A stretch of 64,000 nucleotides of DNA from Clostridia bacterium (GTDB lineage: Bacteria > Bacillota > Clostridia > Peptostreptococcales > Acidaminobacteraceae). The stretch covers positions 62,001-126,000 of the forward strand of contig JAGYOH010000002.1 of the NCBI GenBank assembly GCA_018399635.1, in the 5' to 3' direction. Positions 1-64,000 of this stretch are shown here, one piece after another. The position numbers and the translations under genes are program-made. The notes below the pieces were generated by a model. It saw nothing but the letters and a program-made list of their open reading frames with translations, had not been told where the DNA came from and ran no database searches. Numbering within the stretch: the first letter of the stretch is position 1; the number at the start of each line of letters is the position of its first letter.

Positions 1-1211
1 TTCACTCCCGGGACCTGGTCCTTGGGATCACCGGTTTTCACTTCAATGCCGTTGCTCCTGGCAAAGCTCAACTGAGGCTGGATGTGCTTGCCCGCTCCGG
101 TGTACTCCGTTTCCTGGACCACGACAATGGCCTCCTGGTCCATCTCTCTGGCCAGGCTGAAGGCCGCCACCAGGGAGGTGTTCCCTGCCGGACCTCTCTC
201 GAGACCCTCCAGCTGGGCCAGGGCCTCGGTGATATAGAAGACCTCTCCCTGGGTCACGCTCAGATAGCGGTCCATGTACCTCAGGGGTCTTGCCGCACTC
301 CTGGGCACGTCGGTGCGGTCCGGCCAGGTGGTGAAGGGCAGGCCGAAGCCGGTGTGCCCCGTGGTGAAGGACTTCTTGTTGAAGGCGGTGTCACTGGCCA
401 TGTGCAGGCCGCTGAGGTCCACGCTGGCCCCCACGATCCGGGTATCCAGGGCACCCGCCTTGAGGATGCCCCGGGCGGTTCCGGTGAGATTGCCCCCTCC
501 GGCGTTGGTGCAGACCACCACCTCGGGATCCTTGCCGTATTTCTCCCTGACCTGCATGACGAGCTCGTAGCCCAGGGTTTCCACCCCGGCGATGCCGTAG
601 GGAGTGTAGAGGGAGGCGTTGAAGTAGCCCGTCTCCTCCAGGAGGAGGAGAAACTCATAAAAGAGTTCCGGTCCCACGCTCAGCTGGACGACCTCGGCCC
701 CCAGGGCCTCGCACTTCCTGGCCTTCTCAATGATTTCAGGCTGACCGACGGTCCTCGAATCGTAGGTTTCCTGGACGATGATGCATTTGAGCCCCAGCAT
801 GGCGGCCTGGGAGGCCACCGCCGCCCCGTAATTGCCGCTGGTGGCGGCGATCACGCCTTCATAGCCCAGCTTTTTGGCGTGGTAGACCGCGGCCGCGGCC
901 CGGCGGGCCTTGTAGGAGCCGCTGGGATTGCTGGCCTCGTCCTTGATCATGATCCGGGCCCCCTTGCCCTGGGGGGCGACCTTTCTCACCAGGGCCGTGA
1001 GGTTCTTGAGCTCGAGGAGGGGGGTGTTCCCCACACCGGTGGCGGCCTGGATCTTCTGGATCTCCTCCAGGGTGTAGCCGGTTTCCTTCATCATCTTTTC
1101 ATAATCAAAGCCGATTCCCGGCCTTTCAAAAGCCTGGTAATCGAGGCCCACCGCCTTTTTCATGATCTCATTGCGACGGTCCATGACCCCTTGATAGGAA
1201 TTGTCCTTCAC
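1..1211 (-). CDS. ortB: 2-amino-4-oxopentanoate thiolase beta subunit OrtB (partial, 3' end outside window)
   Basis: PLP-dependent subunit of the thiolase that cleaves 2-amino-4-oxopentanoate with CoA to acetyl-CoA and alanine, the last step of oxidative ornithine fermentation. About 403 codons are visible and the frame runs off the left edge. The protein has a threonine-synthase-like PLP fold, and the predicted Schiff-base lysine lies in SNPSGSYKAR near residue 101. A glycine-rich phosphate loop (NAGGGN) comes later. The start is GTG at 1211, preceded by a GGAGGTG ribosome site inside ortA. The GTG overlaps the ortA stop (GTGA), so the two subunits are probably translationally coupled. The identity rests on the fold plus the ord-ortA neighbours. 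Confidence 0.9.
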   Translation of the reverse strand, partial: MKDNSYQGVMDRRNEIMKKAVGLDYQAFERPGIGFDYEKMMKETGYTLEEIQKIQAATGVGNTPLLELKNLTALVRKVAPQGKGARIMIKDEASNPSGSYKARRAAAAVYHAKKLGYEGVIAATSGNYGAAVASQAAMLGLKCIIVQETYDSRTVGQPEIIEKARKCEALGAEVVQLSVGPELFYEFLLLLEETGYFNASLYTPYGIAGVETLGYELVMQVREKYGKDPEVVVCTNAGGGNLTGTARGILKAGALDTRIVGASVDLSGLHMASDTAFNKKSFTTGHTGFGLPFTTWPDRTDVPRSAARPLRYMDRYLSVTQGEVFYITEALAQLEGLERGPAGNTSLVAAFSLAREMDQEAIVVVQETEYTGAGKHIQPQLSFARSNGIEVKTGDPKDQVPGV

Positions 1212-1516
1212 TTGGCCCCACCTCCGAACAGAATTTTCCTGAGGGTGAAACCCACCTGATGCAGCTCAGGCACGAAATCTCCGAAGGAATGCTTGTAGCT
1301 GGGCTCGATTTCCTCCAGGCGGCCCGACTCGATTCTCCCCGTCAGGGTTTCAACCGTCACCTTTTCTCCGATGGCGGCCTTATCATCCATTAAAAATCCT
1401 TTGACCCACATTTCAAGGGGGACCTGCCGGGTATCCTCGGGCACCTGGGGCGCCCGCTCTTCCTTGGTGAGGATCACGCGATAGATCTTGACCCATTGTC
1501 CTTTGACTGCTTCCAT
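1208..1516 (-). CDS. ortA: 2-amino-4-oxopentanoate thiolase alpha subunit OrtA
   Basis: Small 102-residue partner subunit of the OrtAB thiolase. It has no recognisable catalytic motif of its own. It is assigned from its size, the characteristic short beta-rich sequence (start MEAVKGQWVKIYR, later YKHSFGDFVPEL) and its place between ord and ortB, the order seen in Clostridium sticklandii-type ornithine operons. It starts 12 bp after the ord stop, with an AAGGAGGGT ribosome site, and its stop overlaps the ortB start. Confidence 0.9.
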   Translation of the reverse strand: MEAVKGQWVKIYRVILTKEERAPQVPEDTRQVPLEMWVKGFLMDDKAAIGEKVTVETLTGRIESGRLEEIEPSYKHSFGDFVPELHQVGFTLRKILFGGGAK

Positions 1517-1528
1517 CTAAAACCCTCC

Positions 1529-2575
1529 TTACTTCACGTACTTTCTGACGTCCCCCATCATGGCCCTGGGTACCGGAAGGTCCAGCATGGTTTTCAGACC
1601 CGGTTCCGCATTGATCACCTGGGGAATCATGTTGACACACATGGCGATGGTCCCCAGACCGCCGTCCACCTCGGGAGAAATCTGCATGTTGACCTCGGGA
1701 GAGCCCTTGAGGGTGATGTAGTCTCCCGTGTAGGTCTCCTCCATTTCAGGCTCGATCTGCTGGGGATGGATCATGTCGATCTTCACCTCGCCCTCCACGT
1801 AGCCCTGGCCGGTCATATTGACCCCGGCCACGTCCCCGGCCTTGACGAAGGCGTGGGGTGCCTGGCGGTCCACACTGGAAACGATGGGCAGCATCTGCTG
1901 GGCGAAGTTGTCCAGTTCCCAGCCGATGGCCTCGGAAATCATGCCCACGGATTCTCTGAAGCCCACATGCCCCGCCAGAGAACCGTCGGCCATGCCGGCT
2001 TCGAATTCATCGAGGGTGAGACCCACACCCTGCTCCTCCATGACCGCCGGTCCGAAGGGAGAAAGGGAATTGACCCGCTTGGCTTCGATATGGGTCACAT
2101 CCGTCATGCAGCCGGTCAGGGTCACCACCAGCAGGTCCATGATCAGTCCCGGATTGATGCCGGTTCCCAGGATGGAAACCCCGTTTTCCCTGGCGATCCG
2201 GTCCAGCTCTTCGGCCAGCTCAGGATGGGACGCCTTGGGAAAAGCCATCTCCTCCGCAGTGGAAATCACATTGATGCCCTTTTCCAGAACCACCTTGAGT
2301 CTGGGAAAGGCCTTTTCGGTGAAGCTGTCCGTCGCCGTGAGACAGATATCCACCTCCTGGTCGAGAACTTCCTCGATGCTGCTATTGATAATGACGGGCC
2401 TTCGGTCGCCCCGTTCGATCCCCAGAACCTCGTACATGTCCTTGCCGACTCTTGCTTCATTCCGGTCGCAGATGCCGACCACTTCAATCCCTTTTTTCGT
2501 GGTCAGCATGCGGGCCATCCCGCTGCCCATGGCACCGAAACCCCAGATTGCAACCTTGACATTTTCTTTTCTCAT
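1529..2575 (-). CDS. ord: 2,4-diaminopentanoate dehydrogenase Ord
   Basis: NAD(P)-dependent oxidative deamination of 2,4-diaminopentanoate to 2-amino-4-oxopentanoate, the step before OrtAB. The protein has 348 residues. The N-terminal Rossmann motif VAIWGFGAMGSGMA (residues about 7-20) and the dihydrodipicolinate-reductase-like architecture fit the family. I chose the ATG at 2575 because GGAGGTG sits at proper spacing. An in-frame upstream ATG at 2629 lies inside the sigma-54 promoter. First gene of the operon ord-ortA-ortB. The AdoCbl-dependent D-ornithine aminomutase genes (oraS/oraE) would be expected to the left of the window. Confidence 0.93.
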   Translation of the reverse strand: MRKENVKVAIWGFGAMGSGMARMLTTKKGIEVVGICDRNEARVGKDMYEVLGIERGDRRPVIINSSIEEVLDQEVDICLTATDSFTEKAFPRLKVVLEKGINVISTAEEMAFPKASHPELAEELDRIARENGVSILGTGINPGLIMDLLVVTLTGCMTDVTHIEAKRVNSLSPFGPAVMEEQGVGLTLDEFEAGMADGSLAGHVGFRESVGMISEAIGWELDNFAQQMLPIVSSVDRQAPHAFVKAGDVAGVNMTGQGYVEGEVKIDMIHPQQIEPEMEETYTGDYITLKGSPEVNMQISPEVDGGLGTIAMCVNMIPQVINAEPGLKTMLDLPVPRAMMGDVRKYVK

Positions 2576-2612
2576 ACCTGCACCTCCAGAAATTATTCTC
2601 ATCTCTTTGAGA

Positions 2613-2629
2613 TGCAAACACCATGCCAA
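2613..2629 (-). promoter_or_regulatory. sigma-54 (-24/-12) promoter of the ornithine operon
   Basis: On the minus strand the sequence reads TTGGCATGGTGTTTGCA, a close match to the RpoN consensus TTGGCACGNNNNTTGCT with the GG and GC dinucleotides at the correct 10-bp spacing. It lies 38 bp upstream of the ord start and is preceded by a gene for a sigma-54 activator. Confidence 0.85.
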
Positions 2630-2642
2630 AAAAAAACGTCAA

Positions 2643-2668
2643 AAAACAGGGAAAAAACCCTGTTTGAG
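2643..2668 (-). terminator. Rho-independent terminator of the activator gene
   Basis: AACAGGG and CCCTGTT pair across a T-rich loop, followed by T-rich sequence on the minus strand. It lies between the activator-site palindromes and the sigma-54 promoter, separating activator transcription from ord transcription. Confidence 0.65.
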
Positions 2669-2688
2669 GCGGTTGTCATAGGGAATAT

Positions 2689-2754
2689 GCAAAATATTTT
2701 GCTTTATACCTGCAAATTATTTTGCTTTCATCGATGAAGTGCAAATATTTTTGC
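2689..2754. promoter_or_regulatory. Three GCAAA(A/T)-TTTGC palindromes, probable activator (UAS) sites
   Basis: Three 14-bp palindrome-like copies occur: GCAAAATATTTTGC (2689-2702), GCAAATTATTTTGC (2712-2725) and GCAAATATTTTTGC (2741-2754). They lie 60-140 bp upstream of the sigma-54 promoter, where enhancer-binding proteins of the RocR/NtrC type bind. The last copy ends just after the activator stop codon. Binding by the adjacent activator is inferred. Confidence 0.7.
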
Positions 2755-2756
2755 GG

Positions 2757-4166
2757 TTACTTCAGGTCGTAGACCCGCATCTTGTACTGGAGATTCTGCC
2801 GGGACAGGCCCAGATCCTCGGAGGCCCTGGAGATGTTGCCCCGGTGAAACTTGAGATACCCCTGGATGATGGCCTTCTCCTGATGCTTGAGGTAGGCGGA
2901 CAGACTCTCGAATTCCTTGAGGTGGTCCACCCGCCAGGTCACCGGGACGATCTCTTCACCCCGGGACAGATAGCTGGGCATGTGGTTGAGGGTCATCACG
3001 TGCTCCTCCTCGTCGATCATGTTCATGGCGGACTCCACGAAGTTCTTGAGCTCCCGCACGTTCCCCACCCAGTCGTAATCCAGGAGGGTGGCGATGAGGA
3101 GATCCGAGGCCATCCACACGTCCTTGTCCAGGGTCTGATTGAACTCCCTGATGAAGGTGTCCACGAGAATGGGGATATCCTCCCTCCGCTCCTTCAGGTT
3201 GGGCACATGGAGGGCGATGACGTTGATCCGGTAATAGAGGTCCTTTCTCAGAATCCCCTTTTCAATGAGGGACAGGGGGTCCTCGTTCACGGCTGAAATG
3301 ATCCTGACGTCGACGGGGATGTCCTTGGACCCCCCCACCCTTCTGACGTAGTTTTCCTGCAGGACCCTGAGCAGCTTGGCCTGGAGATGGGGACTCATGG
3401 AATTGATCTCATCCAGGAAAAGGGTGCCCCCGTCGGCCTGTTCAAACAGCCCCGGTCGATCCATGGCCCCGGTGAAGCTCCCCTTGCTGGTGCCGAAGAG
3501 CAGACTTTCCAGGAGGGTTTCCGGAATGGCCGCGCAGTTCTGGGCCACGAAGGGCTTGTGCTTTCTTTTGGATTCGTAGTGGATGCTCTGGGCGAAGAGC
3601 TCCTTGCCCGTTCCCGTATCCCCGTCGATGAGGACGCTGGAACTGCTCCTGGTGGCCCTGCGGGCCAGGGCGATGGCCTTGAGGAATTCCGGGGTTCTTC
3701 CCACCAGACTTTCGAAGCTGTAGGTCTTCTTGCCCTCTTTTTTGGGGGACTCGGGCAAAAGCCGCTGCTGCAGGTCCATGATCTTCTGGGACATGTCCGT
3801 GACCACCGTCTGGTCCCTGGCGATTTCCACGGCCCCCACCAGGGTTCCCTCATGAAAAATGGGATAGGTGGAATTCACGGTGGAAATCCTCTTGCCGTTG
3901 AAGTTCACATAGGTCTGCTCCTGATTGATGATCTCCCGCCGGGTCTTGAGCACCGTGAGGATGGTGGAGTTCATCTCCGTCCACTCGGGATACAGGTCTT
4001 CAAGATGGCGGCCCATGACCATTTCCTCCCGGAGGCCCTCGATGACCTCCATGGCCCGATTGTAAAACACGGTGATGCCGGCCACATCCACGATGTGGAC
4101 GCCCTCCTCGATATTTGAAAGAATATCCCGAGAGGCATCCACCAGAATCTCGCATTGCTTCACCAA
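2757..4166 (-). CDS. Sigma-54-dependent transcriptional activator (RocR-like)
   Basis: Bacterial enhancer-binding protein of 469 residues. An N-terminal PAS-type sensor (about 10-130) probably senses a metabolite. The AAA+ domain has Walker A GDTGTGKE (182-189), the sigma-54-contacting loop as GSFTGA rather than the commoner GAFTGA, and GGTLFLDEIN as Walker B. A Fis-type HTH occupies about 430-469. The start is TTG (4166) or GTG (4163) after a GGGGGTG site. Its position immediately upstream of the palindromes and the sigma-54 promoter of ord makes it the likely ornithine-operon activator. RocR controls arginine/ornithine catabolism in Bacillus. The effector here is unknown. Confidence 0.9.
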   Translation of the reverse strand: MVKQCEILVDASRDILSNIEEGVHIVDVAGITVFYNRAMEVIEGLREEMVMGRHLEDLYPEWTEMNSTILTVLKTRREIINQEQTYVNFNGKRISTVNSTYPIFHEGTLVGAVEIARDQTVVTDMSQKIMDLQQRLLPESPKKEGKKTYSFESLVGRTPEFLKAIALARRATRSSSSVLIDGDTGTGKELFAQSIHYESKRKHKPFVAQNCAAIPETLLESLLFGTSKGSFTGAMDRPGLFEQADGGTLFLDEINSMSPHLQAKLLRVLQENYVRRVGGSKDIPVDVRIISAVNEDPLSLIEKGILRKDLYYRINVIALHVPNLKERREDIPILVDTFIREFNQTLDKDVWMASDLLIATLLDYDWVGNVRELKNFVESAMNMIDEEEHVMTLNHMPSYLSRGEEIVPVTWRVDHLKEFESLSAYLKHQEKAIIQGYLKFHRGNISRASEDLGLSRQNLQYKMRVYDLK

Positions 4167-4209
4167 ACAACACCCCCTTACCCCTCAATCATACCACAAA
4201 AGGAGGCCT

Positions 4210-5553
4210 TTATCGAAGATCGATGTCGCTGTAGATCTTTTTCACCGCCACGGACTGGTAGGCCGGCCGGAGGATTTTTTCATCGGATAAAAGCTGTTCC
4301 ATGCGGTGGGCGCACCAGCCCGCCACCCGGGCGACGGCGAAGATGGGGGTGAAAAGATCCTGGGGAATGTCCAGCATTTGATAGACCAGGCCGGAATACA
4401 GGTCCACATTGGCGGGGATCAGGGCCTTGGGACCCTTGACCTCGAAGAATATTTCCTGGGTCAGGGCCTCAATGGCGGCATAGAGCTCGAATTCCTCGAG
4501 GCAGTCCTTCTCCTGGGCCAGCTTCCTGGCCTTGTCCTTGAGAATCCGGGCCCTGACATCACTCATGGTGTAGACGGCGTGGCCCATGCCGTAGATCAGA
4601 CCCCGGCCGTCAAAGGCCTCCCCCTCGAGAATTTTTCTCAGATAGGCCTTGAGGGCCCCGGGGTCCCGGGGGTCACAATGGGCCTTGATGTCCGCCACCA
4701 TCTGGCTGACCTTGATGTTGGCCCCGCCGTGCTTGGGGCCCTTGAGGCAGCCCACCGCCGCCGCAATGGCGGAGTAGGTGTCGGTCCCGCTCGAGGACAC
4801 CACGTGGGTGGCGAAGGAGGAGTTGTTGCCGCCCCCGTGGTCGGCATGGAGGACCAGGCACAGGTCGAGGATCTCCGCCTCGGTCCGGCTGTAGCGGTTG
4901 TCGGGACGAATCATGTGAAGAATGTTCCCCGCTGTCCCGATGCCGGCCTGGGGACTGTGGATGTGGAGACTCAGATTGTCGAAATAGTGGGCCTTGGCCT
5001 GGTAGCCGTAGGCAATGATGGTGGGGAAGCGGGCGATGAGATAGAGACTCTGGACCAGCAGATTCTTCACACTGAGATCGTCGGGATCCGGATCCTGGGA
5101 GTAGAGGACCAGGACACTCCGCTGCAGCTTGTTCATCACATCCCTGGAGGGGATCTTGAGGATCATGTTCTCGGTGAAATTGTCCGGAAGCCGCCGCATG
5201 GCATCCAGGAGTTCATTGAAGGCTTCAAGTTCTCCGGCGGTGGGAAGGACGCCGAAAATCAAGAGGTAGACGGTTTCCTCGAAGCCCCTCATCCCCTTTG
5301 AGGAAAACCCCTCCACCAGCTCGTTGATCTCGATGCCCCGGTAGTAGAGCCGGCCCGGGGCGGGATACTTGACCCCCTCCTTCAGTTGGTAGCCCACTAC
5401 GCTGCTCACCTGGGTCAGTCCCACCATGACCCCGGTCCCGTTCTCGTTCCTGAGCCCCCGTTTGAGGTTGTACTTGTGGTAGAATTCCGGATTGATCCGG
5501 TTGGTGATGGCGGCCAGGGCCGTCAATTGGTTGACAAGTGGATGGTCCTTCAT
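4210..5553 (-). CDS. Citrate synthase
   Basis: Condenses oxaloacetate and acetyl-CoA to citrate. The 447 residues include the hallmark active-site segments LHADHGGGNNSS, KGPKHGGAN and GMGHAVY, and a late RVAGWCAHRMEQ motif. The length is somewhat above the usual type II enzyme because of an N-terminal extension. It starts at ATG 5553, directly after the isocitrate dehydrogenase stop, with AAGGTTAA as ribosome site. It is last in the aconitase-IDH-citrate synthase operon, which suggests a citrate to 2-oxoglutarate branch for glutamate synthesis. Confidence 0.95.
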   Translation of the reverse strand: MKDHPLVNQLTALAAITNRINPEFYHKYNLKRGLRNENGTGVMVGLTQVSSVVGYQLKEGVKYPAPGRLYYRGIEINELVEGFSSKGMRGFEETVYLLIFGVLPTAGELEAFNELLDAMRRLPDNFTENMILKIPSRDVMNKLQRSVLVLYSQDPDPDDLSVKNLLVQSLYLIARFPTIIAYGYQAKAHYFDNLSLHIHSPQAGIGTAGNILHMIRPDNRYSRTEAEILDLCLVLHADHGGGNNSSFATHVVSSSGTDTYSAIAAAVGCLKGPKHGGANIKVSQMVADIKAHCDPRDPGALKAYLRKILEGEAFDGRGLIYGMGHAVYTMSDVRARILKDKARKLAQEKDCLEEFELYAAIEALTQEIFFEVKGPKALIPANVDLYSGLVYQMLDIPQDLFTPIFAVARVAGWCAHRMEQLLSDEKILRPAYQSVAVKKIYSDIDLR

Positions 5554-5556
5554 GCT

Positions 5557-6546
5557 TTAACCTTCTTTCATGGCGGCAATAATGGCTTTTTCCATGGCCA
5601 GGGTGGTGTCCCGCCCCCCCAGGTCCGGTGTCCTGACCCGGCCCCGGGCCAGGATGCGGTTCACGGCCTTTTCAATGGCCCCGGCCTTTTCCTCCTCCCC
5701 CACGTGCCTCAGGAGGAGGGCCCCGCTTCTGATCATGGCGACGGGATTGGCGATCCCCCTGCCGGCGATATCCGGGGCACTGCCGTGGACGGCTTCAAAA
5801 ATCGCTCCCTCATCACCGATGTTCCCCGAAGGAACAAGGCCGAGGCCCCCCACCAGGCCGGCGCCCAGGTCGCTGAGGATGTCCCCGTAGAGATTCATGG
5901 TGACGATGATGCCGAAGGCCTGGGGCCGCATCACCATCTGCAGGCACATGTTGTCCACGATGACCTCTTCGAGAGGGATACCGAAATCCCCCGCCGTCTC
6001 CCGGGCGATCTTCAGAAAGAGGCCGTCGGAATACTTCAGGATATTGGCCTTGTGGACCACTGTCACCTTGGACTTTTTCAAGATCCTGGCCGATTCAAAA
6101 GCCTTGAAGAGAATCCTTTTCGAGGCCTTGCGGGTGACCACCTTCACCGCCTCCACCCGGTCCGGGCTGACGATCCGCTCGACGCCCCCGTAGAGACCCT
6201 CGGTGTTTTCTCTGAAAATGATCATGTCGATGTCCCCAGGGACATTCCTGATGGGGCGGATATTGGCATAGAGGTCGAACCGCTTCCGGAGGGCCACGTT
6301 GACACTGGTGAAGCCTCCCCCCACCGGAGTAGTGATGGGGCCCTTGAGGGCCAGGCGGGTTCTGTCGAGGCTTTCAATCAAGGCCCCCGGAATCAGCTCC
6401 CCGGTTTTTTTCAGGGTCTCGCCGCCGGCTTCAAAGGTCTCGAAGGCCAGGGAGAGTCCGGTGGCTTCCAGGACCCTTCGGGCACTGTGGGCCACTTCCT
6501 TGCCGATGCCATCCCCTTCGATGAGGGTGATCCTATAGGTTTTCAT
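5557..6546 (-). CDS. NAD(P)-dependent isocitrate dehydrogenase (isocitrate/isopropylmalate family)
   Basis: Oxidative decarboxylation of isocitrate to 2-oxoglutarate. The 329-residue enzyme shows the family start [24 protein letters not shown] and the Mg/substrate segment [19 protein letters not shown], followed by [13 protein letters not shown] chose ATG 6546 (AAGGAGTG seven bases upstream) rather than the GTG at 6555, which overlaps that site. It overlaps the aconitase stop by 14 bp. The flanking aconitase and citrate synthase genes favour isocitrate over 3-isopropylmalate as substrate. Confidence 0.92.
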
Positions 6547-8464
6547 CCTTTTCACTCCTTAAACGGTTGATGGTTCCTCCCAGGAGGAGGGTCCGGGTTT
6601 CCCTGGGAGAACCGGTGAAACGGCAGGCCAGCTTCTCCCGCCGGCTGAGGTTCGTCACCTCGATGATGCCGCCTGCCTCAAGGGCCTGTCTCAGACCGGT
6701 CATCTCGAGCTCGTCCCCCTCTCCCAGGGCCTGATAATCCTCCGGATTGACAAATTCCAGGGGCACAATCCCGCTGTTGATGAGATTGGACCGGTGGATC
6801 CTGGCGTAGGATCTGGCGATGACCGCCCTGACGCCGAGATGCAGGGGAACCAGGGCCGCATGCTCCCGGCTGGACCCCTGGCCGTAATTCTCCCCCCCGA
6901 CGACAAAACCGCCGGCCATGGCCGAGGCCCTTGCGGCAAAGTCAGGGCACTGGCTCTTGAAGCAGTACTCTGACAGCCTGGGAATATTGGACCGGAAGGG
7001 GAGCAGGGCCGCCGTGGAGGGCATGATGTCATCCGTGGTGATATGGTCCCCCACCTTGAGAAGGACGGTCTTCACCAGGGTGTCCTCGAGAGGGCCCCCC
7101 CGGGGGAAGGGTTTGATGTTGACCCCCATGATCAAGGTCACCGGTTCAGAGCTTTCAACCGGAGGAATCAGGTACTCCTCCCCCCCGGCAAAGACTTCAG
7201 GATAGGCCACCCGGGGCATTTCACCCAGGGTCCGGGGATCTGTCAATCTGCCGGTGACGGCACTGACCGCCGCCGCCGCCGGTCCCAGGAGGTAGACCTC
7301 GGCGTCCAGGGTCCCGCTGCGACCCTTGAAATTCCGGTTGAAGGTCCTCAGGGAGATGCCTCCCGAGGGAGGCGCCTGACCCATGCCGATGCAGGGGCCG
7401 CAGGCGGATTCCAGGATTCTGGCGCCGGCCCCGATGAGGTCCGACAGGGCTCCGGAATCACTCAGGGCCCTCAAGACCCCCGCCGAACCCGGTGAAATGA
7501 CCAGACTCACGTCGGGGTGGACCCTTTTGCCCTTGAGGATCTTCGCCACCATCATCAGGTCGCCGTAGCTCGAATTGGTGCAGCTGCCGATGGCCACCTG
7601 GTCCACCTTGAGGGGATGGTCCTTGACCCGGGCCACCCGGTCCGGACTGTGGGGCAGGGCCACCAGGGGCTCGAGGCCGTCAAGGTCGATGGTGATTTCG
7701 GCGTCGTATTCCGCCCCCTCATCCGCTGCCAGGGGCCTGTAGTCCCCCCCTCGACCCTGGCGAAGGAGATAGGCCAGGGTCACTTCATCGCTGGGAAAAA
7801 TGGAGGAGGTGGCTCCGAGCTCCGCCCCCATGTTGGCGATGGTGGCCCGGTCCGTGAGGGACAGACTCCCCAGTCCCTCCCCCCGGTACTCCAGGATATA
7901 GCCGACCCCCCCCTTCACCGACAGGTCGGAGAGAATCTTGAGGATCACGTCCTTGCCCCCCACCCAGGCTGGCAGTTTTCCCTTCAGATTCACCGCCATG
8001 ACTCCGGGCACCTTCATGTCATAGGTCCCCGTGGCCATGGCCACCGCCACATCGAGACCTCCCGCCCCCATGGCCAGGGCTCCCATGGCCCCGCCCGTGG
8101 GGGTATGGGAATCAGAGCCCAGGAGGCTTGTCCCCGGGACCGCAAACCTTTCCAGATGGACCTGGTGACAGATTCCTCCCCCCGCTTTGGAAAAATAGAG
8201 TCCGTATTTTCTGGCCGCCGACTGGATGAAACGGTGGTCATCGGCGTTTTCAAACCCCGTTTGAAGGGTGTTGTGGTCGATATAGGCGACGGAAAGCGCG
8301 GTCTTGATCTTTCTGATGCCAAGCGCCTCCAGCTGCAGGTAGACCATGGTGCCCGTGGAATCCTGGGTCAGGGTCTGGTCGATGCGGATCTTGATTTCCC
8401 TTCCCCTGGACAGTTCCCCCTGGATCAAATGCTCCCTCAGTATCTTCATCGTCAGATTGGCCAT
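6533..8464 (-). CDS. Aconitate hydratase
   Basis: Isomerises citrate to isocitrate with a [4Fe-4S] cluster. The protein has about 643 residues, the shorter aconitase/homoaconitase-like type. Cluster cysteines are visible in IGSCTNSS and SACGPCIGMG, and the swivel domain carries GGENYGQGSSREHAAL. Both ATG 8464 and GTG 8470 are possible starts; the AAAGGGTG site favours the ATG. First gene of the three-gene operon, with a strong vegetative promoter upstream. Confidence 0.94.
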   Translation of the reverse strand: MANLTMKILREHLIQGELSRGREIKIRIDQTLTQDSTGTMVYLQLEALGIRKIKTALSVAYIDHNTLQTGFENADDHRFIQSAARKYGLYFSKAGGGICHQVHLERFAVPGTSLLGSDSHTPTGGAMGALAMGAGGLDVAVAMATGTYDMKVPGVMAVNLKGKLPAWVGGKDVILKILSDLSVKGGVGYILEYRGEGLGSLSLTDRATIANMGAELGATSSIFPSDEVTLAYLLRQGRGGDYRPLAADEGAEYDAEITIDLDGLEPLVALPHSPDRVARVKDHPLKVDQVAIGSCTNSSYGDLMMVAKILKGKRVHPDVSLVISPGSAGVLRALSDSGALSDLIGAGARILESACGPCIGMGQAPPSGGISLRTFNRNFKGRSGTLDAEVYLLGPAAAAVSAVTGRLTDPRTLGEMPRVAYPEVFAGGEEYLIPPVESSEPVTLIMGVNIKPFPRGGPLEDTLVKTVLLKVGDHITTDDIMPSTAALLPFRSNIPRLSEYCFKSQCPDFAARASAMAGGFVVGGENYGQGSSREHAALVPLHLGVRAVIARSYARIHRSNLINSGIVPLEFVNPEDYQALGEGDELEMTGLRQALEAGGIIEVTNLSRREKLACRFTGSPRETRTLLLGGTINRLRSEKDENL

Positions 8465-8498
8465 CAGCACAACACCCTTTCATGTATATTCGCATACA

Positions 8499-8527
8499 AT
8501 TATACGCATAAACATGCATGCGGTCAA
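8499..8527 (-). promoter_or_regulatory. Sigma-A promoter of the aconitase operon
   Basis: Minus strand: TTGACC (8522-8527), a 17-bp spacer, then TATAAT (8499-8504), 35 bp upstream of the aconitase start. The spacer and -10 flank contain alternating GCATGCATG and ATGCG/CGCAT sequences that could be an operator, though no specific regulator is evident. Confidence 0.8.
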
Positions 8528-8556
8528 GTTTTTTCCACGGACGGGATTTTCCCCAT

Positions 8557-8583
8557 CAAAAAAGGAGCAGATTGCTCTACTCC
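8557..8583 (-). terminator. Terminator of the surface-glycan operon
   Basis: On the minus strand GAGCA-ATC-TGCTC, with flanking GGAG/CTCC, precedes TTTTTT. It overlaps the TAG stop of the glycosyltransferase gene. Confidence 0.7.
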
Positions 8584-10103
8584 TTCACCTCATAGACGAC
8601 CGTACCGCCACCCCTTTGCTCGGGAATGAAGGTTTCGAAGACCCTGTCCGAGGTTTCATAAAGTTCCCTGGACCGCTGGACATCCGCTTCCGAGTGCTGG
8701 ATGACCAGCAGATAGGGGGGCTCCAGCTCCAAAATTTCCTCAAGGGCCACCCCCTGGATTCTAAAGTCCTCCCCGGGGGCCAGCTTCTCGAGGTAGAATC
8801 GAATCATTCCCTCCCTGGCCCTCTCGAAATCATTTTCACCGGAGGGATAGTAGAGGATCGCCGGCTCCTTCACCAGGGACCGGACCACGAAGGCGGCGGC
8901 CCCCCGGTGGTCCTCGGTGACCGGCCTTCCCTCAAGGGAGGTGTGATAGTAGAGGAACCCCCCCAGATTGGTGAAGGCCAGCAGGAGGAGCAGAAGGAGG
9001 GCCCCTGTCCCGGAGGCCTTGTGAATCCGCTCCAGGGCCCTGCCGGTGACCAGGGCGATCATGGGGAGCAGGACGATGTAGTTCCTCACTGTGGAGAGGG
9101 GGGTATAATGATCCATCACCAGCAGGACTCCCATCATGGCCAGACCTGCAAAAAGCACTCCCCCCAAAGCCACCTCCCCACGAAAAATATCCTTCCCCGG
9201 CCTACCCTTGAGGCTGATCCAGCTGATGAGCCCCATGACAAGGACAAAGGCCAGGGCCGCAGGCAGGGGATTCTCGATATTGAGCAGCTCCTTGAAACCG
9301 GCTGAAATCTGGGGAAAGAGAGCCTGGGAAATGGTTTCCAGGGTCGAGGACCACCCTCTTGAGACGATCCAGAAATTGCCACCGGTTTTTTCACCCAGAC
9401 CGCCCCGGACAAAATGCCAGACCGGCCACGCCAGGGCGAGGAGTCCGAAGACCACCACCCGGCCGGTCCCCCGGAAATCCTTTTGACGCAGGGACAGATA
9501 CAGGAGGTAGAAAACAGTGACGCCGTAGTAGATCCAGCCGAAATAGTGGATCAAGGACAGAAAAAGACCGGCCACAAGCAGCATCCCTCCCTTGAGGGAG
9601 GACACGCCTTCACCGGGGATGTCCACCAGGAGAAGGGTCACCATCAGGGAAACCAGCAGCATCAGGGCGTAGGACCGGACCTCCTGGGCGTAATAGATGA
9701 ACAGTGGATTGGTGGCATAGACCACCAGAACCCCCGTCAGACCGATCCGGGACAATCGCTTCGACCCCCAGATCCACAGCATCACCAGGGAAGCCAGGGT
9801 GAAAATCAGACTCAGAAGTCTGGTGACGGCCTCACCACTTGAAAAAAGGCCGATCCATCCCTTGAGAATCAGTTGATACAGGGGGGGATGGACATCGGGC
9901 AGGATGAAATCGACAAACATCACCCTCAGGGGGGATGAGGCGGCGGAAACTGAAAAAAGCTCATCGAACCAGAAGGAATAGGGCTGCCAGATCCCATATC
10001 CCGCCAGCAGGACCCCAAGGATCACCAGGGTGACGCCCACTTCCTCGTAGCCGATACGACACCATCTACACCGGTTCAAATCGCCATCAACTCCAATCCT
10101 CAT
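8577..10103 (-). CDS. GT-C (GT39/ArnT-like) membrane glycosyltransferase
   Basis: Integral membrane protein of 508 residues with about ten hydrophobic segments. The acidic motif WFDELF lies in the first extracytoplasmic loop and PDVHPPLYQL in the next, as in GT-C enzymes that use polyprenyl-phosphate-linked sugars. A soluble C-terminal domain of about 130 residues follows. It would move a sugar from a lipid carrier onto a surface acceptor. Last of four tightly packed genes beginning with a UbiA-type transferase, which suggests the donor is made by the operon itself. Acceptor and sugar are unknown. Confidence 0.82.
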   Translation of the reverse strand: MRIGVDGDLNRCRWCRIGYEEVGVTLVILGVLLAGYGIWQPYSFWFDELFSVSAASSPLRVMFVDFILPDVHPPLYQLILKGWIGLFSSGEAVTRLLSLIFTLASLVMLWIWGSKRLSRIGLTGVLVVYATNPLFIYYAQEVRSYALMLLVSLMVTLLLVDIPGEGVSSLKGGMLLVAGLFLSLIHYFGWIYYGVTVFYLLYLSLRQKDFRGTGRVVVFGLLALAWPVWHFVRGGLGEKTGGNFWIVSRGWSSTLETISQALFPQISAGFKELLNIENPLPAALAFVLVMGLISWISLKGRPGKDIFRGEVALGGVLFAGLAMMGVLLVMDHYTPLSTVRNYIVLLPMIALVTGRALERIHKASGTGALLLLLLLAFTNLGGFLYYHTSLEGRPVTEDHRGAAAFVVRSLVKEPAILYYPSGENDFERAREGMIRFYLEKLAPGEDFRIQGVALEEILELEPPYLLVIQHSEADVQRSRELYETSDRVFETFIPEQRGGGTVVYEVKE

Positions 10104-10106
10104 GCC

Positions 10107-11150
10107 TTAGAAGAACCATTTCGCCAGGCCCAGGATCCCCTGCTTCCAGGGGACCCGGTGGGACACCCCTTCCGAGTGCTCGAATTCATGGCGATGGTGG
10201 ACATACCACCGGTAATTTCTGATCAGGGCCTCCTGATTCGAGTAGACCGGCTTGAAACCCAGAAGCCTTTTCGCCTTGTCGATGGCGACATAGGAGTCCC
10301 TGCCGGCGGTTTCATACACCCATCGATAGAGGGGGGACAAGTGAAGCCGCTCCAAGAGACGCAGGGTGAGAATCATGGGGGCGGCCCAGAAACCCTTGAT
10401 CCTTTTCCCGTATCCCGCATCATCCAGAACTGCCTGATAGTCCTCTCTCAGGGTGGAGAAGACCTCCGCCCCGATATTGAAGACGTCGTTGACCCGGTCC
10501 TCCTCCAGGGTCAGGACGAGGTCGATGGCCTGGCACAGATCGTAGACATCGAGCAGCTGATAGCGGTTGTTTCCCGATCCGATCACCGGAAAATGTCTGC
10601 CGTCCATGGCCCAGTCGTACAAAAGCGCGAAAACCCCGAGTCTCTCAGGGCCTATGAAGGATTTCGGACGCAGGATCGGGATGCACATGCCCTTCAAGCG
10701 GTAATCCAGACACAGGCTCTCCGCCAGAATTTTTCCCCTGCCGTAGGGTCCGACGCCGACAAGGGGGTCCTCTTCATCCAGGGGATGATGCCGGGGAATC
10801 CCGTAGACCGCCGTGGAGGAAATCATGACGACGCGTCGGATGCCCAGAACGCGGGCCGATTCAAGGACATTTGCCGTTCCCTCCACCTCCGTGGAGACAA
10901 TGTCCTCCTCCTTGTAGAGGGGCAGGGCCGCCGCCGCGTGGACCACCGAGTCACAACCCGCCATGACCTTGACAAGGGCGGCAAAATCCCGGATGTCCCC
11001 CTGGACGACCTCAAGATTTTGAGCCTGCTTTTCCGGGTAATCGAAGTCGGCGATATCATAGGAAACCACTTTTTCCCCTCTTTCCAGAAGGTAGCGGACC
11101 AGGTTGATTCCCAGGAAACCCGCGCCGCCGGTGATGAAAATCTTCGACAT
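10107..11150 (-). CDS. NAD-dependent epimerase/dehydratase (extended SDR)
   Basis: Sugar-nucleotide or lipid-sugar modifying short-chain dehydrogenase of 347 residues. N-terminal nucleotide motif GGAGFLG (about 8-14), VHAAAALPL, then catalytic Ser/Tyr/Lys as ISSTAVYG and YGRGK. The C-terminal 100 residues are long and partly hydrophobic (MILTLRLLERL), more than a minimal epimerase needs, so membrane association is possible. It starts 2 bp after the HAD-GtrA stop and ends just before the GT-C gene. By context it may epimerise the sugar that the operon places on a lipid carrier. The substrate cannot be told from sequence. Confidence 0.85.
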   Translation of the reverse strand: MSKIFITGGAGFLGINLVRYLLERGEKVVSYDIADFDYPEKQAQNLEVVQGDIRDFAALVKVMAGCDSVVHAAAALPLYKEEDIVSTEVEGTANVLESARVLGIRRVVMISSTAVYGIPRHHPLDEEDPLVGVGPYGRGKILAESLCLDYRLKGMCIPILRPKSFIGPERLGVFALLYDWAMDGRHFPVIGSGNNRYQLLDVYDLCQAIDLVLTLEEDRVNDVFNIGAEVFSTLREDYQAVLDDAGYGKRIKGFWAAPMILTLRLLERLHLSPLYRWVYETAGRDSYVAIDKAKRLLGFKPVYSNQEALIRNYRWYVHHRHEFEHSEGVSHRVPWKQGILGLAKWFF

Positions 11151-11152
11151 GA

Positions 11153-12118
11153 CTAATCCCCCCTTCTTTTGAAGGCATAGCCTTTCACCAGCAGATAGGT
11201 GACCGGGAGACCCAGCAGGGCCGCCAGGGCGTACACCGCCATCCTGGGCCAGCCCAGAACATTCAGAAGCAGGAAGACGAAGGTGATGAGGATGAGAAAA
11301 TTCGGCAGATAGGCTGTGACGAATCTGAAGAATCCCGCCGGACTCGGACGTTCACTGAAAATCAAAAAAGCGTTGAGCCGGTAGGTCACCCACAGGCTGA
11401 CCCCATAGGACAGGCCGTAGGACAGGGTGGGATCCAGCCAGTTGGAGAGGACCAGGGAGAGGAAGAAATTCGTGAGGGTTCCCATCCCCCCGCAAAGGAT
11501 AAAGAGAAAGAAATCCCGCTTCAGATAGGTCGCCGGGATTCCCGGGGGTCTGGCCGCCGCCGCCTCCCAGGGGATGACCCCTTCTCCCGTGACAAAATAG
11601 GCCAGGGCCGCCTTCCGGGCCAGGGGCGCATCCCTGAGGGAATCCGAATAAAAGGCGTGGATGACCGCCCCGGGATAGACCGCCTCGAATCTCTCGACCT
11701 TCTCTTGGCCGCTGCAGGGCCTGCCTGAATACTTGCCGGTGGCTTCATCCACGACGGACCCGATCAGCCTCTCGACACCGAGTCTCGCCGCCATGGGACC
11801 AATGAGAAATTCAGGCGAGGCGGTGACGATCACATCAGCAGGCTCTTTTTGTGCCAGATAAAAGGCGGCGATCCGGTCTTCCCTTTCATCCCAGAAGCGC
11901 TCCAGGTCGGTTCCGATGTTCTGCACATATTTGAGAAATCCGAAGTAGGCCTCCTTGAATGCGACCTTTGATTCAAGCCCCAGAAAGTACAAAAGACCAT
12001 GGCCCAGGGCGCCGGGGACCGCCAGCAGCCCCCTGGGATGGCGCCTCAGGGCGAAGAGCATGAAATCCACCGTGGCGTCCCCCCGATAGATGGTCTTGTC
12101 AAAATCGTATACCTTCAC
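11153..12118 (-). CDS. HAD-family phosphatase fused to a GtrA-type membrane domain
   Basis: 321 residues in two parts. Residues 1-190 are a HAD-IB phosphatase: nucleophile motif YDFDKT at the very N-terminus, TASPEF as motif II, and YSDSLRDAPL as the acidic motif. Residues about 205-321 form a four-segment GtrA-like domain (YLKRDFFLFILCGGMGTLTN onward). GtrA proteins are thought to help move polyprenyl-phosphate sugars across the membrane. The start is GTG 12118. The fusion fits a dephosphorylation step coupled to translocation of the UbiA product encoded just upstream. That pairing is inference. Confidence 0.85.
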   Translation of the reverse strand: MKVYDFDKTIYRGDATVDFMLFALRRHPRGLLAVPGALGHGLLYFLGLESKVAFKEAYFGFLKYVQNIGTDLERFWDEREDRIAAFYLAQKEPADVIVTASPEFLIGPMAARLGVERLIGSVVDEATGKYSGRPCSGQEKVERFEAVYPGAVIHAFYSDSLRDAPLARKAALAYFVTGEGVIPWEAAAARPPGIPATYLKRDFFLFILCGGMGTLTNFFLSLVLSNWLDPTLSYGLSYGVSLWVTYRLNAFLIFSERPSPAGFFRFVTAYLPNFLILITFVFLLLNVLGWPRMAVYALAALLGLPVTYLLVKGYAFKRRGD

Positions 12119-12122
12119 CCCA

Positions 12123-13004
12123 TCACCCCATCATCATCCGCAGGGCATCCCGATACAGGAGTCCCAGCACCGTCGCCCCGTAGGCCAGGGACAGCAGCAG
12201 CAAAACCCGGTCCTTGAGAAGAATCTCCGCCGGGTCCCCATCCCCCTCAGAGGCCAGGTGTCCGGAATACCTGAGGGTGATCATTCCCACCAGAAGGACC
12301 GTCCAGCCCAGATGACTTGCGCCTCCCCCGGGCCCCCTCTGGGACAAGGCCCACATCAGGTAGACCGTCATGCCCGAGGCCAGACTCCAGGTCATCATCC
12401 GGTCCAGCGATGCTTCACTGTAGTACTTCAGAACCCTCCGCCGGCTCTCACCATGATACCTGACCTCGCTTCTTCTTTTCCCCACCGCCAGATAAGTCGC
12501 AAAAGACATCACCGTCAACAGCATCAGACCGGAAATCGCCGTCTCAATGAGCAGACCGCCGAAAAAGACGCGAAGGACAAAGCCCATGACAATGATGAAA
12601 ATATCGACAAAGGGTACCGCCTTGAGGCCGAAACTGTAGGCCATGTTGAACAGAAAATAGAGGCAGAGAATTCCTGCGGCGGCCAGGGACAACCCTGCCG
12701 CGTAACCGAGACCCACCAGACCGGCCCCTAGAAAAAAGGCCAGCCTCAAGGCGTTTTCACCTGACACCCTGCCCGAGGCCAGGGGACGGTTTTGTTTGAC
12801 AGGATGGTTCCGGTCATATTCCAGGTCCCTGAGGTCGTTGACGATATAGACCACCGAGGCCAGGAGAGAAAAGAGGACGAAACCCATGAGAGACCTGAAC
12901 CAGGCCGGTCCACTGAACAAGCTCCCGGAGAATACCAGGGGCACAAAGACCAGCAGGTTCTTGGTGTAGTGTCGGATTCTCATGAGCTCGAAATAGTCCT
13001 TCAT
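12123..13004 (-). CDS. UbiA-family prenyltransferase, phosphoribosyl-polyprenyl-phosphate synthase-like
   Basis: Multi-pass membrane enzyme of 293 residues. The first Asp motif is NDLRDLEYDR, followed closely by HPVKQNRPLASG, the arrangement seen in decaprenyl-phosphate phosphoribosyltransferase (Rv3806c group) rather than in quinone or heme UbiA enzymes. A second motif region is DIFIIVMGFVLRV. I chose ATG 13004 (GGGAGGG upstream) over longer in-frame starts. First gene of the operon, with a good promoter. Likely product is polyprenyl-phosphoryl-5-phosphoribose, to be dephosphorylated by the HAD domain of the next gene. Confidence 0.82.
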   Translation of the reverse strand: MKDYFELMRIRHYTKNLLVFVPLVFSGSLFSGPAWFRSLMGFVLFSLLASVVYIVNDLRDLEYDRNHPVKQNRPLASGRVSGENALRLAFFLGAGLVGLGYAAGLSLAAAGILCLYFLFNMAYSFGLKAVPFVDIFIIVMGFVLRVFFGGLLIETAISGLMLLTVMSFATYLAVGKRRSEVRYHGESRRRVLKYYSEASLDRMMTWSLASGMTVYLMWALSQRGPGGGASHLGWTVLLVGMITLRYSGHLASEGDGDPAEILLKDRVLLLLSLAYGATVLGLLYRDALRMMMG

Positions 13005-13044
13005 GCCATCCCTCCCCGGCCCTTGGCGACCGCTTGCTGTCTTC

Positions 13045-13073
13045 ATTATATTTTTCCCGGGGACAAATAGCAA
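13045..13073 (-). promoter_or_regulatory. Sigma-A promoter of the UbiA/HAD-GtrA operon
   Basis: Minus strand TTGCTA (13068-13073), 17-bp spacer, TATAAT (13045-13050), about 40 bp upstream of the UbiA start. Confidence 0.7.
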
Positions 13074-13092
13074 AGGAACCCTGTTGTTTGTC

Positions 13093-13121
13093 GAAAAAAA
13101 AGAGCAGATTCCTCTGCTCTT
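13093..13121 (-). terminator. Terminator behind the broken solute-binding-protein gene
   Basis: AAGAGCAGA-ggaa-TCTGCTCTT followed by eight T on the minus strand, 47 bp beyond the stop of the remnant. Confidence 0.8.
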
Positions 13122-13167
13122 GAAGTTCCCTGTGAAAATCCTTCGTTCTCAAAGAGAAAACCCTGTC

Positions 13168-13452
13168 TTAATCCTGGTCAAAGAGGTCGATGAGTTCCTC
13201 CGTCACCTCGACATTCAGGATTCCCTGATTCTTGAGAATCTGCTGGAAGTCCCTGATCTTTTCCTTCAGGGGTTGACCCTTGCCCATCTTGAAGGTGACC
13301 CGGTCCAAAAAATTCGCCACGGAGTCGACGGGGCTGTGCATCATGTCAAAACTCAGTTTTGCCGCCTCGCCATGAGGGGCGTTGACCCAGTCGATGGCGG
13401 CTTCGAGTTCCCCGGTAACTCTTGTTACAAATTCTGAATTCTTAATGCGATT
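13168..13452 (-). pseudogene. C-terminal remnant of an ABC-transporter substrate-binding protein
   Basis: An open minus-strand frame of about 94 codons ends at TAA 13168, with a stop at 13453-13455 and no plausible start codon or ribosome site before the internal Met-Met. The peptide (EFVTRVTGELEAAIDWVN early, LKNQGILNVEVTEELIDLF late) resembles the last helices of NitT/TauT-type solute-binding proteins. The upstream part is gone, because the next DNA is the leader of the plus-strand glycosyltransferase. Its terminator survives. Family call moderate, truncation clear. Confidence 0.55.
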
Positions 13453-13503
13453 TTAATGAAAGTATTGTATACTCACTGTGAACTGAAAAAAGCGAGGTAT
13501 GCC

Positions 13504-14610
13504 ATGAAAAAAATAATGATTTTCAGCGGTTCTACCGGCAACGGCCACAACCAGGTGGCCAAGGTGCTCAAACAGCGCCTCATCGAGGAGGGAATGACGG
13601 TCCTCATCGTGGACATCCTCAAAGAATCCTCCCCCTGGGTGGATCTGATGATCAATGACGGCTACAGTCTCATGGTCTCGAAATTTCCCCGGATCTACGG
13701 CCGGCTTTATGATTTCACCAATGAATACCCCCGATCCAACCGCCTGATCCGAAGACTGACCCTGGAGGAAAAGCGGTTCTTTCGCCGCGTCGTGGAACCC
13801 TTCGACCCCGATCTGATCCTCACCACCCATCCCTTCGGCGTCATCCTGGCGGATCATCTGAAGAAAAAGCAGCGGTTGACTTCCCCCTTGGTGGCCGTCA
13901 TCACGGATTTTCACTTCCATGAAGCCTATGCCAGCCAGCAGGTGGATGCCTATATCGCCGGCGGTCCCTTTCCCACGGAGAGTCTCGCGGAAAAGAGGAT
14001 CGATCCATCAAGAATCTTCCCCTGGGGCATCCCGGTGAAACCCGTTTTCTATGAAAACAAAAAAGGCCCGATACAAGGGCTTGCCACCATCCTCTTGATG
14101 GGGGGGAGTCTGGGAATGAAGGACATGGTCCACGCCCTGAGAGACCTCAGGCAGGTGACAGGGGACTTCAAGGTCCACGTGGTCTGCGGCAACAATGAAA
14201 AGCTCTACCAGACCCTCAAGCCCCTGGTCAAGGATTTCCCCGAGGGCAAGGAGGTCGTCCTCCACGGTTTCACCGACAGGATCCCCGAATTCTTTGAAGA
14301 GGCGGACCTGCTCATCACCAAGCCCGGTGGCATCACCACCACCGAGGCTCTGGTCAAGGGCCTGCCCATGGTGGTCCCCTACTATTTCCAGGGGCAGGAA
14401 AAGGAAAACCTCAAATTTTTAAAGGAAAACCAGCTGGTCCTCTCCCCCACGGGCAAGGAGACCCTTTTCACCATCCTCAGCCAGATCAAGGAGCGGCCTG
14501 AGATTCTCAAGACCCTCCAGGAAAAAATGGCGGCCTTCACCAGGGGCTACTCCCTGGACCAGGCCGTGACGCTCATCAAGTCCCACCTGGAAGAAGGGCC
14601 TTCGGCCTGA
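13504..14610 (+). CDS. MGDG synthase/UgtP-like glycosyltransferase (GT28)
   Basis: Processive-diacylglycerol-glucosyltransferase-like GT-B enzyme of 368 residues. The N-terminal domain begins MIFSGSTGNGHNQVA. The C-terminal domain has the sugar-nucleotide site around EEADLLITKPGGITTTEAL with a conserved GG and acidic residues. It would transfer a hexose from UDP-sugar to diacylglycerol on the inner membrane leaflet. I prefer ATG 13504 to the upstream ATG 13456 because family members start at this strand and a GCGAGG site precedes it. A single-gene unit closed by a terminator. Confidence 0.85.
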   Translation: MKKIMIFSGSTGNGHNQVAKVLKQRLIEEGMTVLIVDILKESSPWVDLMINDGYSLMVSKFPRIYGRLYDFTNEYPRSNRLIRRLTLEEKRFFRRVVEPFDPDLILTTHPFGVILADHLKKKQRLTSPLVAVITDFHFHEAYASQQVDAYIAGGPFPTESLAEKRIDPSRIFPWGIPVKPVFYENKKGPIQGLATILLMGGSLGMKDMVHALRDLRQVTGDFKVHVVCGNNEKLYQTLKPLVKDFPEGKEVVLHGFTDRIPEFFEEADLLITKPGGITTTEALVKGLPMVVPYYFQGQEKENLKFLKENQLVLSPTGKETLFTILSQIKERPEILKTLQEKMAAFTRGYSLDQAVTLIKSHLEEGPSA

Positions 14611-14627
14611 AATCTTTCTGACGCCAC

Positions 14628-14666
14628 AAGGGGCCGTCCGTGACATCGGACAGCCCCTTTTTCATT
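14628..14666. terminator. Bidirectional terminator
   Basis: GGGGC-CGTCCG-tgacat-CGGACA-GCCCC followed by TTTTTC on the plus strand and CTTGTGG on the minus. It closes the plus-strand glycosyltransferase and touches the stop of the convergent lipoprotein gene. Confidence 0.75.
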
Positions 14667-16086
14667 TGAAGAATTTCTTGTAGTCCACCAGGTGCGAGAG
14701 CTCTCCGGCGGTGAGGAGGTAGTAGTCCGAGAAAAGACTGCCCTCTCTGGGCAGGTTCAGGGAAATTCCCAGGAATTCCACTGAAAAATCCGGAGGCGTC
14801 TCGAGGGTGACCCCGGCCAGGTCGGAAAGGGGGCCCCGGTAGTCTTCAAAGGGCCTTTCCAGGAAATCCGCCAGGGTCATTTTCTCCCCGGTGGTCATGT
14901 CCAGGACCAGAAAGGCGCCGCGGTAGTCGTAGTTGCCCTCGTCGTCGGAAAAGCTGACCGAAATGCTGAGACTCAGCATCTTCTCGCTGCCGAAGGTGGG
15001 ATGGATGAAGACGGTCTTGTCCCCGCCAATGTCCGATTTCAGGCCGTTCACCGTGTCGTCGATTCGGCGGTTGATCTTCTCCTCGAGCTCCGGCCGGTCG
15101 GGAATCCTCACCCGGGCGATGGTGAACCGGCTCTCTCCCGAAATCAGGGGCCTGGGAATATAGGTCATTGCGGAATGGACCCCGAAAACATTGTGAGAGG
15201 TGATGACCTCGGCGATCAGACTGAAATCATCCGTGTCGAGGGCTTCAAGCCTGGCGACGAGGTCTCCGAGGTCGTGCCCTTCAAAGGCGGCCTTGTAGCT
15301 CATGATGCGCTCGTAATCCGGCCCTTTCTTGTCCATGAAGGCCCCGATATAGGACCCCTCCGGCCCCACCAGAAAGGCGCTGACCTGCTTCTTGTAAAGC
15401 TCTTCGAGGAAGGTTCGCAGAAAACCCGGCTCACTCCTCAGAATCAGCTCCTCCGTGAGGAGGATGTCGCTGACCAGGTCCTTGTTGCCCTCCTCCTCAT
15501 AGAAGCGGCGCTTGTTCTGGATCAGATGGTTCATCAGGGTCATCCTGGCGAAATCCTCGCTGAAATAGGCCTTGTAACCTTCAAGAACCTCCCAGTCCGT
15601 TTCCACCACCGGGGTCTCCTCGTAACGGACCACCCTGAGCTTGCTGTCGGCCAGGGCCCTGAATTCCTCCCGGATCCCGGGGTCCTCGATCCGGTCGATG
15701 AGGTCGGAGTCCAGAACCCCGCCCATGTCCCGGTTGAGGGCGGTCATGTAGGCCTCGCCGTAGATCTTGAAATTCATCTCCTCCGCCAGGCCCTGGTGAT
15801 GGACCACCAGGCGCTCCACCATGTACTCCGCCGAAGCGGGGCAGACTTCGGCCAGGTGCTCATCCATGTAACGGCCCATGGCGGCGGGATCCTCCTCTTG
15901 AACCAGCCTGGCGAACTCCGCCATGACCGCTTCTTCTTCACTGAACTGGTCGGTTTCCGGGGGATCCTCCTCCGGGACGACCTCCGGTGGCGTCTCCTGG
16001 GGGGTCTCAGGCCCGGGCTCCGAAGCCCTCTGACAACCCGCCGTCACCATCAGCAGCAATACCATCATCCAAACAAGTTTTTTCAT
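14662..16086 (-). CDS. Secreted lipoprotein of unknown function
   Basis: 474 residues with a lipoprotein signal (MKKLVWMMVLLLMVTAGC, Cys about 18) and then an acidic, Pro/Glu-rich linker. The body has no clear catalytic motif. The last 170 residues, around FGSEKMLSLSISVSFS and LDMTTGEKMTLADFLE, resemble DUF3298-like extracellular domains. ATG 16086 is supported by GGAGG. It probably sits on the outer face of the membrane. The membrane protein gene upstream is on the same strand 45 bp away and may be co-transcribed. Function not assigned. Confidence 0.7.
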   Translation of the reverse strand: MKKLVWMMVLLLMVTAGCQRASEPGPETPQETPPEVVPEEDPPETDQFSEEEAVMAEFARLVQEEDPAAMGRYMDEHLAEVCPASAEYMVERLVVHHQGLAEEMNFKIYGEAYMTALNRDMGGVLDSDLIDRIEDPGIREEFRALADSKLRVVRYEETPVVETDWEVLEGYKAYFSEDFARMTLMNHLIQNKRRFYEEEGNKDLVSDILLTEELILRSEPGFLRTFLEELYKKQVSAFLVGPEGSYIGAFMDKKGPDYERIMSYKAAFEGHDLGDLVARLEALDTDDFSLIAEVITSHNVFGVHSAMTYIPRPLISGESRFTIARVRIPDRPELEEKINRRIDDTVNGLKSDIGGDKTVFIHPTFGSEKMLSLSISVSFSDDEGNYDYRGAFLVLDMTTGEKMTLADFLERPFEDYRGPLSDLAGVTLETPPDFSVEFLGISLNLPREGSLFSDYYLLTAGELSHLVDYKKFFK

Positions 16087-16130
16087 ATAAACCTCCATTG
16101 TGAAGGACCCTTCCCTTCACTCCTTTATTT

Positions 16131-16739
16131 CTACAGCGTCTGCCACTGCCTGTCGATATAGACCACCATCCCGCCGATGAGGGCGATGAAGCCGTAGGAA
16201 ACCAGACGGCTGTAGACCAGGACCTCGTTGGCTCCCTCCACCCCGTATCTTTCAAGGAGAAGGGCTCTCACCCCCCAGAGAGCGGCTTCCCTGAGGATGA
16301 AGACCAGGGTCAGTCCGTCGAAGAGTCGCCCTCGAGAAAACCGCCGCAGTTTCTCAAGGGACCGGTCCCTGGCCTCCCCGTACATCTTCCTGTAGTCCAG
16401 ATAGAAAATCCTTCCCAGGGGCCTTCTGACCAGCAGGGACCCCCCGTAGAGGACCATGAAGGCCATGTTGAGGTAGACCCCGTTGTAGAGAATCTCCACG
16501 GCGGTTTCAGAAATCAGGTTCAGATACAGATTCAAGAGGATGCCGAAAAGGATCACCAGACCCGTGACATTGTACTTTTTTTCAAAGAAAAACTTGTAGG
16601 CGGTGTAGCCGATGGCCGTCAAGGCGCTGAGAAACATGGCCAGATAGTCTCCGGTGAATCCCCGGCCGAAATTCCAGATCAACAGGGGCAGCCCCAGATA
16701 AAACATGAGATCGACGAGAATCTGTTTTTTTACCGACAT
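16131..16739 (-). CDS. VC0807-like integral membrane protein
   Basis: 202 residues with five or six hydrophobic segments and a central basic stretch (RKMYGEARDRSLEKLRR). The pattern recalls the VC0807/septation-A-like family of unknown function. No transport or catalytic motif is visible. It lies 22 bp from the alaX stop and 45 bp upstream of the lipoprotein gene, all in the same direction, so an alaX-membrane protein-lipoprotein unit is plausible. Confidence 0.6.
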   Translation of the reverse strand: MSVKKQILVDLMFYLGLPLLIWNFGRGFTGDYLAMFLSALTAIGYTAYKFFFEKKYNVTGLVILFGILLNLYLNLISETAVEILYNGVYLNMAFMVLYGGSLLVRRPLGRIFYLDYRKMYGEARDRSLEKLRRFSRGRLFDGLTLVFILREAALWGVRALLLERYGVEGANEVLVYSRLVSYGFIALIGGMVVYIDRQWQTL

Positions 16740-16760
16740 GTCCGACCCCTCCCACGGGCC

Positions 16761-17477
16761 CTACTCATCAATTTCCACATAGAGCCGTTTGTTGATTTTT
16801 CCCTTGGACCGGAATTTCACCACCCGGACCCTGCCGATTTCTCCTGTGGCATTGACATGGGTGCCGCCGTCCGCCTGCAGGTCCAGTCCGACGATTTCAA
16901 TGGTTCTGATGGTCTCGATTCCCTCGGGTAGCAGGTTGATCTTGGTCCTGATGAGGTCCGGCACCTCCATGGCCTCCTCCCGGGTCAGGATGCCCACCCG
17001 GATGGGATGGTTCTTGCGGATTTCTTCATTGACCCTTGCCTCGATTTCGGGCAGCATCTCCTGGCTGAGTTCCGCCATTTCAAAGTCCATCCTGGCGGAA
17101 AGGCTTTCCATATTGCCCCCGGTCACCAGGGCGTCATAGACCCTGAACATGACCCCGCTGACCACGTGCATGGCGGAGTGGGTCCGCATCAGCCTGTAGC
17201 GTCTCTCCCAGTCCAGTTCTCCCCTGACGGTCTCTCCCAAAGGGGGCAGGTCCCCCTCCAGGCAGTGAACCACCTCACCCCCGGCCTTGACGACCCTTGT
17301 TACCTCATGGGTCTGCCCCAAGACCTGGATCCTCCCCGTATCGTGGAGCTGACCGCCGCCTCCGGGGAAGAAGGCGGTGCGGTCCAGGATGATTCCCCTC
17401 GGTTCCTCCGAGTGGGCGGTCACCCGGGCTTCAAATTCCTTGACATAACTGTCCTTTTGATAAATCAATTCCGTCAT
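16761..17477 (-). CDS. Alanyl-tRNA editing protein (AlaX type)
   Basis: Free-standing editing domain homologous to the second half of AlaRS, removing Ser or Gly from mis-acylated tRNA-Ala. In 238 residues it has the N-terminal beta-barrel part (FFPGGGGQLHDTGRI), the zinc motif HSAMH and a second metal region ADGGTHVN. In many AlaX proteins that last site is CGGTH; here Asp takes the Cys position, so the zinc ligand set differs or is reduced. Start is ATG 17477, with AGGAGG upstream. Confidence 0.88.
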   Translation of the reverse strand: MTELIYQKDSYVKEFEARVTAHSEEPRGIILDRTAFFPGGGGQLHDTGRIQVLGQTHEVTRVVKAGGEVVHCLEGDLPPLGETVRGELDWERRYRLMRTHSAMHVVSGVMFRVYDALVTGGNMESLSARMDFEMAELSQEMLPEIEARVNEEIRKNHPIRVGILTREEAMEVPDLIRTKINLLPEGIETIRTIEIVGLDLQADGGTHVNATGEIGRVRVVKFRSKGKINKRLYVEIDE

Positions 17478-17587
17478 GATGGTCCTCCTTTTCTGCCACG
17501 ATGAACAATATCTGTCACCATGAACCGTTTGGAATAATTTTGGTTGATTGCTGCCGGGCCTTGGTATATATCCACTAAGGTGATGCT

Positions 17588-18505
17588 ATGAGTGTCAAAC
17601 GGTATACGGTCGAGGAACTTCACCGACTGATGTCGATCTACTTCAAACGGGATATCCAGCTGCTGCCCATCGGCAACCACGAGTTGAGACGCCATCAGGT
17701 CTACAGAATCACCATCGGTGAAGCCTCCCATATCTTCAAATACTACTATCAGACCGGTTATGCCAACCGGGAGATCGCGTCTTTGAGCCTTCTGAATCCG
17801 AGGCTGGACTTTGTCCCCAGGCTGGTGGACCACGGGACCTTTGATGAAAACCGGGAATGGATTCTCCTGGACATCGTAAAAGGCGTCCCCTTTTTCAAGG
17901 TCATGGAGGAGATGACCCCCAGGACCGTCAACCGGATCTACTACGAAATGGGGGAACGTCTGAAAACCATGCACGACATTCCCTTCGATTTTTTCGGCGA
18001 CTGGTCCTCCGAGGGCAGACCCCTCCTGGAAAATCCCACCCTGGAAAAGGCCTTCTGGCATCATGCCCAACGGATCGAATCCCTGGTTGAAAATCGGGAT
18101 ATGCCCGATGTGGATCTTCTGAAGAGCCTCCTCGAAAGCCTCCGGGCCTCCTCCAAGGCGGTTTTGAAAAAGGCCTCCCCCGTCTTCTGCCACAACGACT
18201 ACAATGCCAGGAACATCATGGTGGCCAGGAAGAAGGGCCTCTGGCAGTTGAGTGCCGTCCTGGATTTCGAGCAGTCCATGCCCTTCGACAGGGCCTTCGA
18301 TTTCGTTCATCTGACCCTTTACGATTTCCACCACCACCCTGGCGCCGAAGAAGCTTTTTACAGGGGTTACGGCACCACACCCGGAGACCCGGACCGCCTG
18401 CGCTTCTACCTGCTTTACCAGGCCATGAAAATCGCCACCTGGGCCTACGAGGTCTCCCCCGACTACTACGACAGAGCCCTCAAAATCATCAAGACCCACC
18501 TCTGA
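17588..18505 (+). CDS. Aminoglycoside-phosphotransferase-family kinase
   Basis: 305-residue APH/choline-kinase-like protein. The catalytic loop is visible as CHNDYNARNIM and the Mg-binding motif as VLDFEQSMPFDRAFDF. The N-terminal lobe (HIFKYYYQTGYANREIASL) carries the ATP-binding Lys. Such genes phosphorylate small molecules or aminoglycosides; the real substrate is unknown, and resistance should not be assumed. Stand-alone plus-strand gene. The start is supported by AAGGTGAT, and a strong terminator follows. Confidence 0.8.
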   Translation: MSVKRYTVEELHRLMSIYFKRDIQLLPIGNHELRRHQVYRITIGEASHIFKYYYQTGYANREIASLSLLNPRLDFVPRLVDHGTFDENREWILLDIVKGVPFFKVMEEMTPRTVNRIYYEMGERLKTMHDIPFDFFGDWSSEGRPLLENPTLEKAFWHHAQRIESLVENRDMPDVDLLKSLLESLRASSKAVLKKASPVFCHNDYNARNIMVARKKGLWQLSAVLDFEQSMPFDRAFDFVHLTLYDFHHHPGAEEAFYRGYGTTPGDPDRLRFYLLYQAMKIATWAYEVSPDYYDRALKIIKTHL

Positions 18506-18510
18506 AGACC

Positions 18511-18538
18511 GGCCTGGCATCTCAGGCCTCTTTTTTTT
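18511..18538 (+). terminator. Rho-independent terminator
   Basis: GGCCTG-gcatct-CAGGCC followed by TCTTTTTTTT. It overlaps the last codons of the convergent 1456-residue gene. Confidence 0.85.
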
Positions 18539-21500
18539 CGAAAATCTCCCTGAAACGACCCAGGAAGCGAAGGTCCTCCCGGACCAGCTCCGAGGGCGGT
18601 CTTTTCTCGCTGAAGGTTCCCTCGTTGATGGCCTCGGGGTAGCGGGGGGTGATCACGATTTCTCCAAGGTCCCTGACCACCAGGGGACGGCCGGTCTTCT
18701 CCAGATAGACGGCTTCCATCACCTTTAGAAAAGTCACCATTTCCGAGAGGGTGGTCCGGCTGAAGGCATAAAGGTCCCCATGGTCCCTGACGGCCTCCTG
18801 GGCCACGAACATATAGGGCAGGAGCTTGTTCACCGAGGGCAGCAGGGTGGTCCCGGGCCATTCCCCCTTGAGAAGGGTTTCTCCTCCCACAAAGGGCATC
18901 AACTGGCTTTCCACGAACCAGGCGGAGATATTCTTCAACCGGTAGGCGCCCCTGACTCCCAGGGACCCGGCCACCGCCTCACCCGAATCCGTCGTGATTC
19001 CCGCCACGATCCCCTTGACGACGATCCCCTCCGACCTGAAATGGGGAATCAGTTCATTCAACCGATAGCCCTTGTCCAGGAGGTCGTCCACCAGGATCAC
19101 CGGCTTCCCGTAGGCCTTGAGGGTGCGGATCTGGTCCTCGAGACCCATGTAATTGGGGTGGGCCAGGATCTTGAAGGTATCGGCCTCCCGATTGTAGCAC
19201 CGCTCCACATGGAGGGCCTTGGTGACGGCTCCCGGGAGGATCCAGCGGTTGAAAAGGTCTCCGTAGGGAACCACCATGGCCTCGCCGAGCCGGTCCCCTT
19301 GATAGGGATTCATGGCCTTGAGGATTCTCAGAATGTGCTGGTACATGAAGGTATGGTCCATGAGCAGGAGCAGTTTCCCGGGAAAGAGGCGGCCGATATT
19401 GCCGATCAGGGCCTTGCGGAAATCAAGGAGTCCCTCCCGAAGGATGTAGTCCTTCCTGTAGTCCCTCTTCAGCATGGACTGCCCGTCCATGATCAGGACC
19501 ATGGGGGAGGACAGGGAGACCTCGAGGCCGTGGTCCGAGGCCGTGAAATTGAATTGCCTGAGGACCTCTTCCTCCAGGCCGGACTGCGTGACCCTGACCC
19601 TCTTGACCTGGTTCTGGATGCCCCAGACGAAGACCTCCGTCAAGACCGAGACCCTGTAATCGTGAAGCTGTTCCTGAGATTCCCCCTGAAGTCCCGTGAG
19701 GACCATGACGTCCCCCTCCAAATGATAATCCACCTGGGCGATATTTTCCCGGCTCCGGGTGTTTCTGATCATCACCCTGCCCGGCTCCATGACCACCTCC
19801 AGGGTCCCCTCCTTCACGCGACCCTTGAACTGGGGCTCCCCCCGGTACATCCGATGCTCCTCGACCACCTGGGCCCCCAGGGGATCGAGGATTTCCGAAA
19901 GATCCCAGTGGTGGGTCACGTACTGCCTGACCAGGGAGGCACTGTAATCCCTCGATTCCCCTCCCGTCTCAAGGTAACGGTGGTCCAGCCGGTCGAGTCT
20001 TTCCTTCAGGAGTTTCTCCCCCTCCGGATGCCTCTCCCCGCCCCGGATGATGAAATGGGGCAGGGTATAGATCTCCCCGTTTTTTCTGCCGTAGGCGGGG
20101 TGTCCCGTCAGGGTCTCCTCCCCCACCGCCAGATGGAGTCTGCGGCTCCCGTAGACCCGGCTCAGCCCCCTCAGGGATTCCTCAGAGGCCAGGTTCACCT
20201 GAAAACCTGACGGCAGCAGAAAAACCATCAGGTCCTCGGCGGTGGCCAGTTTGATGATCTGTCTTCTGAGATTGGTGGGCTGGGTCTGGCGCCGCCAGTT
20301 GAATTCATCCACGGCGATGTGGACCTCCATGCCCTTGGCCGCAATCTCCAGAGCGGCTCTTTTTTGTCCCCGGGTGAAGGGGTCGAAGGTGCCCCTGAAA
20401 AAGGCCACCGGCCGACCCAGGGGAAAGTCAAAGGTCCAGCCCCGATACCTCACCTCGTTGATCAGACGGTAGATTTCAATCACCCCGGTTCTGTAGGACT
20501 CCCCGAAGGCGGTGTCCTCCAGGAGGGCCAGGACCTTCTTCCCTGTAAGCTCGAAGATTCTCTTGCGGGCCTCCAGGGGAATCGCCGAATTGCCCAGCAC
20601 TTCCTTGCCCAGGATTTCCAGGGTCCTCGACCCGATCTGGTCCTTTTCATAGGCCAGCCCGATGAGCAGATATCCCACAAGCTCCCGGATTCTCTCCTCC
20701 CCGGCCTCCCCCTTCTGGTAAAGCTCCCGGATCAGGTGGGCCACGGTTTTGAGAATCAGGTTCTTCAGGTAGGAGTTGGCCCTTCGGAGCTTGTCGTCAA
20801 AATCCCTGAGGACTTCCGAGTACTCCTCTTCCCCGAGTCTCACCAGAAGATGGGCCAGATACTCCGGAATGAACTTGGCGAACTGATAGGATTCCATCTC
20901 CATTCCCCGCATCATCTCCACCACCACGTCATTGAGCTCATGAGGCTGCAAGCGGTCTGAAAGCACCATGAGGTTTTTCCCGGCGTGATTCCTGACCCCC
21001 TCATATTCGCTGACCTTGATCAGATTGCTCAAATGCAGGGCAAGATGACAGCCCTGGGATTCCGGCGTGTTTCCCATCAGGTGGTCCATGGCCAGAATCT
21101 TGTCCACCCAGGGGGTCCCGCTCTTGAGATTATTCAGGTAGAGGGTCTGGCTCTCGTGAGGGCAATGGTCCTGGTCTCTCCGGTAGAGCCAGAGCTCCTC
21201 CCCCTCGAGGTCCCCCTCCAGGGGGATCCCGAGACGCCGGGCGCCGTCACAGGCCAGATGCCGGGAGAGTCTCCCCTCGGTCATCATCTTTTCAATCAGC
21301 CGGGTTCTCAGAACAGCCTTGTCCTTCCCCTCGAAGCCCTCCCCTGGCATCCGCATAAGAATTTCCAGAAAGCCCCTGCGGTGGGCCCCATGAAGGTCCT
21401 GGTCCTGCATCAGGGCCATGAAGTAGCCCATCGCCTCTTCGAAAATCCCCGGATCCTTCCCCATCACGACGGCGATGCTGTTGGCAATCCCCTGACCCAT

Positions 21501-22892
21501 CCATCGGAACTTTTGCTCCGTGGCGGAGGGGTCGAGATTGACCAGGCCGTCAAAGAGCTTTTTGATCAGGTCGATCCTCTGGTACCTGACCTCGATCTTC
21601 TCGGCCCCCCTGGGGGTTTCCTTCTTGTAGGTCTCATCGTAGCCGACGATGATGTCCCCCATGATTTCCGAGGCGGTTTTTCGAATGTCCTCCTTGGGAT
21701 TCAGAAGCTCCTCCATGAGAAAATCCATGGTCAGAATCTTCTGGGGAGGTGTCATGTAGTAGTGATAGGACCGCAGGATGTCGATGGTCCTTCTGAAATC
21801 AAAACTGTTTTGCTCTCCCCTGGCATCGGCGATGAAGGCCTTGAGGGAGGCCATGTCCCTGAGCTGTGTCATGGTCTTGAGGTTGCTGGCGAGAATCCTG
21901 TAGACCCATTCATCGAGAATCCGGGGTCCTTCAAGGGAGAAGGCCCCCAGCATCACGGGCTTTGCCGGGGGGGCGGCCAGATCAAGCGCCACTCCGAGGT
22001 GCTCCAGGTAGTTTTCAAAATCCTTCAGTTTGAGATAGACCCGCTGGTAACGGACCTCCTTCTCATGATCCAGGCTGTCAAGCTTGTCAAGAATCACCGA
22101 AAAAGACTCCGCCAGGGTGTAGAAACTCATGCCCCTGTCCCTGCCCTTGATGCGCTTGACCCGGAAATCCGCATAAATCAGGATCAGGGACTCGATGGAC
22201 AGGTTGTCCAGCTCCAGATCCCACACGGAATGGTTGACGGCGATATTGCGGATATACGCGATGCCCCGGTTCCTGAACCACTGGTCCGTGTAGTAGTAAT
22301 GATAGTAGGCGACCCGATGGACCTCCTCCCGGCCGACCCCGAACTTGCCCAGATCATGGCCGGCGGCGGCCCCGCTCACCCGGCCCAGATCCACGGCGTG
22401 GCCGAGGTCCCTGAGCTGGTAGGCCAGGTGCATGGCCAGATAATGGACCCCGACGATATGCTCCAGGGTGGCATGGCCGGTGACGCTCTGGCTCAGCTTC
22501 ATCATCTCGTAGATGTATTCTTCCTCGAAGGCTCTTTTGAAGGCCACGTACTCTCTTGGATCCTCCAGGGCCGCCACGTCCTCCTCCCCCAGGAGGGTGA
22601 AGGGGTATCTTGACAGAAAAGTCCCGTAGTCCCCCTTTCTCTCCTCAAGGGAAAGGGCCCTGAAGACCTCCAGAAAGGCCTCGGCCCCCTGCTTCCTCTT
22701 GGGGGAAAATTCAAGAGCGGTTGCCTGGGGAAAGGATTTCGACAGGGCGTATTCATAGATGACCTTCAGTCCCTCATCACAGGGCAGACCCAGCAGGTCC
22801 TCCCCCAGAAGCTCATAGAGGTCCCCGGCGCCGAATCGTCCCCCGGCGATCAAGGCCTCGATGCCAGAACCCCTTTCCTTTGCTTTCTCCAC
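18522..22892 (-). CDS. Giant HD-domain / nucleotidyltransferase-like / phosphoribosyltransferase-like protein (1456 aa)
   Basis: One uninterrupted frame with several domains. Residues about 130-300: HD phosphohydrolase-like domain (TGHATLEHIVGVH, AAGHDLGKFG, AVNHSVWDLE). About 310-820: all-helical, repeat-like region. About 830-1000: NadD/cytidylyltransferase-like fold with GTFDPFTRGQ, in which the usual HxGH is TRGQ. About 1220-1340: PRTase-like domain with VILVDDLLDKGYRL as the PRPP loop. No membrane segments. GTG start at 22892 with AAAGGGG upstream. The set of domains suggests nucleotide or NAD-type turnover or signalling, but the reaction is unknown. Transcribed divergently from aspartokinase. 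Confidence 0.8.
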   Translation of the reverse strand: MEKAKERGSGIEALIAGGRFGAGDLYELLGEDLLGLPCDEGLKVIYEYALSKSFPQATALEFSPKRKQGAEAFLEVFRALSLEERKGDYGTFLSRYPFTLLGEEDVAALEDPREYVAFKRAFEEEYIYEMMKLSQSVTGHATLEHIVGVHYLAMHLAYQLRDLGHAVDLGRVSGAAAGHDLGKFGVGREEVHRVAYYHYYYTDQWFRNRGIAYIRNIAVNHSVWDLELDNLSIESLILIYADFRVKRIKGRDRGMSFYTLAESFSVILDKLDSLDHEKEVRYQRVYLKLKDFENYLEHLGVALDLAAPPAKPVMLGAFSLEGPRILDEWVYRILASNLKTMTQLRDMASLKAFIADARGEQNSFDFRRTIDILRSYHYYMTPPQKILTMDFLMEELLNPKEDIRKTASEIMGDIIVGYDETYKKETPRGAEKIEVRYQRIDLIKKLFDGLVNLDPSATEQKFRWMGQGIANSIAVVMGKDPGIFEEAMGYFMALMQDQDLHGAHRRGFLEILMRMPGEGFEGKDKAVLRTRLIEKMMTEGRLSRHLACDGARRLGIPLEGDLEGEELWLYRRDQDHCPHESQTLYLNNLKSGTPWVDKILAMDHLMGNTPESQGCHLALHLSNLIKVSEYEGVRNHAGKNLMVLSDRLQPHELNDVVVEMMRGMEMESYQFAKFIPEYLAHLLVRLGEEEYSEVLRDFDDKLRRANSYLKNLILKTVAHLIRELYQKGEAGEERIRELVGYLLIGLAYEKDQIGSRTLEILGKEVLGNSAIPLEARKRIFELTGKKVLALLEDTAFGESYRTGVIEIYRLINEVRYRGWTFDFPLGRPVAFFRGTFDPFTRGQKRAALEIAAKGMEVHIAVDEFNWRRQTQPTNLRRQIIKLATAEDLMVFLLPSGFQVNLASEESLRGLSRVYGSRRLHLAVGEETLTGHPAYGRKNGEIYTLPHFIIRGGERHPEGEKLLKERLDRLDHRYLETGGESRDYSASLVRQYVTHHWDLSEILDPLGAQVVEEHRMYRGEPQFKGRVKEGTLEVVMEPGRVMIRNTRSRENIAQVDYHLEGDVMVLTGLQGESQEQLHDYRVSVLTEVFVWGIQNQVKRVRVTQSGLEEEVLRQFNFTASDHGLEVSLSSPMVLIMDGQSMLKRDYRKDYILREGLLDFRKALIGNIGRLFPGKLLLLMDHTFMYQHILRILKAMNPYQGDRLGEAMVVPYGDLFNRWILPGAVTKALHVERCYNREADTFKILAHPNYMGLEDQIRTLKAYGKPVILVDDLLDKGYRLNELIPHFRSEGIVVKGIVAGITTDSGEAVAGSLGVRGAYRLKNISAWFVESQLMPFVGGETLLKGEWPGTTLLPSVNKLLPYMFVAQEAVRDHGDLYAFSRTTLSEMVTFLKVMEAVYLEKTGRPLVVRDLGEIVITPRYPEAINEGTFSEKRPPSELVREDLRFLGRFREIFEKKEA

Positions 22893-22947
22893 ACCACCAG
22901 ACCCCTTTCCTGAACCGCGTTTGTCCTATAGATACCACTATTATACC

Positions 22948-22976
22948 TTGAATCATCAAATACCTTGTGCTATACT
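22948..22976 (+). promoter_or_regulatory. Sigma-A promoter of aspartokinase
   Basis: TTGAAT (22948-22953), 17-bp spacer, TATACT (22971-22976), about 60 bp upstream of the start. The space is too short for a lysine riboswitch. Confidence 0.7.
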
Positions 22977-23034
22977 ACATTTTAGTACTTCACAGATAAA
23001 CAAGTGTCCATTTCAGACGGAAAAGGTGATCATC

Positions 23035-24246
23035 TTGGAAAATATCATGGTCCAGAAATACGGCGGAACCTCCCTGCAGGATACGGACCGCATCAAAAAC
23101 ACCGCCAGGCGGATCAAGGGCTATCGACAGAAGGGCCATGAAATGATCGTCGTGGTCTCCGCCATGGGAAAAACCACCAACAATCTCATCAGCCTGGCCA
23201 GGGAGATCAGCGATTCACCCCCGAAAAGAGAGCTCGACGTCCTCCTGGCCACGGGGGAACAGATCTCCATCGCCCTGCTTTCCATCGCCCTCAACGAAAT
23301 CGGGGTCGACACCATCTCCCTCACCGGGGCCCAGTGCGGCATCAGAACCAGCAATCTTCACTCCAACGCCCGGATCGAGGACATCGACACCGCCAGGCTC
23401 AAGGCGGAGTTCAAGGCGGGCAAGGTGGTCATCGTCGCAGGCTTCCAGGGCATCAACGAAAAAGGGGATATCACCACCCTGGGCCGGGGGGGCTCCGATA
23501 CCACCGCCGTGGCCCTGGCCGCCGCCATGAAGGCCCCGAAATGTGAAATCTACACCGACGTGGACGGGGTCTACGCCACGGATCCCCGGGTCGTCCCCCA
23601 GGCCCTCAAACTGGACCGGATCAGCTACGACGAGATGCTCGAAATGGCCAGACTCGGCGCCCAGGTCCTCCACCCCAGGTCCGTGGAACTCGCCAAAAAC
23701 CATCAGGTTCCCCTGGAGGTCAGAAGCAGCCTCAACTTCAACCCGGGAACCCAGATCATAGGAGAAATCAATATGGAAGACATTCGCATCAGCGGCATCA
23801 CCTCAGAAAAAAACATCGCCCGGATCTCCATCGCCAGGGTGCCTGACAAGCCCGGAATCGCCTACCGCCTCTTCAAGCGGCTTTCGGAGAACGAAATCTC
23901 CATCGACATGATTCTTCAGAATCTCAACCACGAAAACGCCAATGACATCTCCTTCACCACCCCCACCGAAGCCCTCGGAGAGGCCCTCCCCATCGTGGAA
24001 GGCTTTGCCGCGGACATCGAAGCCCAGGAGGTCATCGTCAAGGAGAATGTCTGCAAGATTTCCCTGGTGGGCACCGGCATCCTGGGTCACGGCGAGGTGG
24101 CGGCCACCTTCTTTGAAACCCTGTCCAATCTGGGAATCAATATCGAGATGATCTCCACTTCGGAGACGAAGATTTCCTGTCTCATCGACGGCAAGGACTC
24201 CGACACCGCCACAAGAACCCTTCACAGAATCTTCTTCGAAAAATAG
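23035..24246 (+). CDS. Aspartate kinase
   Basis: First step of the Asp-family pathway (Lys, Thr, Met, diaminopimelate). Kinase domain with VQKYGGTSLQD at the N-terminus and TTLGRGGSDTTAVALAAAM. Two C-terminal ACT domains (about 265-403) form the usual feedback-inhibition site. The best start is TTG 23035, five bases after AAAAGGTGA; ATG 23047 is the alternative and gives VQKYGG almost at the N-terminus. About 403 residues, the normal length for a monofunctional enzyme. Alone in its transcript, closed by a GC-rich hairpin. Confidence 0.95.
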   Translation: MENIMVQKYGGTSLQDTDRIKNTARRIKGYRQKGHEMIVVVSAMGKTTNNLISLAREISDSPPKRELDVLLATGEQISIALLSIALNEIGVDTISLTGAQCGIRTSNLHSNARIEDIDTARLKAEFKAGKVVIVAGFQGINEKGDITTLGRGGSDTTAVALAAAMKAPKCEIYTDVDGVYATDPRVVPQALKLDRISYDEMLEMARLGAQVLHPRSVELAKNHQVPLEVRSSLNFNPGTQIIGEINMEDIRISGITSEKNIARISIARVPDKPGIAYRLFKRLSENEISIDMILQNLNHENANDISFTTPTEALGEALPIVEGFAADIEAQEVIVKENVCKISLVGTGILGHGEVAATFFETLSNLGINIEMISTSETKISCLIDGKDSDTATRTLHRIFFEK

Positions 24247-24249
24247 TTC

Positions 24250-24272
24250 AGGCGGCGCAGAATGCGCCGCCT
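24250..24272 (+). terminator. Hairpin behind aspartokinase
   Basis: AGGCGGCGC-agaat-GCGCCGCCT followed by a weak T-rich tail (GTTGCTTCT), starting 3 bp after the stop. Confidence 0.6.
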
Positions 24273-24279
24273 GTTGCTT

Positions 24280-24639
24280 CTAAAAAACATCGATGAGACC
24301 GATCATCTGGCCGTCGGGGTCCTGGATCTGGGCCATCTGGCCACCCCCGCCGATGGGAACCGGCCCCATGAGAAGGGGAACTCCCCGTTCCTGGAGAAAT
24401 TCCAGGGTCCTGGCCATGTCCGCCACCCGGAAGGTGAGAACCACGTTGTTTTCCCGGGGGTTGAATGCCTCCTCCTGGATGAGCTCGATGCCGGTGGAAT
24501 CCTTCCCCTTGAGGAAGACGATGGTCATGCCGGGTCTCGGCGACAGCACCCGCTCCTCCTCGAAGCCCAGGACTTTTTCATAAAAAGCCTGGGTTTTTTC
24601 AATGGATCCGACTCTCAGGGTCACATAGGTCATTTTCAC
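24280..24639 (-). CDS. VOC (glyoxalase/bleomycin-resistance/lactoylglutathione lyase-like) protein
   Basis: 119 residues forming one VOC module pair: beta start YVTLRVGSIEKTQAFYEKVLGF, a Glu-containing second half (IELIQEE) and QDPDGQMIGLID at the end. Metal-binding residues of lactoylglutathione lyase are only partly matched, so glyoxalase activity is not claimed. It lies 16 bp downstream of phoH on the same strand and is probably co-transcribed. Confidence 0.8.
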   Translation of the reverse strand: MKMTYVTLRVGSIEKTQAFYEKVLGFEEERVLSPRPGMTIVFLKGKDSTGIELIQEEAFNPRENNVVLTFRVADMARTLEFLQERGVPLLMGPVPIGGGGQMAQIQDPDGQMIGLIDVF

Positions 24640-24655
24640 TGTCTTTCAAACCTCC

Positions 24656-26002
24656 TTACAGACTGGCCTCCGCCAGCATGGCCAGGGGTGACCGTTCAAC
24701 GTGCTTCAGGGTCACATGGCCGGTAATATCGTAGGATTTCATCCGGTCGATGAGATAGACCAGGCCGTTGGATTTCGAATCCACCAGGACTGAATCGATC
24801 TGGTTGTCCGTGGGGTCTCCCAGAAAAATGAACTTGGAGTCGTTCCCCGCCCGGGTGAGCATCAGCTTGGCCAGGTGGGGGGTGATCTGCTGGGCCTCGT
24901 CCACCACCACGATGGCCCGCTCCAGGGTCCTGCCCCGCATGTAGTTGAAGGTCTTGATCTCCAGGGCGCCCATGTCCTTGAGCTGGTTGATGAAGGTCTC
25001 CGGCGTGTGGTCGAGACCCTTGGCATACCGGCTCTTGAGGTAGAGCAGGGTCTCCACGGAATCATAGAAGGGACCCATCCAGGGCTTGAGCTTTTCATCC
25101 TCGGTCCCGGGCAGGAATCCGATGTCCTCCCCCGCCGGCACCACGGGTCTCACCAGAACGATTTTTTTGTAAAAGCCGCTGTAATAGAGCTCAAGAGCCG
25201 CCGCCATGGCCATGAGGGTCTTGCCGCTCCCCGCCCCCCCGGTCATGGTCACCAGTCTGACTGATTCATCAAAAAGAAGCTCGAAGGCGAATTTCTGCTC
25301 CCGGTTCAAGGGCTTGAGGCCGTAGAGCAGCCGCTTGGAATGCATCAGGGGCACCACCCTGGCATTGCTGATCCTGGCCAGGATCCGCTCCTCCTCCCGG
25401 TCCGCATCCCTGGCCTCTATGAAGTGGTTCTCATAGGTGATGATCTCCTCCGACAGGGCTTCCACGGGAAGGCCCTCCGTGGCGATGGCCAGCAGCTCCT
25501 CCTCCTTGGCGACGATTTCCTGATAGCCCTCGTAGAGGCGGTTGACATCCACCTTGTCGTTTTCGTAGTCCTGGACCTCCAGGCCCAGGGAATCCCCCTT
25601 GATGGACATGGCCAGATCCTTGGAAACCAGAATGGTCTGCTGACCCTGTTTATCGTTGATCCGCTTGAGGTTCCACACGATGGCCAGGATCTTGTTGTCG
25701 TTCTTGGTGGCATCCAGGGCGTCGGGCATGTCGGTGAAGTCCATGTGGTTCATTTCCACCCTCAGGGTCCCCCCCTCCGGGAGGGCCACCCCTTTTTCCA
25801 GGGGGGTCTCGAGGGACCGAAAGCGATTGATCACACGGAGACTTTCCCTCGAATGATAGCCCGTGATTCCCTTGGCGTTTTTCAGCCCGTCCAGCTCTTC
25901 AATGCAGATGAGGGGGATGATCACGTGATTGTCTTCGAACTTGTAGAGAAAATAGGGATCGTGGATCATGACGTTGGTATCGATGATGTAGTGCTTTTTC
26001 AT
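24656..26002 (-). CDS. PhoH-family protein with N-terminal PIN domain (YlaK type)
   Basis: 448 residues. The N-terminal PIN nuclease domain begins KKHYIIDTNVMIHDP with further conserved acids (ICIEELDGLK, DATKNDNKIL). The C-terminal PhoH P-loop ATPase has Walker A TGGAGSGKT and Walker B RAIVVVDEAQ. Such PIN-PhoH proteins act as ATP-driven RNases. Strong AGAGGAGG site before the ATG at 26002. First gene before the VOC protein. Confidence 0.92.
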   Translation of the reverse strand: MKKHYIIDTNVMIHDPYFLYKFEDNHVIIPLICIEELDGLKNAKGITGYHSRESLRVINRFRSLETPLEKGVALPEGGTLRVEMNHMDFTDMPDALDATKNDNKILAIVWNLKRINDKQGQQTILVSKDLAMSIKGDSLGLEVQDYENDKVDVNRLYEGYQEIVAKEEELLAIATEGLPVEALSEEIITYENHFIEARDADREEERILARISNARVVPLMHSKRLLYGLKPLNREQKFAFELLFDESVRLVTMTGGAGSGKTLMAMAAALELYYSGFYKKIVLVRPVVPAGEDIGFLPGTEDEKLKPWMGPFYDSVETLLYLKSRYAKGLDHTPETFINQLKDMGALEIKTFNYMRGRTLERAIVVVDEAQQITPHLAKLMLTRAGNDSKFIFLGDPTDNQIDSVLVDSKSNGLVYLIDRMKSYDITGHVTLKHVERSPLAMLAEASL

Positions 26003-26108
26003 AGGTCGCCTCCTCTACCATCCATTATACTATTGTTTACCCACAACTAACCGGTTCCTAATCTATATTTTACAATCCTGAGATACCTTGAAACTGGAGG
26101 TGAAACCC

Positions 26109-26720
26109 ATGCGCATCGGCATCGATATTGACGGCACCATCACGACCCCCTTCTACTGGCTGGCCTTCTTCAACGAAAAACTCGGGACCTCCCTCACTGA
26201 GAAGGACATCAGACACTACGACCATCACCTGGACTTCGGCCTGAGCCTGACTGAATTCCAGTCCCTGAGAACAACCTATCTGAAAGAAATCCATCAACTG
26301 GCCCTCCCCAGACCCGGGGCCAAGGAATTCGTCAACCGGCTTTTTTTCGAGAACGACCAGAGCCACATCATCACCGCCCGGGAGAAATCCCTGGCCCCCC
26401 TGACCCAGTTCTGGCTCAAGAAAGAGGATTTTCTCTACAACAACCTCTACACCCTGGGTTCCACCCGGAAGACCACCCTGGCCAGAAGCCTCGACATCGA
26501 GGTCTTCTTCGAGGACCGGTTGGAGACCGCCCTTGAAATGGCGGCGACGGGAATTCCCACCATCCTCTTCGACACCCCCTACAACCAGGCCCCGCCCGCA
26601 CCCGGCATCCACCGGGTGACCACCTGGCCCCAGGCCTATGAAGTCTTTAAAATCCTCAAATCAAAAAAAGAAAAGTCCATGGACCACCAGCTGAAAAGAC
26701 AGCTCTACCAGGCCATTTGA
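26109..26720 (+). CDS. HAD-type nucleotidase (5'(3')-deoxyribonucleotidase-like)
   Basis: 203 residues. The catalytic motif DIDGTI lies near the N-terminus, ITARE is motif II and EVFFEDRLETALEMA is motif IV, with a small helical cap. It fits the YqfW/NT5C-like nucleotidase family of Firmicutes. I chose ATG 26109 because GGAGGTGA lies six bases upstream; a longer frame has no ribosome site. Stand-alone gene convergent with the cobalamin operon. Confidence 0.75.
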   Translation: MRIGIDIDGTITTPFYWLAFFNEKLGTSLTEKDIRHYDHHLDFGLSLTEFQSLRTTYLKEIHQLALPRPGAKEFVNRLFFENDQSHIITAREKSLAPLTQFWLKKEDFLYNNLYTLGSTRKTTLARSLDIEVFFEDRLETALEMAATGIPTILFDTPYNQAPPAPGIHRVTTWPQAYEVFKILKSKKEKSMDHQLKRQLYQAI

Positions 26721-26745
26721 AAAGCCACCCCTCACAGGGTGGCTC
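26719..26745 (-). terminator. Terminator of the cobalamin operon
   Basis: GAGCCACCC-tgtga-GGGTGGCTTTTC on the minus strand, overlapping the yaaA stop. Confidence 0.75.
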
Positions 26746-27457
26746 AACGCACAAAGACCATTTCTCTCTCATCAGACAGGGAAGCCTCAAAAACATACCC
26801 CGCCTCATTGAATTTCTTCAGTCCGGCCGGATCCTCCACCCGGTTCACCGCCATGAAGTGGAGCATGCGGCCCCTGGCCTGCTTGGAATGAATCGCAACC
26901 TCCACCAGACCCCCCTCGGGGGTTTTTTGTTTGAAGTGGACCGTCACCATGGGCAGGGGCACCATTCTGGCAAACTCCCTGGAAGCCAGGTTGACGATCA
27001 CCTCCCGGGGATCAAAGACCTCCGGCACCTTGTCCGACCAGAACTGATAAAGACTCCGGTCCATCACCCTCATGGTCATGTCCAGGCGGTAGGGCCGGAT
27101 AGCGTCCCTGGGCCTGAGAACCCCGTAGAGGGCGCTGAGAATGAAGAGGTGCTCATCCAGATAGGCCAGAACCCCGGGGGAATAACCGGACAAGGCCAGC
27201 TGCTTGAAGACCTCTCCCCGGTAGGTCCAGAGGGCCGCCTTGCCGGCGGCCCCGAAGAACCCCTGGAAATCCCCGTAGGTCTGCTCCAGCAGGGCCCCCT
27301 TGATCTTCATCCGGGCCCCCAGGTCCTCCCTGGACAAAGCCATGATTTCCCGGGAAATCATGGCCGCTTCCTTGTAAAACCGGGGCTCTGAGACTGATTC
27401 AGGACCTGACGGATCAAAATTCCGGGTTTTTGCCGGCGACAGGATGATTTTCATCAC
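26744..27457 (-). CDS. yaaA: YaaA/UPF0246-family peroxide stress protein
   Basis: 237 residues with the family start MKIILSPAKT and the later LSALYGVLRPRDAI segment. YaaA in E. coli lowers intracellular free iron under peroxide stress and binds DNA. The start codon overlaps the cobS stop (ATGA), so it is translated as the last gene of the cobalamin operon. That location is unusual and may reflect oxidative protection of cobalamin enzymes, or merely read-through. Confidence 0.9.
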   Translation of the reverse strand: MMKIILSPAKTRNFDPSGPESVSEPRFYKEAAMISREIMALSREDLGARMKIKGALLEQTYGDFQGFFGAAGKAALWTYRGEVFKQLALSGYSPGVLAYLDEHLFILSALYGVLRPRDAIRPYRLDMTMRVMDRSLYQFWSDKVPEVFDPREVIVNLASREFARMVPLPMVTVHFKQKTPEGGLVEVAIHSKQARGRMLHFMAVNRVEDPAGLKKFNEAGYVFEASLSDEREMVFVR

Positions 27458-28185
27458 ATGCCCCCCAGACCCTGCCCGATGAGCAGGTACAAGAGAGTCA
27501 GGACCTTGACCCCTTCCAGGACAAAACCGTACTGGTCACCGCTGAGTCCCCCGAGGAGGCCTCCCGCCAGCCGTCGATACCCCCAGATAAAGGGGGCCAG
27601 ACCCAGGAGGACCCACAGGGACTCGAGGGGCCCCAGGAAAAAGTACAGGGTTCCGTAGGACAGGGCCACCCCCGCCAGGAGGTTGACCCAGGAGACCCTG
27701 CCTGTGATGAGCTCTCCCAGTCCGCCTTCAATCCCCCTGGCCCGGTAGCCCAGGGCCAGGACAGCGGTTCTCGAGAGGACCCCCAGGACCAGCCAGACCC
27801 CCCCGCCCGCCAGGGCCGCGATTCCCTCCACCTGGAGGTAGACCACGGTAAAAAGGGTGAAGGCCCCCAGGGGCCCGAGGCCTCCCGTCTTCATGATGGC
27901 CAGGGCCTGGTCTCCCCTGCGGCCGCTGAAAAGACCGTCGGCGGTGTCCGCCAGCCCGTCGAGATGGAGGCCACCGGTGATGACCTGCTCCAGGATGAGC
28001 ATGATGAGGACCGCCATCCTCAGGGGAAGATAGGGGCTGGTCAGGTTGAAACCCAGCATCTGAATCCCCCCGATGAAAAGCCCCAGCAGCGGGAGAAACC
28101 ACAGATTCCTCTGAAACCGCTCCGGTGTGAAACCGGGGTTGTGCCTGATGGGGAACCGGGTGAAAAACTGCAGGACATCAATCAC
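27454..28185 (-). CDS. cobS: Adenosylcobinamide-GDP ribazoletransferase CobS
   Basis: Membrane enzyme that joins AdoCbi-GDP with alpha-ribazole (phosphate) to make AdoCbl (phosphate). 243 residues with five to six membrane segments and the conserved start FFTRFPI and DGLADTADGLFSGR acidic motif. The start overlaps the cobU stop. Confidence 0.94.
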   Translation of the reverse strand: MIDVLQFFTRFPIRHNPGFTPERFQRNLWFLPLLGLFIGGIQMLGFNLTSPYLPLRMAVLIMLILEQVITGGLHLDGLADTADGLFSGRRGDQALAIMKTGGLGPLGAFTLFTVVYLQVEGIAALAGGGVWLVLGVLSRTAVLALGYRARGIEGGLGELITGRVSWVNLLAGVALSYGTLYFFLGPLESLWVLLGLAPFIWGYRRLAGGLLGGLSGDQYGFVLEGVKVLTLLYLLIGQGLGGM

Positions 28186-28735
28186 TTCTGGCCTCTTTGA
28201 TCCTGACCGGAATCCCGCTGACCATGAGGATCACCTCATCCGCCGCCTCGGCCAGCCTTTTGTTGACACTGCCCGCCAGGTCTCTGAAGCTTCTTCCCAG
28301 GGGGGATTCCGGAACGATTCCGGAGCCCACCTCGTTGGTGATGAGAATCAGGGATTTTTTCTCCTTGAAGACCACCTCCAAAAGGCCGCCCAGCTCCGCC
28401 ATGATCTCTTCCTCAAGGGCATTGAGATCGTGGAGCCGCCAGTGCTCTTTTTCCGTCTCCATCATGAAATTGGTGATGAGGGCCGTGACACAGTCCAGAA
28501 AGACATAGGGTTCCCCGGCGCCCTCGATGGCCTTGCCCAGATCCTTGTAGGCCTCGATCAGCCGCCACTTGGGATTGCGCTTCTTCTGGTGCAGGGCGAT
28601 CCGCTCCTGCATTTCCAGATCAAAAAACTGGTTGGTGGCCAGATATATCACCTGGTCCCCCTGAAAGAGACCTTCCCCGTAGGCGCTTTTGCCGCTGCGG
28701 ACCCCGCCGGTAATCAGTATGACCTTATTTTCCAT
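28178..28735 (-). CDS. cobU: Adenosylcobinamide kinase/guanylyltransferase CobU
   Basis: Phosphorylates and guanylylates adenosylcobinamide. 185 residues with P-loop GGVRSGKS near the N-terminus, catalytic His in a KRNPKW-preceding region (ERIALHQKKR) and FLDCVTAL. It overlaps cobC and cobS by a few bases at either end, indicating a compact operon. Confidence 0.95.
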   Translation of the reverse strand: MENKVILITGGVRSGKSAYGEGLFQGDQVIYLATNQFFDLEMQERIALHQKKRNPKWRLIEAYKDLGKAIEGAGEPYVFLDCVTALITNFMMETEKEHWRLHDLNALEEEIMAELGGLLEVVFKEKKSLILITNEVGSGIVPESPLGRSFRDLAGSVNKRLAEAADEVILMVSGIPVRIKEARSD

Positions 28736-29306
28736 TTTCTCCTCCTCCTGTTTCCTTCAACCATTGCCAACCGCTCTTTCCCTTTTCCAATACCAGGATC
28801 TCCCCATTGGAAACCCGGTAGTCCCAGAAGGACTTGTCCTCTGCGTGAAGCCACTTGAGGAGGGCCATCATCCAGCCCCCGTGGGTGATGAGCAGGGCCG
28901 GCCCCTCCCCCAGATGCTCAAGGAAGTCCGCCACCCTGGCCATGAGGTCCTCCAGGGATTCCCCCCCGGGGATCCGGTAGCCTTCGAAATTTTCATAGAA
29001 GTCCCGGGTCTCACTGGGGTGTTTTTTCATCATTTCCTCGTAATTGAGGCCTTCAAAGATTCCGAAGTGGATCTCCCTCAGCCTGTCATCCGTGGCATAG
29101 TCCTCGATTCCCAGGGCCGCCGCCGTCTGCCGGGTCCTCAGAGAGGGACTGCAGTAGACCTGCTTGAAGGGAATCCGGTCCAGCCGGGCCCTTGCCGCCT
29201 GGATCTGACGGACTCCGAAGGGGGTCAGGGTGGATTCGAGATGACCCACATACCGTCCCTCGAGATTGGACGTCGTCTGACCGTGACGGATCAGATAGAC
29301 CTTCAT
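28725..29306 (-). CDS. cobC: Histidine phosphatase, alpha-ribazole-5'-phosphate phosphatase (CobC)
   Basis: 193-residue phosphoglycerate-mutase-fold phosphatase. Catalytic RHGQTTSN at the N-terminus and the second His in LLITHGG. The position between cblS-like and cobU genes supports a role in removing the phosphate from alpha-ribazole-P or AdoCbl-P. Other acid-phosphatase activity cannot be excluded. Confidence 0.85.
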   Translation of the reverse strand: MKVYLIRHGQTTSNLEGRYVGHLESTLTPFGVRQIQAARARLDRIPFKQVYCSPSLRTRQTAAALGIEDYATDDRLREIHFGIFEGLNYEEMMKKHPSETRDFYENFEGYRIPGGESLEDLMARVADFLEHLGEGPALLITHGGWMMALLKWLHAEDKSFWDYRVSNGEILVLEKGKSGWQWLKETGGGENGK

Positions 29307-30010
29307 GGCCCCACCTCCCCGATTTCAAGGACCCCCGGCAGCGCCTCCCCGTCATAAAAGACCAGGGCGCAGGTCGCCGGTCCTGCGGATTTCTCCAGAT
29401 CCAGGGGGGGATTCTCATGAATCCATGCCGGGTACTCGATCTGCTCGAGTTCTCCCGCGATTCCCTTGGACCCCACGGGAAGAATCTCCCTGACCCGGGG
29501 ATTGTGCATCAGGGTCTTCACCCGGGCATAGGAAAGAATCTCCTCGTCATAGGGCAGCCGGATTTCATCCTTGACCTTGGGGACCCCGGCGACGCCGATC
29601 CGACTGCCACTGAGATCCCTTTCAAGTCGAAACTCTGATTTCAAACAGACCCCCAGGACGGTGACGGCCACCCCGGTGGTCACCGGAGAAAAATTCTCCT
29701 CGGAGCTGCCGTTGATCACCACGTCGTGGATCCCCGCCTCGGAAAGCTCATCCTCGATGCCCTGGAGGATCCGATGCCCCGTCGGTTTGAACTCGTTCAT
29801 CACCCCGCTGGTGAGGGCGATTACGGAGGCTCCTGAAACCAGGACCTCCATGAGAGGGACCCTGAGGGCGTACCGTCCCACCAGGTAGGGACTCACCCTG
29901 AGCTGGTCCGAGGGCTTTTCCCCGATGCCGCCGAAGCTGTCCACGGCGATGACCAGCCGGCTTTCACCGAGATCCACCAGACTCAGGTCCCTCAGCCGCC
30001 TATTCATCAC
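29303..30010 (-). CDS. cblS: PurM/AIR-synthase-like protein, probable alpha-ribazole kinase (CblS)
   Basis: 235 residues with the N-terminal half of a PurM/ThiL-type ATP fold: VIAVDSFGGIGEKPSDQL, GRYALRVPLMEVLVSGA and TTGVAVTVLGV. The downstream neighbour is a histidine phosphatase and the upstream one an S-component transporter. CblS, the alpha-ribazole kinase of Listeria and Geobacillus, is a protein of this class and occurs with CblT, which is the arrangement here. No cobT gene is in the operon. The assignment depends on context. Confidence 0.75.
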   Translation of the reverse strand: MMNRRLRDLSLVDLGESRLVIAVDSFGGIGEKPSDQLRVSPYLVGRYALRVPLMEVLVSGASVIALTSGVMNEFKPTGHRILQGIEDELSEAGIHDVVINGSSEENFSPVTTGVAVTVLGVCLKSEFRLERDLSGSRIGVAGVPKVKDEIRLPYDEEILSYARVKTLMHNPRVREILPVGSKGIAGELEQIEYPAWIHENPPLDLEKSAGPATCALVFYDGEALPGVLEIGEVGP

Positions 30011-30485
30011 GAGCCCCGCGCCCCATGAGCAGCTGGTAGAGGATGAGGGCGATGAGAATATTGGCCAGGGCGCCCAGGGCCAGGAGGGGCATCATGGCAA
30101 AAATTCCGGGGCCGATCAAAAGGGAAACCAGGTAGAGGGAAATGGGCACGTTGAGGAGGATGCCCACGGCAAAGGCCAGGAGGGACTTGACCCCCCTGCC
30201 GTAGGGGACCAGGCGATAGGCCAGGCCGAAGCCCGCCATGGTGAGGGCCATGGTGACCATGACCACGACATGCACCGGGAGACTCAGGGGAAAGCCTCTC
30301 AAGAGGGCCGTGAAGAAATGACCCAGGCCGCCGATGAGGCCTCCGGCCAGGGGACCGATCCAAAGGGCTCCCAGGAAGGCCGGCATGGCATCGAGGGCGA
30401 TGGTGGTCCCGGGAATGAAGAAGTTGGCCCCGACAAAGCTGAGGGCGGTGAAGAGGGCCGTCAAGACAAGTTTTTTGGTTTTCAA
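30000..30485 (-). CDS. cblT: ECF transporter S component, probable alpha-ribazole transporter (CblT)
   Basis: 161 residues, five or six membrane segments, and the S-component signature ALFTALSFVGANFFIP at the N-terminus. Together with the CblS-like kinase this gives uptake and phosphorylation of exogenous alpha-ribazole. The ECF A/A'/T module must be elsewhere. It overlaps the cblS start by 11 bp. Confidence 0.75.
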   Translation of the reverse strand: MKTKKLVLTALFTALSFVGANFFIPGTTIALDAMPAFLGALWIGPLAGGLIGGLGHFFTALLRGFPLSLPVHVVVMVTMALTMAGFGLAYRLVPYGRGVKSLLAFAVGILLNVPISLYLVSLLIGPGIFAMMPLLALGALANILIALILYQLLMGRGARDE

Positions 30486-30503
30486 ATGAACCTTCCTTTC
30501 AAA

Positions 30504-31568
30504 TCAGACGAGGGTCTTCAGGGCCTCGACAAGACCCCGGTTGTCCTCCGGTCTTTTGACCGCCAGGCGGACATGCCCGGGGCCGAGGCCCCGGTAATCG
30601 TGACAACTGCGAATGAGATAACCCAGGGCCAGCAGTTTCTCCTTGAGGCGGATTCCCTGCCAGTCCCTGAGTTCCACCAAGAGGTAGTTGCCCTCTGAGT
30701 GATAGACCCGGCGGATCATGGGCAGGGTCCTCAGGGCCTCGCCGAACCGGGCTCTCTCCGCGGCATTGAGCCCCGCCATCCGACGCTGGTAGTCCCTGTC
30801 CGCCAGACAGATTTTTGCAAAAGTCTCAGCGAAACTGTTGATGTTCCAGGGCAGCTGGGGGGCCCTCATGGTCTCACAGGTAGCGGGATCCGACACAAGG
30901 CCGTAGCCGAAACGCACCCCCGGCAGACCGTAGAACTTGGTGATGGCCCGAATCACCACCAGATCCATCTCCTGGCTCGAATATTCAGTGAAGGAGGTCA
31001 CCTGGTCACCGGCATAGTCGAAAAAGGTTTCATCCACCACGAGCCTTTTGCCCTGGGTCCGGGCAAAATCCACCAGGGCCTCCATGGCCTCCGGACCGAG
31101 GACGTTCCCGTCGGGATTGTTGGGGTGGGCGACAAGAATCCCCTCCGCCCCCTTCAGGGCCGTCAGGGCCTCCTCGAGGGGGAAGGAGAAACTGGAATAA
31201 CCCTCCCCCGCCGCCTCCTTCATCATGACCCAGCTGATCGCCACCCCCTGGTCCAGGGCGCTCTTCTCGTATTCAGAATAAGCCGGTCCAAGGAGCACCA
31301 CCTTCTTGAGGCCCCTGAAGGCGGAATTTATGATTTCGCTGGCGCCGTTGCCCAGGATCACCGGCGTCCCCGAAAGACCGTGATAATCGAGAATGTGCTT
31401 CTTGAGATCCCTGTAGGCCGTGTCCGGGTAGCGACGGGCATGACCGAGGGCCTCCCGCAACACAGCCTCCACCCCCTCGGGTGGCCCGTAGGGATTGCTG
31501 TTGGCGCTGAAATCCGTGAGTTTCCTGCCCCGGGGACAGTCGTCGCTGTAAATATCACCACCGTGCAT
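30504..31568 (-). CDS. cobD: Threonine-phosphate decarboxylase CobD-like (PLP aminotransferase fold)
   Basis: Makes (R)-1-amino-2-propanol phosphate, the linker of the nucleotide loop. 354 residues, histidinol-phosphate aminotransferase fold with DFSANSNPYGPPEG near the start, HPNNPDGN, DETFFDYAG, and the PLP lysine in RAITKFYGLPGVR. The ATG overlaps the cbiB stop (TAATG). The cobalamin neighbours distinguish it from HisC. Confidence 0.88.
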   Translation of the reverse strand: MHGGDIYSDDCPRGRKLTDFSANSNPYGPPEGVEAVLREALGHARRYPDTAYRDLKKHILDYHGLSGTPVILGNGASEIINSAFRGLKKVVLLGPAYSEYEKSALDQGVAISWVMMKEAAGEGYSSFSFPLEEALTALKGAEGILVAHPNNPDGNVLGPEAMEALVDFARTQGKRLVVDETFFDYAGDQVTSFTEYSSQEMDLVVIRAITKFYGLPGVRFGYGLVSDPATCETMRAPQLPWNINSFAETFAKICLADRDYQRRMAGLNAAERARFGEALRTLPMIRRVYHSEGNYLLVELRDWQGIRLKEKLLALGYLIRSCHDYRGLGPGHVRLAVKRPEDNRGLVEALKTLV

Positions 31569-32482
31569 TACACCACCTCCAGAAGTATCAGGGGAATCAA
31601 AGCGAAAACCGATGCGAGGATCATGATTCTCTGGGCCCTGCCGATGTCCGCCGCTTCCATCTCCCTCCAGGGTTCTCCAAGCCAGGCCTTGACCTTGACG
31701 GCGCCGTGATAGGTCCCCGGCCCCCCGAGGGCGACTCCCAGGGCGCCCGCCATGGCCGCTTCCGGGTAGCCGGCATTGGGACTCTCATGTTTCCTGGCGT
31801 CCCGGATCATGGCCTTGAAGGCCCCCTGACCGTCGTGGCCCAGGAGGGCGGCACTGAGGACCAGCACCAGTCCCGTGATTCTGGCGGGAATCAGATTCAT
31901 CAGATCGTCCATCCGGGCCGAAGCAAAGCCGAAATCCCTGTAGCGTTCGTTCTTGTAGCCCACCATGGCATCCAGGGTATTGACCGCTTTGTAGAGCATC
32001 ATGAGGGGGACCCCGCCAAGGATCAGATAAAAAATCGGTGCGATGACCCCGTCGCTGGTGTTTTCAGCCAGACTCTCCACGGTGGCCCGGATCACGGCGG
32101 TGGTATCGAGTTCTCCGGTCTCACGGCTGACCATGAAGCTGAGCTTTTCCCGGGCCTCGACGTCACTTTTTTTCAGAGCGGCCAGGATTTCCCCGCCATG
32201 ACGGTAAAGGCTGTGGATGCCCAGTCCCGTCCAGACGAAGTAAGTCCAGAGCAGGTCATGACCGCCGGGAAGGCTCATCAACCACCAGGGGACAAGATAG
32301 CCGGCCCCGCCCACCAGGACCAGGAGCAGGAAGCCTTTGAATTTCATGGGCATCCAGGCCGTCCCCCGGGTCAACCCCCTCTCGACTGCGGTGATCAGGG
32401 CGCCCATGACCTCCACCGGATGCCTGAGCCAGCGGGGATCCCCCAGAAAAACCTCCAGACCCAGGACCACCAGCATCCTCAT
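31568..32482 (-). CDS. cbiB: Adenosylcobinamide-phosphate synthase CbiB
   Basis: Membrane enzyme attaching aminopropanol (phosphate) to adenosylcobyric acid. 304 residues with family motifs GDPRWLRHPVEVMG, a central ESLAENTSDGVIAP and NTLDAMVGYKNERY. Overlaps the cobQ stop by 4 bp. Confidence 0.95.
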   Translation of the reverse strand: MRMLVVLGLEVFLGDPRWLRHPVEVMGALITAVERGLTRGTAWMPMKFKGFLLLVLVGGAGYLVPWWLMSLPGGHDLLWTYFVWTGLGIHSLYRHGGEILAALKKSDVEAREKLSFMVSRETGELDTTAVIRATVESLAENTSDGVIAPIFYLILGGVPLMMLYKAVNTLDAMVGYKNERYRDFGFASARMDDLMNLIPARITGLVLVLSAALLGHDGQGAFKAMIRDARKHESPNAGYPEAAMAGALGVALGGPGTYHGAVKVKAWLGEPWREMEAADIGRAQRIMILASVFALIPLILLEVV

Positions 32483-33936
32483 CGGCCTTCAATGATCCGG
32501 TAGATTTTTGCCATGTCGAGGCTTTGACGCATCAGGTCCGCGAGGGCGTCGAGATGGGTTTCCCGGATGACATCGTGGTCCAGACTCTTGACAGGCTTCA
32601 GGCCCCTGGCCCTTCTGACGGGGTTGAAGAGTCTCTCTCTGAAGGAGGGGCTGTCGAAAATCCCGTGGAGATAGGTCCCGAGAACCCTGCCGTCGTCGGA
32701 CCGGTAGCCCTCCTCCTCCCCGCCCTCCAGGAGAATCAGGGGAGTCAGAGGTCGATGACCGGTGGATCTGCCCATGTGGATCTCATAGCCCCTGACGGGA
32801 AGCCGGGGTTCTTCCTTGAGCCGGCCGGTCACCTGCCGGGTCACCTTGAGGGGCATGATCCGGGTATCCATGGGAATCAGCCCGAGACCCTCTTCTTCCA
32901 GAATCCCACCCTCGATCCCCTGGGGGTCTGAAAGCCTCCGCCCCAGGACCTGGTAACCGCCGCAGATTCCCAGAATCCTGGTCTCCTTCAAGTGGAGAAT
33001 ACCTTCATCAAGACCCGCGGCCTTGAGCCATCTCAGATCTCCAATGGTGTTCTTGGTCCCCGGCAGGACCAGCAGGTCGGGACTGCCCAGGTCTTTGAGA
33101 GTCTCCACGAATCTCAAGGAGACCCCTTCCTCGGATTTCAAAGCGTCGAAATCAGAAAGATTCGAGAGGTGGGGAAAACGGACCACCGCCACATCCACCC
33201 CGCCGGTGTAGGCCCTGGGGTAGACCGCCACCCCGTCCTCATCCTCCAGGGGAAAGTTGAAATAGGGAATGACCCCCAGCACCTCCCTGGCCATCAGGGC
33301 TTCAATCTGCCTGATGCCCGGCTCCAGGAGACTCATGTCCCCCCTGAACTTGTTGATGAGGGTCCCCTTGATGAGGTCCTGCTCCTCACCGCTGAGGAGC
33401 TTGAGGGTGCCGTAAAGGGCGGCGAAGACCCCGCCTCGGTCGATGTCTCCCGCTAGAAGCACCGGACTCTTGATCCGGGTCGCCAGACCCATGTTGACCA
33501 GGTCGTTCCTTCTGAGGTTGATCTCCGCAGGGCTGCCCGCCCCCTCGATCACCACGATATCCGAGTCCGTCTCCAGGGCGGCAAGGTCCTCCAGAATCAT
33601 CGCCATGAACCGGGGTTTGAGTGCTTCGTACTCCGAGGCGCTGTACTGTCCGTGGACCCTTCCCCTCACCACCAGTTGGGCCTGCATGTCCCCCGAGGGC
33701 TTGATCAGGATGGGATTCATCAGCCTGTGGGGCCGGATACCCGCCCCCTGGGCCTGCAGAACCTGGGCCCGCCCCATTTCATCCCCCTCAAGGGTGATGA
33801 AGGAATTGTTGGACATGTTCTGGGCCTTGAAGGGGGCCACCCTGAGTCCGTCCTGGGCCATGATCCTGAGCAGGCCCGTGGTGATGATGCTCTTGCCGAC
33901 GCTGGAACTGGTTCCTTGAATCATGAGTGTCGCCAT
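32479..33936 (-). CDS. cobQ: Cobyric acid synthase CbiP/CobQ
   Basis: Amidates AdoCby a,c-diamide at four side chains. 485 residues: N-terminal P-loop-like MIQGTSSSVGKSIIT, acidic EGAGSPAEINL, and a class I glutamine amidotransferase domain with the catalytic Cys in ILGICGGYQVLG and a C-terminal His/Glu (YLHGIFDS). ATG 33936 is chosen over a weak TTG 33954 for its GAGGGG site. First gene after the riboswitch. The earlier corrin-ring genes are not in the window, so the operon serves salvage and late steps. Confidence 0.94.
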   Translation of the reverse strand: MATLMIQGTSSSVGKSIITTGLLRIMAQDGLRVAPFKAQNMSNNSFITLEGDEMGRAQVLQAQGAGIRPHRLMNPILIKPSGDMQAQLVVRGRVHGQYSASEYEALKPRFMAMILEDLAALETDSDIVVIEGAGSPAEINLRRNDLVNMGLATRIKSPVLLAGDIDRGGVFAALYGTLKLLSGEEQDLIKGTLINKFRGDMSLLEPGIRQIEALMAREVLGVIPYFNFPLEDEDGVAVYPRAYTGGVDVAVVRFPHLSNLSDFDALKSEEGVSLRFVETLKDLGSPDLLVLPGTKNTIGDLRWLKAAGLDEGILHLKETRILGICGGYQVLGRRLSDPQGIEGGILEEEGLGLIPMDTRIMPLKVTRQVTGRLKEEPRLPVRGYEIHMGRSTGHRPLTPLILLEGGEEEGYRSDDGRVLGTYLHGIFDSPSFRERLFNPVRRARGLKPVKSLDHDVIRETHLDALADLMRQSLDMAKIYRIIEGR

Positions 33937-34039
33937 CAAAACCCCTCTTTTCAAAAAAAAATATCCACCCCAAGGGATGAATACATCATTTCATTGACAA
34001 ATCCACAGTTTAACTCACACCCAGGAGTAACCTTCTTCG

Positions 34040-34200
34040 CATGGTGGCAGGTCTACCGGCTCGACATCCTCCTAATCATCACCCTTCCCGTCAATGCTCT
34101 GACAGTGGTCTTGTGATTTTCGTCCGTCTTACGGTTGCTGGGACAGCTTGAGACTTTCACTCAATTCCCTTTTAAGTATTCGTTACACCAACAAGCGCTA
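34040..34200 (-). ncRNA. Cobalamin riboswitch (AdoCbl class)
   Basis: Minus strand shows the core elements in order: GGTGTAACGA (P2/J1 region), AAGGGAA and GTGAAA, the B12-box region GCTGTCCCAGCAACCGTAA, CCACTG, GGGAAGG and GACCTGCC at the 3' end. It lies about 110-260 bp upstream of the cobQ start in a gene-free stretch behind lysE. It is expected to repress the operon when adenosylcobalamin is plentiful. Confidence 0.9.
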
Positions 34201-34247
34201 TTCAACTATTAATTATAATAAGTCACTTCCTCCTGGGTGTCAACCTC

Positions 34248-34859
34248 CTAGAGGACCATCCCCAGGAAGCTCACAACAAGCCGGATCCCGTAAAGGACGA
34301 TGACACCGCCACTGATGACATTGATGCCCCTGAGAATTTTCTTGGAAAAAATATTTTTGAAGAGCAGAATCACCGTGGTGATTCCCACAAACCAGGTGAA
34401 GGAAGCCGTCACCACTCCCGTGATGAAGAAGCGGGCAGCTTCAGGAACCATGGCCGCCTTCATGCCGCCCAGGAGCAAAGACCCGTCGATCAGGGCCTGG
34501 GGGTTGAGCCAGGTGACAGCGAAAATTGCAAAAATCAGCCGACCCGGGGACTGTTTGAGGTCCACCTCTCCCCCGAGGTCGGGGGTGGATCGGATCAAGG
34601 AGATGCCGATGAAGACCACCGCAATCCCCCCCACCAGGAGGATCCCCCCCTTGAGGAGGGGAGCGCCCGCCATGATGAGTCCCATGCCGAAGAAGGCCGC
34701 CAGGGCCAGGCTGATATCAAAAAAGACCGTGATGAAGGCCACCTGATAGGCTCCGAAGGGCCTTTTGACCATGGCGGCGTTGATGACGAACATGTTCTGC
34801 ATCCCGATGGGGGCCACATAGGCCAGTCCCAAGAGAAATCCCTGGGTGAAAAAACTCAT
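34248..34859 (-). CDS. LysE/RhtB/ArgO-family amino-acid exporter
   Basis: 203 residues with six hydrophobic segments and the family N-terminus FLLGLAYVAPIGMQNMFVINAAM, as in LysE/ArgO exporters. It likely exports basic amino acids, which would suit a cell handling ornithine, but specificity is not provable. The AAAGGAG site before ATG 34859 is strong. Divergent from the diguanylate cyclase gene with overlapping -10 regions. Confidence 0.88.
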   Translation of the reverse strand: MSFFTQGFLLGLAYVAPIGMQNMFVINAAMVKRPFGAYQVAFITVFFDISLALAAFFGMGLIMAGAPLLKGGILLVGGIAVVFIGISLIRSTPDLGGEVDLKQSPGRLIFAIFAVTWLNPQALIDGSLLLGGMKAAMVPEAARFFITGVVTASFTWFVGITTVILLFKNIFSKKILRGINVISGGVIVLYGIRLVVSFLGMVL

Positions 34860-34870
34860 GAACTACTCCT

Positions 34871-34899
34871 TTGTATTTCAGATAAAACCATTATATAAT
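34871..34899 (+). promoter_or_regulatory. Sigma-A promoter of the diguanylate cyclase
   Basis: TTGTAT (34871-34876), a 17-bp spacer and TATAAT (34894-34899), about 38 bp before the GTG start. On the opposite strand TATAAT also appears (34890-34895), possibly the lysE -10, so the two units may share this region. Confidence 0.65.
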
Positions 34900-34936
34900 T
34901 AAACTGGCCAGGATACCAGGAAAGGAGGCCTATCCA

Positions 34937-36499
34937 GTGAAATTTTCCAGCAGGTTCAAGACCTTCGGTTTTTTCATGTTGCTGATCCTCACCATCTTCA
35001 TTTCCACCTCCGTGGTCCTCCTCTACATAGACAATCGCAACAACGCCAAAGAACTCGAGAATTACATACAGAAGGACCGGCTGCTCCTTGAGGTCATGGC
35101 GGAAGGTTTCGTCGATCATATCGACCAGGCCCTGAGCGACATCGTTTTTCTCGAAGCCCATTACCATCATGAAAAGAATCAAACGGGGGAGATCGACTTT
35201 GAAACCTTCCTCCGCATGATCTCCCAGAAGGAGAAGATCTATGACCAGATCCGCTACATCAACCAGGCCGGTCAGGAGCTTGTCCGGGTCAACTTCGACG
35301 GGGTCGAGAGTCGGATCGTGGAGAAAAGCGACCTCCAGGACAAGTCAAGCCGCTATTATTTCACCGAAACCATCCAGCTGCTCCAGGGAGACATCTACAT
35401 CTCCGCCCTGGACCTGAACATGGAAAATGGGGCGCTTGAAATCCCCTATAAGCCCATGCTCCGTTTCGCCACCCCCCTGATCGACCCGGTAAAAGGCCTC
35501 GAAGGAATCGCCATCACCAACCTGCTGGCACAGAATCTCATCGACAGAATCGTGAATCTGGGTGCCGGCACCACGGACTGTCTTTCCCTCATCAACAACA
35601 ACGGCTATTTCATCGCCCATGAGGATCCTGAGAAAACCTTCGGTTTCATGATTGAAAGCCGCCAGAAAAAGTCCTTCATGATTCTATATCCCGAGGTCTG
35701 GCAGCAGATCCTGGAAGGTGATGAATTCATCCAGAATGATTCAGGAATTTTCCAGGTCAAAGTCATCGATCTCAAAAAGGCCCTGCCGGAGGAAATCCAT
35801 TTTTCTGACAACGAACACCTGTTTTACGGTGTCACCCATATCGAAAACACGGCAGCCTTCCGTCATCTCTTTGACAGAGGGACTCCGGACCAGTTTTCCC
35901 GGGTCTTGAAGACCAACGGCATCCTGATTTTTCTGGTGATCCTGGCCGCCCTCATTTTCAACATCCTCATCGCCCTCTTCAGGGACCGCCAGAACCGGAT
36001 CCTGCATCATGCCCGTTACGACGCCCTGACGGAGACCTACAACCGCCGGGCAGGCCTGGAACTGATACAGGATCAGCTGGAAACCCGGCAGTCCAGAAGG
36101 GTCCCGGTCAGTCTCTGCTTCATCGATATTGACAATCTGAAGGCCACCAACGACCGGTCGGGACATCCCGTCGGGGATATCCTCATCAGCACCGTCGCCG
36201 GAATTCTCAAAAATGAAATCAGAAACAGGGACATCCTCTGCCGCTACGGCGGTGATGAATTCATCATCCTCTTCGATGAAATCGACACCCCTTCAGGAGA
36301 GCGGATCTGGGACCGGATTCAAAGCCACATCGATCAATTCAACCTCGGGGATGATCCTCCCTTTGAAATCAGCCTCAGCCACGGCATCGTCACCTATGAT
36401 CCCCGGCAGCACACGAGTCTCGAGGCCCTCATCCATGAAGCGGATCAAAAGATGTACGCTGAAAAGACCGTCAAAAAAAGCACAAGAAACCCGGATTGA
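34937..36499 (+). CDS. Membrane diguanylate cyclase with extracytoplasmic Cache-type sensor
   Basis: Makes c-di-GMP in response to an external cue. 520 residues: N-terminal membrane segment (about 8-30), an extracytoplasmic sensor about 40-320 (dCache-like), a second membrane segment about 330-350, and a GGDEF domain about 365-515 with an intact RYGGDEF signature. An RNRD I-site five residues before it means product feedback inhibition is likely. GTG start at 34937 with AAAGGAGG. Single-gene unit closed by a terminator. Confidence 0.92.
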   Translation: MKFSSRFKTFGFFMLLILTIFISTSVVLLYIDNRNNAKELENYIQKDRLLLEVMAEGFVDHIDQALSDIVFLEAHYHHEKNQTGEIDFETFLRMISQKEKIYDQIRYINQAGQELVRVNFDGVESRIVEKSDLQDKSSRYYFTETIQLLQGDIYISALDLNMENGALEIPYKPMLRFATPLIDPVKGLEGIAITNLLAQNLIDRIVNLGAGTTDCLSLINNNGYFIAHEDPEKTFGFMIESRQKKSFMILYPEVWQQILEGDEFIQNDSGIFQVKVIDLKKALPEEIHFSDNEHLFYGVTHIENTAAFRHLFDRGTPDQFSRVLKTNGILIFLVILAALIFNILIALFRDRQNRILHHARYDALTETYNRRAGLELIQDQLETRQSRRVPVSLCFIDIDNLKATNDRSGHPVGDILISTVAGILKNEIRNRDILCRYGGDEFIILFDEIDTPSGERIWDRIQSHIDQFNLGDDPPFEISLSHGIVTYDPRQHTSLEALIHEADQKMYAEKTVKKSTRNPD

Positions 36500-36516
36500 C
36501 CGGGTTTCTTTTTTTG
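36485..36516 (+). terminator. Rho-independent terminator
   Basis: AGAAACCCGG-attgac-CGGGTTTCT followed by seven T. The diguanylate cyclase stop codon lies in the loop. Confidence 0.85.
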
Positions 36517-36528
36517 CCATCGAAGGAG

Positions 36529-37704
36529 TCATTCCCAGTCCAGAAGCCGCCTCTCGCCTTCAAGGGCTCTCAGGTCGCTGATTTCCTGGGTGACCTCCAG
36601 GGTTCCCCTGTAGCGACCCTCCTTGTCCCTGAGGGCATGATACTGGATGAAGAGGAAGAGTCCACTCATTTCAATCCAGAAGGAGGCCCGGTCCCGGTCC
36701 CCTTTTTTGAAGGCCGCCATGATTTTCTCCACCATGTGGACACTGTCAGGCGGGTGGCACATCCTGACGTCGCGACCGATGACGGCCTTGGACCTGGGAA
36801 AAATCCTCTCCTTGGGCTTTGAAAAATAGGCCACCTTGTCGTTCTCGTCCACCAGGGTGAGGTCCACGGGCAGATGCTGAAAAATTCCCATGAGCTGCTG
36901 AAGATCGAAATGGCCGGTTTCGCTTTGAAAAAGTCCCGAAAGCGGATCAAAGGTCAGTTCGTCCCTTTCCTCCGGGCCCCGGGGCTTGTCGGGGGCCTCA
37001 ATGTAGGCAAAGCCGTACTCGAAACTCTGCAGGTGCATGTCTTCATGCTCCTCCTCGTTAAGATGGGTCATGGCGGCGGGAAAAAGAACCAGTTCCTGCT
37101 TTTCAATCAGTCCGAAGAGTTTGAAGTACAAGGCCCCCAGCAATCTGCCCAGGTCACCGTGATCCATCTTCTGGCGGCGGACCTGGTCCTTCAGACTTTT
37201 GACCAGATCCCTGCTTTCATCGTGGACCACCCACAGGATGGCCAGGCCCTTGAACCGTTCCATCTTCTTCTCCATCATGGGAAAAAGAATGTTTTCAAGC
37301 TTGAGAAGGTGTTCGTTGTAGATTTCGATTTCATCAATGAAGTTCTCGATTCTTTCCCGGTTCCTGTCGTGATCCCCCTCCTTGATGACCGCTTTGAAGG
37401 CCTCGAGGATTTCTTTCAGTCCCCGGTTTTCCGCCATCAAGAGGCCGATGAAGGTGTCTTCCCCGGGCTTCTCCCAGGCATAGGTCGACAGGGGTTCGTG
37501 AAAAACATTCATGAGTTTGTCCACAAAGCCCGCCATTTCCTTGGGGGTCAGGCCCTGCTTGAGCTGCTCATGCTGGACCAGCATGAGGTCCGAGGGGGTC
37601 ACGGTCTTGATGTCCTCAAGGTACTTTTCATAGAGGGCCCTGCCGTTTTCCCTGCGAAAGACGCCCTGGCTGAAGGCGATCAGATTCTCCAATCTCTTTT
37701 CCAT
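36529..37704 (-). CDS. DUF438 / hemerythrin-like / PAS protein
   Basis: 391 residues. N-terminal DUF438-type helical region (about 1-75, QLKQGLTPKEMAGFVDKL). A hemerythrin-like four-helix region about 75-230 carries spaced His/Glu residues (IYNEHLLKLENILFP, HDESRDLV, HLNEEEHEDMH). A C-terminal PAS about 275-390. Such proteins may sense oxygen or nitric oxide, or a related ligand, by a di-iron or heme site. ATG 37704 has AAGGAG seven bases upstream. A 42-codon gene precedes it by 19 bp. Confidence 0.8.
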   Translation of the reverse strand: MEKRLENLIAFSQGVFRRENGRALYEKYLEDIKTVTPSDLMLVQHEQLKQGLTPKEMAGFVDKLMNVFHEPLSTYAWEKPGEDTFIGLLMAENRGLKEILEAFKAVIKEGDHDRNRERIENFIDEIEIYNEHLLKLENILFPMMEKKMERFKGLAILWVVHDESRDLVKSLKDQVRRQKMDHGDLGRLLGALYFKLFGLIEKQELVLFPAAMTHLNEEEHEDMHLQSFEYGFAYIEAPDKPRGPEERDELTFDPLSGLFQSETGHFDLQQLMGIFQHLPVDLTLVDENDKVAYFSKPKERIFPRSKAVIGRDVRMCHPPDSVHMVEKIMAAFKKGDRDRASFWIEMSGLFLFIQYHALRDKEGRYRGTLEVTQEISDLRALEGERRLLDWE

Positions 37705-37723
37705 AACCAAACTCCTTCAAGAT

Positions 37724-37852
37724 TCAGTATCGATTCTCCTCCCGACTCTCCCTGATGGCATTCTTGACCGCCAGTTTGATCGTGAAGTAGAGGACCACCA
37801 CCGGCAACAGGATGACAAGGGGCAGCAGCAACAGATTGACGATTGACCACAT
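37724..37852 (-). CDS. 42-residue membrane peptide
   Basis: Small ORF with AAAGGAG before its ATG (37852) and one central hydrophobic helix (NLLLLPLVILLPVVVLYF), followed by a basic/acidic tail. It ends 19 bp before the DUF438 start, so it is almost certainly co-transcribed. No family assignment. It is too short for routine gene callers. Confidence 0.65.
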   Translation of the reverse strand: MWSIVNLLLLPLVILLPVVVLYFTIKLAVKNAIRESREENRY

Positions 37853-38013
37853 GGTTTTCAACTCCTTTCGGTGGTTTTTCAGTAAATAATTTGAAAATTC
37901 CAAAAAAACTTTCCCGGAGGGATGACTTCAAAGAAAATTTCAATTATAATGGTTGAAATTCCTATATCCATATTATACGCTACGGCAAAGGACAATAAAA
38001 GGAGCGATGCGGT

Positions 38014-38790
38014 TTGGTCATTCAGGCAAGGGGGGTAACCCTCATCAAGGATCGGACTCCTCTGATCAAAAATCTAGACTGGACGGTGCAGCCTGGAGAA
38101 CACTGGGCGGTCCTGGGGCTCAACGGCTCCGGCAAGACCACCCTCCTCGATATCATCAACGGCTACCAGTTCCCCACGGAGGGGGAGATCACGGTGCTGG
38201 GCAAGACCTTCGGCCAATACGATCTTCGGGAACTGAGAAAGTCCATCGGCTGGGTCAGCACCGCTCTCCAGGAAAGACTCTACGGCAAGGAACCGGTGAT
38301 CGAAGTGGTTCTGAGCGGAAAATTCGCCTCCATCGGGCTCTATGATGCCATCAGCGAGACCGACCGGGAGGAGGCCATGAAAATCCTGCAGGATCTGAAG
38401 ATCCAATCCCTGGCCGACCGGCGCTACCGGACCCTTTCCCAGGGCGAGAAACAGCGGGTCATCATCGGCAGGGCCCTCATGGCCAGGCCCAGGATTCTGA
38501 TCCTGGACGAACCCTGCGGGGGTCTGGATATTTTCGCCCGGGAAAGTCTCTTGAAAACCATCGAGGCCCTGGGGAAGGAAAGAAACGCCCCCACCCTGAT
38601 CTACGTCACCCATCATGTGGAGGAAATCCTGCCGGTTTTCAGTCATACCCTCCTGATCCGGGAAGGCGAGGTCTTCGCCTCGGGCAGGACCCCGGAAATC
38701 ATGACCCAGGAAAAACTCACCGGATTCTTCAAGGCGCCGGTGCGATTGAGCCATAACAAGGCCAGGTACACCCTGCAACCGGAGTATTGA
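38014..38790 (+). CDS. ABC transporter ATP-binding protein (YlmA-like)
   Basis: 258-residue ATPase: Walker A GLNGSGKTTLL, signature LSQGEKQ, Walker B ILILDEPCGGLD and switch His in YVTHHVEE. No permease or binding protein is adjacent. The start is TTG 38014, with AAAGGAG ten bases upstream. Resembles metal/molybdate-type ATPases such as YlmA. The substrate cannot be assigned. Confidence 0.85.
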   Translation: MVIQARGVTLIKDRTPLIKNLDWTVQPGEHWAVLGLNGSGKTTLLDIINGYQFPTEGEITVLGKTFGQYDLRELRKSIGWVSTALQERLYGKEPVIEVVLSGKFASIGLYDAISETDREEAMKILQDLKIQSLADRRYRTLSQGEKQRVIIGRALMARPRILILDEPCGGLDIFARESLLKTIEALGKERNAPTLIYVTHHVEEILPVFSHTLLIREGEVFASGRTPEIMTQEKLTGFFKAPVRLSHNKARYTLQPEY

Positions 38791-38826
38791 AAAGGCGGTC
38801 AGATGCATTTCTGACCGCCTTTTTTC
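38786..38826. terminator. Bidirectional terminator
   Basis: AAAAGGCGGTCAG and CTGACCGCCTTTTTT form a long stem with T runs on both strands, between the ABC gene and the convergent B3/B4 gene. Confidence 0.88.
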
Positions 38827-39535
38827 AGTCCATGATCACAAAGGATGGATTTTCCCTGTCCAGAACAGCCGTCAGGGTATCGCCTCCCAGGTGACTCTCC
38901 ACCTCCCCGGCAAGCTCGGCCAGGGCGGAGGTCATGGGGTCAAGGTCGGCCGGATCCAGAATCTCCATGAGGAGAAGGGCGTTTTTCGTGCTTTCCCTGA
39001 GCATGGTTCTTTCCGCCTCCCGCCAGTTGAAGCAGCGGCAGATGGCCCCCGCCTCGTCCTTGTAGACCACTTCACCCTCGTAGGGTGGAGCGTTCTCAGT
39101 CTCCCCCAGGGGAATGAAATTCTCCTTCCCGGTGGCCTTGGTGAGACGGATATCCCCCTCGAACCGGTCCATGTCCTCGCCCCCCACGGGCAGGGCATGG
39201 CGGAGAGAAACCGCGTTGTAGAGGTCCACCAGGGGGTTGATGGTCCCGATGGGGTTGCCCTTGCTCACCCGCTTCAAAAGGGCCTCGATGGACGCCCTGG
39301 CCCCCTTTTTGGTCTTGAAAGTCTTGAAGGCCTCCCGCCAGTCCCTGATGACCTTGTTCTCGGTGAACTGTGGGGTCGTCAGGTGCTTCAAGGCCTCAGC
39401 CTGGGCCTCCTTGAGCTGCTTCTCGTAGAATTCCGCGTCCCGGCCTTGATTGTCGATCCCCCTGGCCACGATGATGCCGATTCTGGCCTCGGGAAAAAGC
39501 TCCCAGAAATCCTTTTCAACCATGATTTTTTTCAA
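38825..39535 (-). CDS. B3/B4 (tRNA-editing-like) domain protein
   Basis: 236 residues of the stand-alone family related to the B3/B4 editing domain of PheRS beta (center region NPIGTINPLVDLYNAVSLRHALPVGGEDM). Function is thought to be related to amino-acid or tRNA quality control. The start is TTG 39535, seven bases after GGAGG; the next ATG is too far away. Confidence 0.75.
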   Translation of the reverse strand: MKKIMVEKDFWELFPEARIGIIVARGIDNQGRDAEFYEKQLKEAQAEALKHLTTPQFTENKVIRDWREAFKTFKTKKGARASIEALLKRVSKGNPIGTINPLVDLYNAVSLRHALPVGGEDMDRFEGDIRLTKATGKENFIPLGETENAPPYEGEVVYKDEAGAICRCFNWREAERTMLRESTKNALLLMEILDPADLDPMTSALAELAGEVESHLGGDTLTAVLDRENPSFVIMD

Positions 39536-39685
39536 ATTTCAACCTCCTTCGGGACTGTGTCCCATAATGATTCCATCTCGCTCTTTTTCTAATCATACTA
39601 GAACTCAGGCGTGATTTTAAGTTTTTTCTCAGTGTCACCTCCCGAAAAAGACAGGATGGACAATTCCTGGCCAAGAAGCCTTCCT

Positions 39686-39724
39686 AAAAAAAACCCCCGC
39701 CCTCCTTGGGCAGGGGTTTTTCAT
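39686..39724 (-). terminator. Terminator of the SLH-protein gene
   Basis: CCCCTGCCC-aagga-GGGCGGGGG followed by TTTTTTTT on the minus strand. Confidence 0.85.
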
Positions 39725-39728
39725 TGTT

Positions 39729-42700
39729 TCAGTTCACCAGGTCTTGCACGGTGCCACTTAAGGCGATCCCGTTCAGAACACTTTCTTCATTAGAGGCATT
39801 TTTCACGGTTCCGGTGAAGTACAGTACATTGGAGCCCAGGCCGCCGGCATAGGTCATGGTATTGAGATTGGTCCCGATGATGGACGCCCCGTTGACACTG
39901 CCGACGATTTCATCAAAGACCACGGCGATGGTGACGGTTTCTCCTGCCTTGTAATCTCCCTCGGCCATGGGAGCGATACCGATTTTTGCCGGTTCCCGGT
40001 TGTCAAGGGGTGCTGAATACAGGGTGCCCCCCTGATGCCAGTAAGAAGAATTGGCTGAAGCCTCATTGTAGGTGGCGACGGATATTCCCACGGTGTCATA
40101 TAATCCGTAGCTGACATACTGGCTGCCTGATCCGGAGGCGTAGGAGGCGAATCGCACGGATACCCCCTGAGTGATGGCTGGCGTTGAGCTGATGGTTCCA
40201 ACTGCAGCGGGCAGTTTCACGGTGTAACTGGTCGTGTTGTTGGTATCCGTGGATATGCCGTACACAAGAGCCGCCTTTGTCCCCTCGGGCAGGGTCCCCA
40301 GGGTACCGCTGCTCTCTTTTCCCGAGGTGGTGTCATTCGTGTGATTGTTGAAGAAGGCGTAGCGGACCATGCGCCAGCCGCTGTCTTCTCCGGTAATGTC
40401 CAGCGTCACCTTCATCAGGCTTGCCGTAGCCTCTAGATAGGCTTTTTGATCGGTCGTATCGCCTCGTCCGGTCAGGGGACTGCCGGAAAGTCCCGTGTAC
40501 CGGGTTCCCTTGTAATCCTCGAAGGACTCGTGGATTTGCAATACTGTCGATTGGCTGGCGAAGGCTTTGTAGTCGTATAAAGTGGTTGGAATCTCATAAG
40601 CAGAATCCTTGGCCATGGTCCTGGAGGCCTTGGTGGTGGTGCCCAGGAGGCCTCCCCCCTCCACCTTGACCAGCTCGAGTTGATAGGTCCGGTCAATATT
40701 GGCATAGCTGGTGGCGGGGTAACTTTTTCCGTCGGCAGCCTCATAGGTCTTAGTGACCTGATATTCTGTCACAGTGACGGTCTTGAAGGTCTCGCCTTCG
40801 GCAAAGGTCAGCGCCGCTCCACTGCCCCCCTGATGGTAGAAATGGGTGCCGCCGATGGCCGACCCGTTGACGGTTCTGAAGTAGACCGTCTGCTGTCCCA
40901 CATGCTGGTCGTCACTTGAAACACCGTTGCCGGTCCGGGTCACCGTAAAGGTGTTGTTGGCATTGTTGGTTACGGTGAAGGTGCCTGCAAAACCCCACTT
41001 GGCGTAGAGGGTCTTGTCACCGGTGCTGCCCTTGTTGATGGTAGTCACCTCGCCACCTGTAAAGGCGGCATTGTCATACCAGCCCATAAAGCCGTAGCCA
41101 CCCTCCCGGCTTGGATCATTAAGGGTAATGTCGTTACTTTCCACTGTGTAACTGGATGGATTCCCGCTTGCCTGGGCGCCACCGCCAAGTTCGTAGGTGA
41201 CGGTATAGGTTACACTGCGCCACTTGGCATAGAGACTCACCGTGCCACTGACGGCAAGATTTTGAACCACCTGCATGTCCGAATAGTTTGTGCCCGTGCC
41301 GTCGGACTTCGTGTTCCAACCTGCAAAGGTGTAGCCCTCCCGGGTGAAGGTGTTTTCAATCAATGCCCTGGCCGCCTCATCATAGAGGAAGTCCTGGCTG
41401 AGGCTGTCCGTGCCGTCTCCGGTGTTCTTGTTGAAAATGACGGTATAGGGGTTTGGCGTCCATTTGGCGTAGAAGGTCCTGGCCCCCGTTTCCCCCTCCG
41501 CAATGGCAATGCTTCCTACCTTGCCGGTCAAGGCCGCCTCGGTGTACCAGCCCTCAAAGGTATAGCCGGTTTTGCCGCCTGCTTCACCCAGGGCGATATT
41601 GCCACTCTCGATATTGTAGGTTGCCGGGTTGTCGGTATGATTGCTGCCCCCATCAAGGTCATAATCAATGGCATAATCCACCGCCCGCCATTGAGCGGTC
41701 AAAGTCCTGTTTTCCGCCGGCATGGTGGCCGGCAGAGCCGGATCCCATGATTTGAAGGCATAGCCGGTCCTGGTCGGATCTGCCGGTGCCGTCACGGCGG
41801 TCCCGTAATCCTGGGTGATGGCCGGAACATCAGATCCTTCATTGCTGTGAAAGGTCAAGGTGTACTCATTGACCGTCCAAAGGGCATGGAGGGTGACGGC
41901 GCCGTCGGTGGCCAGATTGGTCACACTGGCGCTGTTTTCATAACCATTGCCGCTGCCGTCACTCATGGTGTTCCAGCCCATGAAACTGTGACCCGTCCTG
42001 ATAAAGGTGTTGGGGCTGAGGGACCGGGATTGATCGTAGGTATGGCTCTGACCCGCCATGATCCCGCTGCCGCCGTTGTTGTCAAAGTTGACCGTATAGG
42101 TATTGGCCTCCCACTGGGCATAGAGGGTATGATCCTGGGCAATACCAACGGTGGAAGTGCTTGTGATCCTGCTGCCTCCGCCGGCCGCCGTGAACCAGCC
42201 TGCAAAGTGGTAGCCCGTCTTGACGCCGGTGTCCACCGGCAGACTGCCATAGCCACTGTCATAGGTGACGGTGATAGCCTCAGGCGCCGTCCCCTGACCG
42301 GTGTTCAGATCGAAGCTGACGGTGTATTCCCTGGCGGTCCACCGGGCGTATAGGGTTTGATTTGAAGTGATTTCAACGGTTGTCCCTTCCACAACCTCTG
42401 TTCCGCCGCTGCTTGACGTAAACCAGCCGTCAAATTCATGACCGGTTCGGCCGGGCGTCGGCAAAGCCCCATACGCCGCATCATAGGTCACCATCATAGA
42501 ATCAGGACTGCTGCCGCCGTTGCCGTCAAAGGAAACCGAATAAGTCTCGGGCTTCCAGGTGGCGGTGTAGTTCAGATCATGGTCGGGCATGGTAGCCGCC
42601 ACTGGGACATCCCAGCCCTCAAAGCTGTACCCGGTACGGGTTGCATCAGGCTCTGTGATGCCTGCCCCATAGCGGTACTCCTCAGTGCTGGCCGTGCCGT

Positions 42701-45700
42701 CTATCTCCCACGAGACGGTGAATTCCCTGCGGTCGTAATAGATCTTGACCTCCGCCGAACCGTCACCGGCGATTTTCACCTGACTGAAGGCCAGGGCCTT
42801 GAAGCCGGTATAGGTGTTGGCCACCGCCGCGGTATCGCTGTCGGTTTCGCCGTACTGGGTTGAGTCTTCTTCAAGGGTGTACTGGTCGCCCTCGGTTTTC
42901 TGTTGATAATGGGACACGGTATAGGCTACATCCGTATCCGCCGCCCAGGTGGCGGTGAGCTCATGGTGAGCCGGCGTGCTGACCGTGGTATCCGCGGTGA
43001 CGGTGGCTCCCCTTTCATCGATCCAGTTGACAAACTGATAGCCGGTATGTGTTGGCTCAGGAAGCGCACCATATCTATTGTCATAGGTAACTTCTTTTGT
43101 GTTTGTATCTATAGCCGCACCGCTGGTAACAGCGAAGGTCACGGTATAGGTTTTGGCGGTCCAGCCCGCCTCGTAGCTGCTATGCTTCGCAGGCATGGTC
43201 TCGGGAACGCCAAGCCACTTGTCAAAGGTATAGCCGGTTTTATTGTCCGGGATGCCGCCTGGCGGGAGGATGACCCCCCCATAGAGCAGGTCCGGGGTGA
43301 CGTCGAAAATCTCACCATCGGCCATCCAGAGGATGTCATAGCGGTTGCGGTCATAATAAATAGTCACAACGCTGCTGCCATCCGGTTCAATGATGACCTG
43401 GTCAAAATCCGTCTTGGCGGTGAAGCCCTCGTAACTTTTCACAGAGGCCGCTGTCGGCGTCCGGGTCGTTCCTTCCCTGCCTTCCAGGTCCTCCTGGCTA
43501 TAGTCGCCGCTCAAATCCTGACGAAGATGTCTGACGGTATAAGCCGTATCCGTTGCCGGATGCCAGACTGCAGCAAAGGTCAGATTGTCAGTACCCATGG
43601 TGGCCCCTTCAGCCAGACCCTGCCAGGAGTCAAAGTCATAACCCTCTTTTTCCGGATTCCTTGTGGGGGCTGTGATGGTTTTGCCGTATTTCACCTGATC
43701 GGTCTTGTAGATGCCCTCCTCCGTCTTCCAATCCACCCTGTAGCTGATGCGACTGTACTTGATTTCGACCTCGGCGGTGCCGTCAGGTAAAACGGTGACC
43801 TGATCGAACCCACCGGCTCTGAAGCCCTCGTAGCTCCTGGCCTCGGCGTTGGTGGGTGAATCCGTTGTCCCGACTTTGCTTTCAGATTCCACCCAGTCCC
43901 CAGTGGTGGGATAGCCGCCGCTCAAGTCCTCACGCAGATGCCTGACGGTATAGCCCGTGTCCTGGGCCGGCAGCCAGACGGCTTCATAGGTGAGGTCCCC
44001 CGTGCCCATGACAGCGCCCGGAGCGTAACCCTCCCAGCCGTCAAAGACATAGCCCGGCTTGACGGGATCTGAATCAGGGGGGCTGATCGCCCCCTGATAT
44101 TTGACGGTGATTGTTTCAGGATCCGATCCGTTGTCGGGGTCAAAGATTGCTTCATGACTCACCCGCTGGTAGTTGACCTTGATGATGAGCCTGCCGTCCT
44201 TTGTGATGACGGGTGCCGTGGTGGCTTCACCCGCCACGGTGGTATCCTTGTAGACGATGCCGTTTTCAAGGAGATAATCCTCCCGCAGGATGCTGTCCAA
44301 GGGGACGACACTTCCTGTCCTGCCGGTTCGGCTGTCATCGAGGTCCTGCAGGGTGTCCTTGCCGCTGGTCTGCTCCACATAGTACTCCACCCGGTAAGGG
44401 GTGTCCTCGGCGGGATGCCACTGGGCCGTGAAGGTGATGTCTTCAGCCGGCATGACGGCAGGCACAGCGGGACTCCAGCCGGTGAAGGCATAGCCCTTGG
44501 AATTCAGAAGCGGAGCCGTGATTTTCGCCCCGTATTTCAGGTCACTGGTGAGCGCTTCCCCTTCGGCATCCCCCGGCAGGTAGGTCAGGGTGAAGATTTC
44601 CCGGTCGTAATAATAGCGCAGAACACTGCTGCCGTCGGGCAGGATGGTGATTTCCCTGCTTTGCGGGGTGGTGTATCCCTCGTATGACCTGGTCTGTACC
44701 GGGACGGTACTGTCAGTGGTGCCTATCAGATCATCGGTGTCGAGGACTTCGTACCGGGCGCTTCCGAGAATTTCACCGTAATGCTCCACCTTGTAAGGGG
44801 TATCCGAACGGGGCTCCCACCTGGCATAGACCTCCATGTCACTATTGGGCATGGTCTGGGGCAGGCTATAGGCCTGGGTCAGTGCTTCGTCGGAGTACCA
44901 GCCGTCAAAGAGATAACCCTTTTTCACGGGATCCGCCGGTGGTGCAAGTGCCTCATCGTATCTTTTGATGATGATGGGAATGCTGCTGCCTCCGTTTGAA
45001 TGGAAGACAATGGCGTAGCCATTTTTGAGATTGTCCCAGTGGAGGTCGACCCTGGTGCTGATGGGTCTGGATGTCCAGGCAAGGGGCTGATTGATCCAGC
45101 TGATCACCATCTGGCCGTCAAGTCTGATGTCCTCTTCATCCGGGGTGACCGTCAGACGGTTCTTGTCCCGGTCATAGCTGAACTTGTCATTGGTCATTTC
45201 AATGGTGAAATAATCTTCTGAATCCTCGTAGATCTTGGTATCGCTGTCCCCCGTCTTCAAGTCAAGATAAAGCATTTCAAAGAGACCTTCGGGGACGAAG
45301 GTGGTCTGTATGGACTTTTTCATGGCCAGCTCCGGTGTATCCCCTGGACCGTAGGCGAAGTCCTGTATGTTCTCCCGCATCCCGGCATGCCACAGGGGCC
45401 ACTCGTTCTCATAAAGGGTGGGGTTGTAGGAGAAGGTGCCGGCAAAGGCCTGGGCTTCAAAGGAAAGTTCCAGATAGATGCCCAACTCGAAGTAGAGGGC
45501 GCCGGCATACTTGCTGTCCTGTCCCACCGAAGCCTTGTAGGTCAGCTGGTAATAAAAGTAGCCCCACATCTTGATGTAGGCCCCCGCCTCGGCGGCAAAG
45601 CCCACGCTGGCGAATTTTTCACTGAAGAGGGAAATTTTCGCCTCCACCTTGATTCCCGCCCGAAGTCCCAATGTCCCCATGACGTAGAAGGTGAACTCGT

Positions 45701-48602
45701 ACTGCTCCTCCACCATATCCAGGACATCACTGGTGACATTGCCGGCGAAAATTTCTACATTGTAAGTGTATCGCTTGGCGGTCATGTACCAGAATTCAGC
45801 CCCCAGGGATATGTTCATGTTGGCCTGGATGACAAAATTGAACGCCACGGATACCTCGATGATCATGATGGGCGGAATGTTGTACTTCATGCCCCCCATT
45901 CTTTCCTCGACCAGGTTCACCCAGTCGCTCTCAGTCTCCATCATGGCCTGGTATTTTTTAATCAGGTCGTTGGCCGGGTCCTCCTCCTCTTCGTCGCTGC
46001 CAAGGCCCTCCTTGACCTCATCCACCAGCTTTTTCAGTTCATCGACGACATTCTTGAGTTCGTCATCCTCCGTCCATTTCTTGTCCTTGTATTCCTTTGT
46101 CACGATGCTGGCATGGAATTTCAGGCCGGTGTAGTTGAAGATATCGATATTGGCGGTGACCTCGTACTCGGCGATGTAGGGGAATATGGCCCACCACTCC
46201 CACCGGGCGCCACCGTCGATGTTGATTCCGATGTGGATTTCCTCTTCGAATTCACCCGTCAGATTGATGACCACCTGGGCATCCCCATCCCCTGGATTCT
46301 TCGGTCCGATGGTGATTTTTGCCGTGATCTTCAAGGTGAGTCGCAGCCCCGAGTAGTTCTCAAAATGCTCAAGGTCCGTTCCAATGGCGGCCTGGGGTGG
46401 ATCCACCTCCACCTTCACGCTCATCCCGTCGTCCGCCATGAGCTGGATGTCTTCGGGACTCAGGGGCCCGCCCTCCTGACTCAGAATTTCATAATTGCGG
46501 AGTTCAAAATCTTCAGTGATCTCCGTAAAGGCCTTGGTTTCAAAGGCCATGGCGGCAAGGTAATGACCGGCTTCTTCAGCAAAGCCGCTTTCAATGGCCT
46601 GGGCCTCGATTTCAGCCTCCAAGGCCGCGACATCGAGATCCTCCAGCATTTTCTCCCCCTCCACGGGGTCGGTGTTGTACATGTCCATGGCCGCAAGAAC
46701 TTCCTCTAGTGCCACCTCTTCGTAGGCGATGACATAGCCGCCTTCGGTGTCCGTCACCGAGGTGACCAGGGCGAAACCTTCCTGACTGGGACCGGGGGCC
46801 CCTTTCAGATCCCCCTGGTAAAAGGAAAGATAGTCCCCCACATCCACCGTGGTCTGGGAATCCAGACCGATATCGGCATACCAGTCATCGGAAAAATCCA
46901 TGTCCGCCGCCGTTACACTGATTTCATCATTGTAGGGGTTGCCGTCGGTATCCGCATCCATGGCTACCGGCAGGACATCGGGTGTAAAGAGAACCTCCTC
47001 CACGTCGGCGGTCTGATAAGCGTAGGTGGTCCCGTCTACAGAGGTGATTTCGACATAGGCGATATTGCCGTCGGCACCGTCACGGGTGTCGTCCAGCTTG
47101 CGGTCCCTGGGATCGATGCCCTCATAGATGGTGACGGTGGTGCCCGGCTCCAAAGTCCCCTTTGTCAAGGTGAAGGTACCCGCCACCAGGTCTCCCGCCC
47201 CGGACCCGTCCTGGTTGACCGCCAGGGGGGTGGCGTTGATGGTCGTGGCGTCGACCCCGTTTTCCTGGATATTGCTGATGTCTTCGAATCTGATGAAAGC
47301 CATGTTCTCGTTGAGGGTCACGTTGAAAACATCGGCTTTCTTGATGGTGAAATTGTAGTCCCTGGTCTCCTGGGGGAAGCCCTCGAATTTAAGCCTCTCG
47401 TCATCCAGGGTGACTCTATAGCTGGCCCCTTCCTCGAAGCCCGCCACCTGGGAACCTTCATCACCGGCGTAATGGACGCCTGAGACAATGAAATCCGCTC
47501 CACTCTTGGTGACCTTGATCCAATCCACATCCGCCTGGGAATTGAAATTCTTCACCGTGATGAGATTTTTCACCTGGGTCGCCGTCATGGACGCCAGACC
47601 CATGACGGTGATGGAAAAATTACTCTGTTGATCCGTCGCACTGGCAAAACGGGTGGAGGCCGTTTCTGCAAGAGGCACCGCCTCACCCCACCGCGCGTAG
47701 AGAGTGAGACTCTCCCGGATTCTGTCATTGCTGGCCACCAGTCGGGTCAGGGCTTTGTCGTAGTACCAGCCGGCAAACACGGCTTCTTCCTTGTAGGGCA
47801 CCGGCAGGCCGGACATATCCCCGCCCTCTCGCCGGGAAAAACTTTCCATGGCACTGCCCCCGTTGCTGTCGAAGGACAAGCGGTAATAGGTGGCTGAGCT
47901 TCGGCGACTGTCCTCTGAATCCCGGACATCCACCATTTCCATGTCCTCCCGCCCCTGGTCCAGGTTCTCGTCGAGGCGCACGGAAAGCACCGCCGCCTCC
48001 GCCCGGGTGGCCTGGCTTCGAGGGTTGAAATTCCCCAGGTCATCGCCTCTGAACAGGCCGCCGGACCAGAGCTTCATCACCGACTCCCGGGCCCAGGGGG
48101 AGATCTCCTCCAGATCCCCGGGTGGTACCGTCGCCGGTTCTGAAGGCAGGGGAATGTCATAGGCCTCGAAAAAACGCACTGTAAAGGTGGCCATCTGCTC
48201 ACGGGTGATTTTGCTGTCAGGGCTGAACTCGTTGTTGCCCGTTCCCTGAGTAATCCCCTTTTCAACGGCCCACTTCACATAGGGCAGGTAATAGGCCCCG
48301 GCCACGAGATCCGTGAAGATGTCATGATCTGCCGGCGCAGTACTATCCACCTGGGCGATCCGACCCATGATGGTGACATACATGGCCCTGGTCATGGGAG
48401 CATCGGGTGAAAATGTGTCCGGCGTGATCCCAGAGAAAATATCGTTGTTCACCGCCGCCATCACTGAATCATAATACCAGTTGTCGGGGGAAACGTCCTT
48501 GAACATTTGATGATTGTCCTGGTCTGTGGCGTAGGCTATGGAAGAAACGGAATTGAAAACCATGGCCACAATGAGCAGGAAACTGATGATGCGTCTTTTC
48601 AT
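39729..48602 (-). CDS. SLH-anchored giant surface protein with InlB-type repeats (2957 aa)
   Basis: Signal peptide (MKRRIISFLLIVAMVFNSVSS...), then three SLH domains (about 35-90, 95-155, 165-220) that would bind cell-wall polymer. One InlB/Flg_new repeat follows (about 240-310). About 310-1170 is a large unique region, including a Lys/Glu-rich segment and the beta-rich stretch ISLGAEFWYMTAKRYTYNVE. About 1180-2560 contains 14 further FxGW...W repeats and five alternating modules ending in SYEG...DGS...YY. About 2570-2957 is a Calx-beta-like end (FTVTRTGNGVSSDD). No sortase motif. ATG 48602 follows GGAGGG. Confidence 0.88.
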   Translation of the reverse strand: MKRRIISFLLIVAMVFNSVSSIAYATDQDNHQMFKDVSPDNWYYDSVMAAVNNDIFSGITPDTFSPDAPMTRAMYVTIMGRIAQVDSTAPADHDIFTDLVAGAYYLPYVKWAVEKGITQGTGNNEFSPDSKITREQMATFTVRFFEAYDIPLPSEPATVPPGDLEEISPWARESVMKLWSGGLFRGDDLGNFNPRSQATRAEAAVLSVRLDENLDQGREDMEMVDVRDSEDSRRSSATYYRLSFDSNGGSAMESFSRREGGDMSGLPVPYKEEAVFAGWYYDKALTRLVASNDRIRESLTLYARWGEAVPLAETASTRFASATDQQSNFSITVMGLASMTATQVKNLITVKNFNSQADVDWIKVTKSGADFIVSGVHYAGDEGSQVAGFEEGASYRVTLDDERLKFEGFPQETRDYNFTIKKADVFNVTLNENMAFIRFEDISNIQENGVDATTINATPLAVNQDGSGAGDLVAGTFTLTKGTLEPGTTVTIYEGIDPRDRKLDDTRDGADGNIAYVEITSVDGTTYAYQTADVEEVLFTPDVLPVAMDADTDGNPYNDEISVTAADMDFSDDWYADIGLDSQTTVDVGDYLSFYQGDLKGAPGPSQEGFALVTSVTDTEGGYVIAYEEVALEEVLAAMDMYNTDPVEGEKMLEDLDVAALEAEIEAQAIESGFAEEAGHYLAAMAFETKAFTEITEDFELRNYEILSQEGGPLSPEDIQLMADDGMSVKVEVDPPQAAIGTDLEHFENYSGLRLTLKITAKITIGPKNPGDGDAQVVINLTGEFEEEIHIGINIDGGARWEWWAIFPYIAEYEVTANIDIFNYTGLKFHASIVTKEYKDKKWTEDDELKNVVDELKKLVDEVKEGLGSDEEEEDPANDLIKKYQAMMETESDWVNLVEERMGGMKYNIPPIMIIEVSVAFNFVIQANMNISLGAEFWYMTAKRYTYNVEIFAGNVTSDVLDMVEEQYEFTFYVMGTLGLRAGIKVEAKISLFSEKFASVGFAAEAGAYIKMWGYFYYQLTYKASVGQDSKYAGALYFELGIYLELSFEAQAFAGTFSYNPTLYENEWPLWHAGMRENIQDFAYGPGDTPELAMKKSIQTTFVPEGLFEMLYLDLKTGDSDTKIYEDSEDYFTIEMTNDKFSYDRDKNRLTVTPDEEDIRLDGQMVISWINQPLAWTSRPISTRVDLHWDNLKNGYAIVFHSNGGSSIPIIIKRYDEALAPPADPVKKGYLFDGWYSDEALTQAYSLPQTMPNSDMEVYARWEPRSDTPYKVEHYGEILGSARYEVLDTDDLIGTTDSTVPVQTRSYEGYTTPQSREITILPDGSSVLRYYYDREIFTLTYLPGDAEGEALTSDLKYGAKITAPLLNSKGYAFTGWSPAVPAVMPAEDITFTAQWHPAEDTPYRVEYYVEQTSGKDTLQDLDDSRTGRTGSVVPLDSILREDYLLENGIVYKDTTVAGEATTAPVITKDGRLIIKVNYQRVSHEAIFDPDNGSDPETITVKYQGAISPPDSDPVKPGYVFDGWEGYAPGAVMGTGDLTYEAVWLPAQDTGYTVRHLREDLSGGYPTTGDWVESESKVGTTDSPTNAEARSYEGFRAGGFDQVTVLPDGTAEVEIKYSRISYRVDWKTEEGIYKTDQVKYGKTITAPTRNPEKEGYDFDSWQGLAEGATMGTDNLTFAAVWHPATDTAYTVRHLRQDLSGDYSQEDLEGREGTTRTPTAASVKSYEGFTAKTDFDQVIIEPDGSSVVTIYYDRNRYDILWMADGEIFDVTPDLLYGGVILPPGGIPDNKTGYTFDKWLGVPETMPAKHSSYEAGWTAKTYTVTFAVTSGAAIDTNTKEVTYDNRYGALPEPTHTGYQFVNWIDERGATVTADTTVSTPAHHELTATWAADTDVAYTVSHYQQKTEGDQYTLEEDSTQYGETDSDTAAVANTYTGFKALAFSQVKIAGDGSAEVKIYYDRREFTVSWEIDGTASTEEYRYGAGITEPDATRTGYSFEGWDVPVAATMPDHDLNYTATWKPETYSVSFDGNGGSSPDSMMVTYDAAYGALPTPGRTGHEFDGWFTSSSGGTEVVEGTTVEITSNQTLYARWTAREYTVSFDLNTGQGTAPEAITVTYDSGYGSLPVDTGVKTGYHFAGWFTAAGGGSRITSTSTVGIAQDHTLYAQWEANTYTVNFDNNGGSGIMAGQSHTYDQSRSLSPNTFIRTGHSFMGWNTMSDGSGNGYENSASVTNLATDGAVTLHALWTVNEYTLTFHSNEGSDVPAITQDYGTAVTAPADPTRTGYAFKSWDPALPATMPAENRTLTAQWRAVDYAIDYDLDGGSNHTDNPATYNIESGNIALGEAGGKTGYTFEGWYTEAALTGKVGSIAIAEGETGARTFYAKWTPNPYTVIFNKNTGDGTDSLSQDFLYDEAARALIENTFTREGYTFAGWNTKSDGTGTNYSDMQVVQNLAVSGTVSLYAKWRSVTYTVTYELGGGAQASGNPSSYTVESNDITLNDPSREGGYGFMGWYDNAAFTGGEVTTINKGSTGDKTLYAKWGFAGTFTVTNNANNTFTVTRTGNGVSSDDQHVGQQTVYFRTVNGSAIGGTHFYHQGGSGAALTFAEGETFKTVTVTEYQVTKTYEAADGKSYPATSYANIDRTYQLELVKVEGGGLLGTTTKASRTMAKDSAYEIPTTLYDYKAFASQSTVLQIHESFEDYKGTRYTGLSGSPLTGRGDTTDQKAYLEATASLMKVTLDITGEDSGWRMVRYAFFNNHTNDTTSGKESSGTLGTLPEGTKAALVYGISTDTNNTTSYTVKLPAAVGTISSTPAITQGVSVRFASYASGSGSQYVSYGLYDTVGISVATYNEASANSSYWHQGGTLYSAPLDNREPAKIGIAPMAEGDYKAGETVTIAVVFDEIVGSVNGASIIGTNLNTMTYAGGLGSNVLYFTGTVKNASNEESVLNGIALSGTVQDLVN

Positions 48603-48625
48603 TGCTGAAACCCTCCTTTTTCGAA

Positions 48626-48841
48626 CTATGTGATCAGCTTCGGAAAACAACAGATACCGACTTCAAGTGGTTTATCCCGATCCAGATGAAAGTCCGCATA
48701 CCGGCAATGCCAGCAGTTATTTTCAAAGGCATCGACTCTCGGGGAAAAGGCCGGACAGCGCTGAAAGGGCCAGACATTCCCATTCGCATTGGGATTTTCA
48801 AAGAAGTCCTCTCTTTCAAGGTCGGTTTTTTTCTCTGCCAT
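48626..48841 (-). CDS. 71-residue cysteine-rich small protein
   Basis: MAEKKTDLEREDFFENPN... with GGAGG before ATG 48841 and a stop 24 bp before the SLH start. It carries five Cys residues, as Cys in RCPAF, CWHC and ICC, and many aromatic residues, which hints at a metal- or Fe-S-binding site. No confident family. The arrangement suggests co-transcription with the SLH protein. Confidence 0.6.
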   Translation of the reverse strand: MAEKKTDLEREDFFENPNANGNVWPFQRCPAFSPRVDAFENNCWHCRYADFHLDRDKPLEVGICCFPKLIT

Positions 48842-49318
48842 TGCAATCCTCCTCATTCACTCAAAGTCCCATCAAGGGTCTGCAGCCGCCATCGACTTCT
48901 TCACCGCCTGAGACTCATAGTGACTTCTATTACTCCCTTCATTATGATTGAAGACACAAAAAAAGAGCCTATTTCACTTGAAAGACCCTTTTTTTCACTT
49001 AAAAAATGGATCTGTAGTGTTTTAGCTCTTATGATTTGACTTTGCCTTGCTCTATGACATTGTCCAGGAGCGGACATTGTTGCTCTCTTGTACCGCCGCG
49101 AGCGGCATAGCAAACTATTATCAGTAATGATCAACTGGTAATGAGGTGAAAAAGGAAAACACCATTTCACAAGGACTCTCCGGCAAGATTGTCCCTCATG
49201 AAGTGGTGTTCCAAAACCATGATTATGATATCACTCTATAAGGTTGAGTACAATCCTGAAACTGAAATTTTTCATTAGGAGTAACGAGCTGTTACCATGT
49301 CCCGTTTGCAGAGGTTAC
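48842..49318. other. Gene-free leader and spacer, more AT-rich than its surroundings
   Basis: No credible gene in either strand. It contains the leader of the Cys-rich gene and a few short hairpins (such as TGTCC-aggagc-GGACA near 49063). No tRNA or riboswitch pattern was recognised. It borders the tnpB remnants and may itself be transposon debris. Confidence 0.4.
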
Positions 49319-49319
49319 G

Positions 49320-49445
49320 TCAACTACCCACTTCCTTTAGGTGGTGGGTAGTTGACCAAAGAATATCACCTATGTTCTCATTATAATCCCCTACGGACAC
49401 TATAGTTCACCTCGTGAACTACCCCCACTTGTAGAAGTGGGAGCT
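49320..49445. repeat. IS200/IS605-type end hairpins
   Basis: Three hairpins: TCAACTACCCAC and GTGGGTAGTTGA (49320-49354), GTTCAC-ctc-GTGAAC (49405-49419), and CCCACTT-gtag-AAGTGGG (49424-49441) within AACTACCCCCACTT. They have the look of subterminal imperfect palindromes of IS605-type elements. They lie just beyond the tnpB 3' end, where the RNA guide scaffold of TnpB systems is encoded. No functional guide can be claimed. Confidence 0.6.
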
Positions 49446-49518
49446 TCCTGGTCAATATCCCTAACGGAACAAGTTTACCCAGGCTCATAAGGTCGCACCG
49501 ACCTCGATAGTACCAAAA

Positions 49519-50525
49519 CTATATCGCTAGTTTCAGTAGGTTTTTAGCCGCATTGATATCTCTATCGTGGACTATGCCACACTGAGGGCAGCCCAGTCTG
49601 AAGGGCCAAGTCTTTTACCTCCGTTCCAGCCACATTCTGAAATACAGTTGAACTAGGCATAGCTTATAGGGCTAAACGCCTAAGCTCTACCATACTGATT
49701 GAGACTTGCATGCCAACATTTCTCTTGAATGTGCATGCCATGAGACTTCGGATATTGCTTTGGCTGACTTATGATAGTTTTTATCATGTTTTTCACCCTT
49801 AGGTCTTCATCACTATCGCTTGGTTTTCGCGGGGAACGCATCTGAGACTGACCTTTGTAGAAAATCACGACGCTGGTTGGAAATCTTCATGTATTTTGCA
49901 ACTCCTTAGGTGAATCCCCTAGCTCTGTTTCGACTACTCCTTGTCGTTCATGAGAGATCTTTGGAGCTGGGCTAGCGTTTCCTTTGGATTTTCAAGCCAC
50001 TTGGGGTTTTCGTGAGACTTTTCCATCAGAATGAGATTTGCAAAATTCTTTATCCTTACATCACGCCTACTTCGATGACTAATTGTAAAGATTTTCAATC
50101 TCGGTTTCTACGAGAACAGAGACAAAGTACTTGCCCGAAGGGGTCTTGGAAATCGTGTATGACTTGATTCTGTCTTTCGTTCTAAAGCATTTCTGATGCG
50201 CTTGAGTTTAGGCAATTTAATACGGTCATCATCAAATACACGGTGCCATTTTGATTGTTTGTTTAGGAAAAAAGGTTGTCTTTCTTTGACTTGAACTTTG
50301 GAAATCCCACAGATAGGTCTCTAAAGAAATTCCTAAATGCCTTTTGTAGATTGAGCTGAGACAGCTAAATGCTATAACTAGATTCACTTTTGAGCCACTC
50401 GTACTCCTCTTTGTACTGCGCAGGAGTATTATTGAGCATCATCCCTGTTTTCTTGTAATGCTCGATCTTATCGGCAAGCATCTTGTTGTAGATGAACCGT
50501 ACGCAGCCGAAGTTCAGAAAATCTT
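49519..50525 (-). pseudogene. tnpB: Decayed tnpB (IS200/IS605 OrfB) copy 1
   Basis: Clear minus-strand pieces in order but in different frames: FGCVRFIYNKMLADKIEHY and PAQYKEEYEWLK (about 50395-50525), DLSVGFPKFKSKK (about 50290-50340), ISKTPSGKYFVSVLVE (about 50105-50160), and the C-terminal zinc/RuvC tail CPQCGIVHDRDINAAKNLLK (49519-49590, stop TAG). Several frameshifts and stops between them make it a fossil RNA-guided nuclease gene. No tnpA is nearby. Confidence 0.85.
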
Positions 50526-50544
50526 TTGATTTCAATCAGCAAAA

Positions 50545-51488
50545 CCTACATCAAAACAGTCAATGAAATTGTGTCCGATATGGTCGAGGCTGAAAAGGCG
50601 CTTAAGCTCTCTTCAAAAGATGTTGATGTAACGATGCTGAGCGTCAAAAATCAAGCGATCGCAAGATGCTAAAAGGCCCATGAAATCGAAGAACTCGTAT
50701 TTGCCCTATCTTCGAGAAACCGGTATGTCTTTGGAAATAATCAAAACTATACCGTTACGGTACCACTTGAGTTTCCGTTTTATTGTCGACAAATCCAAAC
50801 GAATCGGAGTCGTGCCATCTTAATGATTATCAGGAAGACTTTAATTGAAAGAGGCTGTTAAACTTGGTGCGCCTATCACTCAGAAGTCGGGCAATGATTG
50901 CCTGCATTGCAGTTGAAGACCCGGAATCGATCACAGTCCACAGATATTGTCATGGGCGTGGATCTCGGGCCCAAAGTTCCAGCCGTAGCAAAATCTCTGA
51001 TGGTAAGGCCAAATTCTTCACAATGGGCGAATTAATAAGTTTTCAAAAGACGCTTCAGAGCACTTCGCAAGAAACTTGGTGAGGCCCCGGGTAAAAACTG
51101 TTCATCAAGAATCTTATGACAAAGAGTAACGTTGATGAAAGATTGTGACTACAAAATCAGTCGTCAACAATTAACTTTGCAATCAGAACCATGTAAGCAC
51201 CATCAGACTTGAAAACTTCCCCGGTGATCAGACAAACGGCAAAAGATGTTGTAAAATGAAAGAATCGTACACTCTGGTCGTTCATCGTTGCCGGGCCAGA
51301 ATATATAAGGTACCCAGGCAGTATCACGGTGGAATATGTCGATCCTGCCCACCAGCTGATTCGTCCGGCTCCAAAGTGTGAAACAAACTAAAGGTAGAAC
51401 TACACTTGCAAGCAGGATACCACTCCCATCAACCGTCGGTGCCATCAACATCATTGAGGAAATTCCTCTGATAGCCGGCGTCATGTAA
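50545..51488 (+). pseudogene. tnpB: Decayed tnpB copy 2 (opposite orientation)
   Basis: Plus-strand pieces matching TnpB but split by frameshifts: MGVDLGPKVPAVAK (RuvC-I-type DLG, near 50955-50995), RFRALRKKLGEA (about 51048-51085), KISRQ and an FAI segment (about 51150-51190), EYVDPAH (about 51330), and GAINIIEEIPLIAGVM ending at TAA 51486. Head-to-head with copy 1. No intact frame remains. Confidence 0.8.
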
Positions 51489-51602
51489 GCAGAGCTTGGA
51501 GCCTTATGACTATAGGTCCTGGCATGGGACGGGGTGATGACACACCCCTTGACTCAGGGTCGTACTCCGATAGCAGAAATGCACTTCGGTTTAATCACCT
51601 GA

Positions 51603-51635
51603 GAATCCCCCGAATTGATTCGTGGGGAGTGTCAA
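51603..51635 (+). repeat. Right-end-like hairpin of tnpB copy 2
   Basis: CCCC-GAAT-tg-ATTC-gt-GGGG followed by AGTGTCAA, 115 bp after the tnpB stop, similar to the terminal stem of IS605-type elements. The rest of 51489-51677 shows no gene. Confidence 0.55.
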
Positions 51636-51677
51636 ACCCAGAGCAATTCTAGGCAAAGCATATTCAAGTATTTGCCC

Positions 51678-52157
51678 CTACTTATGATACGGTTCCCTCC
51701 TCAAGATCCTGTAGGCCCTGTAAATCTGCTCAAGAAGAATCACCCGCATCAGCTGGTGGGGGAAGGTCATCCGGGAAAAGGAGATCCGCTTCATGGCAGC
51801 CTGCTTCACCGCCTTGGAAAGACCCAGGGAGCCGCCGATGACGAAAACCAGGTCTGAAACCCCCTGGTGGGGGTAGTCCCCCAGCTGCCGGGCAAAGTCC
51901 TCCGAGGAGACCGCCTCACCATCAATCTCAAGGGTGATGATCCATTGGGAGGGCTTGATTTTGCCCAGAATCCGCTCCCCCTCCACATTCTGGATCATGG
52001 CGATTTCCCTGTCGGAGGGGTTTTCCTTGGTTTTTTCATCCTTGACCTCGATCATAGTCAGGCTGCAGTAGCTCCCCAGGCGCTTCTGATACTCCCCGAG
52101 GGCCTCCTGAAGGTATTTTTCCTTGATTTTCCCCACGGAGAGAATGGTGAGGTTCAC
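51678..52157 (-). CDS. rlmH: 23S rRNA pseudouridine-1915 N3-methyltransferase RlmH
   Basis: SPOUT-fold SAM methyltransferase for helix 69 of 23S rRNA. 159 residues, normal length, from GTG 52157 (GGGAGG upstream) with N-terminus NLTILSVGKIKEKYL, SAM-binding FVIGGSLGLSKAV and C-terminal QIYRAYRILRREPYHK. The GTG overlaps the stop of the PLP enzyme upstream. Confidence 0.95.
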   Translation of the reverse strand: MNLTILSVGKIKEKYLQEALGEYQKRLGSYCSLTMIEVKDEKTKENPSDREIAMIQNVEGERILGKIKPSQWIITLEIDGEAVSSEDFARQLGDYPHQGVSDLVFVIGGSLGLSKAVKQAAMKRISFSRMTFPHQLMRVILLEQIYRAYRILRREPYHK

Positions 52158-53158
52158 CTTGAACCTCCCTTTGAAAAATGGGGCTTCATGGCCCGGATGT
52201 GTCCCTCGCTGAAAATCCCCGGAGAACCCCCGGTATGCAGAAAGAGGACCCGGGAACCCTGGGGAATCTCCCCGGATTCGATCATGGCCAGGAGTCCGGC
52301 AAAGGCCTTGCCGGTGTAGCAATAATCCAGGACGATCCCCTCCGTCCGGGCCACCCTCAGCACGGTGGTCTGCGTCCTATCATCCGGCAGGTTGTAGCCC
52401 CCCCTGACGGTGTCCATGGTAATGGCCAGGTCCTCCCGATCCAGGGTCACGCCGATTTCAAACCGCTGGTCCGCTTCAGCCATCACAGGCATGAGGGTCT
52501 CAAGGAGCTTTTCCTTTTCCAGAGGCCCGTAGAGAACGTTCATGCCCAGGACCTTGAAGGGGTCCCCCAGGTAACGACTGCCCAGATGGAGGCCTCCGAA
52601 GGTGCCACCGGAGCCGAAGGCGGTCACCAGGTAGTCCACGGGTCTGTCAAGCTGGTCATGAATCTCCAGGGCGGCGTCGAAATACCCCAGGATTCCCAGG
52701 CTGTTGCTCCCTCCCAGGGGAATCTCGTACACCCGGTGACCCTGGGCCTCGTACCGGGCGACGACCTGCCGGGTGACCGCCTCCAGGGACGCGAGGGGAT
52801 CCACGTAGACCAGGTCGGCCCCGAACATCCCGTCGAGGATGAGATTGCCTGAAGGCTCCTCCGGCTCTTCTCCCATGAGCAGAATGCAGCACTTGAGACC
52901 CTCTGCAGCCGCCACAGCCGCCGTCATCCTGCCGTGGTTGGTCTGGACGCCGCCCAAGGTCAAAAGCATCGTGGCGCCCTCCTCCCTGGCGTCTTCCACC
53001 AGGTAGGCCAGTTTCCTGAGTTTGTTGCCGCCGAAACCAAAACCGTTGAGATCGTCTCTTTTGATCAGAATCTCCACCCCGGTCTCCTCGGACAGTCTTT
53101 TCAGGGGGTGGATCGGTGTTCTTGACAGGGGATACTCCTTCATCCTGGGCTTTTTCAT
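52154..53158 (-). CDS. ACC deaminase/D-cysteine desulfhydrase-family PLP enzyme
   Basis: 334 residues, tryptophan-synthase-beta-fold. The PLP lysine motif is NGFGFGGNKLRKL (Lys about 51), with GGVQTNHGRMTAA and GSGGTFGGL as phosphate site. Members are D-cysteine desulfhydrase, ACC deaminase or related ammonia lyases; substrate unresolved. Its stop overlaps the rlmH start (GTGA). Confidence 0.87.
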   Translation of the reverse strand: MKKPRMKEYPLSRTPIHPLKRLSEETGVEILIKRDDLNGFGFGGNKLRKLAYLVEDAREEGATMLLTLGGVQTNHGRMTAAVAAAEGLKCCILLMGEEPEEPSGNLILDGMFGADLVYVDPLASLEAVTRQVVARYEAQGHRVYEIPLGGSNSLGILGYFDAALEIHDQLDRPVDYLVTAFGSGGTFGGLHLGSRYLGDPFKVLGMNVLYGPLEKEKLLETLMPVMAEADQRFEIGVTLDREDLAITMDTVRGGYNLPDDRTQTTVLRVARTEGIVLDYCYTGKAFAGLLAMIESGEIPQGSRVLFLHTGGSPGIFSEGHIRAMKPHFSKGGSR

Positions 53159-53198
53159 GGACTTATGGCCTCCTTATGGGATAATTCCAAAAAAACAC

Positions 53199-53227
53199 TT
53201 GATTTTTCATCGAGAAATCAGTATCTT
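53199..53227 (+). promoter_or_regulatory. Promoter of tRNA-Ala
   Basis: TTGATT (53199-53204), 17-bp spacer, TATCTT (53222-53227), 20 bp before the tRNA. Confidence 0.6.
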
Positions 53228-53246
53228 AATGTTAGGACTTTTTTAC

Positions 53247-53322
53247 GGGGGTATAGCTCAGTTGGGAGAGCGCCACGCTGGCAGCGTGGAAGTCAGGGGT
53301 TCGAGTCCCCTTATCTCCACCA
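53247..53322 (+). tRNA. tRNA-Ala (anticodon GGC)
   Basis: 76 nt including encoded CCA. Acceptor GGGGGTA pairs with TATCTCC and contains G3:U70, the alanine identity pair. The D arm is GCTC...GAGC, the anticodon stem CCACG/CGTGG with loop CTGGCAG, and the T arm AGGGG-TTCGAGT-CCCCT. Isolated gene followed by a terminator. Confidence 0.97.
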
Positions 53323-53325
53323 TCA

Positions 53326-53368
53326 CGAAAGAAGGACCTTCTAGCCATAGAAGGTCTTCTTTTTTTTA
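53326..53368. terminator. Bidirectional terminator between tRNA-Ala and mscS
   Basis: AGAAGGACCTTCTA-gcca-TAGAAGGTCTTCT followed by T8 on the plus strand, with TTC-rich tail on the minus. Confidence 0.8.
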
Positions 53369-54157
53369 CTGATTCTTGACGATGTGGACCTGATGGGGAT
53401 AGGGAATTTCAATCCCCTCCCGGTCAAAGGCCTCCTTGACCTCTTCGATGATGTCAAAGTAGATGGTCCAGTAATCCTCGGTCCTGACCCATATTCTGAC
53501 CTTGAAGTTGAGGGAGCTTTCCCCGTGCTCGCCAAGACGCACCTGGGGAACGGGATCCGGCAGCACCTCGGGATGACGGGATATGACCTCGAGAATCACC
53601 GCCTTCACCTGGGGGATGGCCGCATCGTAGGCGACCCCGAAGGTATAATCCACCCTTCGGGTGGGGTTTTCGCTGTAGTTCAGAATACTCTTGTTGGAAA
53701 GTTCCCCGTTGGGAATCACCACCCGCTTGTTGTCAAAGGTATCCAGGTAGGTGTAGAAGATCGTAATGGCCTTCACCGTGCCTTCAAAGCCCGCCGCACT
53801 GATGTAGTCCCCCAGCTTGAAGGGCCTCAGGGTCAACAGGATCAGTCCCCCGGCGAAATTGGCGAGACTGCCCTGCAGGGAAAGACCTATGGCCAGACCC
53901 GCCGCCCCGATCAGGGCCGCAAAGGAAGTCATGGGCACTCCCAGGACCCCCACCACCGTGACCACCAGAAGAATCCTGAGGGCGATTTTCGACAGCGATA
54001 CGGTGAAGATCCTCACCGCCTCGTCGATATTGGCTTTATGGATGGATTTCTCGATCATTTTCCCCAGCAGCTTGATGACATAGAGTCCGACAATCAGAAT
54101 GACGGCGGCATAAATCAATTTTAGCCCCCAGGTCTGAACCATGCTGATATCAATCAT
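53366..54157 (-). CDS. MscS-family mechanosensitive channel
   Basis: 263 residues, three membrane helices, the pore-lining helix around GLAIGLSLQGSLANFAGGLILL, and the beta-rich cytosolic domain (LGDYISAAGFEGTVKAITIFYTYL). Length typical of small-conductance MscS. Follows the HNH gene at once in the same direction (their ends abut). Confidence 0.93.
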   Translation of the reverse strand: MIDISMVQTWGLKLIYAAVILIVGLYVIKLLGKMIEKSIHKANIDEAVRIFTVSLSKIALRILLVVTVVGVLGVPMTSFAALIGAAGLAIGLSLQGSLANFAGGLILLTLRPFKLGDYISAAGFEGTVKAITIFYTYLDTFDNKRVVIPNGELSNKSILNYSENPTRRVDYTFGVAYDAAIPQVKAVILEVISRHPEVLPDPVPQVRLGEHGESSLNFKVRIWVRTEDYWTIYFDIIEEVKEAFDREGIEIPYPHQVHIVKNQ

Positions 54158-54568
54158 TTAGACGCCTCCTTCAATTTTAAAGATACGGTTCTTAGCCAGA
54201 TGGAATGTGAATTTCGTCGAGGAAAACACGGTGTCCCGGTCCCCATAGTCGACCCTTTCAACCCGGGACACCGCCTCCACAAGGTCCTTTTCCTTGAGTC
54301 CCTTGACGGAGGAGGTGATTTTTCGGTCCCTGACTCCCTGGATGAAGTTCTTCAGGTGGACCCCCTCGAAATCCCCGGGCACCGTCACCCCCTTGTACTT
54401 GTTGCACCGCCGGCAGGACAGGACATAATTGTAGATTTCATCCTTCCCTCCCTTGAAGCGGGGAACATAATGATCAATCGTCACCTGGCTCATTTTCAGG
54501 GGCCTGGAACAGTGGGTGCACCTGCCCTGGTCCCGGACATAAATATAGTGCTTGAGGGCCTTGTCCAT
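54158..54568 (-). CDS. HNH endonuclease-like protein
   Basis: 136 residues with two CxxC zinc pairs (CTHC, CRRC) and the HNH core VTIDHYVPRFKGGKDEIYNYVLSC. It is 2 bp after the yycJ stop, so it may be an extra member of the wal operon. Target unknown; a DNA repair or restriction role is possible. Confidence 0.85.
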   Translation of the reverse strand: MDKALKHYIYVRDQGRCTHCSRPLKMSQVTIDHYVPRFKGGKDEIYNYVLSCRRCNKYKGVTVPGDFEGVHLKNFIQGVRDRKITSSVKGLKEKDLVEAVSRVERVDYGDRDTVFSSTKFTFHLAKNRIFKIEGGV

Positions 54569-54569
54569 A

Positions 54570-55370
54570 TCAAACGATCCTGTAAACCTTTCCGATCTTA
54601 TCCCGGTAACTCAGGTCCAGGTTGATTTCATACTCCGTATCAACCCCCCGTTCCTCGAGATATTTCTGCATGGTGAGTCTGGCCAGTTCCGGCATGTTGT
54701 TGTCCTTGCTCAGGTGGGCCAGGACGACACTTTTCAAACGGCCCTGCTTGAAGACCTCGAAAACGGTCTTCGCCGCATCTTCATTGGAAAGATGCCCCCT
54801 CTCCCCCATGATTCTCCTTTTCAAGGGATAGGGGTAGGACCCGTAGAGGAGCATGTTGACGTCATGGTTGGATTCAAGAACCAGAAAATCCGAGGGGAGG
54901 ATATTGGCCTTCACGGAATCCGTCATGGCACCGATATCCGTGACGATACTCAAGGTTTTGCCACCGTGACAGAATCGGTATCCCAGAGGATCCACCGCAT
55001 CATGAAGGATTTCAAAACTCTTGATCTGGATATCCCCCAGGGTGAGATCCACGAATTTCTCAAAAATCACGAACTTCTCCAGATCCTCCTCCCGGACCTT
55101 TTCCTTGAGACACTCGAAGGTCTTCCGGTTGACATAGACCTTGAGCTCTTCCTTCTTCACCATGGTCTTCAGTCCCTTGATATGGTCGATATGCTCATGG
55201 GTAAGGACGATGCCGTCTATCTGATCGATGCGCTGTCCGATGGATTCCAGGGCCTTTTTGATATAGCGATGGCTCATCCCCGCATCCACCAGAATCCTCG
55301 TGGTTTCAGACCCGACAAAATGACAGTTGCCGGAACTGCCGCTGGCCAAGGAACAATAATTGATTGCCAT
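54570..55370 (-). CDS. walJ: MBL-fold hydrolase YycJ/WalJ
   Basis: Metallo-beta-lactamase-fold nuclease-like protein of 266 residues. The metal motif is THEHIDHIKG, with further His/Asp residues at VLESNHDVNMLL and HLSKDNN. Conserved partner of WalRK in Gram-positives, thought to link cell division to the wall. N-terminus MAINYCSLASGSSGNC is diagnostic. Confidence 0.93.
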   Translation of the reverse strand: MAINYCSLASGSSGNCHFVGSETTRILVDAGMSHRYIKKALESIGQRIDQIDGIVLTHEHIDHIKGLKTMVKKEELKVYVNRKTFECLKEKVREEDLEKFVIFEKFVDLTLGDIQIKSFEILHDAVDPLGYRFCHGGKTLSIVTDIGAMTDSVKANILPSDFLVLESNHDVNMLLYGSYPYPLKRRIMGERGHLSNEDAAKTVFEVFKQGRLKSVVLAHLSKDNNMPELARLTMQKYLEERGVDTEYEINLDLSYRDKIGKVYRIV

Positions 55371-55377
55371 TTTTTGA

Positions 55378-56145
55378 TTACCTCAATCCGTCAATAAATA
55401 TCTTTTCTCCAGCCGCCGTGACCCCGCGCCAATAAGGCGTCGGATAGCTGCTGGAAATGCTGTCGGTCTTCAGATTTTCCTGATCCTCCACCCGATACAC
55501 CATTTGAAAATCCAACATCACCGAAAGCTCTTCAGACTCCCCAAGAGCCTCGATGAGATTCAGGACCGCCTTTTCATAGGGATAGATGTTTTCCTCGTAG
55601 ATCCCACCCTGCTCCTGGATGACCAGCGGCTGAAAGGAGGCCCGAAGGGTTTCCCCCTCAAGGGCTTCAATTTTCAGAAATCCGTCATCAAAGCAGAATC
55701 CCTTTTCACACTGATTGTACAGGATTTTCCGGAAAAATTCATCCTCCCTGTCGTAAATCACCCGCCACTGACCTTCCTCGATGCCAAGAATTTCCCGCAG
55801 TTCCTGATGGAGACTTTCAAAACCTTCCTCGGTCCCGGCCTCCAAGGCCTTGGTCAGAATCAGGAGATCCCCCTTTTCCGAGAGGTCGTATCCCGCTCCG
55901 GTCAGGGCCGTCACCGTGGTCAGACTGAGCTTTTCCTTGGTCAGTTCAAATTTGGGAAGGGTCTCATAGTGCTTGATTGCCAGGGCCTTGATATCGATGT
56001 TCCGCTCTTCAAGCAGGGCCGTCACCGCCTCGTGGTCGTAGCCTCCGGCGGGGGGCGCGTCCTTGAAATAGATGGTATAGATCAGAAAAAAATTCATGAG
56101 GAGCAGGGTGAAAATCAAAATGTTCTTGGTTTTATTCCAATCCAT
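55378..56145 (-). CDS. yycI: WalRK regulatory membrane protein YycI
   Basis: 255 residues, one N-terminal membrane segment (ILIFTLLLMNFFLIYTIYF) and an extracytoplasmic YycH/I fold. Partners with YycH to modulate WalK. ATG 56145 chosen because GGAGGAG lies nine bases before it; the GTG at 56151 is too close. Overlaps the yycH stop by 14 bp. Confidence 0.88.
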   Translation of the reverse strand: MDWNKTKNILIFTLLLMNFFLIYTIYFKDAPPAGGYDHEAVTALLEERNIDIKALAIKHYETLPKFELTKEKLSLTTVTALTGAGYDLSEKGDLLILTKALEAGTEEGFESLHQELREILGIEEGQWRVIYDREDEFFRKILYNQCEKGFCFDDGFLKIEALEGETLRASFQPLVIQEQGGIYEENIYPYEKAVLNLIEALGESEELSVMLDFQMVYRVEDQENLKTDSISSSYPTPYWRGVTAAGEKIFIDGLR

Positions 56146-57571
56146 GGTCACGCTCCTCCCCGGTGTGCAGCAGGGTCCCCTGATAAATGTCGATATGATA
56201 GACGTAGCCGCCGATGGTGATCCGCCAGGCAGGAATCACCGTACTGGTGTTCACCGTGGTATCGATGTAGTACTCGAACCTGAAGCTCTCGATATCGTTG
56301 AGGAGCTGAAAAATATAGGCCTGGGTGTCGCTGGTGAAGGGGGTATCCCCTTCATCGCGATAGTTGTCACTGAAGGTGTCGAAGTTCTTGTCGAAAATCC
56401 GGCTGAAGCTGTCGGCACTCCCGTAGAATTCATCCACCCTGAATTCTGTGATTTTTCTTCGGATATTGCTCCGGTAATCCACGACGGCGCCGTTTTCAAC
56501 CCGGACCTTGATGGCCTCCCCCTCCAGAGCCCCCTTGTAATAGATGGGGGTCCCCGCCACGGAATGGGTGAAGGTGAAGAGGATTCCCTGGTTTTGAGCC
56601 TCGGATTTCAAAAGCCGGAGGCCCTCGATGTCTTCCTCGAAATAGTGAATGAAGTTCCAGGCGGTCTGCAGATCCGATTTGTAGGTGGTGGGCGTTTTTT
56701 CATCCTTGTCCAGGATGGCGTTGTCGGAGTAGCGGATCAGGCCTTCGGAGGAAAAACTGAGGACCTGCTTGCCGAAATTGGTCATGTAGATCACCGTGCC
56801 GTCATAATCCGTCATGCGTTTGACAAAACTCAGGTCACTGCCGAAGATTTTCTTGACATAGGCCTCCATCACCTGAAGACTGAGTTCCTCCTCCACCTGG
56901 GCCATTTTGTAGAAGGGGACCCCCTTGATTTCAGAACTCGGTATCAGGGTGGCGTTCACCTTGACCGAGATACCGCTTTCCTCCAGGACCTTCTGGATGG
57001 AAAACCGGTCCTCGATGGTCCTGAAAACCCTGTAGTCCATCGACTCCAGCCCATTGACCGCTTCTCTCAGGGCTTCATCCAGAATGACCCTATGCTGGTA
57101 GTAGGTCTCCCCCGACCGGAGGAGGATATAGTTCCTGCCCAGGAGGGGCAGGAGAATCTCATCCACGAGAATCTCATTCTCAAAGCCGTCGCCGAAATAC
57201 TCCCCCAGAGGCACAGGATACTCATAATGGATTCTCACAGAACGTTCCTTGGCATGACTGTAAAAGAGCATCGGGTCCACGCGAACCAGACTCTCTTCTT
57301 GAATGGCGTTCTCCAGGGTAGCATGGATGCTTTCCCAAAGGGCATCCTCGTCAAAGAAAAAAGCCGTATAGGAATCACCCCCAAAGTTAATGAACAAACC
57401 TTGGGGGTGAGTGATTTCATCGGCATTGATCCTGACAGTTGGGAAATCGAATTCTTTCAAGTTGAAATTCTTGTTCAGACCCGTGGTCTCGTACATGAAC
57501 ACCCCTGTCAAGTAGATGCTTGACAGGGCGAGAAACACGAGAAAGAAGGTTTTGAACTTTTCCCAGTTCAT
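56132..57571 (-). CDS. yycH: WalRK regulatory membrane protein YycH
   Basis: 479 residues, an N-terminal membrane anchor (TFFLVFLALSSIYLTGVFMY) and a long extracytoplasmic domain. Operon position between a secreted protein and yycI is as in wal operons. Sequence similarity is low as is usual for this family. Confidence 0.88.
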   Translation of the reverse strand: MNWEKFKTFFLVFLALSSIYLTGVFMYETTGLNKNFNLKEFDFPTVRINADEITHPQGLFINFGGDSYTAFFFDEDALWESIHATLENAIQEESLVRVDPMLFYSHAKERSVRIHYEYPVPLGEYFGDGFENEILVDEILLPLLGRNYILLRSGETYYQHRVILDEALREAVNGLESMDYRVFRTIEDRFSIQKVLEESGISVKVNATLIPSSEIKGVPFYKMAQVEEELSLQVMEAYVKKIFGSDLSFVKRMTDYDGTVIYMTNFGKQVLSFSSEGLIRYSDNAILDKDEKTPTTYKSDLQTAWNFIHYFEEDIEGLRLLKSEAQNQGILFTFTHSVAGTPIYYKGALEGEAIKVRVENGAVVDYRSNIRRKITEFRVDEFYGSADSFSRIFDKNFDTFSDNYRDEGDTPFTSDTQAYIFQLLNDIESFRFEYYIDTTVNTSTVIPAWRITIGGYVYHIDIYQGTLLHTGEERDHGLE

Positions 57572-57594
57572 CGTATAATCAACCTCGATTGCGT

Positions 57595-58314
57595 TTAGTC
57601 AAATAGTTTGAGCAGGTGCTGGGGAATGCTGTCGAAAACCTCTGAAGCGACGGTATCGATGGTTTTCAGATTGAAGGAATACTTATAAGTGATTTCCTCC
57701 GTCCCGTCTCTGAAAATCAAGTGGTAGGACCCGTCCCTGGCATCGGTGATCGTTCTCTCGTAGAAGGGCAGGACCCCTTCATACACCAGAGGCTCCTCCT
57801 CGATGATCGTCTGATAGGACAAGGCCTCATAGGCCACCTTGATTTCTTCGAATTGTTTCGACAAGTTGAGGATTTCCCTTTCCAGGGCGAGGCGTTCCAA
57901 GTCCTCATACCCGTCAGGCAGGTCAACCTCGGGATCCTCACGGTCCTCACCGAGCATTGCCTCGTACTTCGATTCAAGATCCCTCAACCTGGCCTCCAGT
58001 GAGGTGTAGAGCCTCACCACGTTGGCGCCGATGATCTGTTCCTTCTCTTCCTCTGTCAACTCGATATTGAGAAACATCTTGTCGAGGATTTCGAGGTCGA
58101 TTTCGAACTCCACCATCTTGACCAGCTCTACCGTGTAGTCCACGGGTTCATCAATCCTCACGGAGATATAGAGGTCCTTGCCCACCACCACATCGTTGTA
58201 GTTTCCCGTGGTGGGGCTCACCACCTCGATGGGGCCATCGAGGGTGTTCTGAGCAAAGGCGGGGACCGCCAAGAGCCATATGAAAGCTATGATCAAGGCA
58301 GACTTTTTCATCAT
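57595..58314 (-). CDS. Secreted protein of unknown function in the wal operon
   Basis: 239 residues: signal peptide ending in VPAFAQ, then an acidic domain with a central coiled-coil-like stretch (YTSLEARLRDLESKYEAML, LALEREILNLSKQFEEIK), and a beta-rich C-terminus (YHLIFRDGTEEITYKYSFN). No recognised family. It lies between walK and yycH and so is probably co-expressed. ATG 58314 with GGGAGGA is preferred to earlier Met codons. Confidence 0.7.
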   Translation of the reverse strand: MMKKSALIIAFIWLLAVPAFAQNTLDGPIEVVSPTTGNYNDVVVGKDLYISVRIDEPVDYTVELVKMVEFEIDLEILDKMFLNIELTEEEKEQIIGANVVRLYTSLEARLRDLESKYEAMLGEDREDPEVDLPDGYEDLERLALEREILNLSKQFEEIKVAYEALSYQTIIEEEPLVYEGVLPFYERTITDARDGSYHLIFRDGTEEITYKYSFNLKTIDTVASEVFDSIPQHLLKLFD

Positions 58315-58402
58315 GCCCATTCCTCCCATTGTCCTAAAGTAGGTTCATTATAATGTATCAATATTACAAGGGAGTTACAGGGAGTTTAAATGAAAATTAC
58401 AC

Positions 58403-60178
58403 TTAAACCATTTTGAGGGGAATCTCGATGATGACCTGCGTTCCTTCACCCACCTTCGATGTGAGGGAAATGGTCCCCTCATGGGCATCGATGATTTCCT
58501 TGGCTATAGAAAGGCCTAGTCCGGTACCCCCAAGATCCCGTGACCTCGCCTTGTCCACCCGATAAAATCTTTCGAAAATCCGGTTGAGATCCTCCTGCGG
58601 GATCCCGATGCCGTTGTCCTTGACCTTGATTCTGACGTGGTCATCCACCCGTTTGAGGGTCACCTCGATGGCGGTGTTTTCCTTGGAATACTTGATGGCG
58701 TTGGACACCACGTTGATCATGACCTGCTCCAGCCGGTCATAATCGAAATAGCCTACAATCGCCTCTCCGATGGCATAGAAGGTGATGTGCTGCCGCTTCT
58801 TCTCAGCCATGACCTGAAGCTTTTCCAGGGTGTGGTTCATCAAGTCCACATAATCATTGTACTCGTATTCAAAGTTGATCTTGTTGGAATCGAAATTGCT
58901 GAGTTCCAACAGGTCCCGGACCAGCCGCGTCATCCGGTCCGATTCACTGTTGATCACCGTCATGAAATGACTGATGGTCTCCTGGTCCGACACCACCCCG
59001 TCGAGGATGGTTTCCACATAGCTTTTGATGGTGGTCAGGGGGGTCTTGAGTTCATGAGAGACATTGGCTACGAAATCCCGCCGCATGGCCTCGAGTTTCT
59101 GTTCCTCGGTGATGTCCTGTATGATGAAGACGATGCCGATCTTGGCCCCGTTGTCATCCTCGAAGGGGGCATACTTGACGCTGTAGATCGACTTCTTGCC
59201 GTAGACCGTTTCCTTGCCCTCCCACTCGCCGCTGTCAATGATCTTTTCCAGATCCAGCTCCATATTGTACTGGGAGAGCACCCGCCGGTAATTGAGGTGC
59301 TCGGCCTGAAGCTCGGTGATATTCATGATCTCCAGGGCCCTTTGGTTGATATGGACGATCTTGCCGTCGAGATCGATGGCCACCAGACCGTCGGCCATCT
59401 GATTCACAATGGTCTCCATCTTGGACTTTTCCTGATAAATCTCACTGATACTGGCCTTGAGCTTGCTGGTGAGGGTGTTGAACATTTCCGCCAGCTTGCC
59501 GATTTCGTCCTGAGACTTGACCTCGACATACTGGTTGAAGTCCCCGTTGGCCATCTTCGCCGCCTTGTAGGTCACGTCATTGATGGGTTCTGTGATGCTC
59601 TTGGCAATGAAGAATCCCAGGAGAATCGTGATGACCAGGGCCAGGGCCGTCGCCCTGACGATGATGATCTTGTTCTGGTCCAGGGCGCGATAAATGTCCG
59701 TCATATCGTAGCGGATGTAGACGTTGCCTGTCTTTTCTTCGTTGACCTCACTGAAAACCGGATAGATTTTGTCGAAGGTCAGCCCTTCGCGATCGATGAA
59801 TCTGGCTTCAAGGGAGTCCTTGTCCATCCCCCCCACCAGGAGATTGTAATTCAAGATACTCAAGGGGTCGATGAAAAAATCCTCCACCGTGGAGGCGATG
59901 GTGCGGTTGTTCATGGAGAGCACGAAAATCTCCTGGGTGAAACCGATATTTTGGTAACCCTCGATATAACTCTGGATCCGCTCGGTATTGTACTCAAGGT
60001 CCCCGTATTGTCTCAGCCGCTCATTGATGGTGCGGTTGAGATCATCGAGCCTGTTTTCAATGTCCGCTTCATAGTAATTTTCATAGGAGTTGATGATGAA
60101 AACCCCCGAGATGATCATGGCAATGAAGACCAGCATGAAGTAGATGAAAACGAATCGCCACCGGATGGTTTTGAACAT
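58403..60178 (-). CDS. walK: Cell-wall sensor histidine kinase WalK
   Basis: 591 residues: two membrane segments flanking an extracytoplasmic sensor (about 12-185), HAMP, PAS (MADGLVAIDLDGKIVHINQ), HisKA with phospho-acceptor His in VANVSHELKTPLTTIKS, and an ATPase domain with NAIKYS, GIGIP and GGTGLGLSI. Translation start just after the walR stop; AGGAGGAT site. Confidence 0.95.
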   Translation of the reverse strand: MFKTIRWRFVFIYFMLVFIAMIISGVFIINSYENYYEADIENRLDDLNRTINERLRQYGDLEYNTERIQSYIEGYQNIGFTQEIFVLSMNNRTIASTVEDFFIDPLSILNYNLLVGGMDKDSLEARFIDREGLTFDKIYPVFSEVNEEKTGNVYIRYDMTDIYRALDQNKIIIVRATALALVITILLGFFIAKSITEPINDVTYKAAKMANGDFNQYVEVKSQDEIGKLAEMFNTLTSKLKASISEIYQEKSKMETIVNQMADGLVAIDLDGKIVHINQRALEIMNITELQAEHLNYRRVLSQYNMELDLEKIIDSGEWEGKETVYGKKSIYSVKYAPFEDDNGAKIGIVFIIQDITEEQKLEAMRRDFVANVSHELKTPLTTIKSYVETILDGVVSDQETISHFMTVINSESDRMTRLVRDLLELSNFDSNKINFEYEYNDYVDLMNHTLEKLQVMAEKKRQHITFYAIGEAIVGYFDYDRLEQVMINVVSNAIKYSKENTAIEVTLKRVDDHVRIKVKDNGIGIPQEDLNRIFERFYRVDKARSRDLGGTGLGLSIAKEIIDAHEGTISLTSKVGEGTQVIIEIPLKMV

Positions 60179-60179
60179 C

Positions 60180-60878
60180 TTAGATCCTCCTAAAGTAATA
60201 ACCTACGCCTCTTTTGGTCATGATGAAACGGGGACTCGAGGGATCGTCCTCCAGCTTCTCCCGCATCCGCCTTACCGTCACATCGACGGTGCGGATGTCG
60301 CCGTAGTACTCGTAGCCCCAGACATCCTTGAGCAGCTGTTCCCTCGTGAAAACCTGATTCTCCTGGGTGGCCAGAAACTTGAGCAGCTCAAATTCCCGCT
60401 TGGTCAGTTCCAGAACCTCGCCATCCTTTTTCACCTCATAGCGTCCGAAATCGATGGAGAGATCCTCGGAGACCAGAGAGGGCCCGGCATCAGCCTTTAC
60501 CTCGGATACGGCATCGAATTCCCTGCGTCTGATATTGGCCTTGACCCGGGCGATGAGCTCCCTCATCCCGAAGGGCTTGGTCACATAATCATCCGCCCCC
60601 AGTTCAAGACCCAGGACCTTGTCCACCTCTTCCTCCTTGGCCGTGAGCATGATGATGGGGACGTTGGACCTGGACCTGATTTTCCTGCACACCTGAAAAC
60701 CGTCAATGGCGGGCAGCATCACATCCAGCAGGATCAGGTCGGGATCCACCTGGAGGCTCAAGTCCAGGGCCTCCTGCCCGTCATAGGCACAGACCACCTC
60801 GTAGCCCTCCTTGATCAGATTGAGCTTTATAATATCAGAAATATTCTTTTCATCTTCAACCACCAGTACTTTTTTCAT
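60180..60878 (-). CDS. walR: Response regulator WalR (OmpR family)
   Basis: 232 residues, receiver with phospho-acceptor Asp in LILLDVMLPAIDG, Lys in MLTAKEE, and a C-terminal winged helix (REFELLKFLATQENQVFTREQLL). Essential regulator of wall turnover in many Firmicutes. First gene of walR-walK-secreted-yycH-yycI-walJ-HNH-mscS. Confidence 0.95.
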   Translation of the reverse strand: MKKVLVVEDEKNISDIIKLNLIKEGYEVVCAYDGQEALDLSLQVDPDLILLDVMLPAIDGFQVCRKIRSRSNVPIIMLTAKEEEVDKVLGLELGADDYVTKPFGMRELIARVKANIRRREFDAVSEVKADAGPSLVSEDLSIDFGRYEVKKDGEVLELTKREFELLKFLATQENQVFTREQLLKDVWGYEYYGDIRTVDVTVRRMREKLEDDPSSPRFIMTKRGVGYYFRRI

Positions 60879-60904
60879 GATTTCACTCCCTTACCTGATT
60901 ATAT

Positions 60905-60935
60905 CAAAAAAACACGGAGGATTTCCGTGTTTTCG
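60905..60935 (-). terminator. Terminator of the M23 peptidase gene
   Basis: AAAACACGGA-aatcc-TCCGTGTTTTTTT on the minus strand, upstream of walR. Confidence 0.85.
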
Positions 60936-60938
60936 TTT

Positions 60939-62144
60939 TTAGAAGACAAAACTCAGATAGTTGGTCGGGTTGATGGGATTGCCGATCTTCCTCACCTCGA
61001 AGTGCAGATGAGGTCCCGTACTGGTGCCGGTGTTGCCGCTCAGGGCGATCTTTTCTCCCTTGAACACCATGTCCCCCACACTGACATAGGTGTCGCTGAG
61101 ATGGGCGTAAAGGGTCTCGATGTTTTCACCGTGATCGATTTTGACCATCAGACCGTAACCGCCGCTGTAACCCACCTCCACCACCTTGCCCCCGTCCGCC
61201 GCATAGATCAGGGAACCGGTGGGCATGGCCACGTCAATCCCCGTGTGCATGATGGTGCGGCGATAAATCGGGTGGAAGCGGTTGCCGAAGGTGGAGGTCA
61301 CTCTTCCCCGGCTGGTATCGAAGGGATAGGAAAAGGTCCCTGTGCCGATCCGCGGTGGCGGATCCTTGGTTCCCCGGTAGACCACCCGGGTTTTCGGCTC
61401 CTTGACCACGGTTTCACTGACGATTTCCCGGTAGGCTTCAAGGCCGTTTTCCTTGTAGACCTCGGCCACGATTTCCATTTCACCGTAGGCGCCGGAAATC
61501 TTGATTCTAAAATCCCCTTGATAGTAATCCGATGAATCCTCGTACTCGATTTCGTAGGCAATCTTTTCTGAGTAAATCTTCTCTTCGACCCCCACCACGG
61601 TGATCAGGGGCTTCGGTACAATCAGGCTGATTTCCTGACCGATCTGCAGCCTCTCCGGTACCACTGAAGGATTGGCTCGTAAAAGGTTGTCCACGGGAAT
61701 GCCGTAGTTTTCTGCGATAAACCAGAAGTTCTCACCTTTTTCAACCTGGTGCACCCGGCGTTCGGTGGTTCCTCTGATGATGTAATCCAGCAATTCTTCC
61801 TGGGTGAAGACCCTCTCCTGGTCCATGATCCTCAAAGAATCCTTGATCACTTTGACCTCTTCCTTGAATTTCACTTCGAAATCCGTGGAATCCTGGTCTA
61901 TGTACATGGTTCTGAGGGTTTCGAGAATCTCCCGGGCCTCAGATTCGGTTTCAACATACCCGACGGGTTTGTCATCCACGAAAATACCGTACTTCGAAAT
62001 ATTGACGTTCATATCCCGACCCACATTGTCCATCAAATAATCAACCTCCGGCACCTCGTTGGCAAAGGCCAATGTGCCGGTCGCCAAAAGCGTGACTAAA
62101 AAGGCGGTGGCGACCCTCCTGGGTCTGAGCGCAATTTTCATCAT
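60939..62144 (-). CDS. LysM-G5-M23 cell-wall endopeptidase
   Basis: 401 residues: N-terminal membrane/signal segment, LysM (HQVEKGENFWFIAENYGIP), G5-like region, and an M23 metallopeptidase with HTGIDVAMPTG and HLHFE as zinc ligands. Possibly a WalR target, as lies just upstream of the wal operon. ATG 62144 with GGAGA. Confidence 0.92.
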   Translation of the reverse strand: MMKIALRPRRVATAFLVTLLATGTLAFANEVPEVDYLMDNVGRDMNVNISKYGIFVDDKPVGYVETESEAREILETLRTMYIDQDSTDFEVKFKEEVKVIKDSLRIMDQERVFTQEELLDYIIRGTTERRVHQVEKGENFWFIAENYGIPVDNLLRANPSVVPERLQIGQEISLIVPKPLITVVGVEEKIYSEKIAYEIEYEDSSDYYQGDFRIKISGAYGEMEIVAEVYKENGLEAYREIVSETVVKEPKTRVVYRGTKDPPPRIGTGTFSYPFDTSRGRVTSTFGNRFHPIYRRTIMHTGIDVAMPTGSLIYAADGGKVVEVGYSGGYGLMVKIDHGENIETLYAHLSDTYVSVGDMVFKGEKIALSGNTGTSTGPHLHFEVRKIGNPINPTNYLSFVF

Positions 62145-62179
62145 CGACTGTCTCCTTTTAAGATCAAACATCTTTCAAT

Positions 62180-62191
62180 ATTATAACACAT
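62180..62191 (-). promoter_or_regulatory. Extended -10 promoter element of the M23 gene
   Basis: Minus strand TGTTATAAT (TGnTATAAT) 36-45 bp before the start. The -35 is poor. No perfect WalR box (TGTWAH pairs at 11-bp spacing) could be seen. Confidence 0.45.
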
Positions 62192-62239
62192 TCCGTATTG
62201 ATTATCTTTACAATAAGATTAAAAAACTGCAATTTGGAT

Positions 62240-62248
62240 ATGGTATAA
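62240..62248 (+). promoter_or_regulatory. Extended -10 promoter of dnaD
   Basis: TGGTATAAT (TGnTATAAT), about 24 bp before the start codon; -35 not evident. Confidence 0.5.
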
Positions 62249-62272
62249 TAGCCCTACAAGAAAGGTGATTCT

Positions 62273-63253
62273 ATGAGCTTCTATTTCAAGACCCCCGACT
62301 TCGATCTCGGCACCATCGAAATCGAAAATATCTTCATCAACGACTTCATGCCGGGAGCCGACGGCCTCTTTGTCAAGGTCTATCTTCTGGCCCTCAAGAT
62401 GGCCTCGGACCACGAGGGGCAGCCCAACCTCGACAACGAAGGCCTGGCCAGGATTCTGAAGGTTCCCCTCACCGATGTGGTGGGTGCCTGGAAATACTGG
62501 GAGACCAAATCCGTGGTCAGGATCCACCCCAAGGATCCCCCGTCGGACTATGATTTTGATGTGGAATTCGTTTCACTGCGCCAGTTGTTCATTGACAAGA
62601 ATTACTACAATCCCCATCATTCCCATGAACAGATTCTCAGGTCGAAGACCGACAAGATCTACCAGCGCCTCTTCGACGCCGTCACCGGGATTCTGGGCAG
62701 CGAGCTCCAGGCCAATGAACGCCGTCAGCTCGTGGAATTCCTGGAGACCTACCCCTTCAATGACGAAATGGTCCTGGCGGCCTTTGAAAATATCAAGCGG
62801 GGAGCCTATAGCAGTCGCATCAGCACGGTGAAAAAACGGCTTTTCAATTGGAAGGATCTTGGAATCAGCACCGCGGAGGAACTCAAGGATTATATCAGCT
62901 ACAATGAAGACCGTCAACGATTTTACAGAGACCTCCTCGAAGCCCTCGGTCTCAACCGGCGCAAGCCGACCCTGGGGGAAAAGGAGGTCATCGACAAGTG
63001 GCTCGATACCTACCGGCTGGAGCCCGAGGTGATCATGGAAAAAATCCGGGAAATCACCCTGAAGAATCCCAGCGTCAACATGAACTACCTCGATGTGGTG
63101 ATGACCGCCCTCCACCACGGAGAAAGCGCCCACAAGCCCCCGGTCAGGAAGAATCCCAAGGCCAATCGTTTCCATAATTACACCGACAACCATGAGAAAC
63201 TCTCGGAAGAGGAATTAGAAAAGCAGTTGGTCAAAAATATGAAATCCAGGTGA
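62273..63253 (+). CDS. DnaD-like replication/primosome protein
   Basis: 326 residues, an N-terminal winged-helix-like domain (TDVVGAWKYWETKSVVRIH) and two DnaD/DnaB C-terminal-type domains ending in KNPSVNMNYLDVVMTALHH. Together with the following loader gene it would load the replicative helicase. AAAGGTGA precedes ATG 62273. Confidence 0.85.
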   Translation: MSFYFKTPDFDLGTIEIENIFINDFMPGADGLFVKVYLLALKMASDHEGQPNLDNEGLARILKVPLTDVVGAWKYWETKSVVRIHPKDPPSDYDFDVEFVSLRQLFIDKNYYNPHHSHEQILRSKTDKIYQRLFDAVTGILGSELQANERRQLVEFLETYPFNDEMVLAAFENIKRGAYSSRISTVKKRLFNWKDLGISTAEELKDYISYNEDRQRFYRDLLEALGLNRRKPTLGEKEVIDKWLDTYRLEPEVIMEKIREITLKNPSVNMNYLDVVMTALHHGESAHKPPVRKNPKANRFHNYTDNHEKLSEEELEKQLVKNMKSR

Positions 63254-63257
63254 TCCC

Positions 63258-64000
63258 ATGCTCTCCAATGAAATCATAAAGAAACTTCTCAAGGAATATG
63301 AAGAGACCCGGCAGCGCAATGAAAGAATCCATCAGAACCGGCTCAAACAGCTCTACCGGGACTTCCCCAGACTCAAAAACATCCAGGAAACCCTGGACAC
63401 AATGGGGATCGAAGTGGCCAAGGAAGCCCTGAAAAACCCCTCGGAATCCCAGAGGATCATCGAGGAATTTGAAGCGGAATCCCATGAACTCATGAAGGAA
63501 CAGGCTATTCTCCTGACCCGGAACAACATTCCCCTGGAAGTCCTGGAAATTCCCCACACCTGTCCCAGGTGCCGGGATACCGGTTACCTCGAGGACGCCG
63601 GCAAATGCCCCTGCTTCAACCAGAAAATCGTCAAATACCTCTACAGCCAGTCCAACCTCCAGGAAAAGATTCTCGAGGAGAACTTCGAAAATTTCAATCT
63701 CGACATCTTCTCCCCCCGGGCCAAGGAAGGGGAAATCTCCCAGAAGGACAACATCCAGTCCATTCTGAGCTTCACTGAAAATTTCGTCTACCAGTTTCCC
63801 AGGGTCAAAAAGAATCTGCTTTTCTACGGTCCCCCCGGCCAGGGCAAGACCTATTTTTGCAATGCCATCGCCAAGTACCTCCTGGACAAGGGCATCCAGG
63901 TGGTCTACGAGACCTCCTTCAAGCTCATCGACATCCTCCAGCGCTACCGGTTCGAAAAGGGTGATCCCCTGGCCAAGGGCCAGTACGGCCTCCTCTTCGA
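63258..64000 (+). CDS. DnaC/DnaI-like helicase loader (partial)
   Basis: Start ATG 63258 with AGGTGA over the dnaD stop. N-terminal coiled region, a four-Cys zinc motif (CPRCRDTGYLEDAGKCPC) and Walker A YGPPGQGKTYFCN. The frame is open to the right edge, about 247 codons visible of an expected 310-330. Confidence 0.9.
   Translation, partial: MLSNEIIKKLLKEYEETRQRNERIHQNRLKQLYRDFPRLKNIQETLDTMGIEVAKEALKNPSESQRIIEEFEAESHELMKEQAILLTRNNIPLEVLEIPHTCPRCRDTGYLEDAGKCPCFNQKIVKYLYSQSNLQEKILEENFENFNLDIFSPRAKEGEISQKDNIQSILSFTENFVYQFPRVKKNLLFYGPPGQGKTYFCNAIAKYLLDKGIQVVYETSFKLIDILQRYRFEKGDPLAKGQYGLLF

Follow-up and report, generated by a model that had tools for sequence, protein, structure and literature searches.

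P0001, a large HD-domain protein of a Clostridia bacterium with a degenerate NadD-fold nucleotidyltransferase: a candidate hydrolase-only paralogue

The window, the whole stretch of 64,000 nucleotides from a Clostridia bacterium contig that was analysed, encodes a 1456-residue protein, termed P0001, that combines an HD site, a HEAT-type solenoid, a nucleotidyltransferase of the NadD fold carrying TRGQ in its active motif, and a phosphoribosyltransferase (PRTase)-like domain. Far from being an orphan, P0001 is a divergent paralogue in a family of ∼1640-residue proteins, here called standard copies, of Clostridia-type Bacillota and Atribacterota. Judging from the aligned sequences, selection in P0001 has kept the HD site, and the loss of the nucleotidyltransferase active motif is specific, within the family, to the clade of P0001. 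In four genomes the two functions are found in a complementary split between an operon copy and a P0001-type copy. The interpretation favoured here, which we give slightly better than an even chance, is that P0001, a paralogue of a large fused enzyme, acts only as a hydrolase, the joining activity having been lost and the cutting activity kept after duplication.

The P0001 gene and its domain layout

An earlier note on this DNA placed a 1456-residue protein at 18522-22892 and gave no strand; the open reading frame is intact and is on the minus strand (Table 1). A GGAAAGGGG stretch ends 9 bases upstream of the GTG, and the gene is divergent from an open reading frame at 22861-24246 (plus strand), an aspartate kinase by eye. 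P0001 is ∼180 amino acids shorter than the standard copy of its own genome. Elsewhere in the window, the minus strand has in a row what we take by eye to be citrate synthase, isocitrate dehydrogenase and aconitase reading frames (4210-8470), and one that presumably encodes a relative of the 2,4-diaminopentanoate dehydrogenase of ornithine fermentation (1529-2629, also by eye).

Table 1. Positions, in the window, of P0001, its domains and motifs, and its convergent neighbour
Feature	Coordinates	Strand	Basis
P0001, whole gene, 1456 aa, GTG start	18522..22892	minus	uninterrupted between the GTG at 22892 and the stop at 18522
HD domain, aa 120-305; H145, H179-D180, H198, H221, D242	21978..22535	minus	residue conservation and family profile
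HEAT-type helical solenoid, aa ∼323-805	20478..21926	minus	model, fold matches, Pfam HEAT in standard members
NadD-fold nucleotidyltransferase, aa 824-1018, catalytic motif lost	19839..20423	minus	fold match and family profile
Degenerate GxFDPFxxxH motif, GTFDPFTRGQ in P0001, aa 834-843	20364..20393	minus	sequence comparison
Small alpha/beta module, aa 1019-1130, shortened in P0001	19503..19838	minus	DSSP of the model
PRTase-like domain, aa 1131-1345	18858..19502	minus	family profile, weak PDB profile match, hhalign
PRPP-loop equivalent VILVDDLLDKGYR, aa 1265-1277	19062..19100	minus	alignment
APH/choline-kinase-like protein, 305 aa, convergent neighbour of P0001	17588..18505	plus	PF01636, E 7.3e-23
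Terminator-like hairpin between the convergent APH-like gene and P0001	18511..18528	plus	chance level: 5 such sites in the region, mean of 4.7 in shuffles

The domain assignments are based on the family and on the fold, not on the P0001 sequence alone. A scan with the single sequence gives only matches below curated cut-offs, namely Pfam CTP_transf_like (E 0.03) and Pribosyltran (E 0.029), TIGR00295 (E 0.0048) and TIGR00125 (E 0.013), and the Pfam scan of the whole protein gives no HD match at E<=1. A search of PDB sequences with P0001 alone found no convincing relative, the top match being a designed cage (E 0.027). Domain alignments contain 25 chosen rows plus the window sequence (26 members). 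Those used for structure prediction contain 66 of 74 rows plus the window sequence, six of the 80 loci having been set aside earlier.

Residues 1-805 are predicted to be nearly all helical (pLDDT 87.4), which agrees with the long helical region described in the earlier note, and residues 806-1456 are modelled with pLDDT 88.3 and pTM 0.88. Structure prediction of these two parts, in the line of a check that the note had proposed, recovers both the NadD fold and the solenoid. In the model, residues ∼338-805 match HEAT solenoids with Z 12-15, and Pfam HEAT is found in 10/30 standard members at E<=0.01. The label is limited to HEAT-type solenoid, since at Z 12-15 the arrangement of helical repeats is enough for a match. 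The note had overlooked an alpha/beta module (aa ∼1019-1130) between the nucleotidyltransferase and the PRTase-like domain. By eye, its strand/helix order in the model is GNAT-like; the sequence lends this possible identity no support (Pfam Acetyltransf_1 in 1/26 members, E 0.21).

Active-site motifs

The nucleotidyltransferase-like module of the earlier note is confirmed at the level of the predicted fold. Residues 827-1017 (model 22-212) superimpose on NadD of M. tuberculosis (4rpi_B) with Z 20.7 and an rmsd of 2.5 over 184 residues, and in the fold search of the C-terminal half NadD and NMNAT structures come ahead of CoaD (Z ∼15). The NadD model TIGR00482 is matched at E<=0.01 by all 30 standard members tested (best E 1.2e-14), with scores far below its curated cut-off of 112.45 bits (41.1 bits in one member, 48.6 in the standard copy of the own genome); P0001 does not reach the cut-off and gives no match at E<=1. 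Standard members resemble NadD also in their motifs, GxFDPF[ST]LxH and ISS[TS].IR, whereas P0001 shares with it the fold.

In P0001 the first motif reads GTFDPFTRGQ, its active part replaced by TRGQ as the note had claimed. The motif His is kept in 91/91 standard sequences and is Gln in 6/7 sequences of the P0001 clade; L033 retains His, as does L155, a further P0001-type sequence. Both Ser residues of ISS are present in 91/91 standard sequences, and the motif is damaged in 7/7 of the clade, where the second Ser is lost; the P0001 equivalent, YSASLVR, retains the first. The Asp found at position 958 of L107 is missing from 5/7 clade sequences; P0001 still has it. The 91 standard sequences are what is left of 101 rows once 7 P0001-clade and 3 HD-less rows are taken out; among them are an identical pair (L030/L049), some near-identical sequences and some truncated at contig ends. 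On these motifs, the P0001 nucleotidyltransferase is most likely a pseudoenzyme. Since the own genome has adjacent NadD and YqeK genes of the usual kind, NAD synthesis probably does not depend on P0001, and the large proteins probably have another task.

The HD site presents the opposite picture. Its metal-ligand residues, in the order H, HD, H, H, D, are found in 91/91 standard and 7/7 P0001-clade sequences, and those of P0001 are invariant in a 16-sequence alignment. Membership of the HD superfamily, also proposed in the note, is supported by the family profile: PF01966 is found in 20/26 members at E<=0.1 (best 1.3e-5). A PDB profile search with this part gives a single weak match, to the HD protein 1xx7 (E 0.12). 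An hhalign comparison with YqeK is weak (probability 13%, P 0.0021) and in register at H and HD; the mismatched comparison of the whole C-terminal half with YqeK gives P 0.0091, and the background, from four mismatched pairings among the three domain profiles, is P 0.036 to 0.49. At E<=10 the own genome has three TIGR00488 (YqeK) matches, all of them outside P0001 and the standard copy. HD domains may also have regulatory roles. The conserved ligand set suggests that the site in P0001 is probably catalytic, with metal-dependent hydrolysis.

The PRTase-like module of the note is likewise recovered with the family profile, PF00156 (Pribosyltran) being found in 12/26 members at E<=0.1 (best 6.4e-4). 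The PDB profile search gives a weak match at the loop to HPRT 4rqa (E 0.024). With hhalign, the domain is in register with APRT at DDLL-x-x-G (P 0.0008, probability only 25%), and the whole C-terminal half aligns with APRT at the PRTase part (P 0.0029). The likeness to type I phosphoribosyltransferases (APRT, HPRT) is in the predicted strand-DD-loop-helix of the PRPP site and, by eye, in the strand/helix order. The PRPP-type loop reported earlier, VILVDDLLDKGYR, is indeed present, and D1269, D1270, K1274, G1275 and R1277 are invariant in the 16-sequence alignment; its PRPP-type character holds only in part. Compared with the PRPP loop hhhhDDhh[TS][TS]G, P0001 has hhhhDD and the G, with T/S changed to D and K, and then R. 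The family-wide form is DDLL-[HND]-K-G-Y-R, having K and R where the type I enzymes have T/S. Within the P0001 clade, L020 is without K, G and R and L033 is without K, and therefore the loop appears dispensable in some members. Given the family-wide change in the loop, the domain may be an enzyme or a ligand sensor.

The family, its operon and the P0001 clade

Matches to P0001 are present in 44/61 genomes searched, its own included (cut-off E<=0.001), and the own genome also has the longer standard copy, L016 at G000:C23. In a GTDB species collection, the best 80 of at least 488 confirmed relatives were kept, every one of which carries the label Bacillota or Atribacterota. Of 398 genomes drawn across the phylum, 75 have a P0001 match, which is long in only 8 (own genome included). 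The remaining 67 are mostly short matches over the nucleotidyltransferase part, in open reading frames of ∼170-270 amino acids, as expected from the relationship with NadD. No copy was found in the family genomes G005, G006, G010, G015, G016, G028 and G036 (E<=0.001 with P0001, E<=1e-15 with the clade profile). Several of these genomes are incomplete; G005 and G006 are 95-96% complete, and thus the system looks dispensable.

A standard copy is usually the first gene of a three-gene operon. Both partners, an LDH-like gene and an FMN-reductase-like gene, follow closely downstream in 49/66 loci, with median gaps of 9 and -4 bases; one partner is present in 11 loci and none in 6. These counts are from the 66 of 80 loci with >=2.6 kb downstream, 14 having too little flank. 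The figure of 49 is slightly low, because L053 and L105, scored as having none, have both partner genes ∼5.5 kb further downstream, and because the LDH-like reading frame of L038, whose start overlaps the large gene by >60 bases, is uncounted. Over a wider neighbourhood the LDH-like gene is found in 75/88 loci and the FMN-reductase-like gene in 65/88, and no further gene group recurs in more than 11 of the 88. In 16 aligned sequences the LDH-like partner (Ldh_1_N) keeps GPHG and SDPVD. The other partner (FMN_red; e.g. L016:3742-4785) keeps all four cysteines of C-x2-C-x4-C-x8-C in 16/16, a pattern that to us recalls iron-sulfur flavoproteins. An apparent upstream fusion in L091 (2164 amino acids) was discounted: its extra N-terminus overlaps an opposite-strand reading frame and by eye is not domain-like.

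The P0001 clade consists of seven sequences (P0001, L018, L019, L031, L023, L020 and L033) and has SH-aLRT support of 100, or 99 under the C20 mixture model with 31 rows; the exact joins of P0001, L020 and L033 are unsure because of long branches. P0001 and the standard copy of its own genome are 62% identical in the HD domain, 31% in the nucleotidyltransferase, 35% in the PRTase-like domain and 26% in the solenoid. Corresponding values for three pairs of standard copies are 64-71%, 54-65%, 56-64% and 37-39%. Copies of the P0001 type are present in 9/41 family genomes, seven of these assigned by the tree, and G031 (L155) and G033 (L154) by HD similarity and motifs only.

The complementary split is the main evidence on function. 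Four genomes have an operon copy without the HD domain: G024 (L021), G020 (L034), G031 (L035) and G033 (L153). These copies retain GTFDPFS.GH or GSFDPFSLGH, ISS[TS].IR and DDLL[HN]KGYR, and are followed by the LDH-like gene, inside which the contig of L153 ends; the FMN-reductase-like gene is also present after L021 (cut by the contig end), L034 and L035. Each of these four genomes also has a copy of the P0001 type in which the HD site is intact (L020, L033, L155 and L154, in the same order), and in the survey, operon copies with an uncut start and no HD are found only where a P0001-type copy exists. In G000, G007, G011, G025 and G034 the P0001-type copy is accompanied by a full-length operon copy. 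The split points to HD and nucleotidyltransferase functions that are separable, with P0001 carrying the HD activity. Only two genera are involved, and so the split in G020, G024, G031 and G033 is possibly a single event.

An APH-like gene adjoins the P0001-type copy in five genomes, the own (G000), G007, G011, G025 and G034. Relatives of this gene above 190 bits, among the 41 family genomes, are in exactly the five genomes that have a P0001-type copy beside a full operon copy; the next best, 161.5 bits, is in G014. In G020 and G024 the stretches around the P0001-type copies have no APH neighbour, and G020, G024, G031 and G033 have no APH relative at E<=1e-10. A link between APH and P0001-type genes is suggested, and it is not constant.

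Two further arrangements involve APH genes. In G046, of another family of the order, an APH gene lies just upstream of a standard-type copy and in the same orientation (L026:5539-11372); L026 has no LDH or FMN partners in the stretch read, and a second copy in the same genome, L025, has both. In three related genomes a TPR-GAF-GGDEF gene is beside the APH and P0001-type genes (L018:1423-3579, L019:2498-4675 and L031:2185-4350), its domains having been scanned in L018 and the counterparts in L019 and L031 found by BLAST.

Proposed function and alternatives

In the open-access literature we found no description of the P0001 architecture, no biochemistry and no characterised homologue; together with the search of PDB sequences, this upholds the earlier remark that the protein is not a pathway enzyme that can be named. 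The family is apparently undescribed, and combines NadD and HD functions, a pairing with precedent. As described in one report (PMC9426524), mycoplasma JCVISYN3A_0380 is a fusion of NadD, the NaMN adenylyltransferase, with YqeK, an HD hydrolase of Ap4A and NaAD analogues, and the YqeK domain hydrolyses NaAD, NaAD analogues and 8-oxo-GTP. Like P0001, that fusion joins an HD phosphohydrolase to a NadD-type nucleotidyltransferase in a single chain; unlike it, P0001 has its HD domain at the N-terminus, a ∼480-residue solenoid between, an added PRTase-like domain, an HD domain only remotely YqeK-like, and a nucleotidyltransferase motif that is lost. By eye, YqeK and the P0001 HD domain have the same residue order.

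Rel/SpoT and the small alarmone enzymes, which have another nucleotidyltransferase fold, are a known case of two opposing activities in a single chain and of paralogues that retain just one. The P0001 family, as we see it, recalls this pattern of a bifunctional synthetase/hydrolase with one-function paralogues. The standard form, with HD phosphohydrolase site, HEAT solenoid, nucleotidyltransferase of intact motif and PRTase-like domain in one chain, would probably make and break, or make and proofread, a nucleotide diphosphate or dinucleotide. P0001 would have given up joining after the duplication and retained cutting. The bond hydrolysed by its HD centre would be a nucleotide phosphodiester, phosphoanhydride or phosphomonoester; the solenoid would keep the modules in one assembly, and ligand binding or regulation may be what the PRTase-like domain and the dead nucleotidyltransferase now serve. 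We infer the catalysis by HD, the identity of its substrate and a regulatory function for the remaining domains; the substrate is put as a dinucleotide or nucleotide diphosphate because the lost partner activity is of NadD type. The 'NAD/PRPP-linked signalling' reading of the earlier note misses the main point, which is that the NAD-type nucleotidyltransferase is disabled in the P0001 clade alone, the PRPP loop is non-canonical family-wide, and the HD site is preserved; the note had also overlooked that clade-specific loss.

Perhaps P0001 is instead a sensor or scaffold, whose former catalytic sites only bind nucleotides and which regulates the standard copy or the APH kinase by binding. The dead nucleotidyltransferase motif, a PRPP loop that is non-canonical throughout the family, a large solenoid suited to protein contacts and the APH gene beside the P0001-type copy in 5 genomes all agree with this. 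Pure binding would hardly require that the HD metal ligands be kept in 7/7 clade sequences, in what is the best-conserved region, and we regard such a role as unlikely. The PRTase-like site could also be the main one, joining a base or other acceptor with PRPP, with the HD site clearing a side product and the nucleotidyltransferase vestigial. That DD..KG.R is found in P0001 and in 4/6 other clade members, and that the PRTase-like domain is the second best kept at 35-41%, would suit it. The family-wide change of the canonical T/S to K/R, the P0001 Pfam score of 14.1 against a cut-off of 26.3, and L020, which is without the loop and yet keeps HD, make a phosphoribosyltransferase role decidedly improbable.

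The question also arises of whether P0001 is a decaying duplicate with no function of its own. Its branch is long (1.35 and 1.89 changes per column in two trees), the protein is shorter than its standard copy by the length given above, and G001, the only other genome of the genus searched, has a single match, a standard copy, and no P0001 orthologue. Against decay are 1456 uninterrupted codons, the retention of the HD residues and of the high HD identity, and the persistence of P0001-type copies in nine genomes; we consider it very improbable.

A broader interpretation, tentative and in our view doubtful, is that the family runs a complete cycle of its own around some undescribed NAD-like dinucleotide or nucleotide diphosphate, and that in the P0001 lineage this cycle is divided between two genes. 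The PRTase-like domain would build or bind a phosphoribosyl compound, the NadD-like domain would adenylylate it, and HD would break the product down, with the LDH-like and FMN-reductase-like partners using or modifying the product. P0001 would be the off-switch, beside which a kinase gene was recruited.

Many Clostridia-type bacteria thus have a three-gene operon with NAD-type, HD, PRTase-like, dehydrogenase-like and flavoprotein-like parts, for which no reaction was found in the open-access literature. Where the family's two opposite activities are in separate genes, they provide ready-made single-function proteins for a substrate search. Under the split, the HD-less copies would be expected to make the substrate, and the P0001-type copies to destroy it.
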